Source: Clostridia bacterium (lineage in GTDB: Bacteria; Bacillota; Clostridia; Christensenellales; Aristaeellaceae). Taken from it: 46,238 nucleotides of DNA. Position numbers and translations under genes: made by a program. Location: assembly GCA_017434775.1 (NCBI GenBank), contig JAFSGG010000119.1, positions 1-46,238 of the forward strand. The letters are read 5' to 3'. The notes beneath the pieces were generated by a model. That model was given only the letters and a program-made list of their open reading frames with translations. It searched no databases and was not told the origin of the DNA. Shown here one piece after another: positions 1 through 46,238 of the stretch (positions are counted from its first letter, which is position 1; every line of letters begins with the position of its first letter).

Positions 1-11
1 ATGACAGCCAT
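1..11 (-). CDS. 5' end of an unidentified gene, cut by the left edge
   Basis: On the minus strand an ATG at 11-9 is followed by GCT GTC before the window ends, so only Met-Ala-Val can be read. A strong AAGGAGG lies about 10 bases upstream, and a near-consensus promoter sits a further 90 bases up, so a real gene starts here. Its product cannot be told from three residues. It lies downstream of rimI on the same strand but has its own promoter. Confidence 0.55.
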
Positions 12-113
12 TTTGAGTTTCCTCCTTGTTATTTTCCTCCGCGAGCGTCACCTTTGCCGGCCACCGGTTTCCCGGCACAAACGGCAAATCAGCGCGCGTG
101 CGTGATCTTTTGA

Positions 114-142
114 ATTATAGCACTATTCCATATTCTTGGCAA
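114..142 (-). promoter_or_regulatory. Sigma-A-type promoter with extended -10
   Basis: Read on the minus strand there is TTGCCA, a 17-base spacer, then TATAAT preceded by TGC (extended -10). It lies between rimI and the gene starting at 11 and should drive the latter. The roughly 95-base leader can form a small GC hairpin in which CCGG pairs with CCGG around a GAAA loop. No known leader RNA was recognised. Confidence 0.65.
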
Positions 143-178
143 GTGCTTTTTCTGTGTTTTTTCAACTTTTTTATCGTT

Positions 179-679
179 TCATGCTTCTTCATGCACTGTT
201 TCTTCTTCTTCAAAATCCTCTTGGGGCCTGGGCATGGCAATGCAGCAGAAAATGAAAGCGTCTTCCCCATTATCCTCATAATACTTTTTTCTGACGCCCA
301 CATACTGGAATCCAAGACCCTTATACAGGTTCTGAGCCCTTTCATTGCTGCGGCGCACTTCCAGTGTGGCATACGTTACGCCCAGATTGGCTGCATACTG
401 CATCAGCGCCCCGGTCAGTTTTTTACCGATGCCGTAACCCCGGTATGCTTCCAGAACCGCCACATTGGTAATATGGGCTTCATCCAATACAATCCACGTG
501 CCGGCAAAGCCGATTACCTTGCCTTCCGTTTCCGCCACCAGATACCGGGCGCAGGTATTTTGTGTCATTTCTTTCACAAAATCTTCCCGCTGCCAAGGCT
601 TGGGAAACGTGGCGCACTCAATGGCATGCACCGCATCCACATCGTTTATGTTCATCCGCCGGATCACAACGTCAGCCAT
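179..679 (-). CDS. rimI: Ribosomal-protein-alanine N-acetyltransferase RimI
   Basis: This is a GNAT-fold acetyltransferase of 166 residues, the usual length for RimI, which transfers acetyl from acetyl-CoA to the N-terminal alanine of ribosomal protein S18. Visible landmarks are the start (IRRMNINDVDAVHAIE), the acetyl-CoA loop (VLEAYRGYGIGKKL, about residues 94-107) and the family's C-terminal segment (LEVRRSNERAQNLYKGLGF). It begins inside the end of tsaB (8-base overlap) with AAGGAG in front of the ATG, so tsaE, tsaB and rimI form one translationally coupled unit. This gene order is common in Firmicutes. The C-terminal tail is acidic (EDFEEEE), which I cannot interpret. Identification rests on motifs plus neighbours. 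Confidence 0.9.
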   Translation of the reverse strand: MADVVIRRMNINDVDAVHAIECATFPKPWQREDFVKEMTQNTCARYLVAETEGKVIGFAGTWIVLDEAHITNVAVLEAYRGYGIGKKLTGALMQYAANLGVTYATLEVRRSNERAQNLYKGLGFQYVGVRKKYYEDNGEDAFIFCCIAMPRPQEDFEEEETVHEEA

Positions 680-1370
680 TGTATTTCTCCTTCAGGTTCT
701 TTTGCCGTTCGGCAGAAGGTGCGCGCAGATACAGCGGCTGCAATTCCAGATAGGAAACAGCTTCTTCTATCCTGTTCCAGGCCAGTTCCACCGCCGCAGC
801 AGGCCGCAAATAAGAAAGCTGGGCTGGAGCAAAAACAGCCTTGTCCCCCAGCATGGCACCGATCTTTTCCCGGTGCACCGGCATACCATCCCCCAGGAAC
901 AGCATTTTCTTGCCATAAGCGGCAACCTTTTCCAGGTATTCTTCCAGGATCAAAGGTTCATCGGGAAGCAGCCTTTCCATGGTAGTCCCTTCAAAGGCCG
1001 CACCATACACCTGCCCGGCTCTTGCGTCCTGAATAGGACAGAGGATTCCACCAAAATACCGAACGCCGTTAGCCATGCTTTCCAGCGCATCCACCATAAC
1101 GCAGGGCTTATTCCCCACCTGAGCCAGTGCCTTTACCGTGCTCACCCCGATGCGAACGCCTGTAAAGCTGCCGGGGCCGGTAACGCAGGCAAAATAATCC
1201 GTTTTATCCACGGAAAGGCCGGTATGCAGGTACGCTTCCTCCACCATGGGCAGCATGGACTGGGAATGAGTGAAGCTGTTGACACACATGGCTTCATAAC
1301 GCACTTTCCCATCTTCCATCAGCGCCACACCGGCCACCGGTCCGGAAGTATCAATCAATAGCAAAATCAT
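672..1370 (-). CDS. tsaB: tRNA t6A37 threonylcarbamoyltransferase subunit TsaB
   Basis: TsaB is the inactive ASKHA-fold partner of TsaD in making N6-threonylcarbamoyladenosine at tRNA position 37. The 232-residue protein starts with the family signature (ILLLIDTSGPVAGVAL) and has the conserved block VTGPGSFTGVRIGVSTVKAL at about residues 65-84. I take the ATG at 1370, which overlaps the tsaE stop as ATGA and has GAGGAG upstream. A TTG nine bases earlier sits too close to that site. No tsaD is in the window, so the catalytic subunit must be encoded elsewhere. Confidence 0.92.
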   Translation of the reverse strand: MILLLIDTSGPVAGVALMEDGKVRYEAMCVNSFTHSQSMLPMVEEAYLHTGLSVDKTDYFACVTGPGSFTGVRIGVSTVKALAQVGNKPCVMVDALESMANGVRYFGGILCPIQDARAGQVYGAAFEGTTMERLLPDEPLILEEYLEKVAAYGKKMLFLGDGMPVHREKIGAMLGDKAVFAPAQLSYLRPAAAVELAWNRIEEAVSYLELQPLYLRAPSAERQKNLKEKYNG

Positions 1371-1810
1371 TTCAGCCAATTCTCCTCTAATTCAAAACCG
1401 CCTTCGGGGTGAAAATGTAATTCCCGGGTATTTTCATCCATGGTAAGGATGCTGATGCGCAGCCTTTTTTCCGGCAGGCATTCCTCTGCCTTTTCGCTCC
1501 ATTCAATCAGGGCGATGCCGTCGCCGCCCAGCTGCTCTTCCATGCCCATTTCGTAAATTTCGTTGGGATCCTCGATCCGGTACCAGTCAAAATGATACAA
1601 GGGAATCCGCCCTTCATCATAGGCATTAAGGATGGTAAAGGAAGGGCTGGGCACAGCCCCTTCAATACCGAGCCCCCGGGCCACACCCCGGGCCAATTCG
1701 CTCTTTCCGGCGCCCAGATCCCCATCCAGCAGCACCACATCTCCCGCTTTCAGCAAGGACGCCAGTTGCTGTCCGACGGCTCTTGTTTCTTTCGCAGAAC
1801 GGCTGATCAT
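1367..1810 (-). CDS. tsaE: tRNA t6A37 biosynthesis ATPase TsaE
   Basis: TsaE is the P-loop ATPase that binds the TsaBD complex and supports repeated rounds of t6A synthesis. The 147-residue protein carries a clear Walker A (GDLGAGKSELARG, about residues 30-42), the conserved segment VPSPSFTILNAY, and the YHFDWYRI block typical of the family, followed by ALIEWSEKAEECLP. It is first in the tsaE-tsaB-rimI unit, and its stop overlaps the tsaB start by four bases. The 64 bases upstream separate it from the mannosyltransferase on the same strand, so read-through is possible. Confidence 0.92.
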   Translation of the reverse strand: MISRSAKETRAVGQQLASLLKAGDVVLLDGDLGAGKSELARGVARGLGIEGAVPSPSFTILNAYDEGRIPLYHFDWYRIEDPNEIYEMGMEEQLGGDGIALIEWSEKAEECLPEKRLRISILTMDENTRELHFHPEGGFELEENWLK

Positions 1811-1874
1811 TTTCCTGCCCCTTTCCCTGTATAAACCATGGCATTATACCCCGTTTGTCCCTTCCCTGTCAACA

Positions 1875-2990
1875 CTACATGATGGCATAGCCCATCAGGA
1901 ACAGCAGGCTGTATACCACAAATAATCCGGCACTCAGAACCATAATGCCAATGCGCAGCCCTTCTCTTTTCCATTGGGACAGCACAATGAAGCACGGAAA
2001 GCAGCACAGCATATACCGTCCGCCGCTGATCATCCAGCCGGAAAGATAAGTGAACCCCAGATATACCGCACCATACAGAAGATATTCCATCCGCACGCCG
2101 TTCCGGATGCCAAGGAACAGCACTGCCAGCGCCGTAAAATACAGCACAAGCTGCGGAATATAAATCACCCATTCCAGGCCTTTGAACTCCTGCACCTGCC
2201 GGTATTGCAGGGCAATGTTTTCCCCAAGCCACCGGCTTGTCTGATACCAGGGTTCCCCTTCTTCATAGAGCAGGAACTGAAACGCATTGCCATGCAAAGA
2301 GGCATTGATCATCAGATAAACCGCAAAACCCATGGGAATCATCAAAACGCCAAGGTCCGTCCAGCGCAGCTTTCTCTGCTCATCGCCCAGTCTGCCCGCC
2401 ACAATCCTGTACACCGCCGGAAAGATAAGCAACATGCCCTGCACGCGTGTCAGTGCAGCCAGAAAGCCCATAATCCCGGCAAAAACCATTTTATCCTTGC
2501 GGATCATCAGCATGCAGCCAATCGTCAAAAACAGAAACAAACTTTCCGTATAGACACCCACCGTGAACATGGAAAAAGGATACACTGCCATCATTAGCAC
2601 GCTGAAAAAAGCAGATTTCTCATCATTGTCCGTCTTCACCAGTTCGTATAAAGCGATGGATGCTCCAGCCAGAGAAAGCCTGCTGATCACCATGCCCGTC
2701 CCTTCCATCGGAAGCAGACCAAACAGGGAAAACACACGCATCAGCAGCGGATACAGCGGATAAAACACCAGATTGATGGCGTCCGGTCCTTCCTTCAGAT
2801 ACCCTTCCTTTGCAATCTGCAAATACCGTTCTGCATCTCCGGGCAGGGTCAGCCGCTCCCATAAAAGACTGCGGAATGCATCAAAACTCATTTCTCCACG
2901 GATCATTACACAGCCCATCAGCAGCATCGCATCATGAACAAACCAAACCAGGAACGCAATGCCCAGCCAGGTGTACAAACGTTTTTTCAT
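1875..2990 (-). CDS. PIG-V-like mannosyltransferase, integral membrane protein
   Basis: This polytopic protein of about 371 residues resembles the PIG-V/GT76 group of mannosyltransferases, which use dolichol- or polyprenyl-phosphate mannose on the outer face of the membrane. The key hints are an acidic loop after the first membrane segment (LPGDAERYLQIAKEGY) and a downstream FYPLYPLLMR motif. Then come about eight hydrophobic segments with an intervening TRVQGM loop. I start it at the ATG at 2990, four bases after the stop of the upstream membrane protein. An in-frame start 114 bases earlier would lie inside that gene. The acceptor, perhaps a surface glycan or lipid, cannot be told from sequence. 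Confidence 0.75.
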   Translation of the reverse strand: MKKRLYTWLGIAFLVWFVHDAMLLMGCVMIRGEMSFDAFRSLLWERLTLPGDAERYLQIAKEGYLKEGPDAINLVFYPLYPLLMRVFSLFGLLPMEGTGMVISRLSLAGASIALYELVKTDNDEKSAFFSVLMMAVYPFSMFTVGVYTESLFLFLTIGCMLMIRKDKMVFAGIMGFLAALTRVQGMLLIFPAVYRIVAGRLGDEQRKLRWTDLGVLMIPMGFAVYLMINASLHGNAFQFLLYEEGEPWYQTSRWLGENIALQYRQVQEFKGLEWVIYIPQLVLYFTALAVLFLGIRNGVRMEYLLYGAVYLGFTYLSGWMISGGRYMLCCFPCFIVLSQWKREGLRIGIMVLSAGLFVVYSLLFLMGYAIM

Positions 2991-2994
2991 CGCG

Positions 2995-3591
2995 TCACAC
3001 CCCCATTGTCCACCGGAAAAGCATAAAGCAGCGCAACATGGCAAACAGCACACAAAAACCGCCATACAGCCACCCGGGCATCTTCCAAAGAACAGGCCGC
3101 ACAAGCTTCATCAACACAAAAACAGCAACAGAAATAACAAGCGCAATCAGAAAACCCCATCCAGGCATGAACGCCCATCCCATGCCCGGCAGCAGGTAAA
3201 ACGTGATCAGCCCTTTGTCCGCTTCCTCTTTTCCCCCTGCGCCTTTTAACCCTTGAAACAGGAAACAGCCGCATACCGCCATGAAGGCAAAAGACAAAGT
3301 AATGGCATACATACTCCCGTTTTCTGGCATATCATACAGCCATGAAAAATCCGGATGGTTCACAATATCCATAAACCCACTCGTGTTTTCCATGCCATAC
3401 AGCACCACCCGGATGAGCACCATCATGCCATACTGTGCGGCCGCAAATAAACCGCAGCACAAAAACACCCGGCCTGTATCCCGCAGGGTCTCCCTTTTCA
3501 GTTTATGAATTTCTGTCAGAAAGGCAGCTATCAGCATCAGAACAAGGCTTATCATGCCATATCCAGCCGCAGCCCCCATTATATCTGCCAT
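2995..3591 (-). CDS. Multi-pass membrane protein of unknown function
   Basis: About 198 residues with five or six predicted membrane spans: an N-terminal span (MISLVLMLIAAFL), one near RVFLCCGLFAAAQYGMMVLI, one at ITLSFAFMAVCGCFLF and two at the C-terminus. I do not recognise a family. The ATG at 3591 is preceded by GAGGAAAGA. The gene ends four bases before the mannosyltransferase start, so the pair is almost certainly cotranscribed. The protein could be a partner or a substrate-handling subunit of that enzyme, which is inference from position only. A terminator after galK separates it from the galactose genes. Confidence 0.7.
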   Translation of the reverse strand: MADIMGAAAGYGMISLVLMLIAAFLTEIHKLKRETLRDTGRVFLCCGLFAAAQYGMMVLIRVVLYGMENTSGFMDIVNHPDFSWLYDMPENGSMYAITLSFAFMAVCGCFLFQGLKGAGGKEEADKGLITFYLLPGMGWAFMPGWGFLIALVISVAVFVLMKLVRPVLWKMPGWLYGGFCVLFAMLRCFMLFRWTMGV

Positions 3592-3608
3592 TCTTTCCTC
3601 CCAAAGAA

Positions 3609-3640
3609 ACAGCCATCCTCCAAAACATTGGGATGGCTGT
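3609..3640 (-). terminator. Terminator after galK
   Basis: A perfect 10-base inverted repeat (ACAGCCATCC / GGATGGCTGT) with a 12-base loop lies between galK and the next gene. On the minus strand it is followed by TTTCTTT. It should end the solute-binding protein-galK transcript. Confidence 0.6.
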
Positions 3641-3647
3641 CCACATA

Positions 3648-4943
3648 TCAATTTTCTTCGGAATTGAATACGGCACAAGGACCATCCTTGCGCACATCCA
3701 GCACCACACAGCTGCCGGGGCCAAATACATGTTCCATCCGCTGAACAAAATTCTCAGTTTTGTCCACAGGCACAAAATTCAGCGTCGTTCCGGCAAAGCC
3801 GCCGCCATGCACACGGCAGGCGCCTTCCCCCTGCAATACGGTTTCGGCAACAGCCAGCGCCAGCGCCATGGGCTGATTCCTGCTGCCGGCAGGATAGATA
3901 TTCTGAAGCATGGTCCAGCTGCTCTTACCGGAAGCATTCACGGCAGTAAAGAAAGCCGGCAGATCATTATTCTGCAGGGCATGCACCTGCTGGTTCACCC
4001 GTTCGTTTTCAAAAAAGAAGTGCATAGCACGCAACACGGCGCGTTCATTCAACTTTTCGCGCAGTTCGTTCATGTGCTGGAACACAGCTTCGGGACGCAC
4101 GCCGCGCAGCACTTTTTCGCCGAAGAAAGCGGCCACATCGTTCATTTCGGAACGAATGGCGGCATATTCATCCGTCAGGTCGTCATGGCTGGAATGGGTG
4201 TTCACCACCACCAGCTGATACCCGGCATCACTGAAATTATACTGCAGGGGCTTCACCTTGGGGTCACACTTGAAATCAATATTCACCAAGCCACCGCAGC
4301 TGCACGCCATCTGATCCATCAGCCCGGAGGGTTTGCCGAAATATTCATTTTCTGCGTACTGGGAAAGCTGCGCGCGGGCAATGGCATCCACATCCTGCCC
4401 GTTATACAGCGTTTCAAACACTTTGGATACCAGCACTTCATATGCAGCAGAGGAGGAAAGGCCGCTGCCGCCCATTACGCTGGATACCATGGCAGCATGG
4501 AAGCCGCCCACACGGAAGCCTCTGTCCGCAAGGCCACGGGCCACACCGCGCACCAATGCGGCGGACGTGCCTTTTTCTTCTTCCCGAACGGAAAGATCGC
4601 TCAGATCCACTGTCACTTCCGGGTACCCTTCGCTGTGGATACGCACAATATTGTCATCCGCTTTGGCAACACAGGCCAGGGTGTCCAGCGTTACGGCAGC
4701 AGCCAGTACGCAGCCGTTGTTGTGATCGGTGTGATTGCCGCCGATTTCCGTACGGCCGGGTGCACTGATCATATACAGCTGGTTCTGATTATCGTGGAAA
4801 ATGTCTTCATGGGCTTTGGCCAGCCGGGAATACCGGGTAATCTGGAATGCCAGGGTTCCTTCCTGACGTCCGTACAGACGTCCAAAACGTTCCGTGACGC
4901 AAGGGCGGCGAATGGCTGCCAGCAAACGAGCATAACTGTCCAT
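3648..4943 (-). CDS. galK: Galactokinase
   Basis: Galactokinase phosphorylates alpha-D-galactose to galactose 1-phosphate, the first step of the Leloir pathway. The GHMP-kinase signatures are all visible: the sugar-binding motif (APGRTEIGGNHTDHNNG, about residues 59-75), the ATP loop (VMGGSGLSSSAAYEV) and the C-terminal motif (GACRVHGGGFAGTTLNF). At 431 residues it is about 40 longer than the common 390, with an extra N-terminal stretch. It follows the sugar-binding protein gene by 12 bases on the same strand. No galT or galE is in the window. In this neighbourhood of GH31 and GH74 enzymes, galactose released from side chains is a plausible substrate source, which is inference. Confidence 0.95.
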   Translation of the reverse strand: MDSYARLLAAIRRPCVTERFGRLYGRQEGTLAFQITRYSRLAKAHEDIFHDNQNQLYMISAPGRTEIGGNHTDHNNGCVLAAAVTLDTLACVAKADDNIVRIHSEGYPEVTVDLSDLSVREEEKGTSAALVRGVARGLADRGFRVGGFHAAMVSSVMGGSGLSSSAAYEVLVSKVFETLYNGQDVDAIARAQLSQYAENEYFGKPSGLMDQMACSCGGLVNIDFKCDPKVKPLQYNFSDAGYQLVVVNTHSSHDDLTDEYAAIRSEMNDVAAFFGEKVLRGVRPEAVFQHMNELREKLNERAVLRAMHFFFENERVNQQVHALQNNDLPAFFTAVNASGKSSWTMLQNIYPAGSRNQPMALALAVAETVLQGEGACRVHGGGFAGTTLNFVPVDKTENFVQRMEHVFGPGSCVVLDVRKDGPCAVFNSEEN

Positions 4944-4955
4944 GTTTCTTCCTCC

Positions 4956-6476
4956 TCAAATTCCTTCGTAAATCTGCTGCCAGAAAGCAAGAAAATCTTC
5001 CACTTTGTATTCTTCACAAATTGTCTGAATGAAGGTTTCGTAGTTTTCATCATTCAGCTCCACATCGCCCATGATAAAGCGGCCCATCATGGTATCCACA
5101 TAAGCACCCAGGCTGTTCTGCATGGGGGCAATCGTCTGCGCCTGTTCATTGGTAAGGGTATAAGACGGAAAGGGCATCCGGGTATATGCACTAAACGCCG
5201 CCTGGTCATCCATAATGCGGACAGCATTCTTATCCGGAACCTTGCGCTCCATTTCGTTGCTTACTGCGCCCGGAGCCGTTGCACCGCCGCCAAGCAGACG
5301 GGTCATGGTAAAGAACTGGTTGGTCATGGCTTCCTGTGTGGCCTGCCACTGACCCATGCCGTCAAAGGTATAATCCTTCCCTTCCGCACCAAAGAACATC
5401 AATTCGTATCCCCTGGCCGTATACAGCTGATCCACCCAGCGCAGCATCGCTTCCGGATCATCGCAGGCGGATGTGACGGCAAACGTTCCACGCACCGCAG
5501 GGCCGCTGAAATCGCGGTACACCTGTTCTCCTTCGTACTTCAGCGGCATCATGATGGCATATTCATCCGCCCGGTCATTCTTTACCACATCATGTACAAG
5601 CGGGGCCATCAGCACGCCGTAAAGAGCATAATCCGAATTGCTGGAAGCTTTCTTTTCGTGCCAGTCGCTGTTGGTGGAAAAGCTTTCCTTATCCAGCAGG
5701 CCTTCTTCCCACAGCATATGACACCAGGAAAGGAAATCGCGGAATTCCGGCTGCAGGGGCATGAACTGCACTTTGCCGTCCTTTACAAAAACGTTATAAT
5801 CATTGGCATTCAGCCCGTAAACATGCGCCAGGAATTTCAGATCAAAGGGCCCCAGCACGGAAAGAGGGATTTCATCCTTCTTGCCGTTACGGTTGGGATC
5901 CTTATCCCGGAAAGCACGCAGCACATTCACAAAGGACTCGCGATCCGTGGGCATTTCAAGGCCCAGATTGCCAAGCCATACTTCGTTGATCCAGATGTAA
6001 TTCTGCGTACCGATGGGCTTGATATATGGCAGCGCCGCAATCTGCCCGCCGGGCAGTGTAATGGCTTTGCGAACTTCCGGATATTGCTGCAAAAGGCTGC
6101 TCAGATTGGGGCAGCAGGTATCAATATAGCCGCTCAGGTCAATCAGCACGCCATTTTCAAGCATAGCCTGACATTCCGCGCTGGTCAGCGCAGCTTTAAA
6201 AAGAACGTCCGGTATATCGCCGTCTTTCTGCATGGCAGCCTTGGCGGCTTTCCATTCATCACTTTTTTTGTACACCTGCAAATCAAAATGCAGGATGGTA
6301 TCCCCCGTTTCATCCAGAGGCTGATCGTTCATTTTTTCAAAAAAAGCAGTCTTTTCCCAGCTGCGGTATTGTGTATCATCAAACCCGGCCATCACATAGT
6401 TTTTTGTTTCTGCACCGGCAGTGGCCGTAAAAACAAACAGCAGTGAAAGAACCAGGCAAAACATCCGCTTTTTCAC
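4956..6476 (-). CDS. Extracellular solute-binding protein of a sugar ABC importer
   Basis: About 506 residues with an N-terminal signal peptide (MKKRMFCLVLSLLFVF, then TATAGAE) but no lipobox cysteine, so it looks like a signal-peptidase-I substrate, which is unusual for a monoderm binding protein. The mature part has the pattern of family 1 sugar-binding proteins (DGDIPDVLF near the N-terminus, then WINEVWLGNLGLEMPTDRE). I place the start at a GTG (6476) because AAAGGAGGG lies eight bases before it. The in-frame ATG at 6497 overlaps that ribosome site. No permease genes are adjacent, so it is an orphan subunit. It is cotranscribed with galK, which suggests a galactose-containing ligand. Confidence 0.8.
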   Translation of the reverse strand: MKKRMFCLVLSLLFVFTATAGAETKNYVMAGFDDTQYRSWEKTAFFEKMNDQPLDETGDTILHFDLQVYKKSDEWKAAKAAMQKDGDIPDVLFKAALTSAECQAMLENGVLIDLSGYIDTCCPNLSSLLQQYPEVRKAITLPGGQIAALPYIKPIGTQNYIWINEVWLGNLGLEMPTDRESFVNVLRAFRDKDPNRNGKKDEIPLSVLGPFDLKFLAHVYGLNANDYNVFVKDGKVQFMPLQPEFRDFLSWCHMLWEEGLLDKESFSTNSDWHEKKASSNSDYALYGVLMAPLVHDVVKNDRADEYAIMMPLKYEGEQVYRDFSGPAVRGTFAVTSACDDPEAMLRWVDQLYTARGYELMFFGAEGKDYTFDGMGQWQATQEAMTNQFFTMTRLLGGGATAPGAVSNEMERKVPDKNAVRIMDDQAAFSAYTRMPFPSYTLTNEQAQTIAPMQNSLGAYVDTMMGRFIMGDVELNDENYETFIQTICEEYKVEDFLAFWQQIYEGI

Positions 6477-6553
6477 GAAACGGACCCTCCTTTGCATTAG
6501 TCATTTTATTATACATTCTTTCACATATTTTTTCCAGCCTTTTTTTCATTTTG

Positions 6554-8191
6554 TCACTTTCCTGCCAGAATTTTCTGCAGTTCTTCCCCCGTCAGGGTTT
6601 CCTTTTCCATCAACGTACGGCTAATCATTTCCAGCGTATCTTTTTCCCGCTCCAGTACATCCATGGCCAGCCTTTTCCCTTCCGTCAGAACCATCGTTAC
6701 GGCGGCCTTTTCATTTTCCGCCTCCAGCATACGCCACAGGTACATCTGCACCGCCATCTTTTCTGCCTTTTCCAGATCACTTCCTGCACCGTTTGTTACA
6801 TTATCCAGGCCGAATACCGTTTCTTCTGCCGCCCTGCCTGCCAGAATTGCCGCCAGATGATGCATCAGTTCTTTTTTGGTATAGAGCATCCTTTCTTTCC
6901 GGATGGACAGGCTGTATCCTGCCGCACCGGTACTGGACGGAATAATGGTCAGCCGGGTCAGGGTCTGCTCGGGCAAAAGATGATGGGTCACCAACGCATG
7001 CCCTGCTTCGTGCACGGCAATGATGCGCCTTTCTTCCTCCTCCATTTTTCTTCTTCTTTCTTCGCCTGCAGCCTGGGCAATGTATGCCTGCTCCAGATGC
7101 CTTTGGAAAATCAGCTCTTTTCCCTCGCGAATGGCACGGATCGCCGCTTCGTTCATCATGCTTTCCAGCTGCGCACCGGAAAAAAGCACCGTCTTCCCGG
7201 CCATTTCATCCAGATTCACATCCGCTGCCAGGGGCTTATTCCTTGCGTGAACCGAAAGCATTTTCCGCCTTTCCTCCAAATCCGGCAAACCGATTTCAAT
7301 CCGCCGGTCAAAGCGTCCTTCTCTCATCAGCGCCCCATCCAGGGTATCCGGCCTGTTGGTTGCCGCCAGCACAATAATGCCTTCCCCGGCAGAAAATCCA
7401 TTCATTTCCGTCAGCAGGGCATTGAGGGTCTGTTCCCGTTCGTCATTTCCGTTATCGCGTTTCTTTCCCAATGCTTCAATTTCATCAATGAAAATCACAC
7501 CGCCGCCGGCTTTCCTTGCCTTTTTGAACAGGCTGCGGATTCTGGATGCGCCCACGCCCACATACACCTGTACAAAATCCGATCCGCTGACGGCAAAAAA
7601 GGGTTTGCCCGTCTCACCGGCCAGCGCCTGAGCCAGCATGGTTTTTCCCGTGCCCGGCGGCCCGTACAAAAGCACGCCCCGAGGCGGCCGAGCCCCCATT
7701 GCAGCATATTTTCCGGGATTTTTCAAATAGCAGGTCAGATCCTCCATCGCCTGCAGCGTTTCCTTTGGGATGATCACATCGGCAAAGGTTCTCTTTGGCG
7801 CTGTCTTTTCCGCATCCGTTCCGGAATATGTTTCCATACCACTGCGCCTGCCAAAGATCATCATCGCCATAAGAATCATAAAAATCAGCATGGGCAGCAT
7901 TTCCTGTCCCTGCTTTTCCACCACATGAATGCCGTTTAGCATCATGTGTTCCTTCATGCTGTCATTCCGGGGATTGGGCACGGTGATCCGCGTTCCGTCT
8001 TTTGCGATGGCCGTCCATTGGGCGTCATCCGAATAATATACTGTTTCAATAGCGCCTTCTTCAATGGCCCGGGCAAAAACCGGATAGGCTACACTTTCCC
8101 CTTTCCCCTCTTTGTTTTCAAATAATACAGCCACTATGAGCGCAACCGCTACCGCCGCTGCAATCAACGGAAAACCTTTCTTTTTCAACAT
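6554..8191 (-). CDS. FtsH-like membrane-bound ATP-dependent zinc metalloprotease
   Basis: A membrane-anchored AAA+ protease that extracts and degrades membrane and soluble proteins. There are two N-terminal membrane spans (about residues 8-24 and 98-112). The AAA module follows with Walker A (GPPGTGKTMLA), Walker B (VIFIDEIEALG) and the second region of homology (ATNRPDTLDGALMREGRFDRR). The M41 protease motif is HEAGH at residues 394-398. At 545 residues it is shorter than the usual 600-650, with a short region between the two spans and a trimmed C-terminus. It may be a second FtsH paralogue rather than the housekeeping copy. AAGGAGG precedes the ATG. It is divergent from the PBP gene. Confidence 0.9.
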   Translation of the reverse strand: MLKKKGFPLIAAAVAVALIVAVLFENKEGKGESVAYPVFARAIEEGAIETVYYSDDAQWTAIAKDGTRITVPNPRNDSMKEHMMLNGIHVVEKQGQEMLPMLIFMILMAMMIFGRRSGMETYSGTDAEKTAPKRTFADVIIPKETLQAMEDLTCYLKNPGKYAAMGARPPRGVLLYGPPGTGKTMLAQALAGETGKPFFAVSGSDFVQVYVGVGASRIRSLFKKARKAGGGVIFIDEIEALGKKRDNGNDEREQTLNALLTEMNGFSAGEGIIVLAATNRPDTLDGALMREGRFDRRIEIGLPDLEERRKMLSVHARNKPLAADVNLDEMAGKTVLFSGAQLESMMNEAAIRAIREGKELIFQRHLEQAYIAQAAGEERRRKMEEEERRIIAVHEAGHALVTHHLLPEQTLTRLTIIPSSTGAAGYSLSIRKERMLYTKKELMHHLAAILAGRAAEETVFGLDNVTNGAGSDLEKAEKMAVQMYLWRMLEAENEKAAVTMVLTEGKRLAMDVLEREKDTLEMISRTLMEKETLTGEELQKILAGK

Positions 8192-8340
8192 CCGTTTCGC
8201 CTCCTTCCCATGGTGTTGGCTTCAGTATACAAAAGCGTTTTTACCTTTGTCCATGGCAGTTTCAGCCAGCTTTCCATGGATTTCAAGGTTTATGGAAAGC
8301 GATACCGGGAATACTGCGCATGAAAGGAGGCGCAGCAACG

Positions 8341-10839
8341 ATGCGCAAGGATTCCTGGACAAAATCGCTGGAGAAAATAAACAGATTACAGGACAAAGAA
8401 GAAGCAAAGGAACTGAAAGCTCTCAGCCGCGGCAAACGTCACACAGGCCGAAAAATCTTCATCGGCTTTGCCGTCTTTTTTGTACTGCTTTTTGTATCCG
8501 GTTATTTCTATCTGGACATACCTTCCTGGCAGCCGCTGAATATGGAAAAGCTGCGCAATATGCCCCAGACAGGCATCCTCTATGACATCAACGGCCAGGA
8601 ATTCGGCCGCATTCAAAGTACACAAAACCGTATCCTTGTGCCCCTTTCTTCCATTCCTCCGGATGTGCGCAATGCTTTTCTTGCCGCCGAAGACCTTCGG
8701 TTTTATGATCATTCCGGTTTTGATATTGTGCGTATTTTCAGCGCCGTTATTTCCAACCTCAAAAGCGGCAGCTACTCCCAGGGTGCTTCCACCATCACGC
8801 AGCAGCTGATCAAGCTCACCCATCTGGGACCGCAGAAAACCCTCGCCCGAAAGGCAGAAGAGTTATACCTGGCCATTCAGCTGGAATTCAGATGCAGCAA
8901 AGACGAAATACTGGAAATGTACCTGAACCATATCTATTTCGGCCGGGGCGCATACGGGATTGAGGCCGCATCTCAAGCTTATTTCGGCATTCCATCCGCC
9001 GAGCTTTCCGTGGAGCAGGGCGCAGCCCTGGCTGCAATCATCAAAGCCCCATCCCTCTACGCACCCCATCTGAATCCTGAAAATAATAAAAACCGCAGAG
9101 AATATATTCTGGCTGTCATGTATGAAAATGATATGCTGTCCGCACCCAATTATCAGGCTGCGCTTGCCGCATCCATTCATTTGATCGATCCTCAGGAAAA
9201 GGAGAACCGTTACGGCTGGTATACCGATGCCGTGCTCGATGAAGCAGAAACATTGCTGTCCGTCGACGCGGATACCCTCTTGTCTGCCGGTTACCGGATT
9301 TACACCTGCTTTGACCCTGCCCGGCAGGATATTATGGATCAGCAATTTACGGATAAGAATAATTTTCCATCCGATGCATCCGATGGAGAGCAGGTTCAGG
9401 GGGCCATGGCCTGCGTGGATGTAAACAGCGGCAAGGTGCTGGCCGTTGTGGGCGGCCGTGAATATCTGGTACAGCGCGGCCTGAACCGGGCGACTCAGCT
9501 GCGCCGTCAGCCCGGCTCTGCCTTAAAACCTCTGGCTGTTTTCGCTCCGGCCATTGAATCCCACGGCTATATGACTGCCAGCGCCCTGGACGATACGCCG
9601 AGAAAATTCGGCAATTATGCCCCAAGGAACAGCGGCAATTTATATTATGGCAATGTATCTGTCCGCACCGCCCTGAAAAACAGTCTGAATGTGGCCACGG
9701 TAGGCCTTTTGCAGGATATTGGCATTCAATCTTCCCGGGATTATCTGCTGAAAGTGGGCATTCCGCTGGATGACAGGGATGCCAATCTGTCCCTGGCGCT
9801 GGGCTCGCTCACGTATGGGGTTTCACCGGTACAGCTGGCAGCCGCTTATGCACCTTTTGCCAACGGCGGCATTTTCTATCCACCCTATTTTATTGAAAAA
9901 ATCGCGGATGCGGACGGCCGTGTCATCTACACCCATCAGGCTGAAAGCAGGCGCGTGTTATCGCCGCAATCCGCTTATCTGATGACCAGCCTGTTGCAGA
10001 CCGTCACCGCTTCCGGCACCGGCGCCAAATTATCCGGCGCCGGCACACCGATAGCCGGCAAGACAGGTACCGTCAATATGACCGGCAGCGGTAACCGGGA
10101 TATCTGGATGGCAGCTTATAACAGTGAAATTGCTACGGCCTGCTGGATGGGCTTTGACAAACCGGATCAACAGCACAAAATGCAGAGCTGGGTATCCGGC
10201 GGCGATTATACTGCGGCCCTTTCCACGAAATTCTATAAAGCCTGCTACAACAACAAAAAGAAACCGGAATTCCTGAAAGCCGACGGTATTGTGTGGCTGA
10301 AAATTGACCGCAAATCCATCGAATGGGCCGGCCAGCCCATGCTGGCCACTTCGCTCACGCCCAAAGATTATGCTTATTCTGAAGTGTTTCTCTCGTCCAA
10401 CCGCCCCACCCGGGAATCCAATGTGTGGAACGCCCCCCGGGCACTTTCCGGTTTTTATGTAACCCACAACAGCAAAGGCAATCCTGTGCTGGTCATGTCC
10501 TGCCGGGACGCCGGGCTTTACCGCATCCAGCGGGATGCTATCGGAGAATGTATCATCCTCAACGAACTGTACGCTTCCGCTGGGGAAACCCTTTACTATA
10601 CCGACAGCAAAGCACAGCTGGGCGTAGAATACACCTACCGCATTATCCCCATTCATTCGGAGCTTTTGTCCAACGGCGTTCTTTTGGAAGGCAAACAATC
10701 CGTACAGGTAGCACGGGCCAAAGCACCCAATTCCGGCTCTTCTCTCTGGGACAGCTTGAAAGACCGCCTTTCCGTTCGTGAAACGGACCTTCCCGAATCA
10801 ACCGATGCTCTGTCCCTTTTCTGGTATTCGGGCGATTGA
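8341..10839 (+). CDS. Class A penicillin-binding protein (PBP1A family)
   Basis: A bifunctional peptidoglycan synthase: glycosyltransferase of lipid II plus DD-transpeptidase, acting outside the membrane. After a cytoplasmic lysine-rich tail and one membrane span (about residues 37-55) comes a GT51 domain with catalytic Glu117 (AAEDLRFYDHSG) and the EMYLNHIYFGRGAYG motif. The transpeptidase has the SxxK serine Ser393 (QPGSALKP), SxN at Ser448 (NSLN) and KTG at Lys574. A C-terminal region of about 150 residues looks like a fibronectin-type III fold, often seen in Firmicute class A PBPs. I use the ATG at 8341, ten bases after AAAGGAGG; an in-frame ATG at 8320 overlaps that site. Confidence 0.93.
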   Translation: MRKDSWTKSLEKINRLQDKEEAKELKALSRGKRHTGRKIFIGFAVFFVLLFVSGYFYLDIPSWQPLNMEKLRNMPQTGILYDINGQEFGRIQSTQNRILVPLSSIPPDVRNAFLAAEDLRFYDHSGFDIVRIFSAVISNLKSGSYSQGASTITQQLIKLTHLGPQKTLARKAEELYLAIQLEFRCSKDEILEMYLNHIYFGRGAYGIEAASQAYFGIPSAELSVEQGAALAAIIKAPSLYAPHLNPENNKNRREYILAVMYENDMLSAPNYQAALAASIHLIDPQEKENRYGWYTDAVLDEAETLLSVDADTLLSAGYRIYTCFDPARQDIMDQQFTDKNNFPSDASDGEQVQGAMACVDVNSGKVLAVVGGREYLVQRGLNRATQLRRQPGSALKPLAVFAPAIESHGYMTASALDDTPRKFGNYAPRNSGNLYYGNVSVRTALKNSLNVATVGLLQDIGIQSSRDYLLKVGIPLDDRDANLSLALGSLTYGVSPVQLAAAYAPFANGGIFYPPYFIEKIADADGRVIYTHQAESRRVLSPQSAYLMTSLLQTVTASGTGAKLSGAGTPIAGKTGTVNMTGSGNRDIWMAAYNSEIATACWMGFDKPDQQHKMQSWVSGGDYTAALSTKFYKACYNNKKKPEFLKADGIVWLKIDRKSIEWAGQPMLATSLTPKDYAYSEVFLSSNRPTRESNVWNAPRALSGFYVTHNSKGNPVLVMSCRDAGLYRIQRDAIGECIILNELYASAGETLYYTDSKAQLGVEYTYRIIPIHSELLSNGVLLEGKQSVQVARAKAPNSGSSLWDSLKDRLSVRETDLPESTDALSLFWYSGD

Positions 10840-10864
10840 TATTTCTTTTTACATCTGCTATAAT
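10836..10864 (+). promoter_or_regulatory. Promoter for the Dabb-type gene
   Basis: TTGATA, a 17-base spacer, then TATAAT with an extended TGC. The -35 box overlaps the stop codon of the PBP gene, so the small downstream gene has its own start of transcription. Confidence 0.7.
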
Positions 10865-10902
10865 GCATTCATCAAATGAAAGGCATAAAGGAGGTTTTCC
10901 CC

Positions 10903-11187
10903 TTGAAGCATCATATCATCGTGAAATACAACGCCCTGGTCACAGATAAACAAGCCATGCAGGCAGAAATTGAACAATTCTTTGCCCCTGCCGGGGAAAT
11001 CGAAGGCGTACACCGTGTTTCCTTCTATCCCAATTGCATCCCCGTGGAAAACCGCTTTGATCTGATGATCGTGCTGGAAATGGATAAAGAAGCATTGCCC
11101 AACTGGAATACGTCCAAGCTGCATTTGCAGTGGAAAGAACAGTACGGCCGCTATATCCTTTCCAAAGCCATTTTCGACTGTGAATAA
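10903..11187 (+). CDS. Small Dabb-type (ferredoxin-like alpha-beta barrel) protein
   Basis: About 94 residues. The pattern MKHHIIVKYN at the start, then a GVHRVSFYPN segment and an FDLMIVLEMD strand near the middle, matches the Dabb (stress-responsive alpha-beta barrel) superfamily, small dimeric proteins of varied and often unknown function. I take a TTG start at 10903 because AAAGGAGG lies eight bases before it and the typical Dabb N-terminus begins exactly there. An in-frame ATG at 10876 precedes the ribosome site. It lies between the PBP gene and the SRP RNA, with its own promoter. The family call is by eye and moderately sure; no specific role is claimed. Confidence 0.65.
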   Translation: MKHHIIVKYNALVTDKQAMQAEIEQFFAPAGEIEGVHRVSFYPNCIPVENRFDLMIVLEMDKEALPNWNTSKLHLQWKEQYGRYILSKAIFDCE

Positions 11188-11205
11188 CCTTCAAGAAAAT
11201 AACAC

Positions 11206-11234
11206 TTGCATTTTCCAATAAAATAATGTATGAT
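11206..11234 (+). promoter_or_regulatory. Promoter of the SRP RNA
   Basis: TTGCAT, a 17-base spacer, then TATGAT. The predicted start falls at about 11241, exactly where the RNA's closing stem begins. Confidence 0.7.
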
Positions 11235-11240
11235 ATGTAA

Positions 11241-11358
11241 GCCGTGTAGGCGGATGGGTCCTGTGCGATGCTGCGATGTGAACCCTGTCAGGTCCGGAAG
11301 GAAGCAGCAGTAAGCATTTTAGGCGTGTGCTGCGGGGAAGCCTGTTCGTCTGCATGGT
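11241..11358 (+). ncRNA. ffs: Signal recognition particle RNA, small bacterial (4.5S) type
   Basis: The apical domain is the conserved core GTCAGGTCCGGAAGGAAGCA (11287-11306) followed by GC, which binds Ffh and FtsY. The 5' arm from 11241 (GCCGTGTAGGCGGATGGG) pairs continuously, allowing G-U pairs, with the 3' arm ending at 11358 (CCTGTTCGTCTGCATGGT). That gives a closing stem of about 19 pairs. The length of about 118 bases and the absence of an Alu domain mark it as the short form, as in E. coli, not the long Bacillus form. The RNA guides membrane-protein ribosomes to the translocon. A promoter sits immediately upstream. Confidence 0.95.
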
Positions 11359-11459
11359 ATTTCTTTATCTTTTTATAAAAATGTATTTTCTGGTCATGCA
11401 TTTATCCATTCCGTTATGTACATTGTACATATCCCAAACCATTTATAACATCTCAACAA

Positions 11460-11495
11460 AATCCCGGAAGGAAGTTCATCACTTCTTCCGGGATT
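11460..11495 (+). terminator. Strong hairpin between the SRP RNA and the HPr-like gene
   Basis: The arms AATCCCGGAAG (11460-11470) and CTTCCGGGATT (11485-11495) pair perfectly, with further GAAG/CTTC pairing inside. There is no T-run after it on the plus strand, so it may be a weak or factor-assisted terminator, or a processing signal, rather than a classic intrinsic terminator. Confidence 0.4.
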
Positions 11496-11595
11496 GATTA
11501 ATTGGTTACCTTTTGTTACAATCTGCTTGTGGAGAGGATGACTCCACAAATAGCAAATACCCCACCGGGCACCTGCCCCGAAAGGAGATGTTACC

Positions 11596-11841
11596 ATGAA
11601 AATTCACGTTCACATCGATTCCATGAAAGCCGCCGAACATTTTTCCGGCATCTGCAAGGACTTTCCCGAAGAAATCCTGCTGCGTTCCGAAAAATTCTGC
11701 GTCGATCCCAAATCCACCCTTGGCATTCTGGCAATGATGTATTCCGCCCGTGATACCATGTACATCGACACCAACGATATGGACGATGAGCGGATCCCCG
11801 ATTTGGCAAACGCCATCAAGGCCTACATCAAGGAAGCGTAA
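11596..11841 (+). CDS. HPr-family protein lacking the phosphorylatable His15
   Basis: An 81-residue protein with the HPr fold pattern. The regulatory-serine region (VDPKSTLGILAMMYSA, about residues 36-51) aligns with HPr's Ser46 segment. The hallmark of PTS phosphocarriers, G-[IL]-H-A-R-P-A, is absent: by spacing, Ser9 occupies the His15 position within HIDSMKAAEHF. It therefore cannot take phosphate from enzyme I in the usual way, and may be a Crh-like regulator acting through the conserved serine, or something else. Such HPr-like proteins are widespread in Clostridia. AAAGGAG precedes the ATG, and a clean terminator follows. No other PTS gene is in the window. Confidence 0.8.
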   Translation: MKIHVHIDSMKAAEHFSGICKDFPEEILLRSEKFCVDPKSTLGILAMMYSARDTMYIDTNDMDDERIPDLANAIKAYIKEA

Positions 11842-11910
11842 ATCATCCTGCGCGTACATTCCGCCAAACGGCCCCTGCGGCATTTATATACATTCGCCTC
11901 ATGCCAAAAA

Positions 11911-11938
11911 CGGCTCAGCATCTGCTGAGCCGCTTTTT
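11911..11938 (+). terminator. Intrinsic terminator of the HPr-like gene
   Basis: A perfect GC-rich inverted repeat (CGGCTCAGCA / TGCTGAGCCG) is followed by CTTTTTG, about 70 bases after the stop codon. Confidence 0.85.
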
Positions 11939-11952
11939 GTTTGCCGGCACAT

Positions 11953-11979
11953 AAAAACCGGGAAGGCTTCCCTTCCCGG
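11953..11979 (-). terminator. Intrinsic terminator of the VanY-fold gene
   Basis: On the minus strand CCGGGAAGG pairs with CCTTCCCGG around a GAAG loop and runs straight into TTTTT. It starts 8 bases after the stop codon of the VanY-fold gene. A plus-strand T-run (TTTTTT at 11983-11988) on the other side makes it possibly bidirectional. Confidence 0.85.
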
Positions 11980-11986
11980 CTGTTTT

Positions 11987-13144
11987 TTATTCGTACATCA
12001 TGCAGACGATCACGCCGCCGCAGTTATCCATGGAAACGGTGTATTCCGCCGCATTGCGGGAAACTTCCACCGTGGCTGTGGGCTGGTTGTTATAGCTCAC
12101 GCGGGTGATTTCGTATTTGAGCTTGCCGTTTTCGTACACGGCGATGTGCGGATGAGCCATCAGGTATTCCACATATTCTTCCATGCACATATCCAGCTGC
12201 TTCATGGCAGCGGCATGGCCTTCGCCCACATAGCGGTAAATCATCAGTTTTTTGCTTTCGCCGGTTTTAAAGGATTTATCCCCTACCGTTTCGTTGGGAT
12301 ATTCGTTCACCGGGAAGCGGAACACAAAGCCGTATTTCCAGCTGTTTTCAACCATCCAATCAGAATGGGGCGTTTCAAAGAACTTAGGAGCATTGAATTC
12401 AGCATCGCCCCGCTTATACTGCCGGGGATTGAAGGAGAAACCGCTCTGATATTCGCTGGTGCCGGGATAGTTGACACCGGCAGCGATGGTCTTTTGCTTG
12501 AGCACTTCGCCTTCAAAGTTTGCAGCATACTCGCTTTCCTTTTCGGCGTAGTATTGTTCCTGCTTTTCTTTGGTGCGGTAACCTTCATCAATGATAAAAT
12601 GCGTCAGCTGCGCTTCGGTTTCTGCATCTTTGAGCATATCGGCCAACGCAGCAAGCGCATTGGGCAGCATCTTCACAGAGCCGTCCTTCACAGGAATATT
12701 AGCGCTATCCACTCGCAGCAGGCTGGGTTCAACCACGCCATAGTAATCTGCAGGCAGCTCATGCCAACGGTTGACCAGCATCATGCCGCCCAGCATCATT
12801 TCTTCACGGGTTGCATTTACGTCATAAGCCCGTTCCACGCCATAGCCGGTCAGATCGATCACGTCCCAGCCTTCAGCCTTTGCCTGGGGCCAGGGCTTAC
12901 CTTCGCTCACCTGATTTTTCTTGGCGCTGTTGATCAGATCATTATGTTCCTGAAGGGCAATATCGTAATCTGCATCAATTCTTTCCTGTGCTTCCTTGGC
13001 AGTCGCCAGGTTCTGCTTTTCCATTTCCTTGATGGTACCGTCAATCAGGAAATAGAAAGCAACCACCAGTGCCAGAATAACAAACACGATCAGCAAAATG
13101 CGAATCAGCTTCTGATACTCATTTGTTCCTTTACCCTTGGCCAT
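11987..13144 (-). CDS. Membrane-anchored VanY/M15-fold protein, apparently catalytically dead
   Basis: About 385 residues: a short cytoplasmic tail, one membrane span (about residues 16-35), a coiled-coil-like stretch, then a domain with VanY D,D-carboxypeptidase features. These include FIIDEGYRTKEKQEQYY, a W.VENSWKYGFVFRFP segment and an IYRYVGEGHA tail. All three zinc positions look lost. The SxHxxGxAxD motif reads S-E-Y-Q-S-G-F-S-F-N (His to Tyr232, Asp to Asn239), and the EPWH motif preceding YRYVG reads K-L-M-I (Glu to Lys299, His to Ile302). It is likely a binding or regulatory protein for wall peptides. The ATG at 13144 has GGTGAG upstream. An alignment would be needed to confirm the residues. 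Confidence 0.75.
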   Translation of the reverse strand: MAKGKGTNEYQKLIRILLIVFVILALVVAFYFLIDGTIKEMEKQNLATAKEAQERIDADYDIALQEHNDLINSAKKNQVSEGKPWPQAKAEGWDVIDLTGYGVERAYDVNATREEMMLGGMMLVNRWHELPADYYGVVEPSLLRVDSANIPVKDGSVKMLPNALAALADMLKDAETEAQLTHFIIDEGYRTKEKQEQYYAEKESEYAANFEGEVLKQKTIAAGVNYPGTSEYQSGFSFNPRQYKRGDAEFNAPKFFETPHSDWMVENSWKYGFVFRFPVNEYPNETVGDKSFKTGESKKLMIYRYVGEGHAAAMKQLDMCMEEYVEYLMAHPHIAVYENGKLKYEITRVSYNNQPTATVEVSRNAAEYTVSMDNCGGVIVCMMYE

Positions 13145-13217
13145 TTTCTCACCTTCCAAACATTGGTTGATCCATGATATATGTAGATCACGGAACGAAC
13201 TGCATTTATACATATAA

Positions 13218-13246
13218 TTTATATCAAATTTATTACAGTTTGTCAA
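13218..13246 (-). promoter_or_regulatory. Consensus promoter of the VanY-fold gene
   Basis: On the minus strand TTGACA, a 17-base spacer, then TATAAA, about 75 bases before the start codon. This is one of the strongest promoters in the window and suggests substantial expression of the inactive-looking protein. Confidence 0.7.
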
Positions 13247-13473
13247 CGTAAAACCATAGAAAATTGCAAACATTCGCCTATTTTACATAAGAAATCGTAA
13301 TAATTATGTTTTTTCCATGGGTGTAGTGCGCCCACCTGCTTTGATGAAACGGCGATTTTCTTCTGAAATCATATGATTCCGGTGATATTTATACCAGCAA
13401 ATACAAATAGTGCACAAGCAAACGGAAAAATATTTGTGTAAGTTGTCATATGGCTATTTCAAAGAAAAAAATG

Positions 13474-13479
13474 TATAAT
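13474..13479 (+). promoter_or_regulatory. -10 box upstream of the MsmK-like gene
   Basis: TATAAT lies about 75 bases before the start codon. No good -35 sits 17 bases up (the hexamer there is TGGCTA), so activation by a regulator is possible. The whole divergent region 13247-13552 is AT-rich, and I recognised no operator in it. Confidence 0.45.
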
Positions 13480-13552
13480 AAGCGTACAAGAATGTGTCGT
13501 GTCTGTTCAGGCACGTTCAGAAAGAAACACGAATTTGAAGGAGGCTTTTTTC

Positions 13553-14674
13553 ATGTCCAGCGTATCTCTGCAGCACATTTATAAGGTTTATGCCGGTGGC
13601 GTAACCGCCGTCAGCGATTTCACCCTTGATATCGAAGACAAGGAATTTATCGTTCTGGTTGGTCCTTCCGGTTGCGGTAAGTCCACCACGTTGCGCATGG
13701 TTGCCGGTCTGGAAGAAATTTCTGACGGCGAACTCTACATCGGTGACAAGCTTGTAAATGACGTTGCTCCCAAGGATCGCGACATCGCCATGGTGTTCCA
13801 GAACTACGCTCTGTATCCCCACATGACGGTGTATGACAACATGGCTTTCGGCCTGAAGCTGCGCAAGACCCCCAAGGAAGAAATCAAGCGCCGCGTGGAA
13901 GAAGCCGCCCGCATTCTGGATATCGGCTACCTGCTCAACCGTAAGCCCAAGGCTCTGTCCGGCGGTCAGCGTCAGCGCGTTGCTCTGGGCCGTGCCATCG
14001 TGCGTGAACCCAAGGTCTTCCTCATGGACGAACCGCTGTCCAACCTGGACGCCAAGCTGCGTGTAGCCATGCGTACCGAAATCACCAAGCTGCATCAGCG
14101 TCTGCAGACCACCTTCATCTACGTTACCCATGACCAGACCGAAGCTATGACCATGGGTTCCCGTATCGTTATCATGAAGGACGGTTTCATCCAGCAGGTT
14201 GATACCCCCCAGAACAACTACGACTATCCCCACAACAAGTTCGTGGCCGGCTTCATCGGCTCCCCCCAGATGAACTTCTTCGACGTCACCCTGGAAAAGA
14301 AGGCTGACGGCGTGTACGCCACCTTCGGCAACAACGCCATCAAGGTTCCTCAGGAAAAGCTGGATAAGCTGACTGACGAATCCTACATCGGCAAGGAAGT
14401 CATCATGGGTATCCGTCCCGAAGATATCGACGACGCTCCCGCTTTCGTGGAAGCCAATCCCGACGCCACCATGAAGGTGCATGTGGAAGTGACCGAACTG
14501 ATGGGTTCCGAAACCTACCTGTACTTCACCACTTCCGGCAAAGACGAAAGCGTTATCGCCCGCGTTGATCCCCGCACTGCCACCCGTCCCGATGACGACA
14601 TCAAGGTCGCTATGGACACCTCACGCCTCCACTTCTTCGATAAGGACACCGAAGAAACCATCCTGTCCCGCTAA
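13553..14674 (+). CDS. msmK: Sugar ABC importer ATPase, MsmK/UgpC family
   Basis: A 373-residue nucleotide-binding subunit that energises several carbohydrate ABC importers in Firmicutes. Walker A (GPSGCGKSTTLRM, about residues 38-50), the Q-loop (VFQNYALYPHMTVYDN), the signature (LSGGQRQRVALGRAIV) and Walker B (VFLMDEPLSNLD) are intact, and the H-loop is YVTHDQTEAMTM. The C-terminal third holds the TOBE/regulatory domain (MGIRPEDI). It stands alone with its own terminator, as usual for a shared ATPase. Its codons are strongly biased (AAG, CGT, ATC, AAC), more than its neighbours, which indicates very high expression. GGAGG precedes the ATG. It may power the importer of the orphan binding protein at 4956, which is inference. 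Confidence 0.92.
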   Translation: MSSVSLQHIYKVYAGGVTAVSDFTLDIEDKEFIVLVGPSGCGKSTTLRMVAGLEEISDGELYIGDKLVNDVAPKDRDIAMVFQNYALYPHMTVYDNMAFGLKLRKTPKEEIKRRVEEAARILDIGYLLNRKPKALSGGQRQRVALGRAIVREPKVFLMDEPLSNLDAKLRVAMRTEITKLHQRLQTTFIYVTHDQTEAMTMGSRIVIMKDGFIQQVDTPQNNYDYPHNKFVAGFIGSPQMNFFDVTLEKKADGVYATFGNNAIKVPQEKLDKLTDESYIGKEVIMGIRPEDIDDAPAFVEANPDATMKVHVEVTELMGSETYLYFTTSGKDESVIARVDPRTATRPDDDIKVAMDTSRLHFFDKDTEETILSR

Positions 14675-14685
14675 TATACCTTTTC

Positions 14686-14714
14686 AAGAGGCTGCGTAAG
14701 CAGCCTCTTTTTTT
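14686..14714 (+). terminator. Intrinsic terminator of msmK
   Basis: AAGAGGCTGC and GCAGCCTCTT form a perfect stem with a four-base loop, followed by seven Ts. It starts 11 bases after the stop codon. Confidence 0.92.
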
Positions 14715-14810
14715 GTATATATTTGGTTTTCCCGTATCACCTTATGGCTTTTTTTCTGTAACTATCGTATAATATACATTGAATTATTGTATTGAAAAGG
14801 AGGGAACAGC

Positions 14811-16271
14811 ATGGAACGGTTGATTGCGTTTTTATTGGCCGCGCTGCTTCTTCCCTTTTCCCCTCCGAAAAATCAGGATACCTGCGTTCTTCGCGCCATG
14901 CTCATTGGCAGCGATGCTTTTGTCACACAGGAGAATACGTATCCCGTTGCACAAAACAATCTGAAAAACATGCAAACCCTTTTGCAAAGCGATCATCGAC
15001 GCTATCAGGATATCAGTATCCATTATGAAACCATTACCGCACCGGACAGGCTTCAAGCAGAAATGCGGCATGTTTTCGCCGGGTGTGATGAGAACGATAT
15101 TTCCCTTATTTATTTTTCCACTCACGGCACCATGACGGAGAGCGAAACCGGGTTATATCTTTCCGACGGCTCGGCGGAAACGCTGCTTTCTCCCCAATTC
15201 CTGGCCCATCTTCTTTCCGATATTCCCGGTACGAAAATTCTCATCCTGGACGCCTGCAATTCCGGTGCTTTCATTGGCAAAGGCCGTAACGACACGGATC
15301 TCTTTCATCCCTTCATTGGTGATGATATTTATGTCATCACCAGCGCCAGTGCCTGCGAAGCCAGCTGGCAATGGCAAAGCACGCAGCACGGAACGTCCGG
15401 CGGCAGCTATTTCACAGCCCTCCTTACTGACCTTCTTTCGGGATATCACGCAGCGGATGGAAATAAAGACAATACAGTTACCATAAACGAAGCCTTTTCC
15501 TGCATCAGGGAAAACATCGCCTCCTCCACCCCCCAGCGTTATCCGGAAGATGCCGCAGATTTTCCCCTCTACACCTATTCAACCGGAACCGTAACGGAAC
15601 AGCCGGCTATTTCCGGGCTCACTTTTGATGATACACTGCTTTCCGCAGAGGAGAGCGACGTCTATTTTTCTTTCACCGTCCACCGGGAAACCCAGCTATA
15701 TTATCAGTTGGTCTATTACAAGGAAGGCAAATGGGATTTTGATAACGCCGCTTTCTTCCACGATACGCAGGAAAGCGATGGGCCGCTTTTGCCCGGACGC
15801 AAGCAACGCAAACTTTCTCTGGCACCTCAAACCAATGAAGACTCCGGCTATGTGATGATCCAGCTGTTCTCAGTAGAAGATGAGGTGCCCGTATTGATCG
15901 GCGGCCGTCTTTTATGTGTGCAGCCATCCGGCGGTTCTATGCAGCTGCAGGTGGAAACTGCCGATGGTTTTGATCCTTGTGCCGGTGAAGAGATGTGCAT
16001 CCTTGTGTCCCACGATACGCCCTGTGCCCTGTCCGTCACTGTGCGCAATGCATCCGGCAAATCAATACGCCGCCTCGCCTACGCCCAGCCAACCCGTCCG
16101 CTGCAGTTTCCTTCCCCGGCCACAACCTTTTACTGGGATGGCAAAGATAACCAGGGCCGTATGGCAGCTCCCGGAAAATATTACATTCAGGTGCAGACCA
16201 CCCTGGGCGATACCCGATTCACGGCCGAAAGCGATCCCTTCGTTCTACATACTGTTTCAGAGGAAAAATGA
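14811..16271 (+). CDS. Secreted caspase-like (C14) peptidase with FlgD-like Ig domain
   Basis: A 486-residue protein with a short signal peptide (about residues 1-20). The caspase-like domain has catalytic His105 (IYFSTHG) and Cys149 (LILDACNSG) with the expected spacing. Near residue 220 there is an EF-hand or dockerin-like loop (DGNKDNTVTINEAF). A middle beta-rich region follows, and the C-terminus has a FlgD-type Ig repeat (FYWDGKDNQGRMAAPGKYYIQV). Most bacterial caspase homologues are cytosolic, so export is notable. The target is unknown. The stop lies one base before the MATE start, so both are translated together. GGAGG precedes the ATG, and a TATAAT lies 40 bases up. Alternative: an inactive caspase fold, though the dyad is intact. 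Confidence 0.8.
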   Translation: MERLIAFLLAALLLPFSPPKNQDTCVLRAMLIGSDAFVTQENTYPVAQNNLKNMQTLLQSDHRRYQDISIHYETITAPDRLQAEMRHVFAGCDENDISLIYFSTHGTMTESETGLYLSDGSAETLLSPQFLAHLLSDIPGTKILILDACNSGAFIGKGRNDTDLFHPFIGDDIYVITSASACEASWQWQSTQHGTSGGSYFTALLTDLLSGYHAADGNKDNTVTINEAFSCIRENIASSTPQRYPEDAADFPLYTYSTGTVTEQPAISGLTFDDTLLSAEESDVYFSFTVHRETQLYYQLVYYKEGKWDFDNAAFFHDTQESDGPLLPGRKQRKLSLAPQTNEDSGYVMIQLFSVEDEVPVLIGGRLLCVQPSGGSMQLQVETADGFDPCAGEEMCILVSHDTPCALSVTVRNASGKSIRRLAYAQPTRPLQFPSPATTFYWDGKDNQGRMAAPGKYYIQVQTTLGDTRFTAESDPFVLHTVSEEK

Positions 16272-16272
16272 T

Positions 16273-17664
16273 ATGACCACAACAAAACAGCAGCAGAAAC
16301 ATATATACATGACCGAAACACCCATCCACCGGCTTATCATTCGTCTGGCTATACCGGCCATCATTTCCATGCTCATTTCGTCCATCTATAATATGGCCGA
16401 TACCTTCTTCATCGGTCAGTTAAAAGACGGCAGCGCTGCCGCTACCAGCGCTACGGCGGCTGTGGGGGTCGCTTTTCCGCTGATGAGTATTATTCAAGCG
16501 GTTGGGTTCATGTTTGGCCATGGTTCGGGCAATTTCATTTCCCGTGCCCTTGGCAGTCAGAAAACAGAGGAAGCCGGGCGCATGGCAGCCACCGGTTTTT
16601 TCAGTGCACTGCTCGCAGGCGTTCTGTTGTCTGTCGTCGGTCTTGTATTGCTGGAACCCTTGTGCCGCCTCCTTGGCTCTACCGATACCATCCTGCCCTA
16701 CGCCATGAACTATATCCGCATCATCCTCATTGGCGCTCCCTGGATGTGCGCTTCGCTGGTACTCAATAATCAATTGCGCTTCCAGGGCAACGCCTTCTTC
16801 TCCATGATCGGTATTTCCATCGGCGGTGTGATCAATATCGCCCTGGATCCCCTGTTCATTTTCACATTCCATATGGGCATTTCCGGCGCTGCCCTTGCCA
16901 CCATCATCAGCCAGTTCATTTCCTTTGTGCTTCTGTTCATCGGTACCCGCAAATCCGATAATCTGAATATACACATTCGCAATTTCACACCAAAAAAACA
17001 CTATTTCCAAGAGATATTCAAGGGCGGCGCTCCTTCCCTCTTCCGTCAGGGCATCGGCAGCGTGTCCACCACCTGCCTCAATAATATCGCCAAGGCAGTG
17101 GTGGATCTGTCCATTGCCGATCCCACCATAGCCGCCCTCAGCATCGTTTCCCGCATCATGATGTTTGCCAATTCTCTGGTGATCGGTTTCGGTCAGGGGT
17201 TTCAGCCTGTATGCGGCTTCAATTACGGAGCCGGGAAACATAGTCGTGTCCGGGAAGCTTTCTATTTTTGCGTGAAACTTGGCACCTGCGTGCTGATTGC
17301 TGCCGCCATTGCCGGCCTTTGCTTTGCCCCCAGCATCATTTCCCTGTTCCGCGCAGATGATGCACAGGTCATTGAAATCGGTGCCCTGGCTCTGCGGCTG
17401 CAATGCATCACCATGCCGCTGTTTGCCTATGTGGTGCTGTCCAATATGATGCTGCAAACCATCGCCAAAACATTCCGCGCATCCCTGCTGGCGGTGGCCC
17501 GTCAAGGTCTCTTCTTTCTGCCCATTCTTCTGGTGTTGGCATACACTTCAGGCCTTTTCGGCATCCAGCTCACCCAGCCCATTGCCGATGTGTTTTCCTT
17601 CCTGCTGGCTCTCATCCTCATGCGCAAAACCATGCAGGAAATCAACATCCCTGAAAGCCCGTAA
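16273..17664 (+). CDS. MATE-family multidrug/solute exporter
   Basis: A 463-residue, twelve-span transporter of the MATE (MatE) family, which exports cationic drugs or metabolites using a sodium or proton gradient. The first domain begins TPIHRLIIRLAIPAIISML and has the family segment SSIYNMADTFFIGQL. The second half repeats the fold, with GFGQGFQPVCGFNYGAGKH at about residues 310-328. The ATG lies one base after the caspase-like gene's stop, implying translational coupling. Whether the transporter and the peptidase work together is unknown. A shared terminator with the convergent L,D-transpeptidase follows. Confidence 0.93.
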   Translation: MTTTKQQQKHIYMTETPIHRLIIRLAIPAIISMLISSIYNMADTFFIGQLKDGSAAATSATAAVGVAFPLMSIIQAVGFMFGHGSGNFISRALGSQKTEEAGRMAATGFFSALLAGVLLSVVGLVLLEPLCRLLGSTDTILPYAMNYIRIILIGAPWMCASLVLNNQLRFQGNAFFSMIGISIGGVINIALDPLFIFTFHMGISGAALATIISQFISFVLLFIGTRKSDNLNIHIRNFTPKKHYFQEIFKGGAPSLFRQGIGSVSTTCLNNIAKAVVDLSIADPTIAALSIVSRIMMFANSLVIGFGQGFQPVCGFNYGAGKHSRVREAFYFCVKLGTCVLIAAAIAGLCFAPSIISLFRADDAQVIEIGALALRLQCITMPLFAYVVLSNMMLQTIAKTFRASLLAVARQGLFFLPILLVLAYTSGLFGIQLTQPIADVFSFLLALILMRKTMQEINIPESP

Positions 17665-17677
17665 ATCCGCACGAAAA

Positions 17678-17711
17678 AAGCCTGTCCTCGCATTTTGCAT
17701 GGGCAGGCTTT
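17678..17711. terminator. Bidirectional terminator between MATE and L,D-transpeptidase genes
   Basis: AAAGCCTGTCC pairs with GGGCAGGCTTT (one G-T pair) around a 12-base loop. T-rich sequence follows on the plus strand (TTTCTTTTG), and on the minus strand the arm runs into TTTTTTCG. It serves both convergent genes. Confidence 0.8.
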
Positions 17712-17723
17712 CTTTTGTTTCGC

Positions 17724-19457
17724 TCAGAAACCGTTTTCCTTATTGATAGCGTCTATTTCTTTTTTCTTCATCACCTGAGCACAGCGGGCACAGGGTTTCA
17801 GATGATCGTGTTCTGTATCCAGTTCGCCGTATTTGAACTCCGTCAGCGGCAGGTAGCGATCCTTCACCGAAGAGCAGTATTGATTTTCGTGATAGTAGCT
17901 GCCCTTGTTGGGATTGTAGTACAGAGGCATATCATCATCCGGGTAATTCATAAACCGTCCGGTATCATCCCAGATAAGCACTTTGGTGCCCACCTTGATA
18001 TTATCCCACAGCCATTTGATGTTCTGGCCCTGTTCGTTCTTTTCCTTCTGCACGCGGATGCAGCCATGGCTGGCTTTTTTGCCCAGCTGGGGCAGCGTGG
18101 AAGAATAATCCCGTCGGTTGGTTGGGGTTTCATGATCACCGATATAGGGCACTTCATGGATGGCACAACCACCGTTGATGCGCATGCCGTAAGCACACCA
18201 CAGGTTACCGGCCGGGAAACCGCCCATGCGGCTGATCATCACAAATTCTCCGGAAGGCGTTTCGTTCCAAGACTGGGTTTCATTGTTAAGGCCGGTGGAT
18301 ACCAGCAATTCGCCAATGCATTTTCCGTCGGAGAAAATGTACATCTTCTGTTCCAGCTTATCAATCAGCAGGCCGTATTCCGTCTTGGGCGTATAGGTTT
18401 TCAGCAGCTTGGTTTCCACATAGCCCTGAATCAGATCATCCGTCACGCCAAAGCCGCGGCGGGATTTACAGTCGGGGCCATAGGAAGAATTATAAGCTTC
18501 CACCAGCGTCCATCCGTTATCCAGGTGTTCAAGTACATGCACGCCCTGGGAGGCGTAGGTAATTTCCCCCACCACATTATCGGCTTTCTGGCTCTTGTCC
18601 GGGGTTTTGCGCAGACGGTACACTTCCTTCTGTTCCCCATCAATCACCGTCATGGGTTGCATCATCACTTCCCAGATGGCCGCTTCATCCATAACCCCCA
18701 CGGGCAGCGTCCAGTAATTGTTTTCATCCTTTTGGGTGGTCACTGCACTGGGGATCAGAATCCTGGGCGTGGGAGCAGGCGTGGGCGTAGGTACAGGCGT
18801 GGGGGTGGGCACCGGTTCCACTGAAAGGCTGATCTGCAAAGGCATACCGGTGTAGCCATCCAGGTCCGTCAGCTTCAATTGCACGTCCCAATCGCCGTAA
18901 TTGACCCCGGCGCCGTTCACCATGCCGTTCCAGTAATGCAAACTTTCTCCTTGCGGTACATTTTCTTCCATAAAGAGATGCCACTGGCCGTCTTCCAGCC
19001 GGATATACAGGCTGAGGGTTCCTTCCATATTGGTGTTCACTGTCACGCTCCATACATCACCGGGGGTTACCTTTCCCGGTGCGGAAACGGACAGAATCTG
19101 GGGAGCCACGTTGCCGATAGTCAGTTTCCGGCTGACCGATACGGATGCTCCGCTGAGCACCAGCGAATATTCGCCGGGAGCAGCCGCCGTGCCATCGTCT
19201 TTCAGCCCGTCCCAGATCATGTGGTTTTCGCCAGCCGGCGCTGTAAACGCCTGACGGATCACCGCCACCGTTTCGCCGTTTTCTGCCATCACAGAAAGGG
19301 TCACTTTTTCTTCCTTTTCCAGGCGGAAGCTGATCCGTTCACTCTTTCCCGGATGCACCACATCCGGCACATTGGTAAACGCATTTTCTCCAGCCGTCGC
19401 CGTGCCAATCAGCACAGCCATACATAAACATAAACAAAGTATCAGCCGCTTCAGCAT
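17724..19457 (-). CDS. L,D-transpeptidase (YkuD) with FlgD-like Ig repeats
   Basis: A 577-residue secreted enzyme expected to make 3-3 cross-links or attach proteins in peptidoglycan. In order: signal peptide (to about 22), a FlgD-type Ig repeat (MIWDGLKDDGTAAAPGEYSLVL), a second related repeat (HYWNGMVNGAGVNYGDWDVQL), a Pro-Thr linker (PTPVPTPTPAPTP), an SH3-like segment and the YkuD domain. The catalytic motif is SHGCIRV with Cys466. The last 60 residues hold an unusual module (YYHENQYCSSV ... LKPCARC) whose His and Cys spacing suggests metal or disulfide formation. AAAAGGAG precedes the ATG, and a promoter lies about 45-70 bases up. The Ig repeat type is shared with the caspase-like protein across the MATE gene. 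Confidence 0.88.
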   Translation of the reverse strand: MLKRLILCLCLCMAVLIGTATAGENAFTNVPDVVHPGKSERISFRLEKEEKVTLSVMAENGETVAVIRQAFTAPAGENHMIWDGLKDDGTAAAPGEYSLVLSGASVSVSRKLTIGNVAPQILSVSAPGKVTPGDVWSVTVNTNMEGTLSLYIRLEDGQWHLFMEENVPQGESLHYWNGMVNGAGVNYGDWDVQLKLTDLDGYTGMPLQISLSVEPVPTPTPVPTPTPAPTPRILIPSAVTTQKDENNYWTLPVGVMDEAAIWEVMMQPMTVIDGEQKEVYRLRKTPDKSQKADNVVGEITYASQGVHVLEHLDNGWTLVEAYNSSYGPDCKSRRGFGVTDDLIQGYVETKLLKTYTPKTEYGLLIDKLEQKMYIFSDGKCIGELLVSTGLNNETQSWNETPSGEFVMISRMGGFPAGNLWCAYGMRINGGCAIHEVPYIGDHETPTNRRDYSSTLPQLGKKASHGCIRVQKEKNEQGQNIKWLWDNIKVGTKVLIWDDTGRFMNYPDDDMPLYYNPNKGSYYHENQYCSSVKDRYLPLTEFKYGELDTEHDHLKPCARCAQVMKKKEIDAINKENGF

Positions 19458-19499
19458 AGCAATCTCCTTTTGTTACCAAATCGGGATATATACACAGAT

Positions 19500-19528
19500 A
19501 TTATACCATTAATCATTCATATCAACAA
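19500..19528 (-). promoter_or_regulatory. Promoter of the L,D-transpeptidase gene
   Basis: On the minus strand TTGTTG, a 17-base spacer, then TATAAT, with the start codon about 43 bases downstream of the -10 box. Confidence 0.65.
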
Positions 19529-19561
19529 GATAGATTGTCCACACTTTTGTAAATTCTCTGT

Positions 19562-19591
19562 AAAAAAAGCGCAGCATTTCTGCCGCGCTTT
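19562..19591 (-). terminator. Terminator of the GH31 operon
   Basis: On the minus strand AAAGCGCGGC pairs with GCTGCGCTTT (one mismatch) around a six-base loop, then a run of seven Ts. It starts 8 bases after the stop of the gene at 19599. Confidence 0.8.
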
Positions 19592-19598
19592 GTATTAA

Positions 19599-21353
19599 TT
19601 ACCGTTTGATTTTAAACAGCACATACTGGCCAGGATGGCATTTCCATTCAAATACCGTTTCGCCGTATTGCTTATAAAGCGGCTTCACTTCCCTGCCTTT
19701 CATGGCCGGAATTTCCAAAGCTTCTGCATCCCCCAGCACATGCAATTTTACCGGGCAGGGTTTCGCCCCATGTTCCGCATAGGGATAGAGGATAAAGGTG
19801 TCGTTATCGTACATGAACAGGCTGATTTCGCTGCCGCCTTCCAGATAAACACCATTCACCGGGAATTCAGCCCGAATCCTTGTAAGCACTTCTTCCGGCA
19901 GCTGATAGAGCTGGCTATAGGCATCCGGCACGGATAGCGTCCACATTTCGCCCTTTCCATAGGTGTCCCGCAGGAACATGCCAAAGCTTTCCTGCCCCAC
20001 CTGGGTTTTCACCAGACTCCAGGTGGCGTTGTTGCGGATTTCCGGCACCGGCACAAGCACCTTTTCCCGGCCATGGGGGTACACCATGTTCCGGCCCCAG
20101 CCATGCTTCTGTTCTACCATGAAATCATCCGCCAGGACTTTCCGGCCATGGAAACGGATGGAGGTGATCCGCTGAATGCCCCGGTCCATGGTGGCTTCCA
20201 CAAAACTGGCCGTCACCAGCGCTTTGCCGCCGTCGGCCACATACTCTTCCAGTTTTTCCACCACATCCGGATCATAGGCCGAACTGCGGGTGAGGAAAAT
20301 ATAGGGCGCATTTTCCGGGAAATAGGGCGTGCACACCAGGGGCAGGCCGCACATGCCCAGATAATCCTGCACATTGTCTTCCCCCTGGCAATTATCCGGC
20401 AGATAGCACATAATGCCCACCGGGTTTCCGGCATCGTCCAGCAGCCGGTCCAGTTTATCCAGCTGATACCCCAGCGCCGGCACATTCATGCTGCCCATCA
20501 GCGCCTGGAAGCAGAACATCATCATTTCCCTGGGCTTGGCAAAGGCCGTCAGGTAGGCCTGTTCCAGATAATGCTCCGTCACATACAGATCAAAGGGGTC
20601 AAACCAACCGCCGCCATTGTGGCCCGGCCACATATTTTCAAAATAGGTCATCAGGGAATAGCTCAGGTACCTTGGCAAATGCTGATCCTGAATGAAAGGA
20701 TCCCGGGCTTCGGTGCCGGTATACACCCTGTCAAAGAGTTTCCGCTGTGCCGCCGGGTTATACCCCGTTTCTTGATAGCTTTCCGCCCAGTTGGGGTATT
20801 TGATGGTGATTTTGCAGTTGGGGTTTGCTGTTTTGGCCGGCTTGATCATGTATTCCCGGCTCACCTTTTCCATCAGATCCAGCCGGTACGCCTGCCAGCT
20901 GCCGTCGGTGATGCCATGTTCCTGATTGTATGCATCACGGCCAGCCCGGCACAGATCGCAGGTGCAGTTGGTGAAGTAGAAATCATCAATGATGAATTCG
21001 TCAAAATGCTCGCCCAGGAAACGGCTCACCTCGATGAGCTTATTCACCATTTTTTCATCATTGTAGCAGAAGGTGTTGAACATCCGGGCTTTGGGTTCGT
21101 CCCCTTCCGGCGTAGGGCAGGTGGTGGTGATGCCGCCGGCCACTTCAATGCCATGCTCTTCGAACACCGCTTTGCACAGCTTCACCTGCGCTTCATCGGC
21201 AAAGAAATCCCGGTAGGGTTCCAGGTATACCTTATCCAGCCGCATGTGCTTGCCGAAAAAGGCCAGTTCTTCTTCCAGCTTTTCCCTTGTTTCGTTCTGA
21301 GTACCGTGAGCCACAAAATAGACCACCAGCTTGAAATTGCGGTAATTACCCAT
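19599..21353 (-). CDS. Unassigned TIM-barrel/GATase-like protein, putative glycosidase
   Basis: A 584-residue protein with no signal peptide or membrane span. I do not recognise a named family. The first half looks like a TIM barrel: strands FKLVVYFVAHG and GIEVAGGITTTCP, then EFIIDDFYFTNCTCDLCRAG, which combines acidic residues with a C-x-C-x2-C motif seen in some barrel hydrolases. The middle (EKLEEYVADGGKALVTASFVEA) resembles the glutamine-amidotransferase-like domain of GH42-type enzymes, and the C-terminus is beta-rich. It overlaps the GH31 gene by one base (TGATG), so it probably acts on the same oligosaccharide in the cytosol. Function is inferred from context only. Confidence 0.6.
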   Translation of the reverse strand: MGNYRNFKLVVYFVAHGTQNETREKLEEELAFFGKHMRLDKVYLEPYRDFFADEAQVKLCKAVFEEHGIEVAGGITTTCPTPEGDEPKARMFNTFCYNDEKMVNKLIEVSRFLGEHFDEFIIDDFYFTNCTCDLCRAGRDAYNQEHGITDGSWQAYRLDLMEKVSREYMIKPAKTANPNCKITIKYPNWAESYQETGYNPAAQRKLFDRVYTGTEARDPFIQDQHLPRYLSYSLMTYFENMWPGHNGGGWFDPFDLYVTEHYLEQAYLTAFAKPREMMMFCFQALMGSMNVPALGYQLDKLDRLLDDAGNPVGIMCYLPDNCQGEDNVQDYLGMCGLPLVCTPYFPENAPYIFLTRSSAYDPDVVEKLEEYVADGGKALVTASFVEATMDRGIQRITSIRFHGRKVLADDFMVEQKHGWGRNMVYPHGREKVLVPVPEIRNNATWSLVKTQVGQESFGMFLRDTYGKGEMWTLSVPDAYSQLYQLPEEVLTRIRAEFPVNGVYLEGGSEISLFMYDNDTFILYPYAEHGAKPCPVKLHVLGDAEALEIPAMKGREVKPLYKQYGETVFEWKCHPGQYVLFKIKR

Positions 21354-23434
21354 CAGATTTCCCCCTCCACATAAATTTCATACTGCTTGCCGTCCCGGAT
21401 CATCACAGGAATGATGCCAAGGGGCGCTGGCACGGTGACCGTCTGGCCGCCTTCATACGTTTTCTTTGTATAGGCATCCTGCCACAGAGCACCTTCCGGC
21501 AAGTAAATTTCTCTTTCCGTTGCCCCTTTTTCGAACACCGGCGCCACCAATAGATCCGGGCCGAACATATACACGTCTTCTATGTCCCACGCCTTTTTAT
21601 CTTCCGGGAAATCGTAGAACAGGGGCCGCATCACCGGCGCGCCTTCCTCGCTGGCTGCCTTCATGAGCCTACGGATATAGGGGCGCAGCCGTTCGCGGAT
21701 GAACAGGTATTTCTTCAGCAAATGATAGTTTTCTTCCCCGAAGCTCCACACTTCGTTATCCTGGCCGCTGGTAAGCTGGCGCACGTTATTGATAAATTCC
21801 TGTTCCCGCTCATACCAGGGGCTGCGTTCGCCATGCATGCGGAATACCGGGCTGAAACAGCCCCAGGCAAACCACCGCACCAGCAGTTCCTGGAAATCCT
21901 TATCGCTGATATCCCCGCCGATGAAGCCGCCGATATCGCAGGTCCACCAGGGAATACCGGCCATGGCCATGGAAAGGCCTGCCTGCAATTGTTCCCGCAT
22001 GGAACGGAAGGAAGAATAGATATCCCCGCTCCAGGTGAGCACGCCGTATTTCTGGCTGCCGGCCCATGCACAGCGCACCAGGCTCATTACATCCTTTTCC
22101 CCTTCTGCTTTCAGCCCGTCATAGAACCCTTTGGCATAGCCCACGGGATAGGTGTTGGTGCACTGCATGGCAGGGCCTGCATAGTAGCGGTAGTTATCAA
22201 AATCGTACAGGCCGTATTCCGGTTCCGCTTCATCCAGCCAGAAGCAGCGGATGCCCAGATCATAATAGTTTTTCTTGCACTGATCCCATACATATTTCTG
22301 GGCGCCGGGATTTGTGGCATCAAAGAAGGTGGTGTTCCCCATCCAGGTCATGTGGATGGCATTGCTCCTGTCTGCATTTACCAGATACCCTTTGGATGCC
22401 ATGGGCCCAAAGTTCACGCTGCGTTCATCAATGGTGGGCCATACGGAAACCACGGTTTCAATACCCATTTCCTTCAGTTCTTTCACCATTCCGGCAGGGT
22501 CCGGCCAGTCCCGGGGTTCAAAGCGGAAATCCCCCTGCATGGTCCAGTGGAAAAAGTCCACCACAATGGCGTCCATGGGAAGGCCCCGGCGTTTATGTTC
22601 TCTTGCCACTGCCAGCAATTCATCCTGGGTGCGGTAGCGCAGTTTGCATTGCCAATAGCCCATGCCGTATTCCGGCATCATGGGGCTCATGCCCACCGCC
22701 GTGGCATACTGCTTTTCAATTTCCGCAGGGGTATCCCCGGCGGTAATGTAATAATCCAGCTTCATACTCCGTGGGCAATGCCATTCGGTCCGGTTGGTAC
22801 CAAAGGTCACGGTCCCCACGGCCGGATTATTCCACAAAAAGCCATAACCCCGGCTGGATACATAGAAAGGCACGCTGGCTTGGCTGTTCCGATGCGCCAA
22901 TTCCAGGGTAGCGCCTTTTTTATCCAGGTGTTTGTGCTGATACTGGCCCATGCCGAAAATCTTTTCATCGTCATAAGCTTCAAACCGTGCGGTAACGGAA
23001 AAATCGTTGTTCCCCGGCACAGGCCGCACGGTCCGGGCGGCCACACCGGTGGGCACGCAGTAGCGGTTCAAGCGATTGCGGTTACGCCAGTATTCTTCCG
23101 TCAATAATTCGCCCTTCTGGTTGTAAAAGCTGATCCACCCTTCCACATTCACCCGGGCTTCGATCTTGCCGTTCTTCAGGCTCCATTTAGTGGCCGTCTG
23201 ATGGTATTTTTTCCATTCCTCACCTTTATACCAGGGGTCCGTATTATCCACGGTTTCGCTTACGATTTCCGCCTTGTATTCCGGCAGTTTTTCGGAAAGC
23301 GCCCAGTCGTTTTCGTCCATTTGGGGCTGTGCCGTCATGCGGATGCGCAGGCCGTTTTCCCCCCAGGGCTCAATCCAGGTCTGCTGAGTGCCGCCGGCCA
23401 GAATCAGCCGGTTTCCATCCTGATAGATTGCCAT
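21353..23434 (-). CDS. GH31 glycosidase, probable alpha-xylosidase
   Basis: A 693-residue cytosolic GH31 enzyme. The nucleophile is Asp401 in RCFWLDEAEPEYG, and the acid/base is Asp471 in TWSGDIYSSF, followed by GIPWWTCDIGGFIGG. The FWLDE-x-EPE form fits the YicI-like alpha-xylosidase branch, which removes xylose from isoprimeverose-type ends of xyloglucan oligosaccharides, better than the alpha-glucosidases. Exact specificity is not certain. An N-terminal beta-sandwich precedes the barrel, and two C-terminal beta domains follow. I start it at 23434 since GGAGG lies eight bases upstream; an in-frame ATG at 23449 falls next to that site. First gene of a two-gene operon. Confidence 0.88.
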   Translation of the reverse strand: MAIYQDGNRLILAGGTQQTWIEPWGENGLRIRMTAQPQMDENDWALSEKLPEYKAEIVSETVDNTDPWYKGEEWKKYHQTATKWSLKNGKIEARVNVEGWISFYNQKGELLTEEYWRNRNRLNRYCVPTGVAARTVRPVPGNNDFSVTARFEAYDDEKIFGMGQYQHKHLDKKGATLELAHRNSQASVPFYVSSRGYGFLWNNPAVGTVTFGTNRTEWHCPRSMKLDYYITAGDTPAEIEKQYATAVGMSPMMPEYGMGYWQCKLRYRTQDELLAVAREHKRRGLPMDAIVVDFFHWTMQGDFRFEPRDWPDPAGMVKELKEMGIETVVSVWPTIDERSVNFGPMASKGYLVNADRSNAIHMTWMGNTTFFDATNPGAQKYVWDQCKKNYYDLGIRCFWLDEAEPEYGLYDFDNYRYYAGPAMQCTNTYPVGYAKGFYDGLKAEGEKDVMSLVRCAWAGSQKYGVLTWSGDIYSSFRSMREQLQAGLSMAMAGIPWWTCDIGGFIGGDISDKDFQELLVRWFAWGCFSPVFRMHGERSPWYEREQEFINNVRQLTSGQDNEVWSFGEENYHLLKKYLFIRERLRPYIRRLMKAASEEGAPVMRPLFYDFPEDKKAWDIEDVYMFGPDLLVAPVFEKGATEREIYLPEGALWQDAYTKKTYEGGQTVTVPAPLGIIPVMIRDGKQYEIYVEGEI

Positions 23435-23488
23435 ATAACTGTCCTCCACGCTTGTTGCAAACAGATATTTCTTTGTTTTGTCCTATTC

Positions 23489-23518
23489 ATTATACCGTTC
23501 TTTTTGTTCCTTCGTCAA
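23489..23518 (-). promoter_or_regulatory. Promoter of the GH31 operon
   Basis: On the minus strand TTGACG, an 18-base spacer, then TATAAT, with the start codon about 55 bases downstream of the -10 box. Confidence 0.7.
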
Positions 23519-23565
23519 TGCCATACCCTTTTGTTTTGCTGCCATTTTTGCCGGAATTGCTGCCA

Positions 23566-23594
23566 CAAAAAACGCAGGACTACGTCCTGCGTTT
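23566..23594 (-). terminator. Terminator closing the motor operon
   Basis: On the minus strand AAACGCAGGAC pairs perfectly with GTCCTGCGTTT around a three-base loop and continues into TTT. It lies just after the vanX-like gene and marks the end of the 27.4-23.6 kb unit. Confidence 0.9.
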
Positions 23595-23600
23595 CTTTGT

Positions 23601-24302
23601 TCACTTTACAGAAAAATTAAATTTCTGATTAAAAAACGGTTCGTGTTCCAGCCGGTAATGCCACCATTCTTTTTCAAAAGAAAGGAATCCGTTGCTCTCC
23701 ATTACGGATTTGAGCAGCTTTCGGTTGGCTTTTTGTTCCGGCGTCAGCCCACCGGCATTGTGCCAGGCTTCCCGTCCGAAATAATCAAAGCATGTGCCCA
23801 TATCCAGTTCGTTTCCTTCCATATCCGTAAGCGTGATATCGATGGCGCTTCCCTTCATATGGCTGGAATTACGGGCAATATATCCCTGATCCACCAATTG
23901 GGTTTTATCCTTAAATTTCGGATAAAATTCCGCCTTCATCCGGATATCCGTTTCATCTTCCGACCAACGTACAAAATGCCGCACCGCACTTTGCGGCCGA
24001 TAAGCATCAAAAATTTTGATCCGGTATCCCATCTGGCGGAATTCGTCTGCCGCATTCTTCAGCCGGTTGGCCGCTTTTACCGACAAGATGGCATAAGGCG
24101 CTTCATAGCCGTCAATGGGTTCCCCCACAAAATTGTGATTCCCGGCATAGCGAATATCCAGAATCACATCGTCAATCACATCATGCACATAACAAAAACC
24201 TTCCGGCAGTTCGTAGGCAGGCGCCACTTCCTCGCTCAAGGCGCAGCCTGTCAGGCAGCAAATCACCAGCACCCCGGCCATCAGTTTACTTGGTATTGTC
24301 AT
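23601..24302 (-). CDS. D-Ala-D-Ala dipeptidase, VanX/M15D family lipoprotein
   Basis: A 233-residue zinc dipeptidase of the VanX/DdpX type. The N-terminus is a lipoprotein signal (VLVICCLTGC, cleavage before Cys20), so it is anchored outside the membrane, unlike the cytosolic VanX of resistance operons. All metal and catalytic residues are present: SSHMKGSAID gives His148 and Asp155, and KEWWHYRL gives Glu212 and His215. YRIKIFDAYRPQSAVRHF carries the conserved arginine. It should cleave D-Ala-D-Ala or related wall peptides. It is the last gene of the ZorAB-like operon and overlaps the preceding gene by 17 bases. No vanR, vanS, vanH or vanA is near, so resistance is unlikely to be its role. 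Confidence 0.9.
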   Translation of the reverse strand: MTIPSKLMAGVLVICCLTGCALSEEVAPAYELPEGFCYVHDVIDDVILDIRYAGNHNFVGEPIDGYEAPYAILSVKAANRLKNAADEFRQMGYRIKIFDAYRPQSAVRHFVRWSEDETDIRMKAEFYPKFKDKTQLVDQGYIARNSSHMKGSAIDITLTDMEGNELDMGTCFDYFGREAWHNAGGLTPEQKANRKLLKSVMESNGFLSFEKEWWHYRLEHEPFFNQKFNFSVK

Positions 24303-24774
24303 AGGTGAATTTTACCTCCTGCGGATTTCCCCACAGATAATACGTCAGGTAGATATTGCGCACATCATGGCCTCGGCCTTCCGTCAGAAGCACGCACCAC
24401 ACGTCCCTGGTTTCCCCAGCCTTTATATCCACTTTACCCGATTCACCGTAATACAGCACGTCCCGGTCATCCGGCGCAATCTGCACTTCCACCATCTCTG
24501 CGTCCACAAGCCCGCTGTTTTTTATGCGCATGGTATACACATGATACACATAATCCTGCGCATTGCCTAATGTTCCGCTCTTTATCTGGGTACCCATCAG
24601 GGCATTGCGTTCCACTGCCGTTTTATCCTTTTCAAACCAGTCCGGCATGTCCACAGCCGAATACACCTGCAAATCCTTGCCAATCACCTGCAACCTCGAC
24701 TGAAACAAACCATACAGAATGATCCCGGCAACCAGGAGCACTGCAAGAATCAGGAAAATGGCCAGCTTTTTCAT
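24286..24774 (-). CDS. Membrane-anchored beta-sandwich protein of unknown function
   Basis: About 162 residues: one N-terminal membrane span (KLAIFLILAVLLVAGIILYG) and a beta-rich outside domain with an Ig-like pattern (HVYTMRIKNSGLVDAEMVEV, then KVDIKAGETRDVWCVLL). No family recognised. I use the ATG at 24774, which has AAGGAAGG upstream; the codon before it is a TTG. It lies 14 bases after the ZorB-like gene and overlaps the VanX lipoprotein gene by 17 bases, so it is an integral part of the operon. It may bridge the motor and the dipeptidase or bind the wall, which is inference from position. Confidence 0.75.
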   Translation of the reverse strand: MKKLAIFLILAVLLVAGIILYGLFQSRLQVIGKDLQVYSAVDMPDWFEKDKTAVERNALMGTQIKSGTLGNAQDYVYHVYTMRIKNSGLVDAEMVEVQIAPDDRDVLYYGESGKVDIKAGETRDVWCVLLTEGRGHDVRNIYLTYYLWGNPQEVKFTYDNTK

Positions 24775-24788
24775 CAATTTCCTTCCTT

Positions 24789-25853
24789 TTATTCAAATTC
24801 GGAAAGGATACGGTTCATTTCCGCAATCATTTCTTCATCCTTCAGCCGGAATTTGAATTCCACGCGTCGGGATGCTTCCATATTCACCGTACCGTCCGGA
24901 TTGTACACAGGGTCAGAATAGCTGCGTCCCTGAGCCGTCATCAGATCCTGCAGCATCAGCCGCTGGGCATTGGAAAGTCCTGGCATCTGCAGGCAAAATT
25001 CCGCCACGGAAAGGGCACGGTTCTGGCTCAGTTTCAGGTTGCTGATGTAGGAACCGGCGGTATCCGTATGGCCCACAATCACAATTTCGCCCACATAATC
25101 CCGGTATTCCGGCCGCATCAGCACGGAAAGGTAAATGGGTAAAAATCGGTTCAGGATATCCTTACCGGAATCTTTGATGGTATTGGAATTGACGTCAAAG
25201 AAAACTGCACTGTCCAATACAATATCACCGGTGGTCTTATCCACCGTCACTTTCAGGTTAGCCCGATTGAGGGAATACGTCAAATCTTCGATAATCTGCG
25301 TGCGCACACCCACCAAATCATCCAGCCGCTTTTGCTGCAGCTGCAGTTCCTTTTTCTGTTCATCCACTACCAGCTGCATAGCCTGCAATTCTTTTTCCTG
25401 CTGCGCCAATTGCAGTTGCAAAAGGTTCTGCTCTTCCTTCTGTGTTTTCAGGGATGCCTGCGCGGCATGCAGATCTTCTTCCTGCTCCTGCAGCTGAATC
25501 TGCACCAAGGCCAGTTCTTCTTCCTTCCCTTTGAGGGTTGCGTTCAGTTCGTTTACTTCTTCTTCCCGCCTAGCCAGCACCAGCGCTGCCTGATCCAGCT
25601 TTTCCTGCTGGTTCTTCATTTCTTCTGCCTGAATGATCAGCTGGGCGTCCTTTTCGTCCAGTTCCTGCTTCTGAATGGTCAATTGGGCTTTGGTGTTTTC
25701 CAGATCCGCCTGCTTCAGATGCAGCTGATACACATTGTAGATCACAGCCAGCACAAATACAATCAGCAGCGATGCCATCACGTCCGAATAGGATATCCAG
25801 TGGGCGCCCTGATCGCCGCCGGAAGCATGACGCTTTGTTCTTCTTGCGGTCAT
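24789..25853 (-). CDS. ZorB/MotB-like stator protein with long coiled coil and OmpA domain
   Basis: A 354-residue protein with one N-terminal span (YSDVMASLLIVFVLAVIYNV) that carries the conserved Asp used for ion conduction in MotB/ZorB stators. Residues about 45-190 form a long heptad-rich coiled coil made of Gln, Glu, Lys and Leu. The C-terminal OmpA-like peptidoglycan-binding domain shows IVIVGHTDTAGSYISNLKLS and QNRALSVAEF. ZorB of E. coli is about 100 residues shorter and, as far as I know, lacks such a coil. The extra length could span the distance to a thick wall. The gene follows the ZorA-like gene by one base, with GGAGG inside that gene. Confidence 0.88.
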   Translation of the reverse strand: MTARRTKRHASGGDQGAHWISYSDVMASLLIVFVLAVIYNVYQLHLKQADLENTKAQLTIQKQELDEKDAQLIIQAEEMKNQQEKLDQAALVLARREEEVNELNATLKGKEEELALVQIQLQEQEEDLHAAQASLKTQKEEQNLLQLQLAQQEKELQAMQLVVDEQKKELQLQQKRLDDLVGVRTQIIEDLTYSLNRANLKVTVDKTTGDIVLDSAVFFDVNSNTIKDSGKDILNRFLPIYLSVLMRPEYRDYVGEIVIVGHTDTAGSYISNLKLSQNRALSVAEFCLQMPGLSNAQRLMLQDLMTAQGRSYSDPVYNPDGTVNMEASRRVEFKFRLKDEEMIAEMNRILSEFE

Positions 25854-25854
25854 A

Positions 25855-27402
25855 TCACTTTTCCTCCGGCACATTCAGGGCATCCGTCATATCCCGGATG
25901 GCCACCTGCAGCCTGGAAAGGGCTGCTGCGCAGCCTTCGGCTTCCCGGACAAATTCAGCCTTTGCATTGGCGTTCCCATGAATATTTTCCACAGCAGCCA
26001 GTTTATCATGCATGGCTTGGAGAATGCGATTTATATTTTCTTCAAACAATTTCATGGAAACGGAGAAGCCGCGGCTGATGTCATCCACGAAGTTGGCATA
26101 ATTCTCAGAAAGCTTCCGGCCGCTTTCATTCATTTCCCTGGTAACAGCGGTGGATAGCTGTATGGTTTTTTCCGTCTGGTCATTGATGGCGGAAGACATC
26201 TGGCTGCTCCAGTTCACATAATCCTGCATGCCGGTCTGCAAGCTCTTTTGCGCCGTACGGATATTGGCCAGGATCTCCGTCTGTTCGCTGGCAGCCGCCA
26301 CCATGCCGGACAGCACTTCGCTGCCGTGCTGCAAAAACTGTTCATTATCCGCCCGGGACCGATCCAGCGTCTGGATGTAGTTATTAAAGCTGTCCATGAT
26401 CTGCTGGGTCACATGCTGCACCTGATGCAGATTTTTCATAATATCATCTGCCGCAGCCATGGTGGTGCTGATGGTATCGTAAGATACGCTCTGAGCCTGA
26501 TTGATGGTGGTGAGGGTCTTGCCCAATTGCAGGAACTGGCCGTTGAGCGCACGATTCATGTTCTGAATAAAGTTTTCCACGATGCCGTTCACGCCGTCAA
26601 TCTGCGCCTGGGTCTGCCCCAGGATGAACTGGTTCATCTGCTGAGCCACCGGCATCAGCGAACGTTCCACCCCGGCGGCAATCCCTTCCGTCACACGGGT
26701 GGCCATATCGCCGCTCATGTGGCGCAAAAGCGCCGTCCTGTCTTCCTGCTGCAGAATCATCTGTACATAAGGCTCCAGCGGCTTTTGCATGACGATCTGT
26801 GTAAACGCATCGTTAAAATCATCAATGGCGCGGATGGCACTGCCATGGGCCATGCGGTTGAACATATTGAAGATCAATGAACAGCTCACGCCTGCAATGG
26901 ACGTGGTGAAGGCATAGGTCATGCCCTCGATCATTTTGGGAATTTCCTGCATGGTCTGGGCCGTATCGCTCAGGTTCAGCCCGCCAAGACCCTGCACCAG
27001 GCCAATAAACGTGCCCAGAATACCAAGACTGGTCAAAAGCCCTGGTACGGCATCTGCCAGATGCGCATGACCCACGGAATAAATCACCGTATCGTCATTC
27101 ACATAGTCTTCCACATTGCAGTTCATGCCGCGTGCATCCAATTGCTCCGCATTTACCAGAAAACGCCGCCAGGAGCCCTGCATGTTTTTCCCCAGGAATT
27201 TCACATCCTGCCACACTGGCGGAATGGTATCCAGATTCATTTCCAGGGAACGGATGCCTTTGCGCAGCTTCTGGCCGGCACGGCTTACGGGAAGTACACA
27301 TTTCACCAGCCCGATGATAAAGACCAGGGCAATGGCAATATAGATCAGAATGTTCAGTAAATCCTTTGCCAAACTCTGCAGCAGTTCATCCAAATCTGCC
27401 AC
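25855..27402 (-). CDS. ZorA/MotA/TolQ-like ion-channel subunit with long cytosolic tail
   Basis: About 515 residues. One span near residues 15-36, then the hallmark pair of channel spans: PGLLTSLGILGTFIGLVQGL (the ZorA/MotA signature) and MTYAFTTSIAGVSCSLIFNM. A soluble tail of over 300 residues follows, rich in helices with coiled-coil character. ZorA of the Zorya phage-defence system has the same plan: a MotA-like channel plus a long intracellular tail. I use GTG at 27402, six bases after GGAG; an ATG 15 bases earlier has no ribosome site. With the next gene it should form a 5:2 proton- or sodium-driven motor. Alternatives are the Tol, Agl or Gld motor families. Confidence 0.85.
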   Translation of the reverse strand: MADLDELLQSLAKDLLNILIYIAIALVFIIGLVKCVLPVSRAGQKLRKGIRSLEMNLDTIPPVWQDVKFLGKNMQGSWRRFLVNAEQLDARGMNCNVEDYVNDDTVIYSVGHAHLADAVPGLLTSLGILGTFIGLVQGLGGLNLSDTAQTMQEIPKMIEGMTYAFTTSIAGVSCSLIFNMFNRMAHGSAIRAIDDFNDAFTQIVMQKPLEPYVQMILQQEDRTALLRHMSGDMATRVTEGIAAGVERSLMPVAQQMNQFILGQTQAQIDGVNGIVENFIQNMNRALNGQFLQLGKTLTTINQAQSVSYDTISTTMAAADDIMKNLHQVQHVTQQIMDSFNNYIQTLDRSRADNEQFLQHGSEVLSGMVAAASEQTEILANIRTAQKSLQTGMQDYVNWSSQMSSAINDQTEKTIQLSTAVTREMNESGRKLSENYANFVDDISRGFSVSMKLFEENINRILQAMHDKLAAVENIHGNANAKAEFVREAEGCAAALSRLQVAIRDMTDALNVPEEK

Positions 27403-27428
27403 GCTCCTCTCCTGCATATATATGTAAC

Positions 27429-27457
27429 ATTTTAGCACAAAAACCTTTGTCACGCAA
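27429..27457 (-). promoter_or_regulatory. Promoter of the ZorAB-like operon
   Basis: On the minus strand TTGCGT, a 17-base spacer, then TAAAAT with an extended TGTGC. It lies about 27 bases before the GTG start of the ZorA-like gene. Confidence 0.6.
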
Positions 27458-27490
27458 TATTTTTGTAATAGTTTACAATCTGTTCAAAAG

Positions 27491-27518
27491 AAAAGGGAAA
27501 GCGCTCGCCTTCCCCTTT
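27491..27518 (-). terminator. Probable terminator of the methyltransferase gene
   Basis: On the minus strand an AAAGGGGAAGGC arm can pair imperfectly with GCTTTCCCTTT, followed by TCTTTTG. It lies 9 bases after the stop of the methyltransferase gene. Confidence 0.5.
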
Positions 27519-27526
27519 CCTTCATC

Positions 27527-28339
27527 TCATTCCGTTTTCCGGCATACCACGCATAGCCACTGCGGAATGGCCATGGCGGGGTTCTGCCGCCAGTCATACA
27601 TCCTGTCCACATCTTCTGCATCCACTTTTACGCCCTTTACCGCATCCTCCAGGGACAGCCAGAAAGGGTATTCATAATCTTTCTCGTCCATCATTTCTTC
27701 CATATGGATAAAATGCAGCCCACTTTCTGCCATGGCGTTCATCATATCCTGTATCCGCCAGGCGAAAGTGATATTATATTCATCTTCAAAAGGTCCAACG
27801 TCCGGATAGCTTTTCACCACCTGAAAATCATTGCCGAAAGGCCGCTGGAAGGGATGCACGTCGCACATGATGTACCAGCCGCCCTTTTTCAGAATTCTGT
27901 GCATGTTCCGATACATTTTCGGCAGATCATCCAGCCACACATGCACACCGTTGGAGGTATATACCATGTCGTATTTCCCGTCCTCAACCCCCTGCATTTC
28001 CATGGTGTCCGCCTGCACAAAGCGGATATCCAGGCTCATTTCTTCCGCTTTTTGTTTTGCAGCCGCCAATTGCTTTTCCGATATATCACAGGACGTCACC
28101 CGGGCACCCAGCCACGCAAAGGCAAACACGGCATGATTGTCCCCACTGGAAGGCACACAGACTTTCTTCCCCTTCAAATCCGGAAAACAACGCTGTATCT
28201 GCTGCCATGTGCCTTTTTCAAAGGCTTGAGCAGGGTCTTTTCGGATTCTTTCCAGCACCTTTTCATTGTGCTTGAATCTAAGATAAGCCGGAGAATAATC
28301 ATCCCAGTTCTGCCTGTTTTTATTGACGGTATCCTTCAT
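27527..28339 (-). CDS. Class I SAM-dependent methyltransferase
   Basis: A 270-residue Rossmann-fold methyltransferase. The SAM motif I region reads KKVCVPSSGDNHAVFAFAWL, a variant of the Gly-rich loop, followed by the acidic residue at the end of strand 2 (VTSCDISEKQL), DIRFVQADTME and a motif IV-like YDMVYTSNGVH. The C-terminal part (PFWLSLEDAVKG) is typical of small-molecule methyltransferases of Firmicutes. Substrate unknown. The ATG at 28339 follows AGAGGGTG. It lies 89 bases downstream of the GH74 gene on the same strand, with no terminator seen between, so cotranscription is possible. Confidence 0.85.
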   Translation of the reverse strand: MKDTVNKNRQNWDDYSPAYLRFKHNEKVLERIRKDPAQAFEKGTWQQIQRCFPDLKGKKVCVPSSGDNHAVFAFAWLGARVTSCDISEKQLAAAKQKAEEMSLDIRFVQADTMEMQGVEDGKYDMVYTSNGVHVWLDDLPKMYRNMHRILKKGGWYIMCDVHPFQRPFGNDFQVVKSYPDVGPFEDEYNITFAWRIQDMMNAMAESGLHFIHMEEMMDEKDYEYPFWLSLEDAVKGVKVDAEDVDRMYDWRQNPAMAIPQWLCVVCRKTE

Positions 28340-28428
28340 AACGATCACCCTCTTTCACGAAAAGATGGTATCACAAAATCATCCAACGGTCAACAAAACC
28401 TGCCCGAAGACGGCTTTCGCTTTTTTCC

Positions 28429-30714
28429 TCACGTTTTCACTTCTTCGCCGTACAAAAGGCCGCTGGAACCGGTAGCCAGAAAGTATCGTCCGTACGTCCG
28501 TTTATCGCCGTCAATGGAATGAATGCTGCCGTACATCTGCTGATCGGTATTGATGCGCTCAATGGTTTTTCCGTCATCCGGCGTGCGATAAAAACCGTAC
28601 ACGCCATTGATAACGCCGTTAAAATAGACCATCTTCTGTTCTTTGAAATAATCAGAACCCGGTACACCAAGACCAAGCCCCACGCAAAATGCCTTGTTTT
28701 TCGGCGAAAGCAACCGCATCGCCGTAAAATCATCCGCTTTTTCGTCATACATCAGTTTCCACAAGCCTTCCCCCGTGGCCACATACAAAACGCCTCGTTC
28801 GCCGCCTGCTGCACGAATTTCCGTTCTGTCAGCGCAGTCTACCAGACCACAGTTTATTCCTTTGAACTCATCAGGCGATGTTTTTTCATGGAATGTCAAT
28901 CCGCCGTCTCTGGAAACATATACTTCACCTTTGTCACCAAAGCCATAGATCAGCTGCGGATCCACTCGATCTGCCACAGGCTTCATCATGCCCGTTGCTT
29001 CTGTCCCGTCTTTTTTCATCACCCGGCTGCGGATAAAGTCCTTCCCCTGATTTGGGCTTACAATTACATTCCTTGCATGGAGAAAAATTCTTTCTGCCAC
29101 TGCCCAGATATAACTTTGTCCATCGGCGGATACAGCCACCCACCCAGCATTGATATTCACACCGGAAATGCGGTTCAAAAGGTCATCCAGTTCTTCGCTC
29201 AATCCCATGGGCATGGGCACTCTTTTCCATGTTTTTGCCCCATCGCGGCTGATAATCAGGCCGCCTTTCGTTTTCCCGGTCCAATTTCCCCGGGCTGTCA
29301 CCGCAATGTGATCCGGATCACCGTCCGGCCAGTCGCAGCTGAGACAGGTGATGTAACGATTGCCATCATCATCCGCAAAGGAATTTTCGCAATGCTTATC
29401 CACATCGGTAAAAGCAAAGCCGCCCAAATCCCCAATCATATCCAACACCTGCACCCGGCCGCCGGCCGGCGCATGCACATTGATATGCACCGTTTCTTCC
29501 ATGCCGTCGCACCAGTCCTGCCAGATGACTGTATCATCCGTCAGGTTTTCCGTACGGAACACGCCGGTTCCTGTATTAAACCAGGCAACACCCTTCCTGT
29601 GGGGATCCATTTTCACATCCGTCATCCAATGAATCAGGTTGTTGCCGCCGTTATAGCAGGGCTTCATGTAGGAAAGCCTGAATGCCATCTGCCCCACATC
29701 CAGCCCATGCAGCACACATTTCCAGCTATTCCCCCAATCATTGGACAGGAGCACCTTATCCCCACCCCGGCGGCCAATGGTGGCTGTGATCAAAAGCCCG
29801 TGCCTTGCATCCACGGCAGAATAGCCAAAGCTTCCTTTTTCCGGCGTAATATCTTCCATGGTCATCCGTCCATCATCCGAAAAGCAATACCGGGCAATCC
29901 GGCCGCTGCTGCAATCACCGCAATCGCAGGTGTAACCACGCTCCACGTTCTGGCTGCGGATACCGTTGGCAGAAAAGGATACATACACATATTCTTCATC
30001 CGCTGCGCAGCGCTGGGCTACCAGCCCGTGCAAACGGCTACCCTCCACCCATTCATATTCCGGCTGTTCCAGGGCAAAAAAGGTTTCGCCGCCATCCCGG
30101 GAAGCATACAGGCTGTTTCCGCGGCACTGCTCCTTCCGCCGTTGCAAGCCTTCCGTGCCCACCAGCATCACATTTTCAAAGACCGAAACAAAAGTGCAAC
30201 CGGTTTCCGGAAACTGCTCTGCTTTCTCCCAGGAAACACCCTCATCGGCGGAAAACCACAGCCCATCCATCTGGCTGGCCAGCCACAATCTCTTTTTCTT
30301 TTCATCATACCAAAGCCTTTCACCGGCGCCCCTGCCATGGAGATTGCCATGCACAAACACCGGCAGTTCATGCTTCACAAACGTTTTTCCCCGATCGGTG
30401 GACACCGTCACCAAGCCATGTGACTCCCGCTTCCATGCACCGCTGGCAATATACAGTTTATCCGCATTTTCTTTGTCCAGCGCAGCGGAAATGGGGCAGG
30501 TTTCTCTCAAATCTTCCATGCTCACAGGATCAATTAAGCTTTCCCATGCCTGCTTTTCATAATGAAACCGGTACATGCCGCCAATATCCGTTCTGCAATA
30601 CAGCACATTCCGATCCGTGGGATGAAAGAAAAAACCGGTCACATATCCGCCGCCGCCAATGGGCAGATGACGATAATGATAAGGCACCGATTTGATCGTT
30701 TGAATATTCGCCAT
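28429..30714 (-). CDS. GH74-type xyloglucanase-like beta-propeller protein
   Basis: About 761 residues built of two beta-propellers with several Asp-box repeats (STDRGKTF, SADEGVSW, SRDGGETF, SRDGAKTW). The GH74 signature at the start (GGGGYVTGFFFHPTDRNVLY, then CRTDIGGMYR) gives one catalytic Asp at residue 43. HWMTDVKMDPHRKG gives a candidate second Asp at 366. GH74 enzymes cut xyloglucan backbones. No signal peptide is visible, which is unusual and suggests action on imported oligosaccharides, or another export route. The start could be ATG 30714 (AAAAGGG ten bases up) or ATG 30759 (GGGGGAG four bases up); I prefer 30714 because it precedes the conserved fold directly. Confidence 0.82.
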   Translation of the reverse strand: MANIQTIKSVPYHYRHLPIGGGGYVTGFFFHPTDRNVLYCRTDIGGMYRFHYEKQAWESLIDPVSMEDLRETCPISAALDKENADKLYIASGAWKRESHGLVTVSTDRGKTFVKHELPVFVHGNLHGRGAGERLWYDEKKKRLWLASQMDGLWFSADEGVSWEKAEQFPETGCTFVSVFENVMLVGTEGLQRRKEQCRGNSLYASRDGGETFFALEQPEYEWVEGSRLHGLVAQRCAADEEYVYVSFSANGIRSQNVERGYTCDCGDCSSGRIARYCFSDDGRMTMEDITPEKGSFGYSAVDARHGLLITATIGRRGGDKVLLSNDWGNSWKCVLHGLDVGQMAFRLSYMKPCYNGGNNLIHWMTDVKMDPHRKGVAWFNTGTGVFRTENLTDDTVIWQDWCDGMEETVHINVHAPAGGRVQVLDMIGDLGGFAFTDVDKHCENSFADDDGNRYITCLSCDWPDGDPDHIAVTARGNWTGKTKGGLIISRDGAKTWKRVPMPMGLSEELDDLLNRISGVNINAGWVAVSADGQSYIWAVAERIFLHARNVIVSPNQGKDFIRSRVMKKDGTEATGMMKPVADRVDPQLIYGFGDKGEVYVSRDGGLTFHEKTSPDEFKGINCGLVDCADRTEIRAAGGERGVLYVATGEGLWKLMYDEKADDFTAMRLLSPKNKAFCVGLGLGVPGSDYFKEQKMVYFNGVINGVYGFYRTPDDGKTIERINTDQQMYGSIHSIDGDKRTYGRYFLATGSSGLLYGEEVKT

Positions 30715-30962
30715 GCACAACAAACCCTTTTCTGTTATTTTGTCATTTTTATTATACATGGATCTCCCCCTTTTTGACAGACAAAATTTCTTTGAATGGT
30801 GACAACTCTGCTCTTTTCTGATGCACATACGCCCGTTCAACGCATAAATTGTATTCTGTGTCTGCTTTCTTTTCCGCGTTTTTCATGGCATCCCTTTCGT
30901 CTTTTTCTGCCTGAATCAACGAAAAATTCTTCCTTTTTCAACCGGTTACACGCATATTCTGA

Positions 30963-30991
30963 TTGTAATTATTCATGTTTTATGCTATAAT
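30963..30991 (+). promoter_or_regulatory. Promoter of the HD-GYP receptor gene
   Basis: TTGTAA, a 17-base spacer, then TATAAT with an extended TGC, about 31 bases before the start codon. The AT-rich stretch 30760-30962 between the divergent genes shows no other recognisable feature apart from a TATAAT (minus strand, 30750-30755) that could serve the GH74 gene. Confidence 0.7.
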
Positions 30992-31022
30992 ATCTAAAAA
31001 GAGTTCTGAGGAGTCAATCAAT

Positions 31023-33995
31023 ATGAAAAGATATTCCATCCTTTCGCTTGTGTTGATTTTTTTATTCCTTATACCTGCTCATATATCCCTGGCTGAAAAC
31101 ACCGAGGAAACACCCTATGTAACCACGATTTATAACGAACGCAACGGCTTACCCACCGGCGAAGCCAACGCAATCTGCCAGACGCAGGATCATTACGTCT
31201 GGATCGGCAGCTATGGCGGCCTTGTGCGCTATGACGGCACCACTTTCCGCAATTTCAGCCAGGAAGGCAAATTCCCCTCCTCTTCCGTCCGTTCTTTGTT
31301 TGAAGACAGTCAGGGGCGGCTTTGGATCGGCACCAACGATGCCGGTCTTTTCCTGTTTGAAAACGACAGCTTTACCCACATTCCGGAAGAAGGCGATCCT
31401 GTTTTCCTGTCCGTCCGCGATATAGCGGAAGATCAGCAAGGCCGCATCTGGGCCGCTTGCACGTCCGGCCTGGCCCGGGTGGAAAACGGCATGCTTCAGC
31501 CGGTCAATGACCCTTTGCTCTCCGGTCAGATCATCTATTCTCTGGGCATCGATGCCAACGGCCGCGTCTGGTGTGCGCTGGATGGATGGCAATGCGCTGT
31601 GGTTTCGGAAAAAGGCGTGGCGCTGATTTCTTCCGCCTCCATCTTTCCGGATGGCCAGCAAATTTATTGCGTTTCCTCTGACAAAGACGGTTCCATTTAT
31701 CTGGGCACATATCAGAATGCCGTGGCAAAGCTCACGTTCTCTGCCGGCAAGCAGGAAGCTGCTCCGATGCGTATCGATATTCTGGAAACCGGCAATACCA
31801 CCATGCATAACGCCATGTCTGTCACACCGGATGGCGATCTGTTTGTTTGCGGCCAGAGGGGCTTTGCCTGGGTAAATACCGATGGGCATCTGCGCACATT
31901 TGACGAAACAACCGGCGCCGCCAATCTCAACGATGCCATGCTGGATTATGAAGGCAATCTTTGGCTGGCCTCCTCCAGCTACGGTGTGATCAAATTCAAT
32001 CCCGGTTGTTTCCACTCCCTCAACCGGAACGCTTCGCTGGACGGCATTGCTTTCAATACCATTTCCTGCAGCAACGGTCATTATTATCTGGGCATGGATA
32101 ACGGCCTGATCATCCTGGACGGCAATTGGCAGCCTATTGAAAATGAACTGACAGCCCTGATGCAAAACACACGGATCCGTCATATCATCACGGACGGGAA
32201 CGGCGCCGTCTGGCTTGCCACTTACTCTTCTCTTGGCACAATCTGCTATCAGCCGGATACCGGCCATATGACCGTATACAATGCTGATATCGGCATGCGG
32301 GAGTGCTTCACCAGAACCCTGCTGGAGAGGAAAGACGGTACCATTGCTGCCGGTACGTCTGACGGGTTCTATCTTCTCCGGGACGGCCGTGTGCTCCAAT
32401 ATTTCGGTTCAAAAGACGGGCTCCTCAATACCACCGTTCTTTGCTTTGCAGAGGATGAATCCGGAACGCTCTATATCGGCACCGACGGTGGAGGTATGTA
32501 TTCCCTCACCGGTGATACCCTTACCCTCCATGGCAGCAACGAAGGGCTGAAAAACGGTATTGTACTGCGAATTTTGCCGGATGGCCAGAGTGGGCTGTTT
32601 GTCAGCGCCGGCAACCATCTCTATCATTGGAAAGATCATTCCTTCCGGGTGCTGGATCATTTTGAAAAAGCAGCCGGCAATATTTTTGATATGTATCTGG
32701 TGGATGATAAGCTTTATCTGCTGCAAAACAGCGGCGTACTGGAAGTGGATGCCGCCAGACTGATGCAGGGCCAGAAAGCAGAAACCACACTCTACAGTTT
32801 CCAGCACGGCCTCACCGGCAGCCTCAACGCCAATACCTGGCATCATCTGACGGCCGATCAGAAGCTCTATATGGCCACCCGCAGCGGCATTTCCGTATTT
32901 GCCTTCGCAGGGGTGGATACGCCCTTGCCCGCCGGTATGATCCAGGCTGTTCAGGCGGATCATACCGTGTATGAACACCCCACATCCCTCACGCTTCCCA
33001 GCGATACCCACCGCATCACCATTGATTTTGCCTCCCTTTCCTACGCTGAAACGGATCAGAGCATTATGTCCTATCAGCTGGCAGGGTTCAGCAGCGGTGA
33101 AACGCTGGTTACCGATCAAAAAAACGGCAGCATCAGCTATACCAATCTGCCCGGCGGCGATTATATCTTCCATCTGCGCATCTATCACCCGGAATCACCG
33201 GATGAAGGCCGGGAATATCTGCTGCCCATCCATATTGAAAAGAAAATCACAGAGCAGCCCCTTTTCTGGGTACTATTTGGGCTGGCTGTCATTGCCCTTC
33301 TGACTTTCATTATTTTCACCATCAGTCAATTACGGCATCGTGCCCATGTGCGCCGCATTCAGGAAAGGCAGCGGGAACTGCAGGCCATTGTGCACCAATC
33401 CCTCCAGTCTTTCGCCATGGTCATCGACGCAAAGGACCCCTATACCAAAGGCCATTCCTCCCGCGTGGCCCGATATGCCCGTGAATTGGCCCGGCGCATG
33501 CACCTGTCTTCTGACGAGCAGGAACGCATCTATTACATTGCCCTTCTCCATGATATCGGCAAAATCGGCATTCCGGATCATATCCTGAACAAGCAAGGCC
33601 CCCTCACGCCGGAAGAAAAGAAAATTGTCAAAACCCATCCGGAGGTGGGTGGCCATGTGCTGGAAGGATTCACGGCACTGGAAGGCATTGCAGACGGCGC
33701 CAGATACCACCATGAACGCTATGACGGCAACGGATACTGCGCCGGCAAAAAAGGAACGGATATTCCGCTGGTAGCCCGCATTATCGGCGTGGCGGACAGT
33801 TACGATACCATGTCCAGTGATCGCTGCTATCGCGCCGCACTTTCAAAAGAAAAGATCATTTCCGAACTGAAGGAAAACGCCGGCACCCAGTTTGATCCGG
33901 CCATCGTTCCCTTCATGCTGGCTATGATTGAAGACGGCACGGTCCCCTCAAAGGAAGACGACGGCCATCTCACACTCTCTGCCGCTGATGAATAA
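31023..33995 (+). CDS. Periplasmic-propeller receptor with HD-GYP phosphodiesterase domain
   Basis: A 990-residue membrane receptor. After a signal peptide (to about 24) come many two-component-regulator propeller repeats (VWIGSYGGLVRYDG, LWIGTNDAGLFLFE, LYIGTDGGGMYSL) and a Y_Y_Y-type domain (ITIDFASLSYAETDQSIMSY). A membrane span (FWVLFGLAVIALLTFIIF) and a cytosolic HD-GYP domain follow. The metal site is HDIGKIGIPD with His843-Asp844, and the second signature is HHERYDGNGYC. Such domains hydrolyse cyclic-di-GMP, so an outside signal, perhaps a glycan as in propeller-type polysaccharide sensors, would tune c-di-GMP. The GYP triad reads GYC here. TGAGGAG precedes the ATG. It is divergent from the GH74 gene. 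Confidence 0.9.
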   Translation: MKRYSILSLVLIFLFLIPAHISLAENTEETPYVTTIYNERNGLPTGEANAICQTQDHYVWIGSYGGLVRYDGTTFRNFSQEGKFPSSSVRSLFEDSQGRLWIGTNDAGLFLFENDSFTHIPEEGDPVFLSVRDIAEDQQGRIWAACTSGLARVENGMLQPVNDPLLSGQIIYSLGIDANGRVWCALDGWQCAVVSEKGVALISSASIFPDGQQIYCVSSDKDGSIYLGTYQNAVAKLTFSAGKQEAAPMRIDILETGNTTMHNAMSVTPDGDLFVCGQRGFAWVNTDGHLRTFDETTGAANLNDAMLDYEGNLWLASSSYGVIKFNPGCFHSLNRNASLDGIAFNTISCSNGHYYLGMDNGLIILDGNWQPIENELTALMQNTRIRHIITDGNGAVWLATYSSLGTICYQPDTGHMTVYNADIGMRECFTRTLLERKDGTIAAGTSDGFYLLRDGRVLQYFGSKDGLLNTTVLCFAEDESGTLYIGTDGGGMYSLTGDTLTLHGSNEGLKNGIVLRILPDGQSGLFVSAGNHLYHWKDHSFRVLDHFEKAAGNIFDMYLVDDKLYLLQNSGVLEVDAARLMQGQKAETTLYSFQHGLTGSLNANTWHHLTADQKLYMATRSGISVFAFAGVDTPLPAGMIQAVQADHTVYEHPTSLTLPSDTHRITIDFASLSYAETDQSIMSYQLAGFSSGETLVTDQKNGSISYTNLPGGDYIFHLRIYHPESPDEGREYLLPIHIEKKITEQPLFWVLFGLAVIALLTFIIFTISQLRHRAHVRRIQERQRELQAIVHQSLQSFAMVIDAKDPYTKGHSSRVARYARELARRMHLSSDEQERIYYIALLHDIGKIGIPDHILNKQGPLTPEEKKIVKTHPEVGGHVLEGFTALEGIADGARYHHERYDGNGYCAGKKGTDIPLVARIIGVADSYDTMSSDRCYRAALSKEKIISELKENAGTQFDPAIVPFMLAMIEDGTVPSKEDDGHLTLSAADE

Positions 33996-33998
33996 GAG

Positions 33999-34032
33999 AA
34001 AAGAGGAGCTAATCTTCAAACGGCTCCTCTTT
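33999..34032 (+). terminator. Terminator after the HD-GYP gene
   Basis: AAAGAGGAGC and GCTCCTCTTT form a perfect ten-pair stem with a 13-base loop, starting four bases after the stop codon. The T-run is short. The same ten-base arms occur again at 44879-44916. Confidence 0.65.
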
Positions 34033-34494
34033 CGTCTGTCCGGCATGCAGCTCATTGAAAAATTCGGCGGCAATGTGCCCCATCACGATCAGGGCACCAT
34101 CAATGCGGTCTGCAAAGAACGGCGCAAAATTGTGCCCATGCGTTTTAACGTAACGGCCAATCTCTATTCCTTCTCCGCCCAGACCATCCGGAAGATTTAT
34201 TTTCTGGAAGAATACTATCCCCAGGAAGAGCTGACCGCCGCTTTGGAAAGCCCGGCCATCGTCCATTTCACCACCGGCCTTCTGGGCCGCCCCTGGGAAG
34301 AAAAATCCATCCATCCCCAGAAACAAGCCTTCTGGGATACTGCGCCCAAAACACCCTGGAAGGACATCACCCCCCTGCCGGATAGCCGCAGCTTTGGCCT
34401 GAAAGCCTTTATCTTCTTCCACAAAATCGTTCCCCGGCCCATTTTTGAATTTATCTACCGCAATATGTGCTGGGTGCTGCACCTGCGCAAATAA
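34033..34494 (+). pseudogene. C-terminal fragment of a family 8 glycosyltransferase
   Basis: The reading frame from 34033 to the stop at 34494 gives about 150 residues that look like the C-terminal part of a GT8 (general stress/LPS-type) glycosyltransferase: HHDQGTINAVCKERRKIVP (the DQ-x-x-N helix), MRFNV, then IVHFTTGLLGRPWEEK. The N-terminal nucleotide-binding half with its DxD motif is missing. The fragment begins directly at the HD-GYP terminator. The frame is open further up to an ATG at 33988, but those codons overlap the hairpin and match nothing. Probably a non-functional relic, or a truncated gene translated from ATG 34045. Confidence 0.6.
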
Positions 34495-34510
34495 ACTACT
34501 GCAATCAACC

Positions 34511-34537
34511 AACGGCGCTCATCGCAGCGCCGTTTTT
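34511..34537 (+). terminator. Intrinsic terminator after the GT8 fragment
   Basis: AACGGCGCT pairs with AGCGCCGTT around CATCGC and ends in five Ts. It is probably the original terminator of the now truncated glycosyltransferase gene. Confidence 0.85.
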
Positions 34538-34589
34538 CATACCTTCAATCACCGGCTTGTAAATTTTTACCGCAATCTCCTGGTAAAGG

Positions 34590-34619
34590 TTGACACCGTT
34601 GCCCAGAAAAGGATAAAAT
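34590..34619 (+). promoter_or_regulatory. Promoter of the secreted protein gene at 34651
   Basis: Consensus TTGACA, an 18-base spacer, then TAAAAT, about 31 bases before the ATG. Confidence 0.65.
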
Positions 34620-34650
34620 ATTACCATGAATAAAACCGGAGGTTGATTTC

Positions 34651-35568
34651 ATGTATTTTCATCTGAATAAATCTATTTGTTTTCTGCTGATCATCACGAT
34701 CTGTTTCGCCTCTGCCCTTCCGGCTTTCGCCAAGGAATACGATTCCCTGATTCAGTACAGGTATCAGTCCGAAGATGAAGGAGCACCCAATCTCGCCGAT
34801 TGTATCACTTATCCCCAAATCGTCTGGGAAGCTGAAGGCATGCAGATTACCTTTGAAGAAATAATGGCCGATAACGCATTTTGGATAACCGCCTTATCCT
34901 GGGAACTGAAAGAAGAAGGGGCTGTATGCGCGCCGTTCGACAGAAATGAGTATCCCATCGAAGAAAAAGTGGACAAGCATCCGCCGGTACCCACCTATTA
35001 TGTAGGGATTGATGTGTGGGCTTGCGTGGAAGGCAACAAAGCCAATGCCTGGGCTGCTTGTTCTTACCGACAACTGACTGACACAGAATTCTGTTCCACG
35101 TTCATTGCCGGCTATCCTACCCTTGCCATCTTTCCGGAACAAAAGGCAACCTTTACCTTTATGCTCGAGGTATATCGGGTGTTTAACGGTGAAATAGAAT
35201 TGCAGGAGACGACCTACACCTATGACTATACCTTACTCCCCTGCTCTGATTATGCGGCATTCCATGGCGAACTCTCCGATGAAGAACAGAATATTCTTAT
35301 ATCCGATATCTACATCTGGAGCACACCCATGGGCCGCTATGTGTGGAAAAACCATGTTCCGCTTTCATCGGATCAGAAGACCAAATGCATTGTTTACGCT
35401 TTGAACCTGGATCGAATACCGTTAACCTCAGAAGATGACAACGCAATTCCCGATCTGTTTTATGTTTGTCTGGTCAATGATGAAACACGCAAACCAGAAG
35501 TTTATTTTCTCATGGAACGGGAGGGTCATGAATATCATTTAGTAAAAAAATATTCGAGACCAACTTAA
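34651..35568 (+). CDS. Secreted protein of unknown function
   Basis: 305 residues with a signal peptide (SICFLLIITICFASALPAFA, cleavage likely near residue 28). The mature part is beta-rich and acidic, with ITFEEIMADNAFWITALSW, then YYVGIDVWACVEGN and a C-terminal segment DLFYVCLVNDETRKPEVYFL. No family recognised. The same order of elements (a short strand with an E-x2-AD motif, a middle beta region, a C-terminal P-D-x-x-YVC/YLC strand) recurs in the protein at 36712, so the two look like distant paralogues. CGGAGG precedes the ATG, and it has its own promoter. It lies in a region of gene relics, which suggests an accessory role. Confidence 0.7.
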   Translation: MYFHLNKSICFLLIITICFASALPAFAKEYDSLIQYRYQSEDEGAPNLADCITYPQIVWEAEGMQITFEEIMADNAFWITALSWELKEEGAVCAPFDRNEYPIEEKVDKHPPVPTYYVGIDVWACVEGNKANAWAACSYRQLTDTEFCSTFIAGYPTLAIFPEQKATFTFMLEVYRVFNGEIELQETTYTYDYTLLPCSDYAAFHGELSDEEQNILISDIYIWSTPMGRYVWKNHVPLSSDQKTKCIVYALNLDRIPLTSEDDNAIPDLFYVCLVNDETRKPEVYFLMEREGHEYHLVKKYSRPT

Positions 35569-35577
35569 GAAAACATT

Positions 35578-35602
35578 TCGTGACGCAAAAACTATACGTC
35601 AC
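35578..35602. other. Inverted repeat in the intergenic region after the secreted protein gene
   Basis: CGTGACG and CGTCACG flank an 11-base AT-rich loop, ten bases after the stop codon. There is no T-run, so it is a possible terminator or regulatory hairpin. The rest of the gap to 35837 holds a short frame coding for a hydrophobic stretch (IVILIAIVITLILLHAVVP) without a start codon, perhaps a gene relic. Confidence 0.35.
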
Positions 35603-35837
35603 GGAATGAACTGTTTGAAGCGTTCTTGTTCACTTTAATGGGGACGTTCGCTTGATGAGGAACGGTCAGAATAACAGGAAGGTCATGTAGACATATTGTC
35701 ATCCTGATTGCTATAGTCATAACTCTTATCTTATTACATGCGGTAGTTCCCATCAGCCCTTATTGTACTGCGATAAGCAGAAATTGAATTGATAGCATAT
35801 GCTGCGCTAATTAACAATCTTTTCAGGAGGGAATCTT

Positions 35838-36386
35838 ATGAATTACGGCAAGGCACTGAATCAATACGCTTATACGCGCTCCTTTGGAACGCTTATCCCT
35901 AATGTAGGGTACTCGGGCGGGTACGTGCGCGAATTGCTTAACCAATACCATAAAGTTGATTTGCCCAAGGTTTTGGAAAAGCTTCCAAAAACCTTTGCTG
36001 ATCATTATAAGGAAGAGGGTCTGTATCATGATTATTACCTGGATTCCATCAACATTTCAGGCGATTTCAGAGACATGACGCTGACACTGAATGACAGACG
36101 CCCACAAGGAAATACGGAGTTTTACCAGGATACAATTGTATTCCATGGCGTGTATCCCTTGCATGTTGAAAGCGATGAGAATGATAATCTGGTCGTCAAA
36201 GGCGCCAGTTATAATAAACAGATCTTTGGCATGACCATAGAACTTTCAAAAAAGCAAAGAAATCATTTCTATTGTCATCTCCTGATGTGCAGCGGCAACA
36301 GTATCACCTGGGAATTCACCAAATTGGATTTCCATACGGAATTGCTGCCTATAATTAAAAAGAAGTCCGCAAAAGCAAAAGAATGA
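35838..36386 (+). CDS. Hypothetical cytosolic protein beside an RHS relic
   Basis: 182 residues without signal peptide or membrane span, preceded by AGGAGGG. Composition is ordinary, with a HDYYLDSINISGDFRDMTLTL segment typical of small beta-rich proteins that occur next to polymorphic toxins; the family was not identified. The RHS core fragment begins about 35 bases downstream. In intact RHS loci the immunity gene follows the toxin rather than precedes it, so this could be the immunity protein of an earlier, lost toxin module. That is inference. Confidence 0.6.
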   Translation: MNYGKALNQYAYTRSFGTLIPNVGYSGGYVRELLNQYHKVDLPKVLEKLPKTFADHYKEEGLYHDYYLDSINISGDFRDMTLTLNDRRPQGNTEFYQDTIVFHGVYPLHVESDENDNLVVKGASYNKQIFGMTIELSKKQRNHFYCHLLMCSGNSITWEFTKLDFHTELLPIIKKKSAKAKE

Positions 36387-36419
36387 TTGGACGATAACTG
36401 GTAAAGGAGCAGTTTGTAA

Positions 36420-36689
36420 AGTCATACGTCAAGATTCCACGCACTAAGTCTTGGGAATTATGTATACGATGCAGAAATGGAACTGTATTATCTTCGCAGC
36501 CGGTATTACACTCCAGTCTTGTGCAGGTTTTTGAACACCGACACCCGCGTTGGATATTTAAATATTAAAGATCAAAATATTTTTGCATATTGCTCAAACA
36601 ACTGTGTTGCTTATGGAGATGATGACGGAGAAGATTCAGAATATAAAGCTGTTCCTGACTATATGAATATCATCCATGGTAATAAATAA
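36420..36689 (+). pseudogene. RHS-repeat core fragment (toxin carrier relic)
   Basis: The frame open from 36420 encodes GNYVYDAEMELYYLRSRYY, then TPVLCRFLNTDTRVGYLN and FAYCSNNCVAYGDDDGED. This is the conserved end of the RHS/YD-repeat core (canonical form YDxETGLYYLRSRYYDP, GRFIN-D, YAYCxNNPVNYxDPxG), just where the variable toxin domain begins. The N-terminal thousand or so residues are missing, there is no start codon with a ribosome site, and several canonical residues have changed (P to C, DPSG to DDDG). After about 20 further residues it stops. A relic of a contact-dependent or secreted toxin. Confidence 0.85.
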
Positions 36690-36711
36690 ACAAAACGGGA
36701 AGTGCGAAAAA

Positions 36712-37764
36712 ATGAAAAGATTAATTTTGTTCCTCCTTCTTCTTTCTCAAATCGCAGTAAACTGTATGGCTCTATCCACGCCGGAAGAGTATGCTGCCGG
36801 CTATCTGCAATTTTGCGACACTTGGAACATCATGGAGAACGCCGCAGATGAAACATACATTCCAACAGAAGAAGATCCGTTTGTCCTTTATTTGCAAGAC
36901 TGCAATGTGCGCGCTTTGGGGGAATACATCGATCCCATGCCCGGTTTTCCCCATCCTTCCATCGGCATGAATCCGGATTATCCATCCTTGGCCTATCATC
37001 CGGATCTTACCATCGAATGTGCCGGTGTATCCGTTGAAATCACGGAAATCTTTGCCGACCCTTATAAAATGAAATTCGTTGCCGCCTGTACGCCAACCGC
37101 TGATAATGCACAAGCCCGGCCCATGGACTGTCTCTACCCTTACGCCCCATTTTATGTGCCATTGTCCTATTATGAGCAGGATACTTATTTTGTTGAAGTA
37201 CTGGCTGTTGTCAATCAGAATAAACCCAATGACAACGGCGCTTTTGGCCTTTCCGATGATCACCGCACTTATTATAAATCCACTGATTTCTTCTATGAAT
37301 TAGAAGGAAACGCCTATACAAACGAAACCATCCACATTGATTTCTATGCATTTGTGGGACACTATGATGGCGTAGACTTCCGGATCGAAACCGGCACCGC
37401 CTCCGTTGAATGCCCTGTGCTTGGGTTTACCGATGTGTGCGTGCTGGATGATACCTATATTTTTGAAAAAGAAAATTTGGTTCTGGACCATTGGACCATC
37501 CAGATTTCTCCCAGTGAAATGTATCAGTTCTCTTCTTCCTCGCGCTATATTGATACCAGCATGACAAGGGATTATTCCTTTACATTCTGTGATCAGGAAG
37601 GACAGCTTTTTACCGAAACACACCTTAACGCTTCTCCCTATCGCGCCACCATTCCGGACCCCCTTTATCTTTGCATTTATCGAAACTCCGATCCCAGTGA
37701 TATGAAAGTTTATCCTTTGTATCGGGAAGGAAATTCCTTAAAGATTGTGAATTCAGAGGAATAA
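36712..37764 (+). CDS. Secreted protein of unknown function, paralogue of 34651 product
   Basis: About 350 residues: a signal peptide (ILFLLLLSQIAVNCMA) and an acidic beta-rich outside domain with SVEITEIFADPYKMKFVAAC and DPLYLCIYRNSDPSDMKVYP at the C-terminus. These segments correspond in order and spacing to those of the protein at 34651, but identity is low. I place the start at 36712. The Shine-Dalgarno is weak (CGGGAAGTG). It begins 22 bases after the stop of the RHS relic. It could be an immunity or adhesin-like accessory protein; no function is assigned. Confidence 0.7.
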   Translation: MKRLILFLLLLSQIAVNCMALSTPEEYAAGYLQFCDTWNIMENAADETYIPTEEDPFVLYLQDCNVRALGEYIDPMPGFPHPSIGMNPDYPSLAYHPDLTIECAGVSVEITEIFADPYKMKFVAACTPTADNAQARPMDCLYPYAPFYVPLSYYEQDTYFVEVLAVVNQNKPNDNGAFGLSDDHRTYYKSTDFFYELEGNAYTNETIHIDFYAFVGHYDGVDFRIETGTASVECPVLGFTDVCVLDDTYIFEKENLVLDHWTIQISPSEMYQFSSSSRYIDTSMTRDYSFTFCDQEGQLFTETHLNASPYRATIPDPLYLCIYRNSDPSDMKVYPLYREGNSLKIVNSEE

Positions 37765-37797
37765 TTGTTTATCATCTTTCTTTTTCATTTTAGGTGA

Positions 37798-38160
37798 AAC
37801 CATAATCGAAATATTGAAAAATTCAGTAAAGCTTTCGCCAAAATCTTCCCCATTGAATATTTAGCTATTGAATAATTCTGGACAGATTTAAACTTTACAA
37901 GTGCTGGTAGATTTTCTAAAGGTGATATAGATTTTGCAAACAAATACACTTGAAATGCTTATGTTGCAATTCCAAGTCATGAAATACTGATGCATAAAGC
38001 CAATTCATCAGAAGATCCAATGAATTTAGGAGGATTTACTCCTGTAATTATTCAGCTTTCCCAGGATGAAATTAATATTTTGGAGGAAATATGGTATGGA
38101 CATTTTAAGAAGGACGGATCATGCAAAAGTCGCTTTGACAGCTGCAAAAACACTCAATAA
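37798..38160 (+). pseudogene. Decayed gene with two in-frame stops
   Basis: One reading frame runs for 120 codons with a TAA near 37876 and a TGA near 37951, yet reads like protein throughout: EKFSKAFAKIFPIEYLAIE, FWTDLNFTSAGRFSKGD, NAYVAIPSHEILMHKAN, then GGFTPVIIQLSQDEINILEE. It has no start codon or ribosome site. I do not recognise the family. Its position after an RHS relic fits a former toxin domain or immunity gene, which is speculation. Its 3' end overlaps the start of the next gene in another frame. Confidence 0.55.
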
Positions 38161-38617
38161 CCAGCCAAACAATAACTTACTCAACGCGCTAAAGAGAATC
38201 CCTCTCTTTTTCTCTTTGCTTGCACTTTGTTACACGTTCTCTGTTTTCAATGTAAACGCTTCCTCGCCAGAAACCAATATACATATTATGAAAACCGATG
38301 AAGTGAAAATTGTGACATATGAAAAATCGTGGGATGATGTCTATGAGGATTATTCTGACTGGGCATTTTATCCGGATATCCTACACCCCTCTGCAGAAGA
38401 TATCCTTCACGTCGCAGAGGCTGCCGTCACATCCATTGATAGATCAGATATCGAATATTATACGCCATTCCGGATGGAATATCTCTCTGCATCTGATACT
38501 TGGATCGTTTATTTCGCACATTGCCTTCCGGACGGTAACCGCTACGTTGGCGGCGGCATAAATATTGCAATCGATGCCGATACATTTGAAATTTTGCTCA
38601 TCTGGGGTGATGAATGA
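38096..38617 (+). CDS. Membrane-anchored protein with NTF2/PepSY-like domain
   Basis: 173 residues: a 40-residue polar N-terminus, one membrane span (IPLFFSLLALCYTFSVF), then an outside domain ending WIVYFAHCLPDG and VGGGINIAIDADTFEILLIW. That end pattern is shared by NTF2-fold immunity proteins and PepSY-like domains. The ATG at 38096 has GGAGG nine bases up; the ribosome site lies inside the preceding pseudogene, whose frame overlaps by about 65 bases. A possible immunity protein given the RHS relic nearby; the fold call is by eye. Confidence 0.55.
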   Translation: MDILRRTDHAKVALTAAKTLNNQPNNNLLNALKRIPLFFSLLALCYTFSVFNVNASSPETNIHIMKTDEVKIVTYEKSWDDVYEDYSDWAFYPDILHPSAEDILHVAEAAVTSIDRSDIEYYTPFRMEYLSASDTWIVYFAHCLPDGNRYVGGGINIAIDADTFEILLIWGDE

Positions 38618-38687
38618 AATCTTTTTACATTTGACATTTGCTTTTCGTGCCCATCCAATTGAGTGTAATACACTATTGTCACATTGA

Positions 38688-38978
38688 TTGAAAAGTCCAT
38701 TGTTTTTGTGTTTTTTTGAACGAATTTGGTCTTTGCAAGCTAATCTCAGGTATGTTATGATATCCTCAGCAAGAGGTTGCTGTTCTTTTAACGGTATATA
38801 TGATGATTCAACAAAAGAAGCCGTTACAGAATTTCCAAGAATTGCTGGGATTGCTCAAGATGGGATTGCCGGAATTGATACATGTAGCCATCTCGCATAT
38901 TGGCTTTTGCAAACAGCCTCTCGTTACAAATATCTTGAATTTCAATTGATAGATAAAAGAAATTACATCATAAACTAA
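38688..38978 (+). pseudogene. Peptidoglycan-binding domain relic
   Basis: A frame of 96 codons whose middle (LQANLRYV, FNGIYDDSTKEAV, then IAGIAQDGIAGIDTCSHLAYW) matches the PG_binding_1 repeat (consensus: LQ-x2-L ... DG-x-YG-x2-T-x2-AV-x2-FQ ... DGIAGPxTW). No catalytic domain, signal peptide or ribosome site accompanies it, and the FQ and PxT positions have changed (FP, IDT). Probably the surviving tail of a wall hydrolase gene. Confidence 0.55.
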
Positions 38979-38996
38979 AGGTTGGAGGTCATATTT

Positions 38997-39788
38997 ATGA
39001 AGAAGGTAATAATAACTCAGCTTCTACTTCTTTTGGTTTTATATCCAATTGTTAGTCATGCCGATCCATATGAAGGTTATGTAGAAATATCAAATAATTA
39101 TTGGGACTTCTACGAACCACAGGATTACGATTTATCAAAGGATGAAGCTGTTGACATTGCCTGGAAATACCTTGAGGAAAACTACATGCCCTTGATTGGT
39201 GATGGAGACATTTTAGATAATTGTGAAGTTTCAGCCTTTTATCTTCTGTCAATCAATGAAGATCTGGGAGAAGTAGTAAGGTATTGGCGTGTTATGTTTC
39301 ACTTTGATGGTTCTCCTTATTTCTTTCTCTCCTTTGATATTGACACACCAACCGGACGAATTAGGGATACAAGTACAGTTAGTACATTCTTTACTAGAAA
39401 AGAGAATCTTCCAAATGTGAAAGACATTGACGCAGTCTATTCTGTTTTACCTATTATGATTCAAAACGATCTGATCCCTTCCTATTCTGAAAAAATGCAA
39501 CTGGATCACTTTGAAATTGACGAGGTTCCGCCCCAGCAATATATATATATTTGGGGCATGACCAATATGAGAATTCTTCCTGTGACAATTTTTCTGTCAG
39601 ATGAAGGTAACAATGTAATTGCTGAAGAATGCTACATCAGCATCAGATATAATGATTTCAACAAAAAGTGGATGATTAGCTTAACAATAGCAGATAATGT
39701 ATCAGAATGGATTTTAAATTCTCCATATTTATTTGGCACACCAAGTATTAGCAGTTACCAAGTATATGCGTATACTACAAGTGAATAA
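38997..39788 (+). CDS. Secreted PepSY-like protein of unknown function
   Basis: 263 residues: a signal peptide (IITQLLLLLVLYPIVSHA) and a mature acidic domain with LSKDEAVDIAWKYLEENYM and YFFLSFDIDTPTGRI, a PepSY-like pattern of helix then paired strands. No family assigned. GGAGG lies eight bases before the ATG at 38997. Base composition is clearly more AT-rich than in the left half of the window. It is part of a cluster of secreted orphans between 34.6 and 40.8 kb. Confidence 0.65.
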   Translation: MKKVIITQLLLLLVLYPIVSHADPYEGYVEISNNYWDFYEPQDYDLSKDEAVDIAWKYLEENYMPLIGDGDILDNCEVSAFYLLSINEDLGEVVRYWRVMFHFDGSPYFFLSFDIDTPTGRIRDTSTVSTFFTRKENLPNVKDIDAVYSVLPIMIQNDLIPSYSEKMQLDHFEIDEVPPQQYIYIWGMTNMRILPVTIFLSDEGNNVIAEECYISIRYNDFNKKWMISLTIADNVSEWILNSPYLFGTPSISSYQVYAYTTSE

Positions 39789-39902
39789 ATCTGCAAAACC
39801 AATCGGTTATTCATTTCTTTTCATCTATAGATAACGGTTTAGGAACACTTGGTATTCATATGACGCACCTTGATCAGAATGCAGATTGGAGGTTGAACTA
39901 TC

Positions 39903-40757
39903 TTGAATAAAAGAAAAAAAGTCATTCTCATTACCCTCTGTCTCATTGTTGCTATTTCCTTTGCGAGCACAATTTACCACAAAAAATTTGTTGATTTAGT
40001 TGATTCACAAACGTTGCTTCTGCTACAGGATGAATTAGACAACCCCAATTTCATCGATGTACTAACCACGCATGGATATGAACCGTTTTCAGACGGAACA
40101 TCCTATCATAAACAGTATTTTATTGAAAATGATTCCTCAGAAACCACACTCTCAATTCTTGTAGAGACTGGAGACATTTTTACCGATGAACTCGAATATG
40201 GACAAGAACGAAAACATCTTATCATCGGCGGATCACTTCGATATGTGAACTCTGCGGCTATTGAGTACAAACAGTTTCGCATCTCCATCCTTGAAATCAC
40301 CGACAATCGTAATACAGATCATATTGCCAGCAAATTGCAGGATTTGATTCGCAGTAATGATACGAATAATGAAATTTCATACCATAACCAACTCATCGGA
40401 TCATGGGTGATTTATGCAGGTGGTGTTCTTGCGCCCGAGCTTCTGGTTTTCTCAAACGATGGTTCAGGAAATGCGTATAGTTTCATTGATGATTACGAGG
40501 AAACGTGGCTAACCGATGCAGCTTTTGATCCATCCATCATTGATGACAAAACGAAGTTTTCATGGCACACAGATCCGCAATCCGATCATAGTGATTTTTT
40601 CGATATAACGATCACTTATGAAAACGGCACAAATCAGGTATATAAAGCCCTGATAGAAAATAATGTTGACGGAACCAACTATCTTGGATTAACGCTTTTT
40701 GCATATGACTCCGGAGCCGCATGGATAAAAATTCGCATTGACAAAGCATTGCCTTAG
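39903..40757 (+). CDS. Membrane-anchored extracytoplasmic protein of unknown function
   Basis: 284 residues: an N-terminal anchor or uncleaved signal (VILITLCLIVAISFASTIY) after a Lys-Arg-rich start, then a soluble domain. The C-terminal half (IGSWVIYAGGVLAPELLVF, then NDGSGNAYSFIDDYEETWL) resembles lipocalin-like/META-type beta barrels with an IGSW opening. I use a TTG start at 39903 with GGAGG ten bases before it. AT-rich like its neighbours. No function assigned. Confidence 0.65.
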   Translation: MNKRKKVILITLCLIVAISFASTIYHKKFVDLVDSQTLLLLQDELDNPNFIDVLTTHGYEPFSDGTSYHKQYFIENDSSETTLSILVETGDIFTDELEYGQERKHLIIGGSLRYVNSAAIEYKQFRISILEITDNRNTDHIASKLQDLIRSNDTNNEISYHNQLIGSWVIYAGGVLAPELLVFSNDGSGNAYSFIDDYEETWLTDAAFDPSIIDDKTKFSWHTDPQSDHSDFFDITITYENGTNQVYKALIENNVDGTNYLGLTLFAYDSGAAWIKIRIDKALP

Positions 40758-40881
40758 GAAATATCATGACAAACTGATCAAAATTACTTTTTTGTCCTAC
40801 AATTATTTCGTCTAAAAAATGGAGAATGAACTCTCCATAGAATACTTGATGCACTATATATTCAATACTGTTTATCGAAAA

Positions 40882-40947
40882 TTTCACCCATTATTTCACC
40901 CATTATTTCACCCATAAATAGATTTTCACCCATTATTTCACCCATAA
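40882..40947. repeat. Short tandem repeat, five copies of TTTCACCCAT
   Basis: Copies of TTTCACCCATTA or TTTCACCCATAA lie head to tail: three in a row, an AT-rich break, then two more. The period is 12 bases, a multiple of three. On the minus strand the units read Met-Gly-Glu-Ile repeatedly inside a frame of about 50 codons with no obvious ribosome site. It lies outside the integrative element, next to the rpsI terminator. Confidence 0.8.
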
Positions 40948-41015
40948 AATGTAGTACAAACGTCATCAAATTGGGACAAATCAGGACAAACCCTTCAAAG
41001 CGATTTGGGTACAAA

Positions 41016-41048
41016 AAAACCCGGAAACCGTTGTGGTTTCTGGGTTTT
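41016..41048 (-). terminator. Terminator of rpsI
   Basis: AAAACCCGGAAACC pairs with GGTTTCTGGGTTTT (one G-T pair) around a five-base loop, with T/A runs on both sides. On the minus strand it lies about 20 bases after the stop codon of the rpsI fragment and is the natural terminator of that ribosomal protein gene. Confidence 0.8.
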
Positions 41049-41068
41049 TGAGGTATTTGACTGATAGA

Positions 41069-41118
41069 TCAGCGCTTGCTGAACTGGGGAGCGCGACGAG
41101 CAGCCTTGAGACCGTACT
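41069..41118 (-). other. rpsI: 3' end of rpsI, attachment site of the integrative element
   Basis: On the minus strand the codons read Gln-Tyr-Gly-Leu-Lys-Ala-Ala-Arg-Arg-Ala-Pro-Gln-Phe-Ser-Lys-Arg-stop, the invariant C-terminus of ribosomal protein S9 (KYGLKKARRAPQFSKR). To the right of 41118 the frame no longer matches S9. The rest of rpsI is not in the window. Tandem integrase genes start 120 bases away, pointing at this site. This is the signature of an element that entered the 3' end of rpsI; the copy here is the displaced end, still followed by its terminator. The codons (CGT, AAG, CTC) are those of a highly expressed gene, unlike the flanking DNA. Confidence 0.85.
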
Positions 41119-41239
41119 GGTCACCCTTACAGGATTATGAAACGTTGGTCTCACTTAGCAAAACGGCCATTTTTCAAATTTGGTTAGCCCTTTTTTTATC
41201 CCGGGGAATCCTGTCTTTTCCTGTAGATTGGTCGTTCTC

Positions 41240-42448
41240 CTACAGTGATGATGCTTCGCTAAATGCCTCCCTTATCCTGTAATAGATATCCTGTGGATTG
41301 TGGTACTTAACCTTTGCATAAATGTCCATAGTTACTTTACTGTTTTTGTGTCCAGCAAGATATTGGACAGTTTTGGGATCAACTCCAGCAAAAATCAGAT
41401 TTGTTATGTATGTGTGTCTTAATTGGTGTGGTGTAACACGAAAATCAATACTATACAAAACATGCTTATTATGCAAATCCGATTGTCCCTTTGCCGGAAC
41501 AATTGTCTTAACTTTTTTCTCGCCATTCCGGTATACATATATTTTCCGTGCAAAAATCGATCTCGTATTTATATATTGCCAAAGCCGTCTGAATTGTGAC
41601 TCCGATAAAGGCTTCCCTTCACTGCTGGCAACTACATATTCAGATTTCGATATGCGTTTGGCTTCTGCTAAACAAATGACTAGCTGCTTAGGAATCGGAA
41701 TATCTCGCTTTGATGCATTTGTCTTTAATTCCGACAGGATAACCGGTCGGTTATTCTCTGTGTGCCACGCTCTCCTTACACTGATATAAGGGGTCTTCGA
41801 TCCTAAGTGAACGCAATCCCACTGAAGAGCTAGGATCTCTTCACGACGAAGACCAGCGTATAGACCAAGCATTACAAAGACATATGGCGGTAATCCTTTG
41901 ATTGCACATAGTAGCCGATCTACTTGATCATCCGTCAGGGATTCAACCACCTTAGGTTTTTGCCCACCCCTTGAAGGAATTCTGACAAATGGACTGTTAC
42001 TAATGATATTACTTTCTTCTGCAGATTCGAATATTAGTTTCAGTAGCATATGAACAGATGCATAAGTAGAGGTGGATTTATCAGTTAATCTCGATAGTGT
42101 AACCTTAATGTCATCCGCTGTCACTTCTGATACATGAAGGTTACCAATCGATGGAATAATGTATCTTTCGATCAATTGACTGTAAATAGACAACGTTGTT
42201 TCTCTAATGCCTATCGAGTACATACAGAGCCATTTTCTACTGTACTCTCCTACAGTCGGATTTTTTCTGAGTAAGGCTTCTGCTTTGATCTTTTTTTCAG
42301 CTTCCTGCACTTTTTTATGAAGTTTATCTCTGTTAATTGCGTAAAGCTGAATACTCTTTCCATCTGCATTTACCAAACACGCTCTGTTGTAAGTCTTTCC
42401 CCTTATAATCACTTCCGGGTACTCAGGAACAATATCCTTCTTTGCCAT
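41240..42448 (-). CDS. Tyrosine recombinase/integrase, distal copy
   Basis: 402 residues of the Tn916/phage-type integrase family. An N-terminal DNA-binding domain and a SAM-like core-binding domain (VGEYSRKWLCMYSIGIRETT) precede the catalytic domain. Active-site residues are visible: Arg in YAGLRREEILALQWD, HQLRHTYITNL, GHKNSKVTMDIYAKV with the His and the nucleophile Tyr. GGAGG precedes the ATG. It is the second of two tandem paralogous recombinases and lies 120 bases from the rpsI attachment site. Both copies look intact. Confidence 0.93.
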   Translation of the reverse strand: MAKKDIVPEYPEVIIRGKTYNRACLVNADGKSIQLYAINRDKLHKKVQEAEKKIKAEALLRKNPTVGEYSRKWLCMYSIGIRETTLSIYSQLIERYIIPSIGNLHVSEVTADDIKVTLSRLTDKSTSTYASVHMLLKLIFESAEESNIISNSPFVRIPSRGGQKPKVVESLTDDQVDRLLCAIKGLPPYVFVMLGLYAGLRREEILALQWDCVHLGSKTPYISVRRAWHTENNRPVILSELKTNASKRDIPIPKQLVICLAEAKRISKSEYVVASSEGKPLSESQFRRLWQYINTRSIFARKIYVYRNGEKKVKTIVPAKGQSDLHNKHVLYSIDFRVTPHQLRHTYITNLIFAGVDPKTVQYLAGHKNSKVTMDIYAKVKYHNPQDIYYRIREAFSEASSL

Positions 42449-42479
42449 ACTACAAGTACCTCCATCACTTTACTGATAT

Positions 42480-43685
42480 TTATGATGCTGACTTACTAAA
42501 TGCTTGACAAACAGCAGCATATGTCATATCAGGTCTGTTGTATTTTACTTTTGCATAGATATCCATGGTAATTTTGCTATTCTTGTGGCCGGCCAAATAC
42601 TGGACTGTCTTTGGATCCACAGATGCATGAATCAAATTTGTAATATATGTATGGCGAAGCTGATGTGTTGTCACATGAAAATCCAGCGTATAGATAACAT
42701 GTCCATTATTTGTTGCATGTTGCCCCTTAGAAGGTTTCACTACTTTAACAATCCGCTCACCATTTACATACTTGTAGTACTTATGTTCAGCAATAGATCT
42801 TCTCAGGATATATTGCCAGAGGCCCTTAAACTGTGTATAGCTCAACGGCCCCCCATCTTTATTGGAGACAACATAATCTGAGTTAGTTTTTGCCTTTACT
42901 TCCTTCAAACAATCAACCAATCTCTGAGGTATCGGAATATCTCTATGAGCAGCACTGGTCTTCAATTCGGGTAAAATGACAGGCCGATTATGCTCTGGAT
43001 GCCACGCTCGTCTCACAGTTATGTAAGGAGTTGAACAATCAAGATAAACAGAATCCCATTGTAATGCCAAACTTTCTTCACGGCGAAGGCCAGCATATAG
43101 TCCCAACATTACAAAGACATATGGTGGCAAGCCTTTGATTGCTGATAGGAGTTTTTCTACCTGATCATCTGTTAATGGTTCCCTATCCTCTTGCTGTCTT
43201 CCGCCTTTGCCAGAAACTTTCTTACATGGCGAAGCAGTGATGATTTTGCTTTCCTCAGCTGATTCAAAGATGCACTTCAGCAGCATATGAACATTGTGGT
43301 AAACCGATGCTGATTTTCCTTTCAGACTGGCCAGAGTCATTTTGATATCATCTGAAGTCACAGAAGCCATATACATATTACCAATATGCGGAACAATATA
43401 TCTTCTGACTGCTGCCCGATAGTTATCAAGCGTCGTTGTTCTAATATTTATTGAATGCATTTGCAGCCACTTTTCACAATATTCAGAAACTTTGGGCGAT
43501 TTCTTTCGAAACACTGCATCATCTATTTCTTTCTTAGCCTCCAGCACTTTATGGAACAGTTCCTCTTTGGTTTTTCCATACAGTGAAACACGTTTCCCAT
43601 CTGCATTGGTAATTCTGGTTCTGTAATATTCAATCCCTTTACTTACAAACTTACTATAGTCAGGGATATTCCTTTTCTTTGCCAT
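42480..43685 (-). CDS. Tyrosine recombinase/integrase, proximal copy
   Basis: 401 residues, the same architecture as its neighbour: TKEELFHKVLEAKKEI at the N-terminus, core-binding region VSEYCEKWLQMHSINIRTTT, and catalytic signatures YAGLRREESLALQWD, HQLRHTYITNL and GHKNSKITMDIYAKV. The two proteins are nearly identical around the active-site arginine and the C-terminus but diverge in the N-terminal half and in the hinge. That fits an old duplication with separate DNA-binding specificities. I use the ATG at 43685 (GGAGG upstream). Only 31 bases separate the pair. They may act together or on different ends. Confidence 0.93.
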   Translation of the reverse strand: MAKKRNIPDYSKFVSKGIEYYRTRITNADGKRVSLYGKTKEELFHKVLEAKKEIDDAVFRKKSPKVSEYCEKWLQMHSINIRTTTLDNYRAAVRRYIVPHIGNMYMASVTSDDIKMTLASLKGKSASVYHNVHMLLKCIFESAEESKIITASPCKKVSGKGGRQQEDREPLTDDQVEKLLSAIKGLPPYVFVMLGLYAGLRREESLALQWDSVYLDCSTPYITVRRAWHPEHNRPVILPELKTSAAHRDIPIPQRLVDCLKEVKAKTNSDYVVSNKDGGPLSYTQFKGLWQYILRRSIAEHKYYKYVNGERIVKVVKPSKGQHATNNGHVIYTLDFHVTTHQLRHTYITNLIHASVDPKTVQYLAGHKNSKITMDIYAKVKYNRPDMTYAAVCQAFSKSAS

Positions 43686-43768
43686 TTCTCTAGTACCTCC
43701 ACAAAAATCTAACAGCTGTTGACTCTTATTTACCAAAGATTTACTTCACAAGCAAGGATGACGCATTG

Positions 43769-43993
43769 TCACAGCTTTCTCTGATTGCGATACGTATCCA
43801 TACTTCTCGTAATCCTTGGCCTATGAGTGCATTTTGCAACATATTCATGCAGAGCCGCTTCAGTAAAGTACACACAGCCATTGGGAACGTACTGAACAAA
43901 AGCAATTAATCCATTATTTCTTGCAGCATCCAATGTAGCCAGGCTAATGCCCAGAATCCGTGCTGCATCTTTTCTTCCAATGAGTTTTTCCAT
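43769..43993 (-). CDS. Excisionase-like MerR/HTH_17 DNA-binding protein
   Basis: 74 residues with a winged-helix start (LIGRKDAARILGISLATLDA), then VQYVPNGCVYFTEAALHEYV, the pattern of HTH_17 excisionases and helix-turn-helix proteins of Firmicute integrative elements. GGAGG lies just before the ATG at 43993. It is first in an operon with the two recombinases, as expected for a recombination directionality factor. Binding sites were not identified. Confidence 0.8.
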   Translation of the reverse strand: MEKLIGRKDAARILGISLATLDAARNNGLIAFVQYVPNGCVYFTEAALHEYVAKCTHRPRITRSMDTYRNQRKL

Positions 43994-44349
43994 TTTTATC
44001 CTCCAGTAAATCTTTCCAGTATACCAGGCTGCAAACAGCTTATTCGCAACATAGCCCCATTTATGTCGCTCCTTCCCAAGGTCACGCACACAACAGGAAC
44101 TCCCTCGCTAGTCAGTGGAGGGCCGTAGTAGAAGTATCATTATCCCCATGCGGCTTCTTCGCGCCTCCCCTGCAACAGAGAGGTCTATGGAATACGTTGA
44201 TCGCTCCGCACAATTGCATTATGGCGCCGTTCCATATGTCGCTACACCGCATGGTTTAGTACCTGATATATCTGGGTATGCTTTTGTCAAAATACTTGAG
44301 AAACATATGTCCCCATAAGGGATTAGGAAAATCAAGCATTTCGGCACCC
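43994..44349. other. 356-base gap in the element, no gene supported
   Basis: A plus-strand frame at 44115-44318 has no ribosome site, poor composition and no recognisable motif. A weak CCCTC/GAGGG inverted repeat lies near 44105-44127. It probably contains the promoter of the excisionase-integrase operon, but none stands out. Confidence 0.4.
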
Positions 44350-44772
44350 TCACAACTCCACTTTTAACAATTTTTTCATTTTCTTGAGAGCCTGCTTCAC
44401 ACTTTTCTTGACAGCACTACTGCAAACACCCTCTTGTTTTGCTATTTTTTCATAGGTTAAACCACGATAAAAATGAGCATAAACTCTTCGCAACTGTGTG
44501 CTTGTTAATAGGCTCAATGCTTCATGAAGCTTCTGATTGATGTATCTGACTTCAACCTCTTCTTCAAGCAAAGGACCCTCTTGAATCCTTGAGTAATGAT
44601 TCTCATCATCGCGACTCAATGTGTATGTAGCATGATGATAGTGCTGTTTGAAACGATAAGCATTCTCTCTTCGTTCATCTTCTTTGATGACTTGGTGGAT
44701 CTCCTCTGTAATATCCACATACTCATCCTGATCGCAGAAAAAGTAGTGTTCCTTGAGATTAATTCTAACCAC
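44350..44772 (-). CDS. Sigma-70-like regulatory protein of the mobile element
   Basis: About 140 residues. The C-terminal half is a sigma region 4 helix-turn-helix (LTSTQLRRVYAHFYRGLTYE, then KIAKQEGVCSSAVKKSV). The N-terminus (RINLKEHYFFCDQDEYVDIT) is the usual opening of the small sigma-like proteins of Firmicute integrative elements. I choose the GTG at 44772 because GAAGGGAG lies seven bases before it. In-frame ATG 44838 and TTG 44898 give weaker ribosome sites and a non-conserved leader. It probably regulates element genes. Whether it acts as a true sigma factor is not known. Confidence 0.75.
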   Translation of the reverse strand: MVRINLKEHYFFCDQDEYVDITEEIHQVIKEDERRENAYRFKQHYHHATYTLSRDDENHYSRIQEGPLLEEEVEVRYINQKLHEALSLLTSTQLRRVYAHFYRGLTYEKIAKQEGVCSSAVKKSVKQALKKMKKLLKVEL

Positions 44773-44878
44773 TGTTTTTCTCCCTTCTTCTGAATTAAGA
44801 AGAAAAATCAGCAGGTGATCTGCAGCGTAATTCAACATGCCTACTGTCGCATTTATTCCAATTTTGTCGATGAGAATA

Positions 44879-44916
44879 AAAGAGGAGCACACCTGCAATC
44901 GGATGCGCTCCTCTTT
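44879..44916. terminator. Hairpin upstream of the sigma-like gene
   Basis: AAAGAGGAGC and GCTCCTCTTT, a perfect ten-pair stem with an 18-base loop. On the minus strand it is followed by TTATTCTC, and it lies in the leader region of the sigma-like gene, so it could be an attenuator or an upstream terminator. The arms are identical to those of the terminator at 33999. Confidence 0.55.
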
Positions 44917-45282
44917 GTTTGATACTTTTTGAAATTGGGAAAATTCTTTGTTTATGTTGATAGAAACTCTTTAGACTCACAATTATCACCAGCCGTTTTG
45001 ATTTATAAATATTACGGCAAGTGCACAATTGGGATTCCTTCAAGAATACATTTGCAAATCACAAGCTTTTGTAATACTTACAGGCACATACTATGCTTGA
45101 GTAGCGGAAAATATTCTTGATATTACACTACAATAACCAAAAAACAATATTAATACATTATTACATTTCACTGAAGTGTTTGTTCTTCTGTATTCTTATA
45201 GCACCAGTCGCAAAGTTTTCGCTTAGCAGATGTAGATCGGGCATAATGAAACTATCGCTCGGTCATGAAAGGAAGTGAGATT
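44917..45282. other. 366-base gap in the element, promoters likely
   Basis: An AT-rich divergent region between the sigma-like gene and the XRE regulator. No coding frame with a ribosome site, repeat or RNA was recognised. It should hold the promoters and operator of the two flanking genes. Confidence 0.4.
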
Positions 45283-45507
45283 ATGAACTCCTACTCTGTC
45301 AGAATCAAGGAAATACGGAAAATCCGAAAGCTAACTCAAATAGATATGGGCCACCTCTTAGGCATAAGTAACACCATGTATTGCCTTTACGAAAATGAAA
45401 AAAGGCGAATGAGCATCAATATGCTCTGCCAAATAGCTGATATACTTGAAACCTCCACAGATTATCTTCTATTTAGAACAAATAATCCAGTTCAACCCAA
45501 GTTATAA
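45283..45507 (+). CDS. XRE-family helix-turn-helix regulator
   Basis: 74 residues with a Cro/C1-type fold: IKEIRKIRKLTQIDMGHLLG, then ISNTMYCLYENEKRRMSINM and ADILETSTDYLLF. It is typical of element repressors that control excision and transfer. AAAGGAAG precedes the ATG at 45283. An upstream in-frame ATG at 45265 overlaps that site. Divergent from the sigma-like gene and just ahead of the polymerase gene. Confidence 0.88.
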   Translation: MNSYSVRIKEIRKIRKLTQIDMGHLLGISNTMYCLYENEKRRMSINMLCQIADILETSTDYLLFRTNNPVQPKL

Positions 45508-45590
45508 AATTTCTCTGTATCTTCTCTTGCGAAACAAAAGGTGTTTTGATACACTTAATATAGTTTAGGTAGAGAAAGGAGCAGATCGCT

Positions 45591-46238
45591 TTGATAGATA
45601 GAACCTACATTGCTATAGATCTGAAATCCTTTTATGCCTCCGTAGAATGCAGAGAACGCGGTCTGGATCCACTCAACACCAATCTGGTTGTCGCTGATGA
45701 AAGCCGTACCGACAAAACGATTTGTCTTGCTGTTACACCTTCTCTCAAAAGGCATGGAATCTCAGGACGCGGACGCCTTTTTGAGGTTCGTCAAAAGGTT
45801 AAACAAGCCAACTATGAGCGCAGTCAACTTTTACCCGATCACAAGCTGGATGGGTCTTCCTACTTGTTTTCCGAATTGCAACAAAATCCAAAATTAGCTA
45901 TTGATTTCATAATTGCCCCTCCCCGAATGGCATACTATATGGAATATTCTACTCAGATATATCAGGTGTATATGAAATACATTGCACCGGAAGATATCGT
46001 TGTTTATTCCATTGATGAAGTATTCATGGATGTTACCAATTATCTCGCTACATATAATCTTTCGCCTCATGATCTTGCTATGAAAATTATTCTCGACGTG
46101 TTGGAAACCACCGGTATTACGGCTACAGCTGGAATAGGAACAAACCTTTTTCTCAGCAAAGTTGCCATGGATATTGTTGCAAAGCATATCCCAGCAGATG
46201 AGAATGGTGTGCGTATAGCTCAACTAAATGAAGAATCC
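45591..46238 (+). CDS. Y-family DNA polymerase (UmuC/DinB type), cut by the right edge
   Basis: The first 216 codons of a translesion DNA polymerase. The start (YIAIDLKSFYASVECRERG) carries the first catalytic Asp, IVVYSIDEVFMDVT holds the second acidic pair, and TGITATAGIGTNLFLSKVAM is the palm-thumb motif. I take a TTG at 45591 with AGGAG nine bases upstream, since the conserved block begins four codons later. In Firmicute mobile elements such polymerases sit near the SOS-controlled repressor gene. Here it follows the XRE gene by 83 bases. The rest of the gene lies beyond the window. Confidence 0.88.
   Translation, partial: MIDRTYIAIDLKSFYASVECRERGLDPLNTNLVVADESRTDKTICLAVTPSLKRHGISGRGRLFEVRQKVKQANYERSQLLPDHKLDGSSYLFSELQQNPKLAIDFIIAPPRMAYYMEYSTQIYQVYMKYIAPEDIVVYSIDEVFMDVTNYLATYNLSPHDLAMKIILDVLETTGITATAGIGTNLFLSKVAMDIVAKHIPADENGVRIAQLNEES

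Follow-up and report, generated by a model that had tools for sequence, protein, structure and literature searches.

The closest described systems are the Zorya anti-phage motors. As far as the sections of PMC11890865 on this system go, ZorA and ZorB assemble in a 5:2 ratio, and the tail, peptidoglycan binding and ion flow are all important for defence. The same sections describe Zorya as unevenly distributed, which is typical of anti-phage systems. ZorAB is placed among the envelope motors as a phage defence in an excerpt of PMC12204202, and it appears in an excerpt of PMC12505986 as a remote homologue that was excluded from the phylogeny of that paper. Among the literature matches listed, there was no report of a core, effector-free, non-defence or orphan ZorAB.

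The window, that is the whole stretch of 46,238 nucleotides of clostridial DNA analysed, from a gut bacterium, contains a ZorA-like and a ZorB-like gene, followed by genes for a single-span protein, C1, and an M15 peptidase (Table 1). We propose, giving it even chances, that a family of monoderm Clostridia has recruited this Zorya-type motor as a core envelope machine that is not flagellar. The genes lie on the minus strand in the order zorA, zorB, C1 and the M15 gene, and end at a terminator-like hairpin. The first 20 bases of the zorB ORF lie within zorA, C1 begins no more than 15 bases past zorB, and its last 17 bases are shared with the M15 gene; ORFs were taken from the first ATG, GTG or TTG, and the N-termini may be overlong. 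The original prediction, made from this DNA alone, described four tightly packed genes with one promoter and one terminator. The packing is seen in the co-directional ORFs, which overlap or nearly touch, and the terminator corresponds to the palindromic hairpin, which was called on the plus strand and is by eye also followed by a T run on the minus strand. The promoter was not recovered, as 4 promoter-like sites were found against 4.8 expected, none of them upstream of zorA on the minus strand.

Table 1. Positions, in the window, of the motor operon and its parts.
Feature	Position	Strand	Remark
ZorA-like channel subunit	25855-27417	-	520 aa counted from an ATG inside the ORF, which opens at 27453
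ZorB-like stator subunit	24789-25874	-	361 aa
Coiled-coil stalk of ZorB	25290-25727	-	about residues 50-195
OmpA-like peptidoglycan-binding domain of ZorB	24876-25202	-	residues 225-333; Pfam OmpA 2.1e-12
C1, single-span protein	24286-24774	-	conserved domain predicted outside the membrane
M15 (VanX-type) peptidase lipoprotein	23601-24302	-	accessory
Palindromic intrinsic-terminator-like hairpin	23570-23594	.	11-pair stem; operon end

The ZorA-like protein (P0001) has ZorA1 as its best PADLOC model (4.5e-26) and matches the ZorA of PDB 8vvn (1e-16), in agreement with the predicted MotA/ZorA-like channel with a long tail. Its scores are lower than the curated thresholds, with 85.5 bits against NCBIfam antiphage_ZorA_2 (cut-off 100) and 22.7 bits against Pfam MotA_ExbB, just below the cut-off of 22.9. 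The channel motif of the A subunit of pentamer:dimer motors, SLGxLGTxxG, is present in 42 of 46 family ZorAs. The protein has a long helical cytosolic tail. ZorA is 497–561 aa long in 37 of 46 family members, and the sequence of the distal tail is poorly conserved, which together suggest that the tail is a rod rather than a docking site.

The ZorB-like protein (P0002) matches PADLOC ZorB1 (7.9e-67) and the ZorB of PDB 8qyd (9.3e-11), and scores below the curated NCBIfam ZorB cut-off. Its Pfam OmpA match is above the cut-off. Read from the sequence, the membrane aspartate is Asp31 within HWISYSD, and the peptidoglycan-binding motif is GHTD..G.Y..N..LSQ.RA; the predicted stator with a membrane Asp and an OmpA domain was thus borne out. 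The Asp31 motif, the mark of the B subunit in pentamer:dimer motors, occurs in 46 of 46 family ZorBs. The wall-binding motif is found by pattern in 45 of the 46, and the remaining one has, by eye, Val for Leu. The long ZorA tail, the membrane Asp and the OmpA domain are shared with the ZorAB of Zorya I/II (PDB 8qyd, 8vvn, 8vvi). The ZorA and ZorB core of Zorya is recognised by PADLOC and by its clade (see below), though both proteins stay below the NCBIfam cut-offs.

The stalk distinguishes the family from Zorya I/II. Family ZorBs have about 100 more residues than those of Zorya I/II between the Asp and GHTD. This distance is 192–318 (median 220) in 42 of 47 family ZorBs, one of the other five rows being truncated and four missed by the pattern. 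It is 113–144 in 6 of 9 short ZorBs, a comparison from which three short-ZorB rows, all five flagellar rows and the Psychrobacter row dropped out, and in which the six rows kept include L096, a protein grouped with long-linker pairs in the tree and not with Zorya in the AU test. Residues 51–200 of the ZorB described here contain no Pro and two Gly, and their heptad periodicity was equalled by none of 5000 shuffles, which upholds the predicted coil of about 145 residues. Significant heptad-like periodicity was seen in 40 of 42 linkers of the family, in none of 5 short linkers, and in 6 of 12 and 7 of 12 linkers of other long-linker groups. By arithmetic, a coil of 145 residues would extend about 21 nm if fully helical, a length similar to the gap that separates membrane and wall in Gram-positive cells. 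The wall alone does not explain the long coil, because true Zorya systems of the same phylum do without it.

These true systems carry short ZorBs of 228–262 aa, from the same phylum and class, which precede ZorC and ZorD (L086, L088, L089, L090) or, in L091, ZorE as called by PADLOC. The short-ZorB clostridial systems with PADLOC-verified Zorya partners number five only; for L085, L087 and L095 the call as Zorya is based only on the layout of the genes, and the third gene of L085 has no PADLOC match.

ZorB is found in 141 of 150 sampled genomes of the host family, in 82 of the 85 good ones, and in 47 of 50 genera. The samples are draws from larger groups and many of the assemblies are incomplete. 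In a sample of 200 genomes of the order, 13 of 16 matches belong to the host family. The 3 elsewhere suggest that the ancestor of the motor may not be unique to the family. Matches in the phylum sample (17/199) and the class sample (54/245), both counts including the host, are mostly weak or of flagellar length. From the prevalence, and from the ranking together of same-genus sequences, we infer that the motor descended mostly vertically in the family.

In a tree of joined ZorA and ZorB, the 47 family motors are monophyletic (UFBoot 100) and fall within the Zorya clade (UFBoot 99); flagellar MotAB and the other long-linker pairs of Clostridia branch separately. AU tests, using 33 of 86 rows, rejected the monophyly of Zorya without the host family (p 0.011), and also the grouping of the family with other long-linker motors (p 0.0003). 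The tree of ZorB alone supports the monophyly of the family only weakly (0.41), and the closest lineage within Zorya is not the same in both trees. The other long-linker clostridial ZorAB-like pairs (L098–L119) resemble the family motors in their long helical linkers and in having no recognised nuclease partner, yet they form a separate clade, and 12 of them are accompanied by a third gene of about 300–370 aa, the one scanned being a TPR protein. Kinship with these pairs was rejected on the trees and the AU test. Since the family lies inside Zorya and apart from them, long linkers probably arose more than once.

The absence of linked Zorya effectors separates the family from Zorya I/II, as do its near-universal carriage of the motor and the partner C1, taken up below. 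No ZorC, ZorD or ZorE was found beside ZorB in the operon or at the family loci viewed, where neighbours were clustered and few were scanned for defence genes, and the prediction of a ZorAB-type motor without a linked effector holds there. Genome-wide, ZorE was found in 0 of 150 family genomes by a search that also matched none of its controls. The ZorD model matches in 141 of the 150, with up to 415 bits. Among the matches listed, these alignments start at profile position 319 or later; verified ZorDs score 381–1299 bits on the same model and start at position 71 or earlier. The two score ranges overlap, so the absence of ZorD rests on coverage and not on score, and the family matches are judged from their alignments to be ordinary SNF2 helicases.

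The candidate dedicated partner of the motor is C1. This putative beta-sandwich protein carries one N-terminal hydrophobic span, as the prediction of a single-span protein expects, and has no accepted match in Pfam, NCBIfam or PDB sequences. Its profile finds one match each in 133 of 150 family genomes. In the 200-genome order sample it gives 14 matches, 13 from the host family and a marginal one outside. ZorB and C1 co-occur: 130 genomes have both, 10 ZorB without C1, 3 C1 without ZorB and 7 neither (Fisher p 6.6e-6, G105 left out). C1 adjoins ZorB in 80 of the 130 genomes compared with both and lies elsewhere in 50; of 20 loci with C1 away from ZorB, 8 have a PolA-like gene divergent to it. 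The neighbours of the family loci vary between genera, with polA, asnS and a glucokinase gene recognised by eye.

Another single-span protein, C2, can take the slot behind ZorB. With one locus taken per genus (46 genera), C1 lies directly behind ZorB in 23 and C2 in 13, while C2 follows some 2.6–3.3 kb on in 2 and neither is present in 8. C2 is weakly SnoaL-like, with 12 of 15 members matching in Pfam at E 0.1 (best 8.4e-5). In profile searches of the PDB, neither C1 nor C2 had a match better than E 0.19. A common family for the two was rejected, the hhalign probability being 9 with about 30 columns aligned round the membrane span. Five of the C2-type loci continue with the gene of one more coiled-coil protein, which has a span at its N-terminus (cluster c7). 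Fusions were also seen, namely a single 722-aa ORF joining ZorA and ZorB in one g5 genome (L065), and single ORFs joining C1 and M15 in two g7 genomes (L067, L131). With a span or signal at the N-terminus, C1, C2 and the M15 protein all seem to be extracytoplasmic, consistent with the suggestion that the partners act outside the cell. As judged from gene distribution and position, the view of C1 as a likely dedicated partner of an effector-free motor stands.

The M15 protein matches Pfam Peptidase_M15 with 127.6 bits (6.9e-37) against a cut-off of 27. Residues 35–233 align with residues 4–202 of VanX (1r44, E 2e-44), and the catalytic motifs SSHxxGSAID and EWWHY are kept, placing the protein in peptidase family M15. 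The whole catalytic domain and motifs of the D-Ala-D-Ala dipeptidase VanX are shared. Unlike VanX, the protein is an exported lipoprotein, with a lipobox LTGC seen by eye, and its 190.8 bits are below the NCBIfam VanX cut-off of 320; the predicted intact VanX lipoprotein is confirmed with that reservation. M15 homologues are present in 96 of 150 family genomes, mostly away from ZorB.

One rival reading, in line with the original prediction, is a distinct machine of four genes that remodels the wall and cannot do without the M15 enzyme. M15 adjoins ZorB in 15 genomes, including all 6 of the host genus (g1), 2 of g16, 1 of g5, 5 of g7 and 1 of g10, and this linkage, the C1–M15 fusions, and five more genomes (four g4, one g45) in which M15 lies tail to tail with a C1 away from ZorB all speak for it. 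Yet 15 genomes compare with 141 that have ZorB, and C1 itself is unlinked in 50 of 130, which contradicts a fixed four-gene system for most of the family. The prediction proposed to ask whether this tail and coil form a clade that keeps both partner genes; the clade was found in the ZorA and ZorB tree, and the keeping of both partners was not. The four-gene idea, which was to be judged by whether homologous operons keep the partners, thus fails for most of the family, and we regard it as quite improbable. Overall, the observations of the prediction were confirmed in part, and its interpretation is partly supported.

Still less probable is a stator for motility, flagellar or gliding, to which the MotA/MotB ancestry would point. 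No FlhA was found in 100 family genomes (4 of 14 controls matched), which speaks against the flagellar form, and the tree separates the motor from flagellar MotAB. A diderm Tol/Ton-like system was likewise rejected, as Omp85 was found in 0 of 100 family genomes (7 of 14 controls matched). Taken together, the missing FlhA and Omp85 suggest a monoderm cell and a machine that is not flagellar. The likeness to Tol-Pal/Ton lies in PMF-type pentamer:dimer motors acting across the envelope (an excerpt of PMC12204202), and the difference, apart from Omp85, in ZorA/ZorB rather than TolQR sequence. A monoderm counterpart of Tol-Pal, pulling membrane and wall together at the septum during division or constriction, would suit a motor of the PMF type that has a stalk for wall binding and extracytoplasmic partners and is carried by nearly the whole family. 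No linked division gene was seen and the gene neighbourhoods differ between genera, and we consider such a motor unlikely. It overlaps with the preferred reading, of which it is a more specific form. Rather unlikely, too, is that the motor still serves phage defence, as a Zorya variant that senses damage done to the wall by a phage and responds either at the envelope itself or by way of an effector encoded elsewhere. Its nearest relatives by profile and tree are Zorya ZorAB, and it keeps the ion and wall-binding residues needed for Zorya defence according to the sections of PMC11890865 cited above. Yet it occurs in 141 of 150 family genomes, whereas Zorya is unevenly distributed in the account of the same source, and this prevalence weakens the envelope-acting defence variant that had been suggested. 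The ZorE search adds to this point with the limit on its controls given above, and a PADLOC scan of 10 window ORFs outside the operon matched only a generic methyltransferase. The prevalence, the kept residues, the lack of a recognised nuclease and the presence of C1 are explained better by a housekeeping envelope machine than by defence.

FliL is the small single-span partner of flagellar MotAB. The family motor resembles this arrangement in having a motor pair with a small single-span partner, a likeness of size, topology and gene position only. It differs in the lack of FlhA, and no FliL match in Pfam was found among 48 C1 and 15 C2 proteins at E 0.1, so that by sequence, at this threshold, neither is placed in the FliL family.

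On the reading as a recruited envelope machine, a ZorAB-type ion-driven motor would have left phage defence and become a core envelope machine of a non-flagellate, monoderm family of Clostridia. Five ZorA and two ZorB subunits, a stoichiometry taken from the solved Zorya motors, would turn against each other, powered by ion flow past the membrane Asp. The OmpA domain at the end of the coiled stalk would hold peptidoglycan, and the ZorA tail would remain a rod inside the cell. Outside, C1 may contact ZorB and, like FliL, be a partner associated with the stator, the gene slot behind ZorB being taken by C2 in part of the family, and the M15 peptidase would be a wall-acting accessory added in a few genera. 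The most likely job would be to link the flow of ions with the condition of the wall, mechanical or chemical, with the motor acting as a wall sensor or as a puller on the wall during growth or division. More tentatively, the defence motor may have been domesticated early in the family and have become an envelope machine that is essential or nearly so, with outside partners (C1, C2, M15 enzyme) that can be exchanged, a functional counterpart of Tol-Pal in cells that lack an outer membrane; this is possible, though we would not favour it at present.

If the proposal is true, ion-driven ZorAB motors would not be only parts of defence systems, as here they would form a core gene across a clostridial family, a rare case of an immune motor turned to housekeeping. 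Models named anti-phage ZorA/ZorB could then over-call defence. C1 and the long stalk would give direct and testable access to the way in which such motors select their output, and monoderm bacteria would possess a motor through which the membrane can energise the wall.

The cluster c8 protein, of about 880 residues, is encoded directly behind ZorB in four genera (loci L046, L051, L056 and L064). In two of these four genera it is placed between ZorB and C2, the single-span protein that takes the slot of C1 in part of the family. By eye, the c8 protein has the appearance of a glycoside hydrolase.

ZorAB-like pairs with a long linker between the membrane Asp of ZorB and its GHTD motif are present in other clostridial families as well (loci L098–L103, L105, L106, L108, L112, L113 and L119). 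In the ZorAB tree these pairs form a separate clade of their own. Downstream of the pair, these loci carry a third gene encoding a protein of about 300–370 residues; the product of the third gene of L098, the only one scanned among them, is a TPR protein.

Other arrangements combine ZorAB-like proteins with different partner genes (see table). Downstream of the L123 pair lies a gene whose product looks secreted and contains a VWA and an FHA domain. No ZorA match was found within the stretch around the ZorB-like protein of L092. The pair of L093 has downstream a lipoprotein of 140 residues, which looks Ig-like by eye and gave no match in a Pfam scan. The table also lists three other genes in the window. 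In a genome of genus g5, ZorA and ZorB are joined in one unbroken reading frame.

Coordinates of additional ZorAB-like loci and of other genes in the window
Feature	Location	Strand	Description
Second ZorAB-like pair in a genome of the host's family	L123:1116-5713		ZorB 545 aa, ZorA 289 aa
ZorB-like protein, then kinase-domain protein	L092:543-4681		440 aa, then 914-aa protein kinase-domain protein
ZorAB-like pair, another family of the host's order	L093:7774-10176		332 + 332 aa
ZorA-ZorB fusion	L065:9483-11651		Single 722-aa ORF; one genome
L,D-transpeptidase (YkuD)	window 17724-19457	-	FlgD Ig-like domain; ~4 kb past operon end
Caspase-like (C14) peptidase	window 14811-16271	+	FlgD Ig-like domain
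Sensor, 1006 aa	window 30975-33995	+	Regulator-propeller repeats, Y_Y_Y domain, HD output domain
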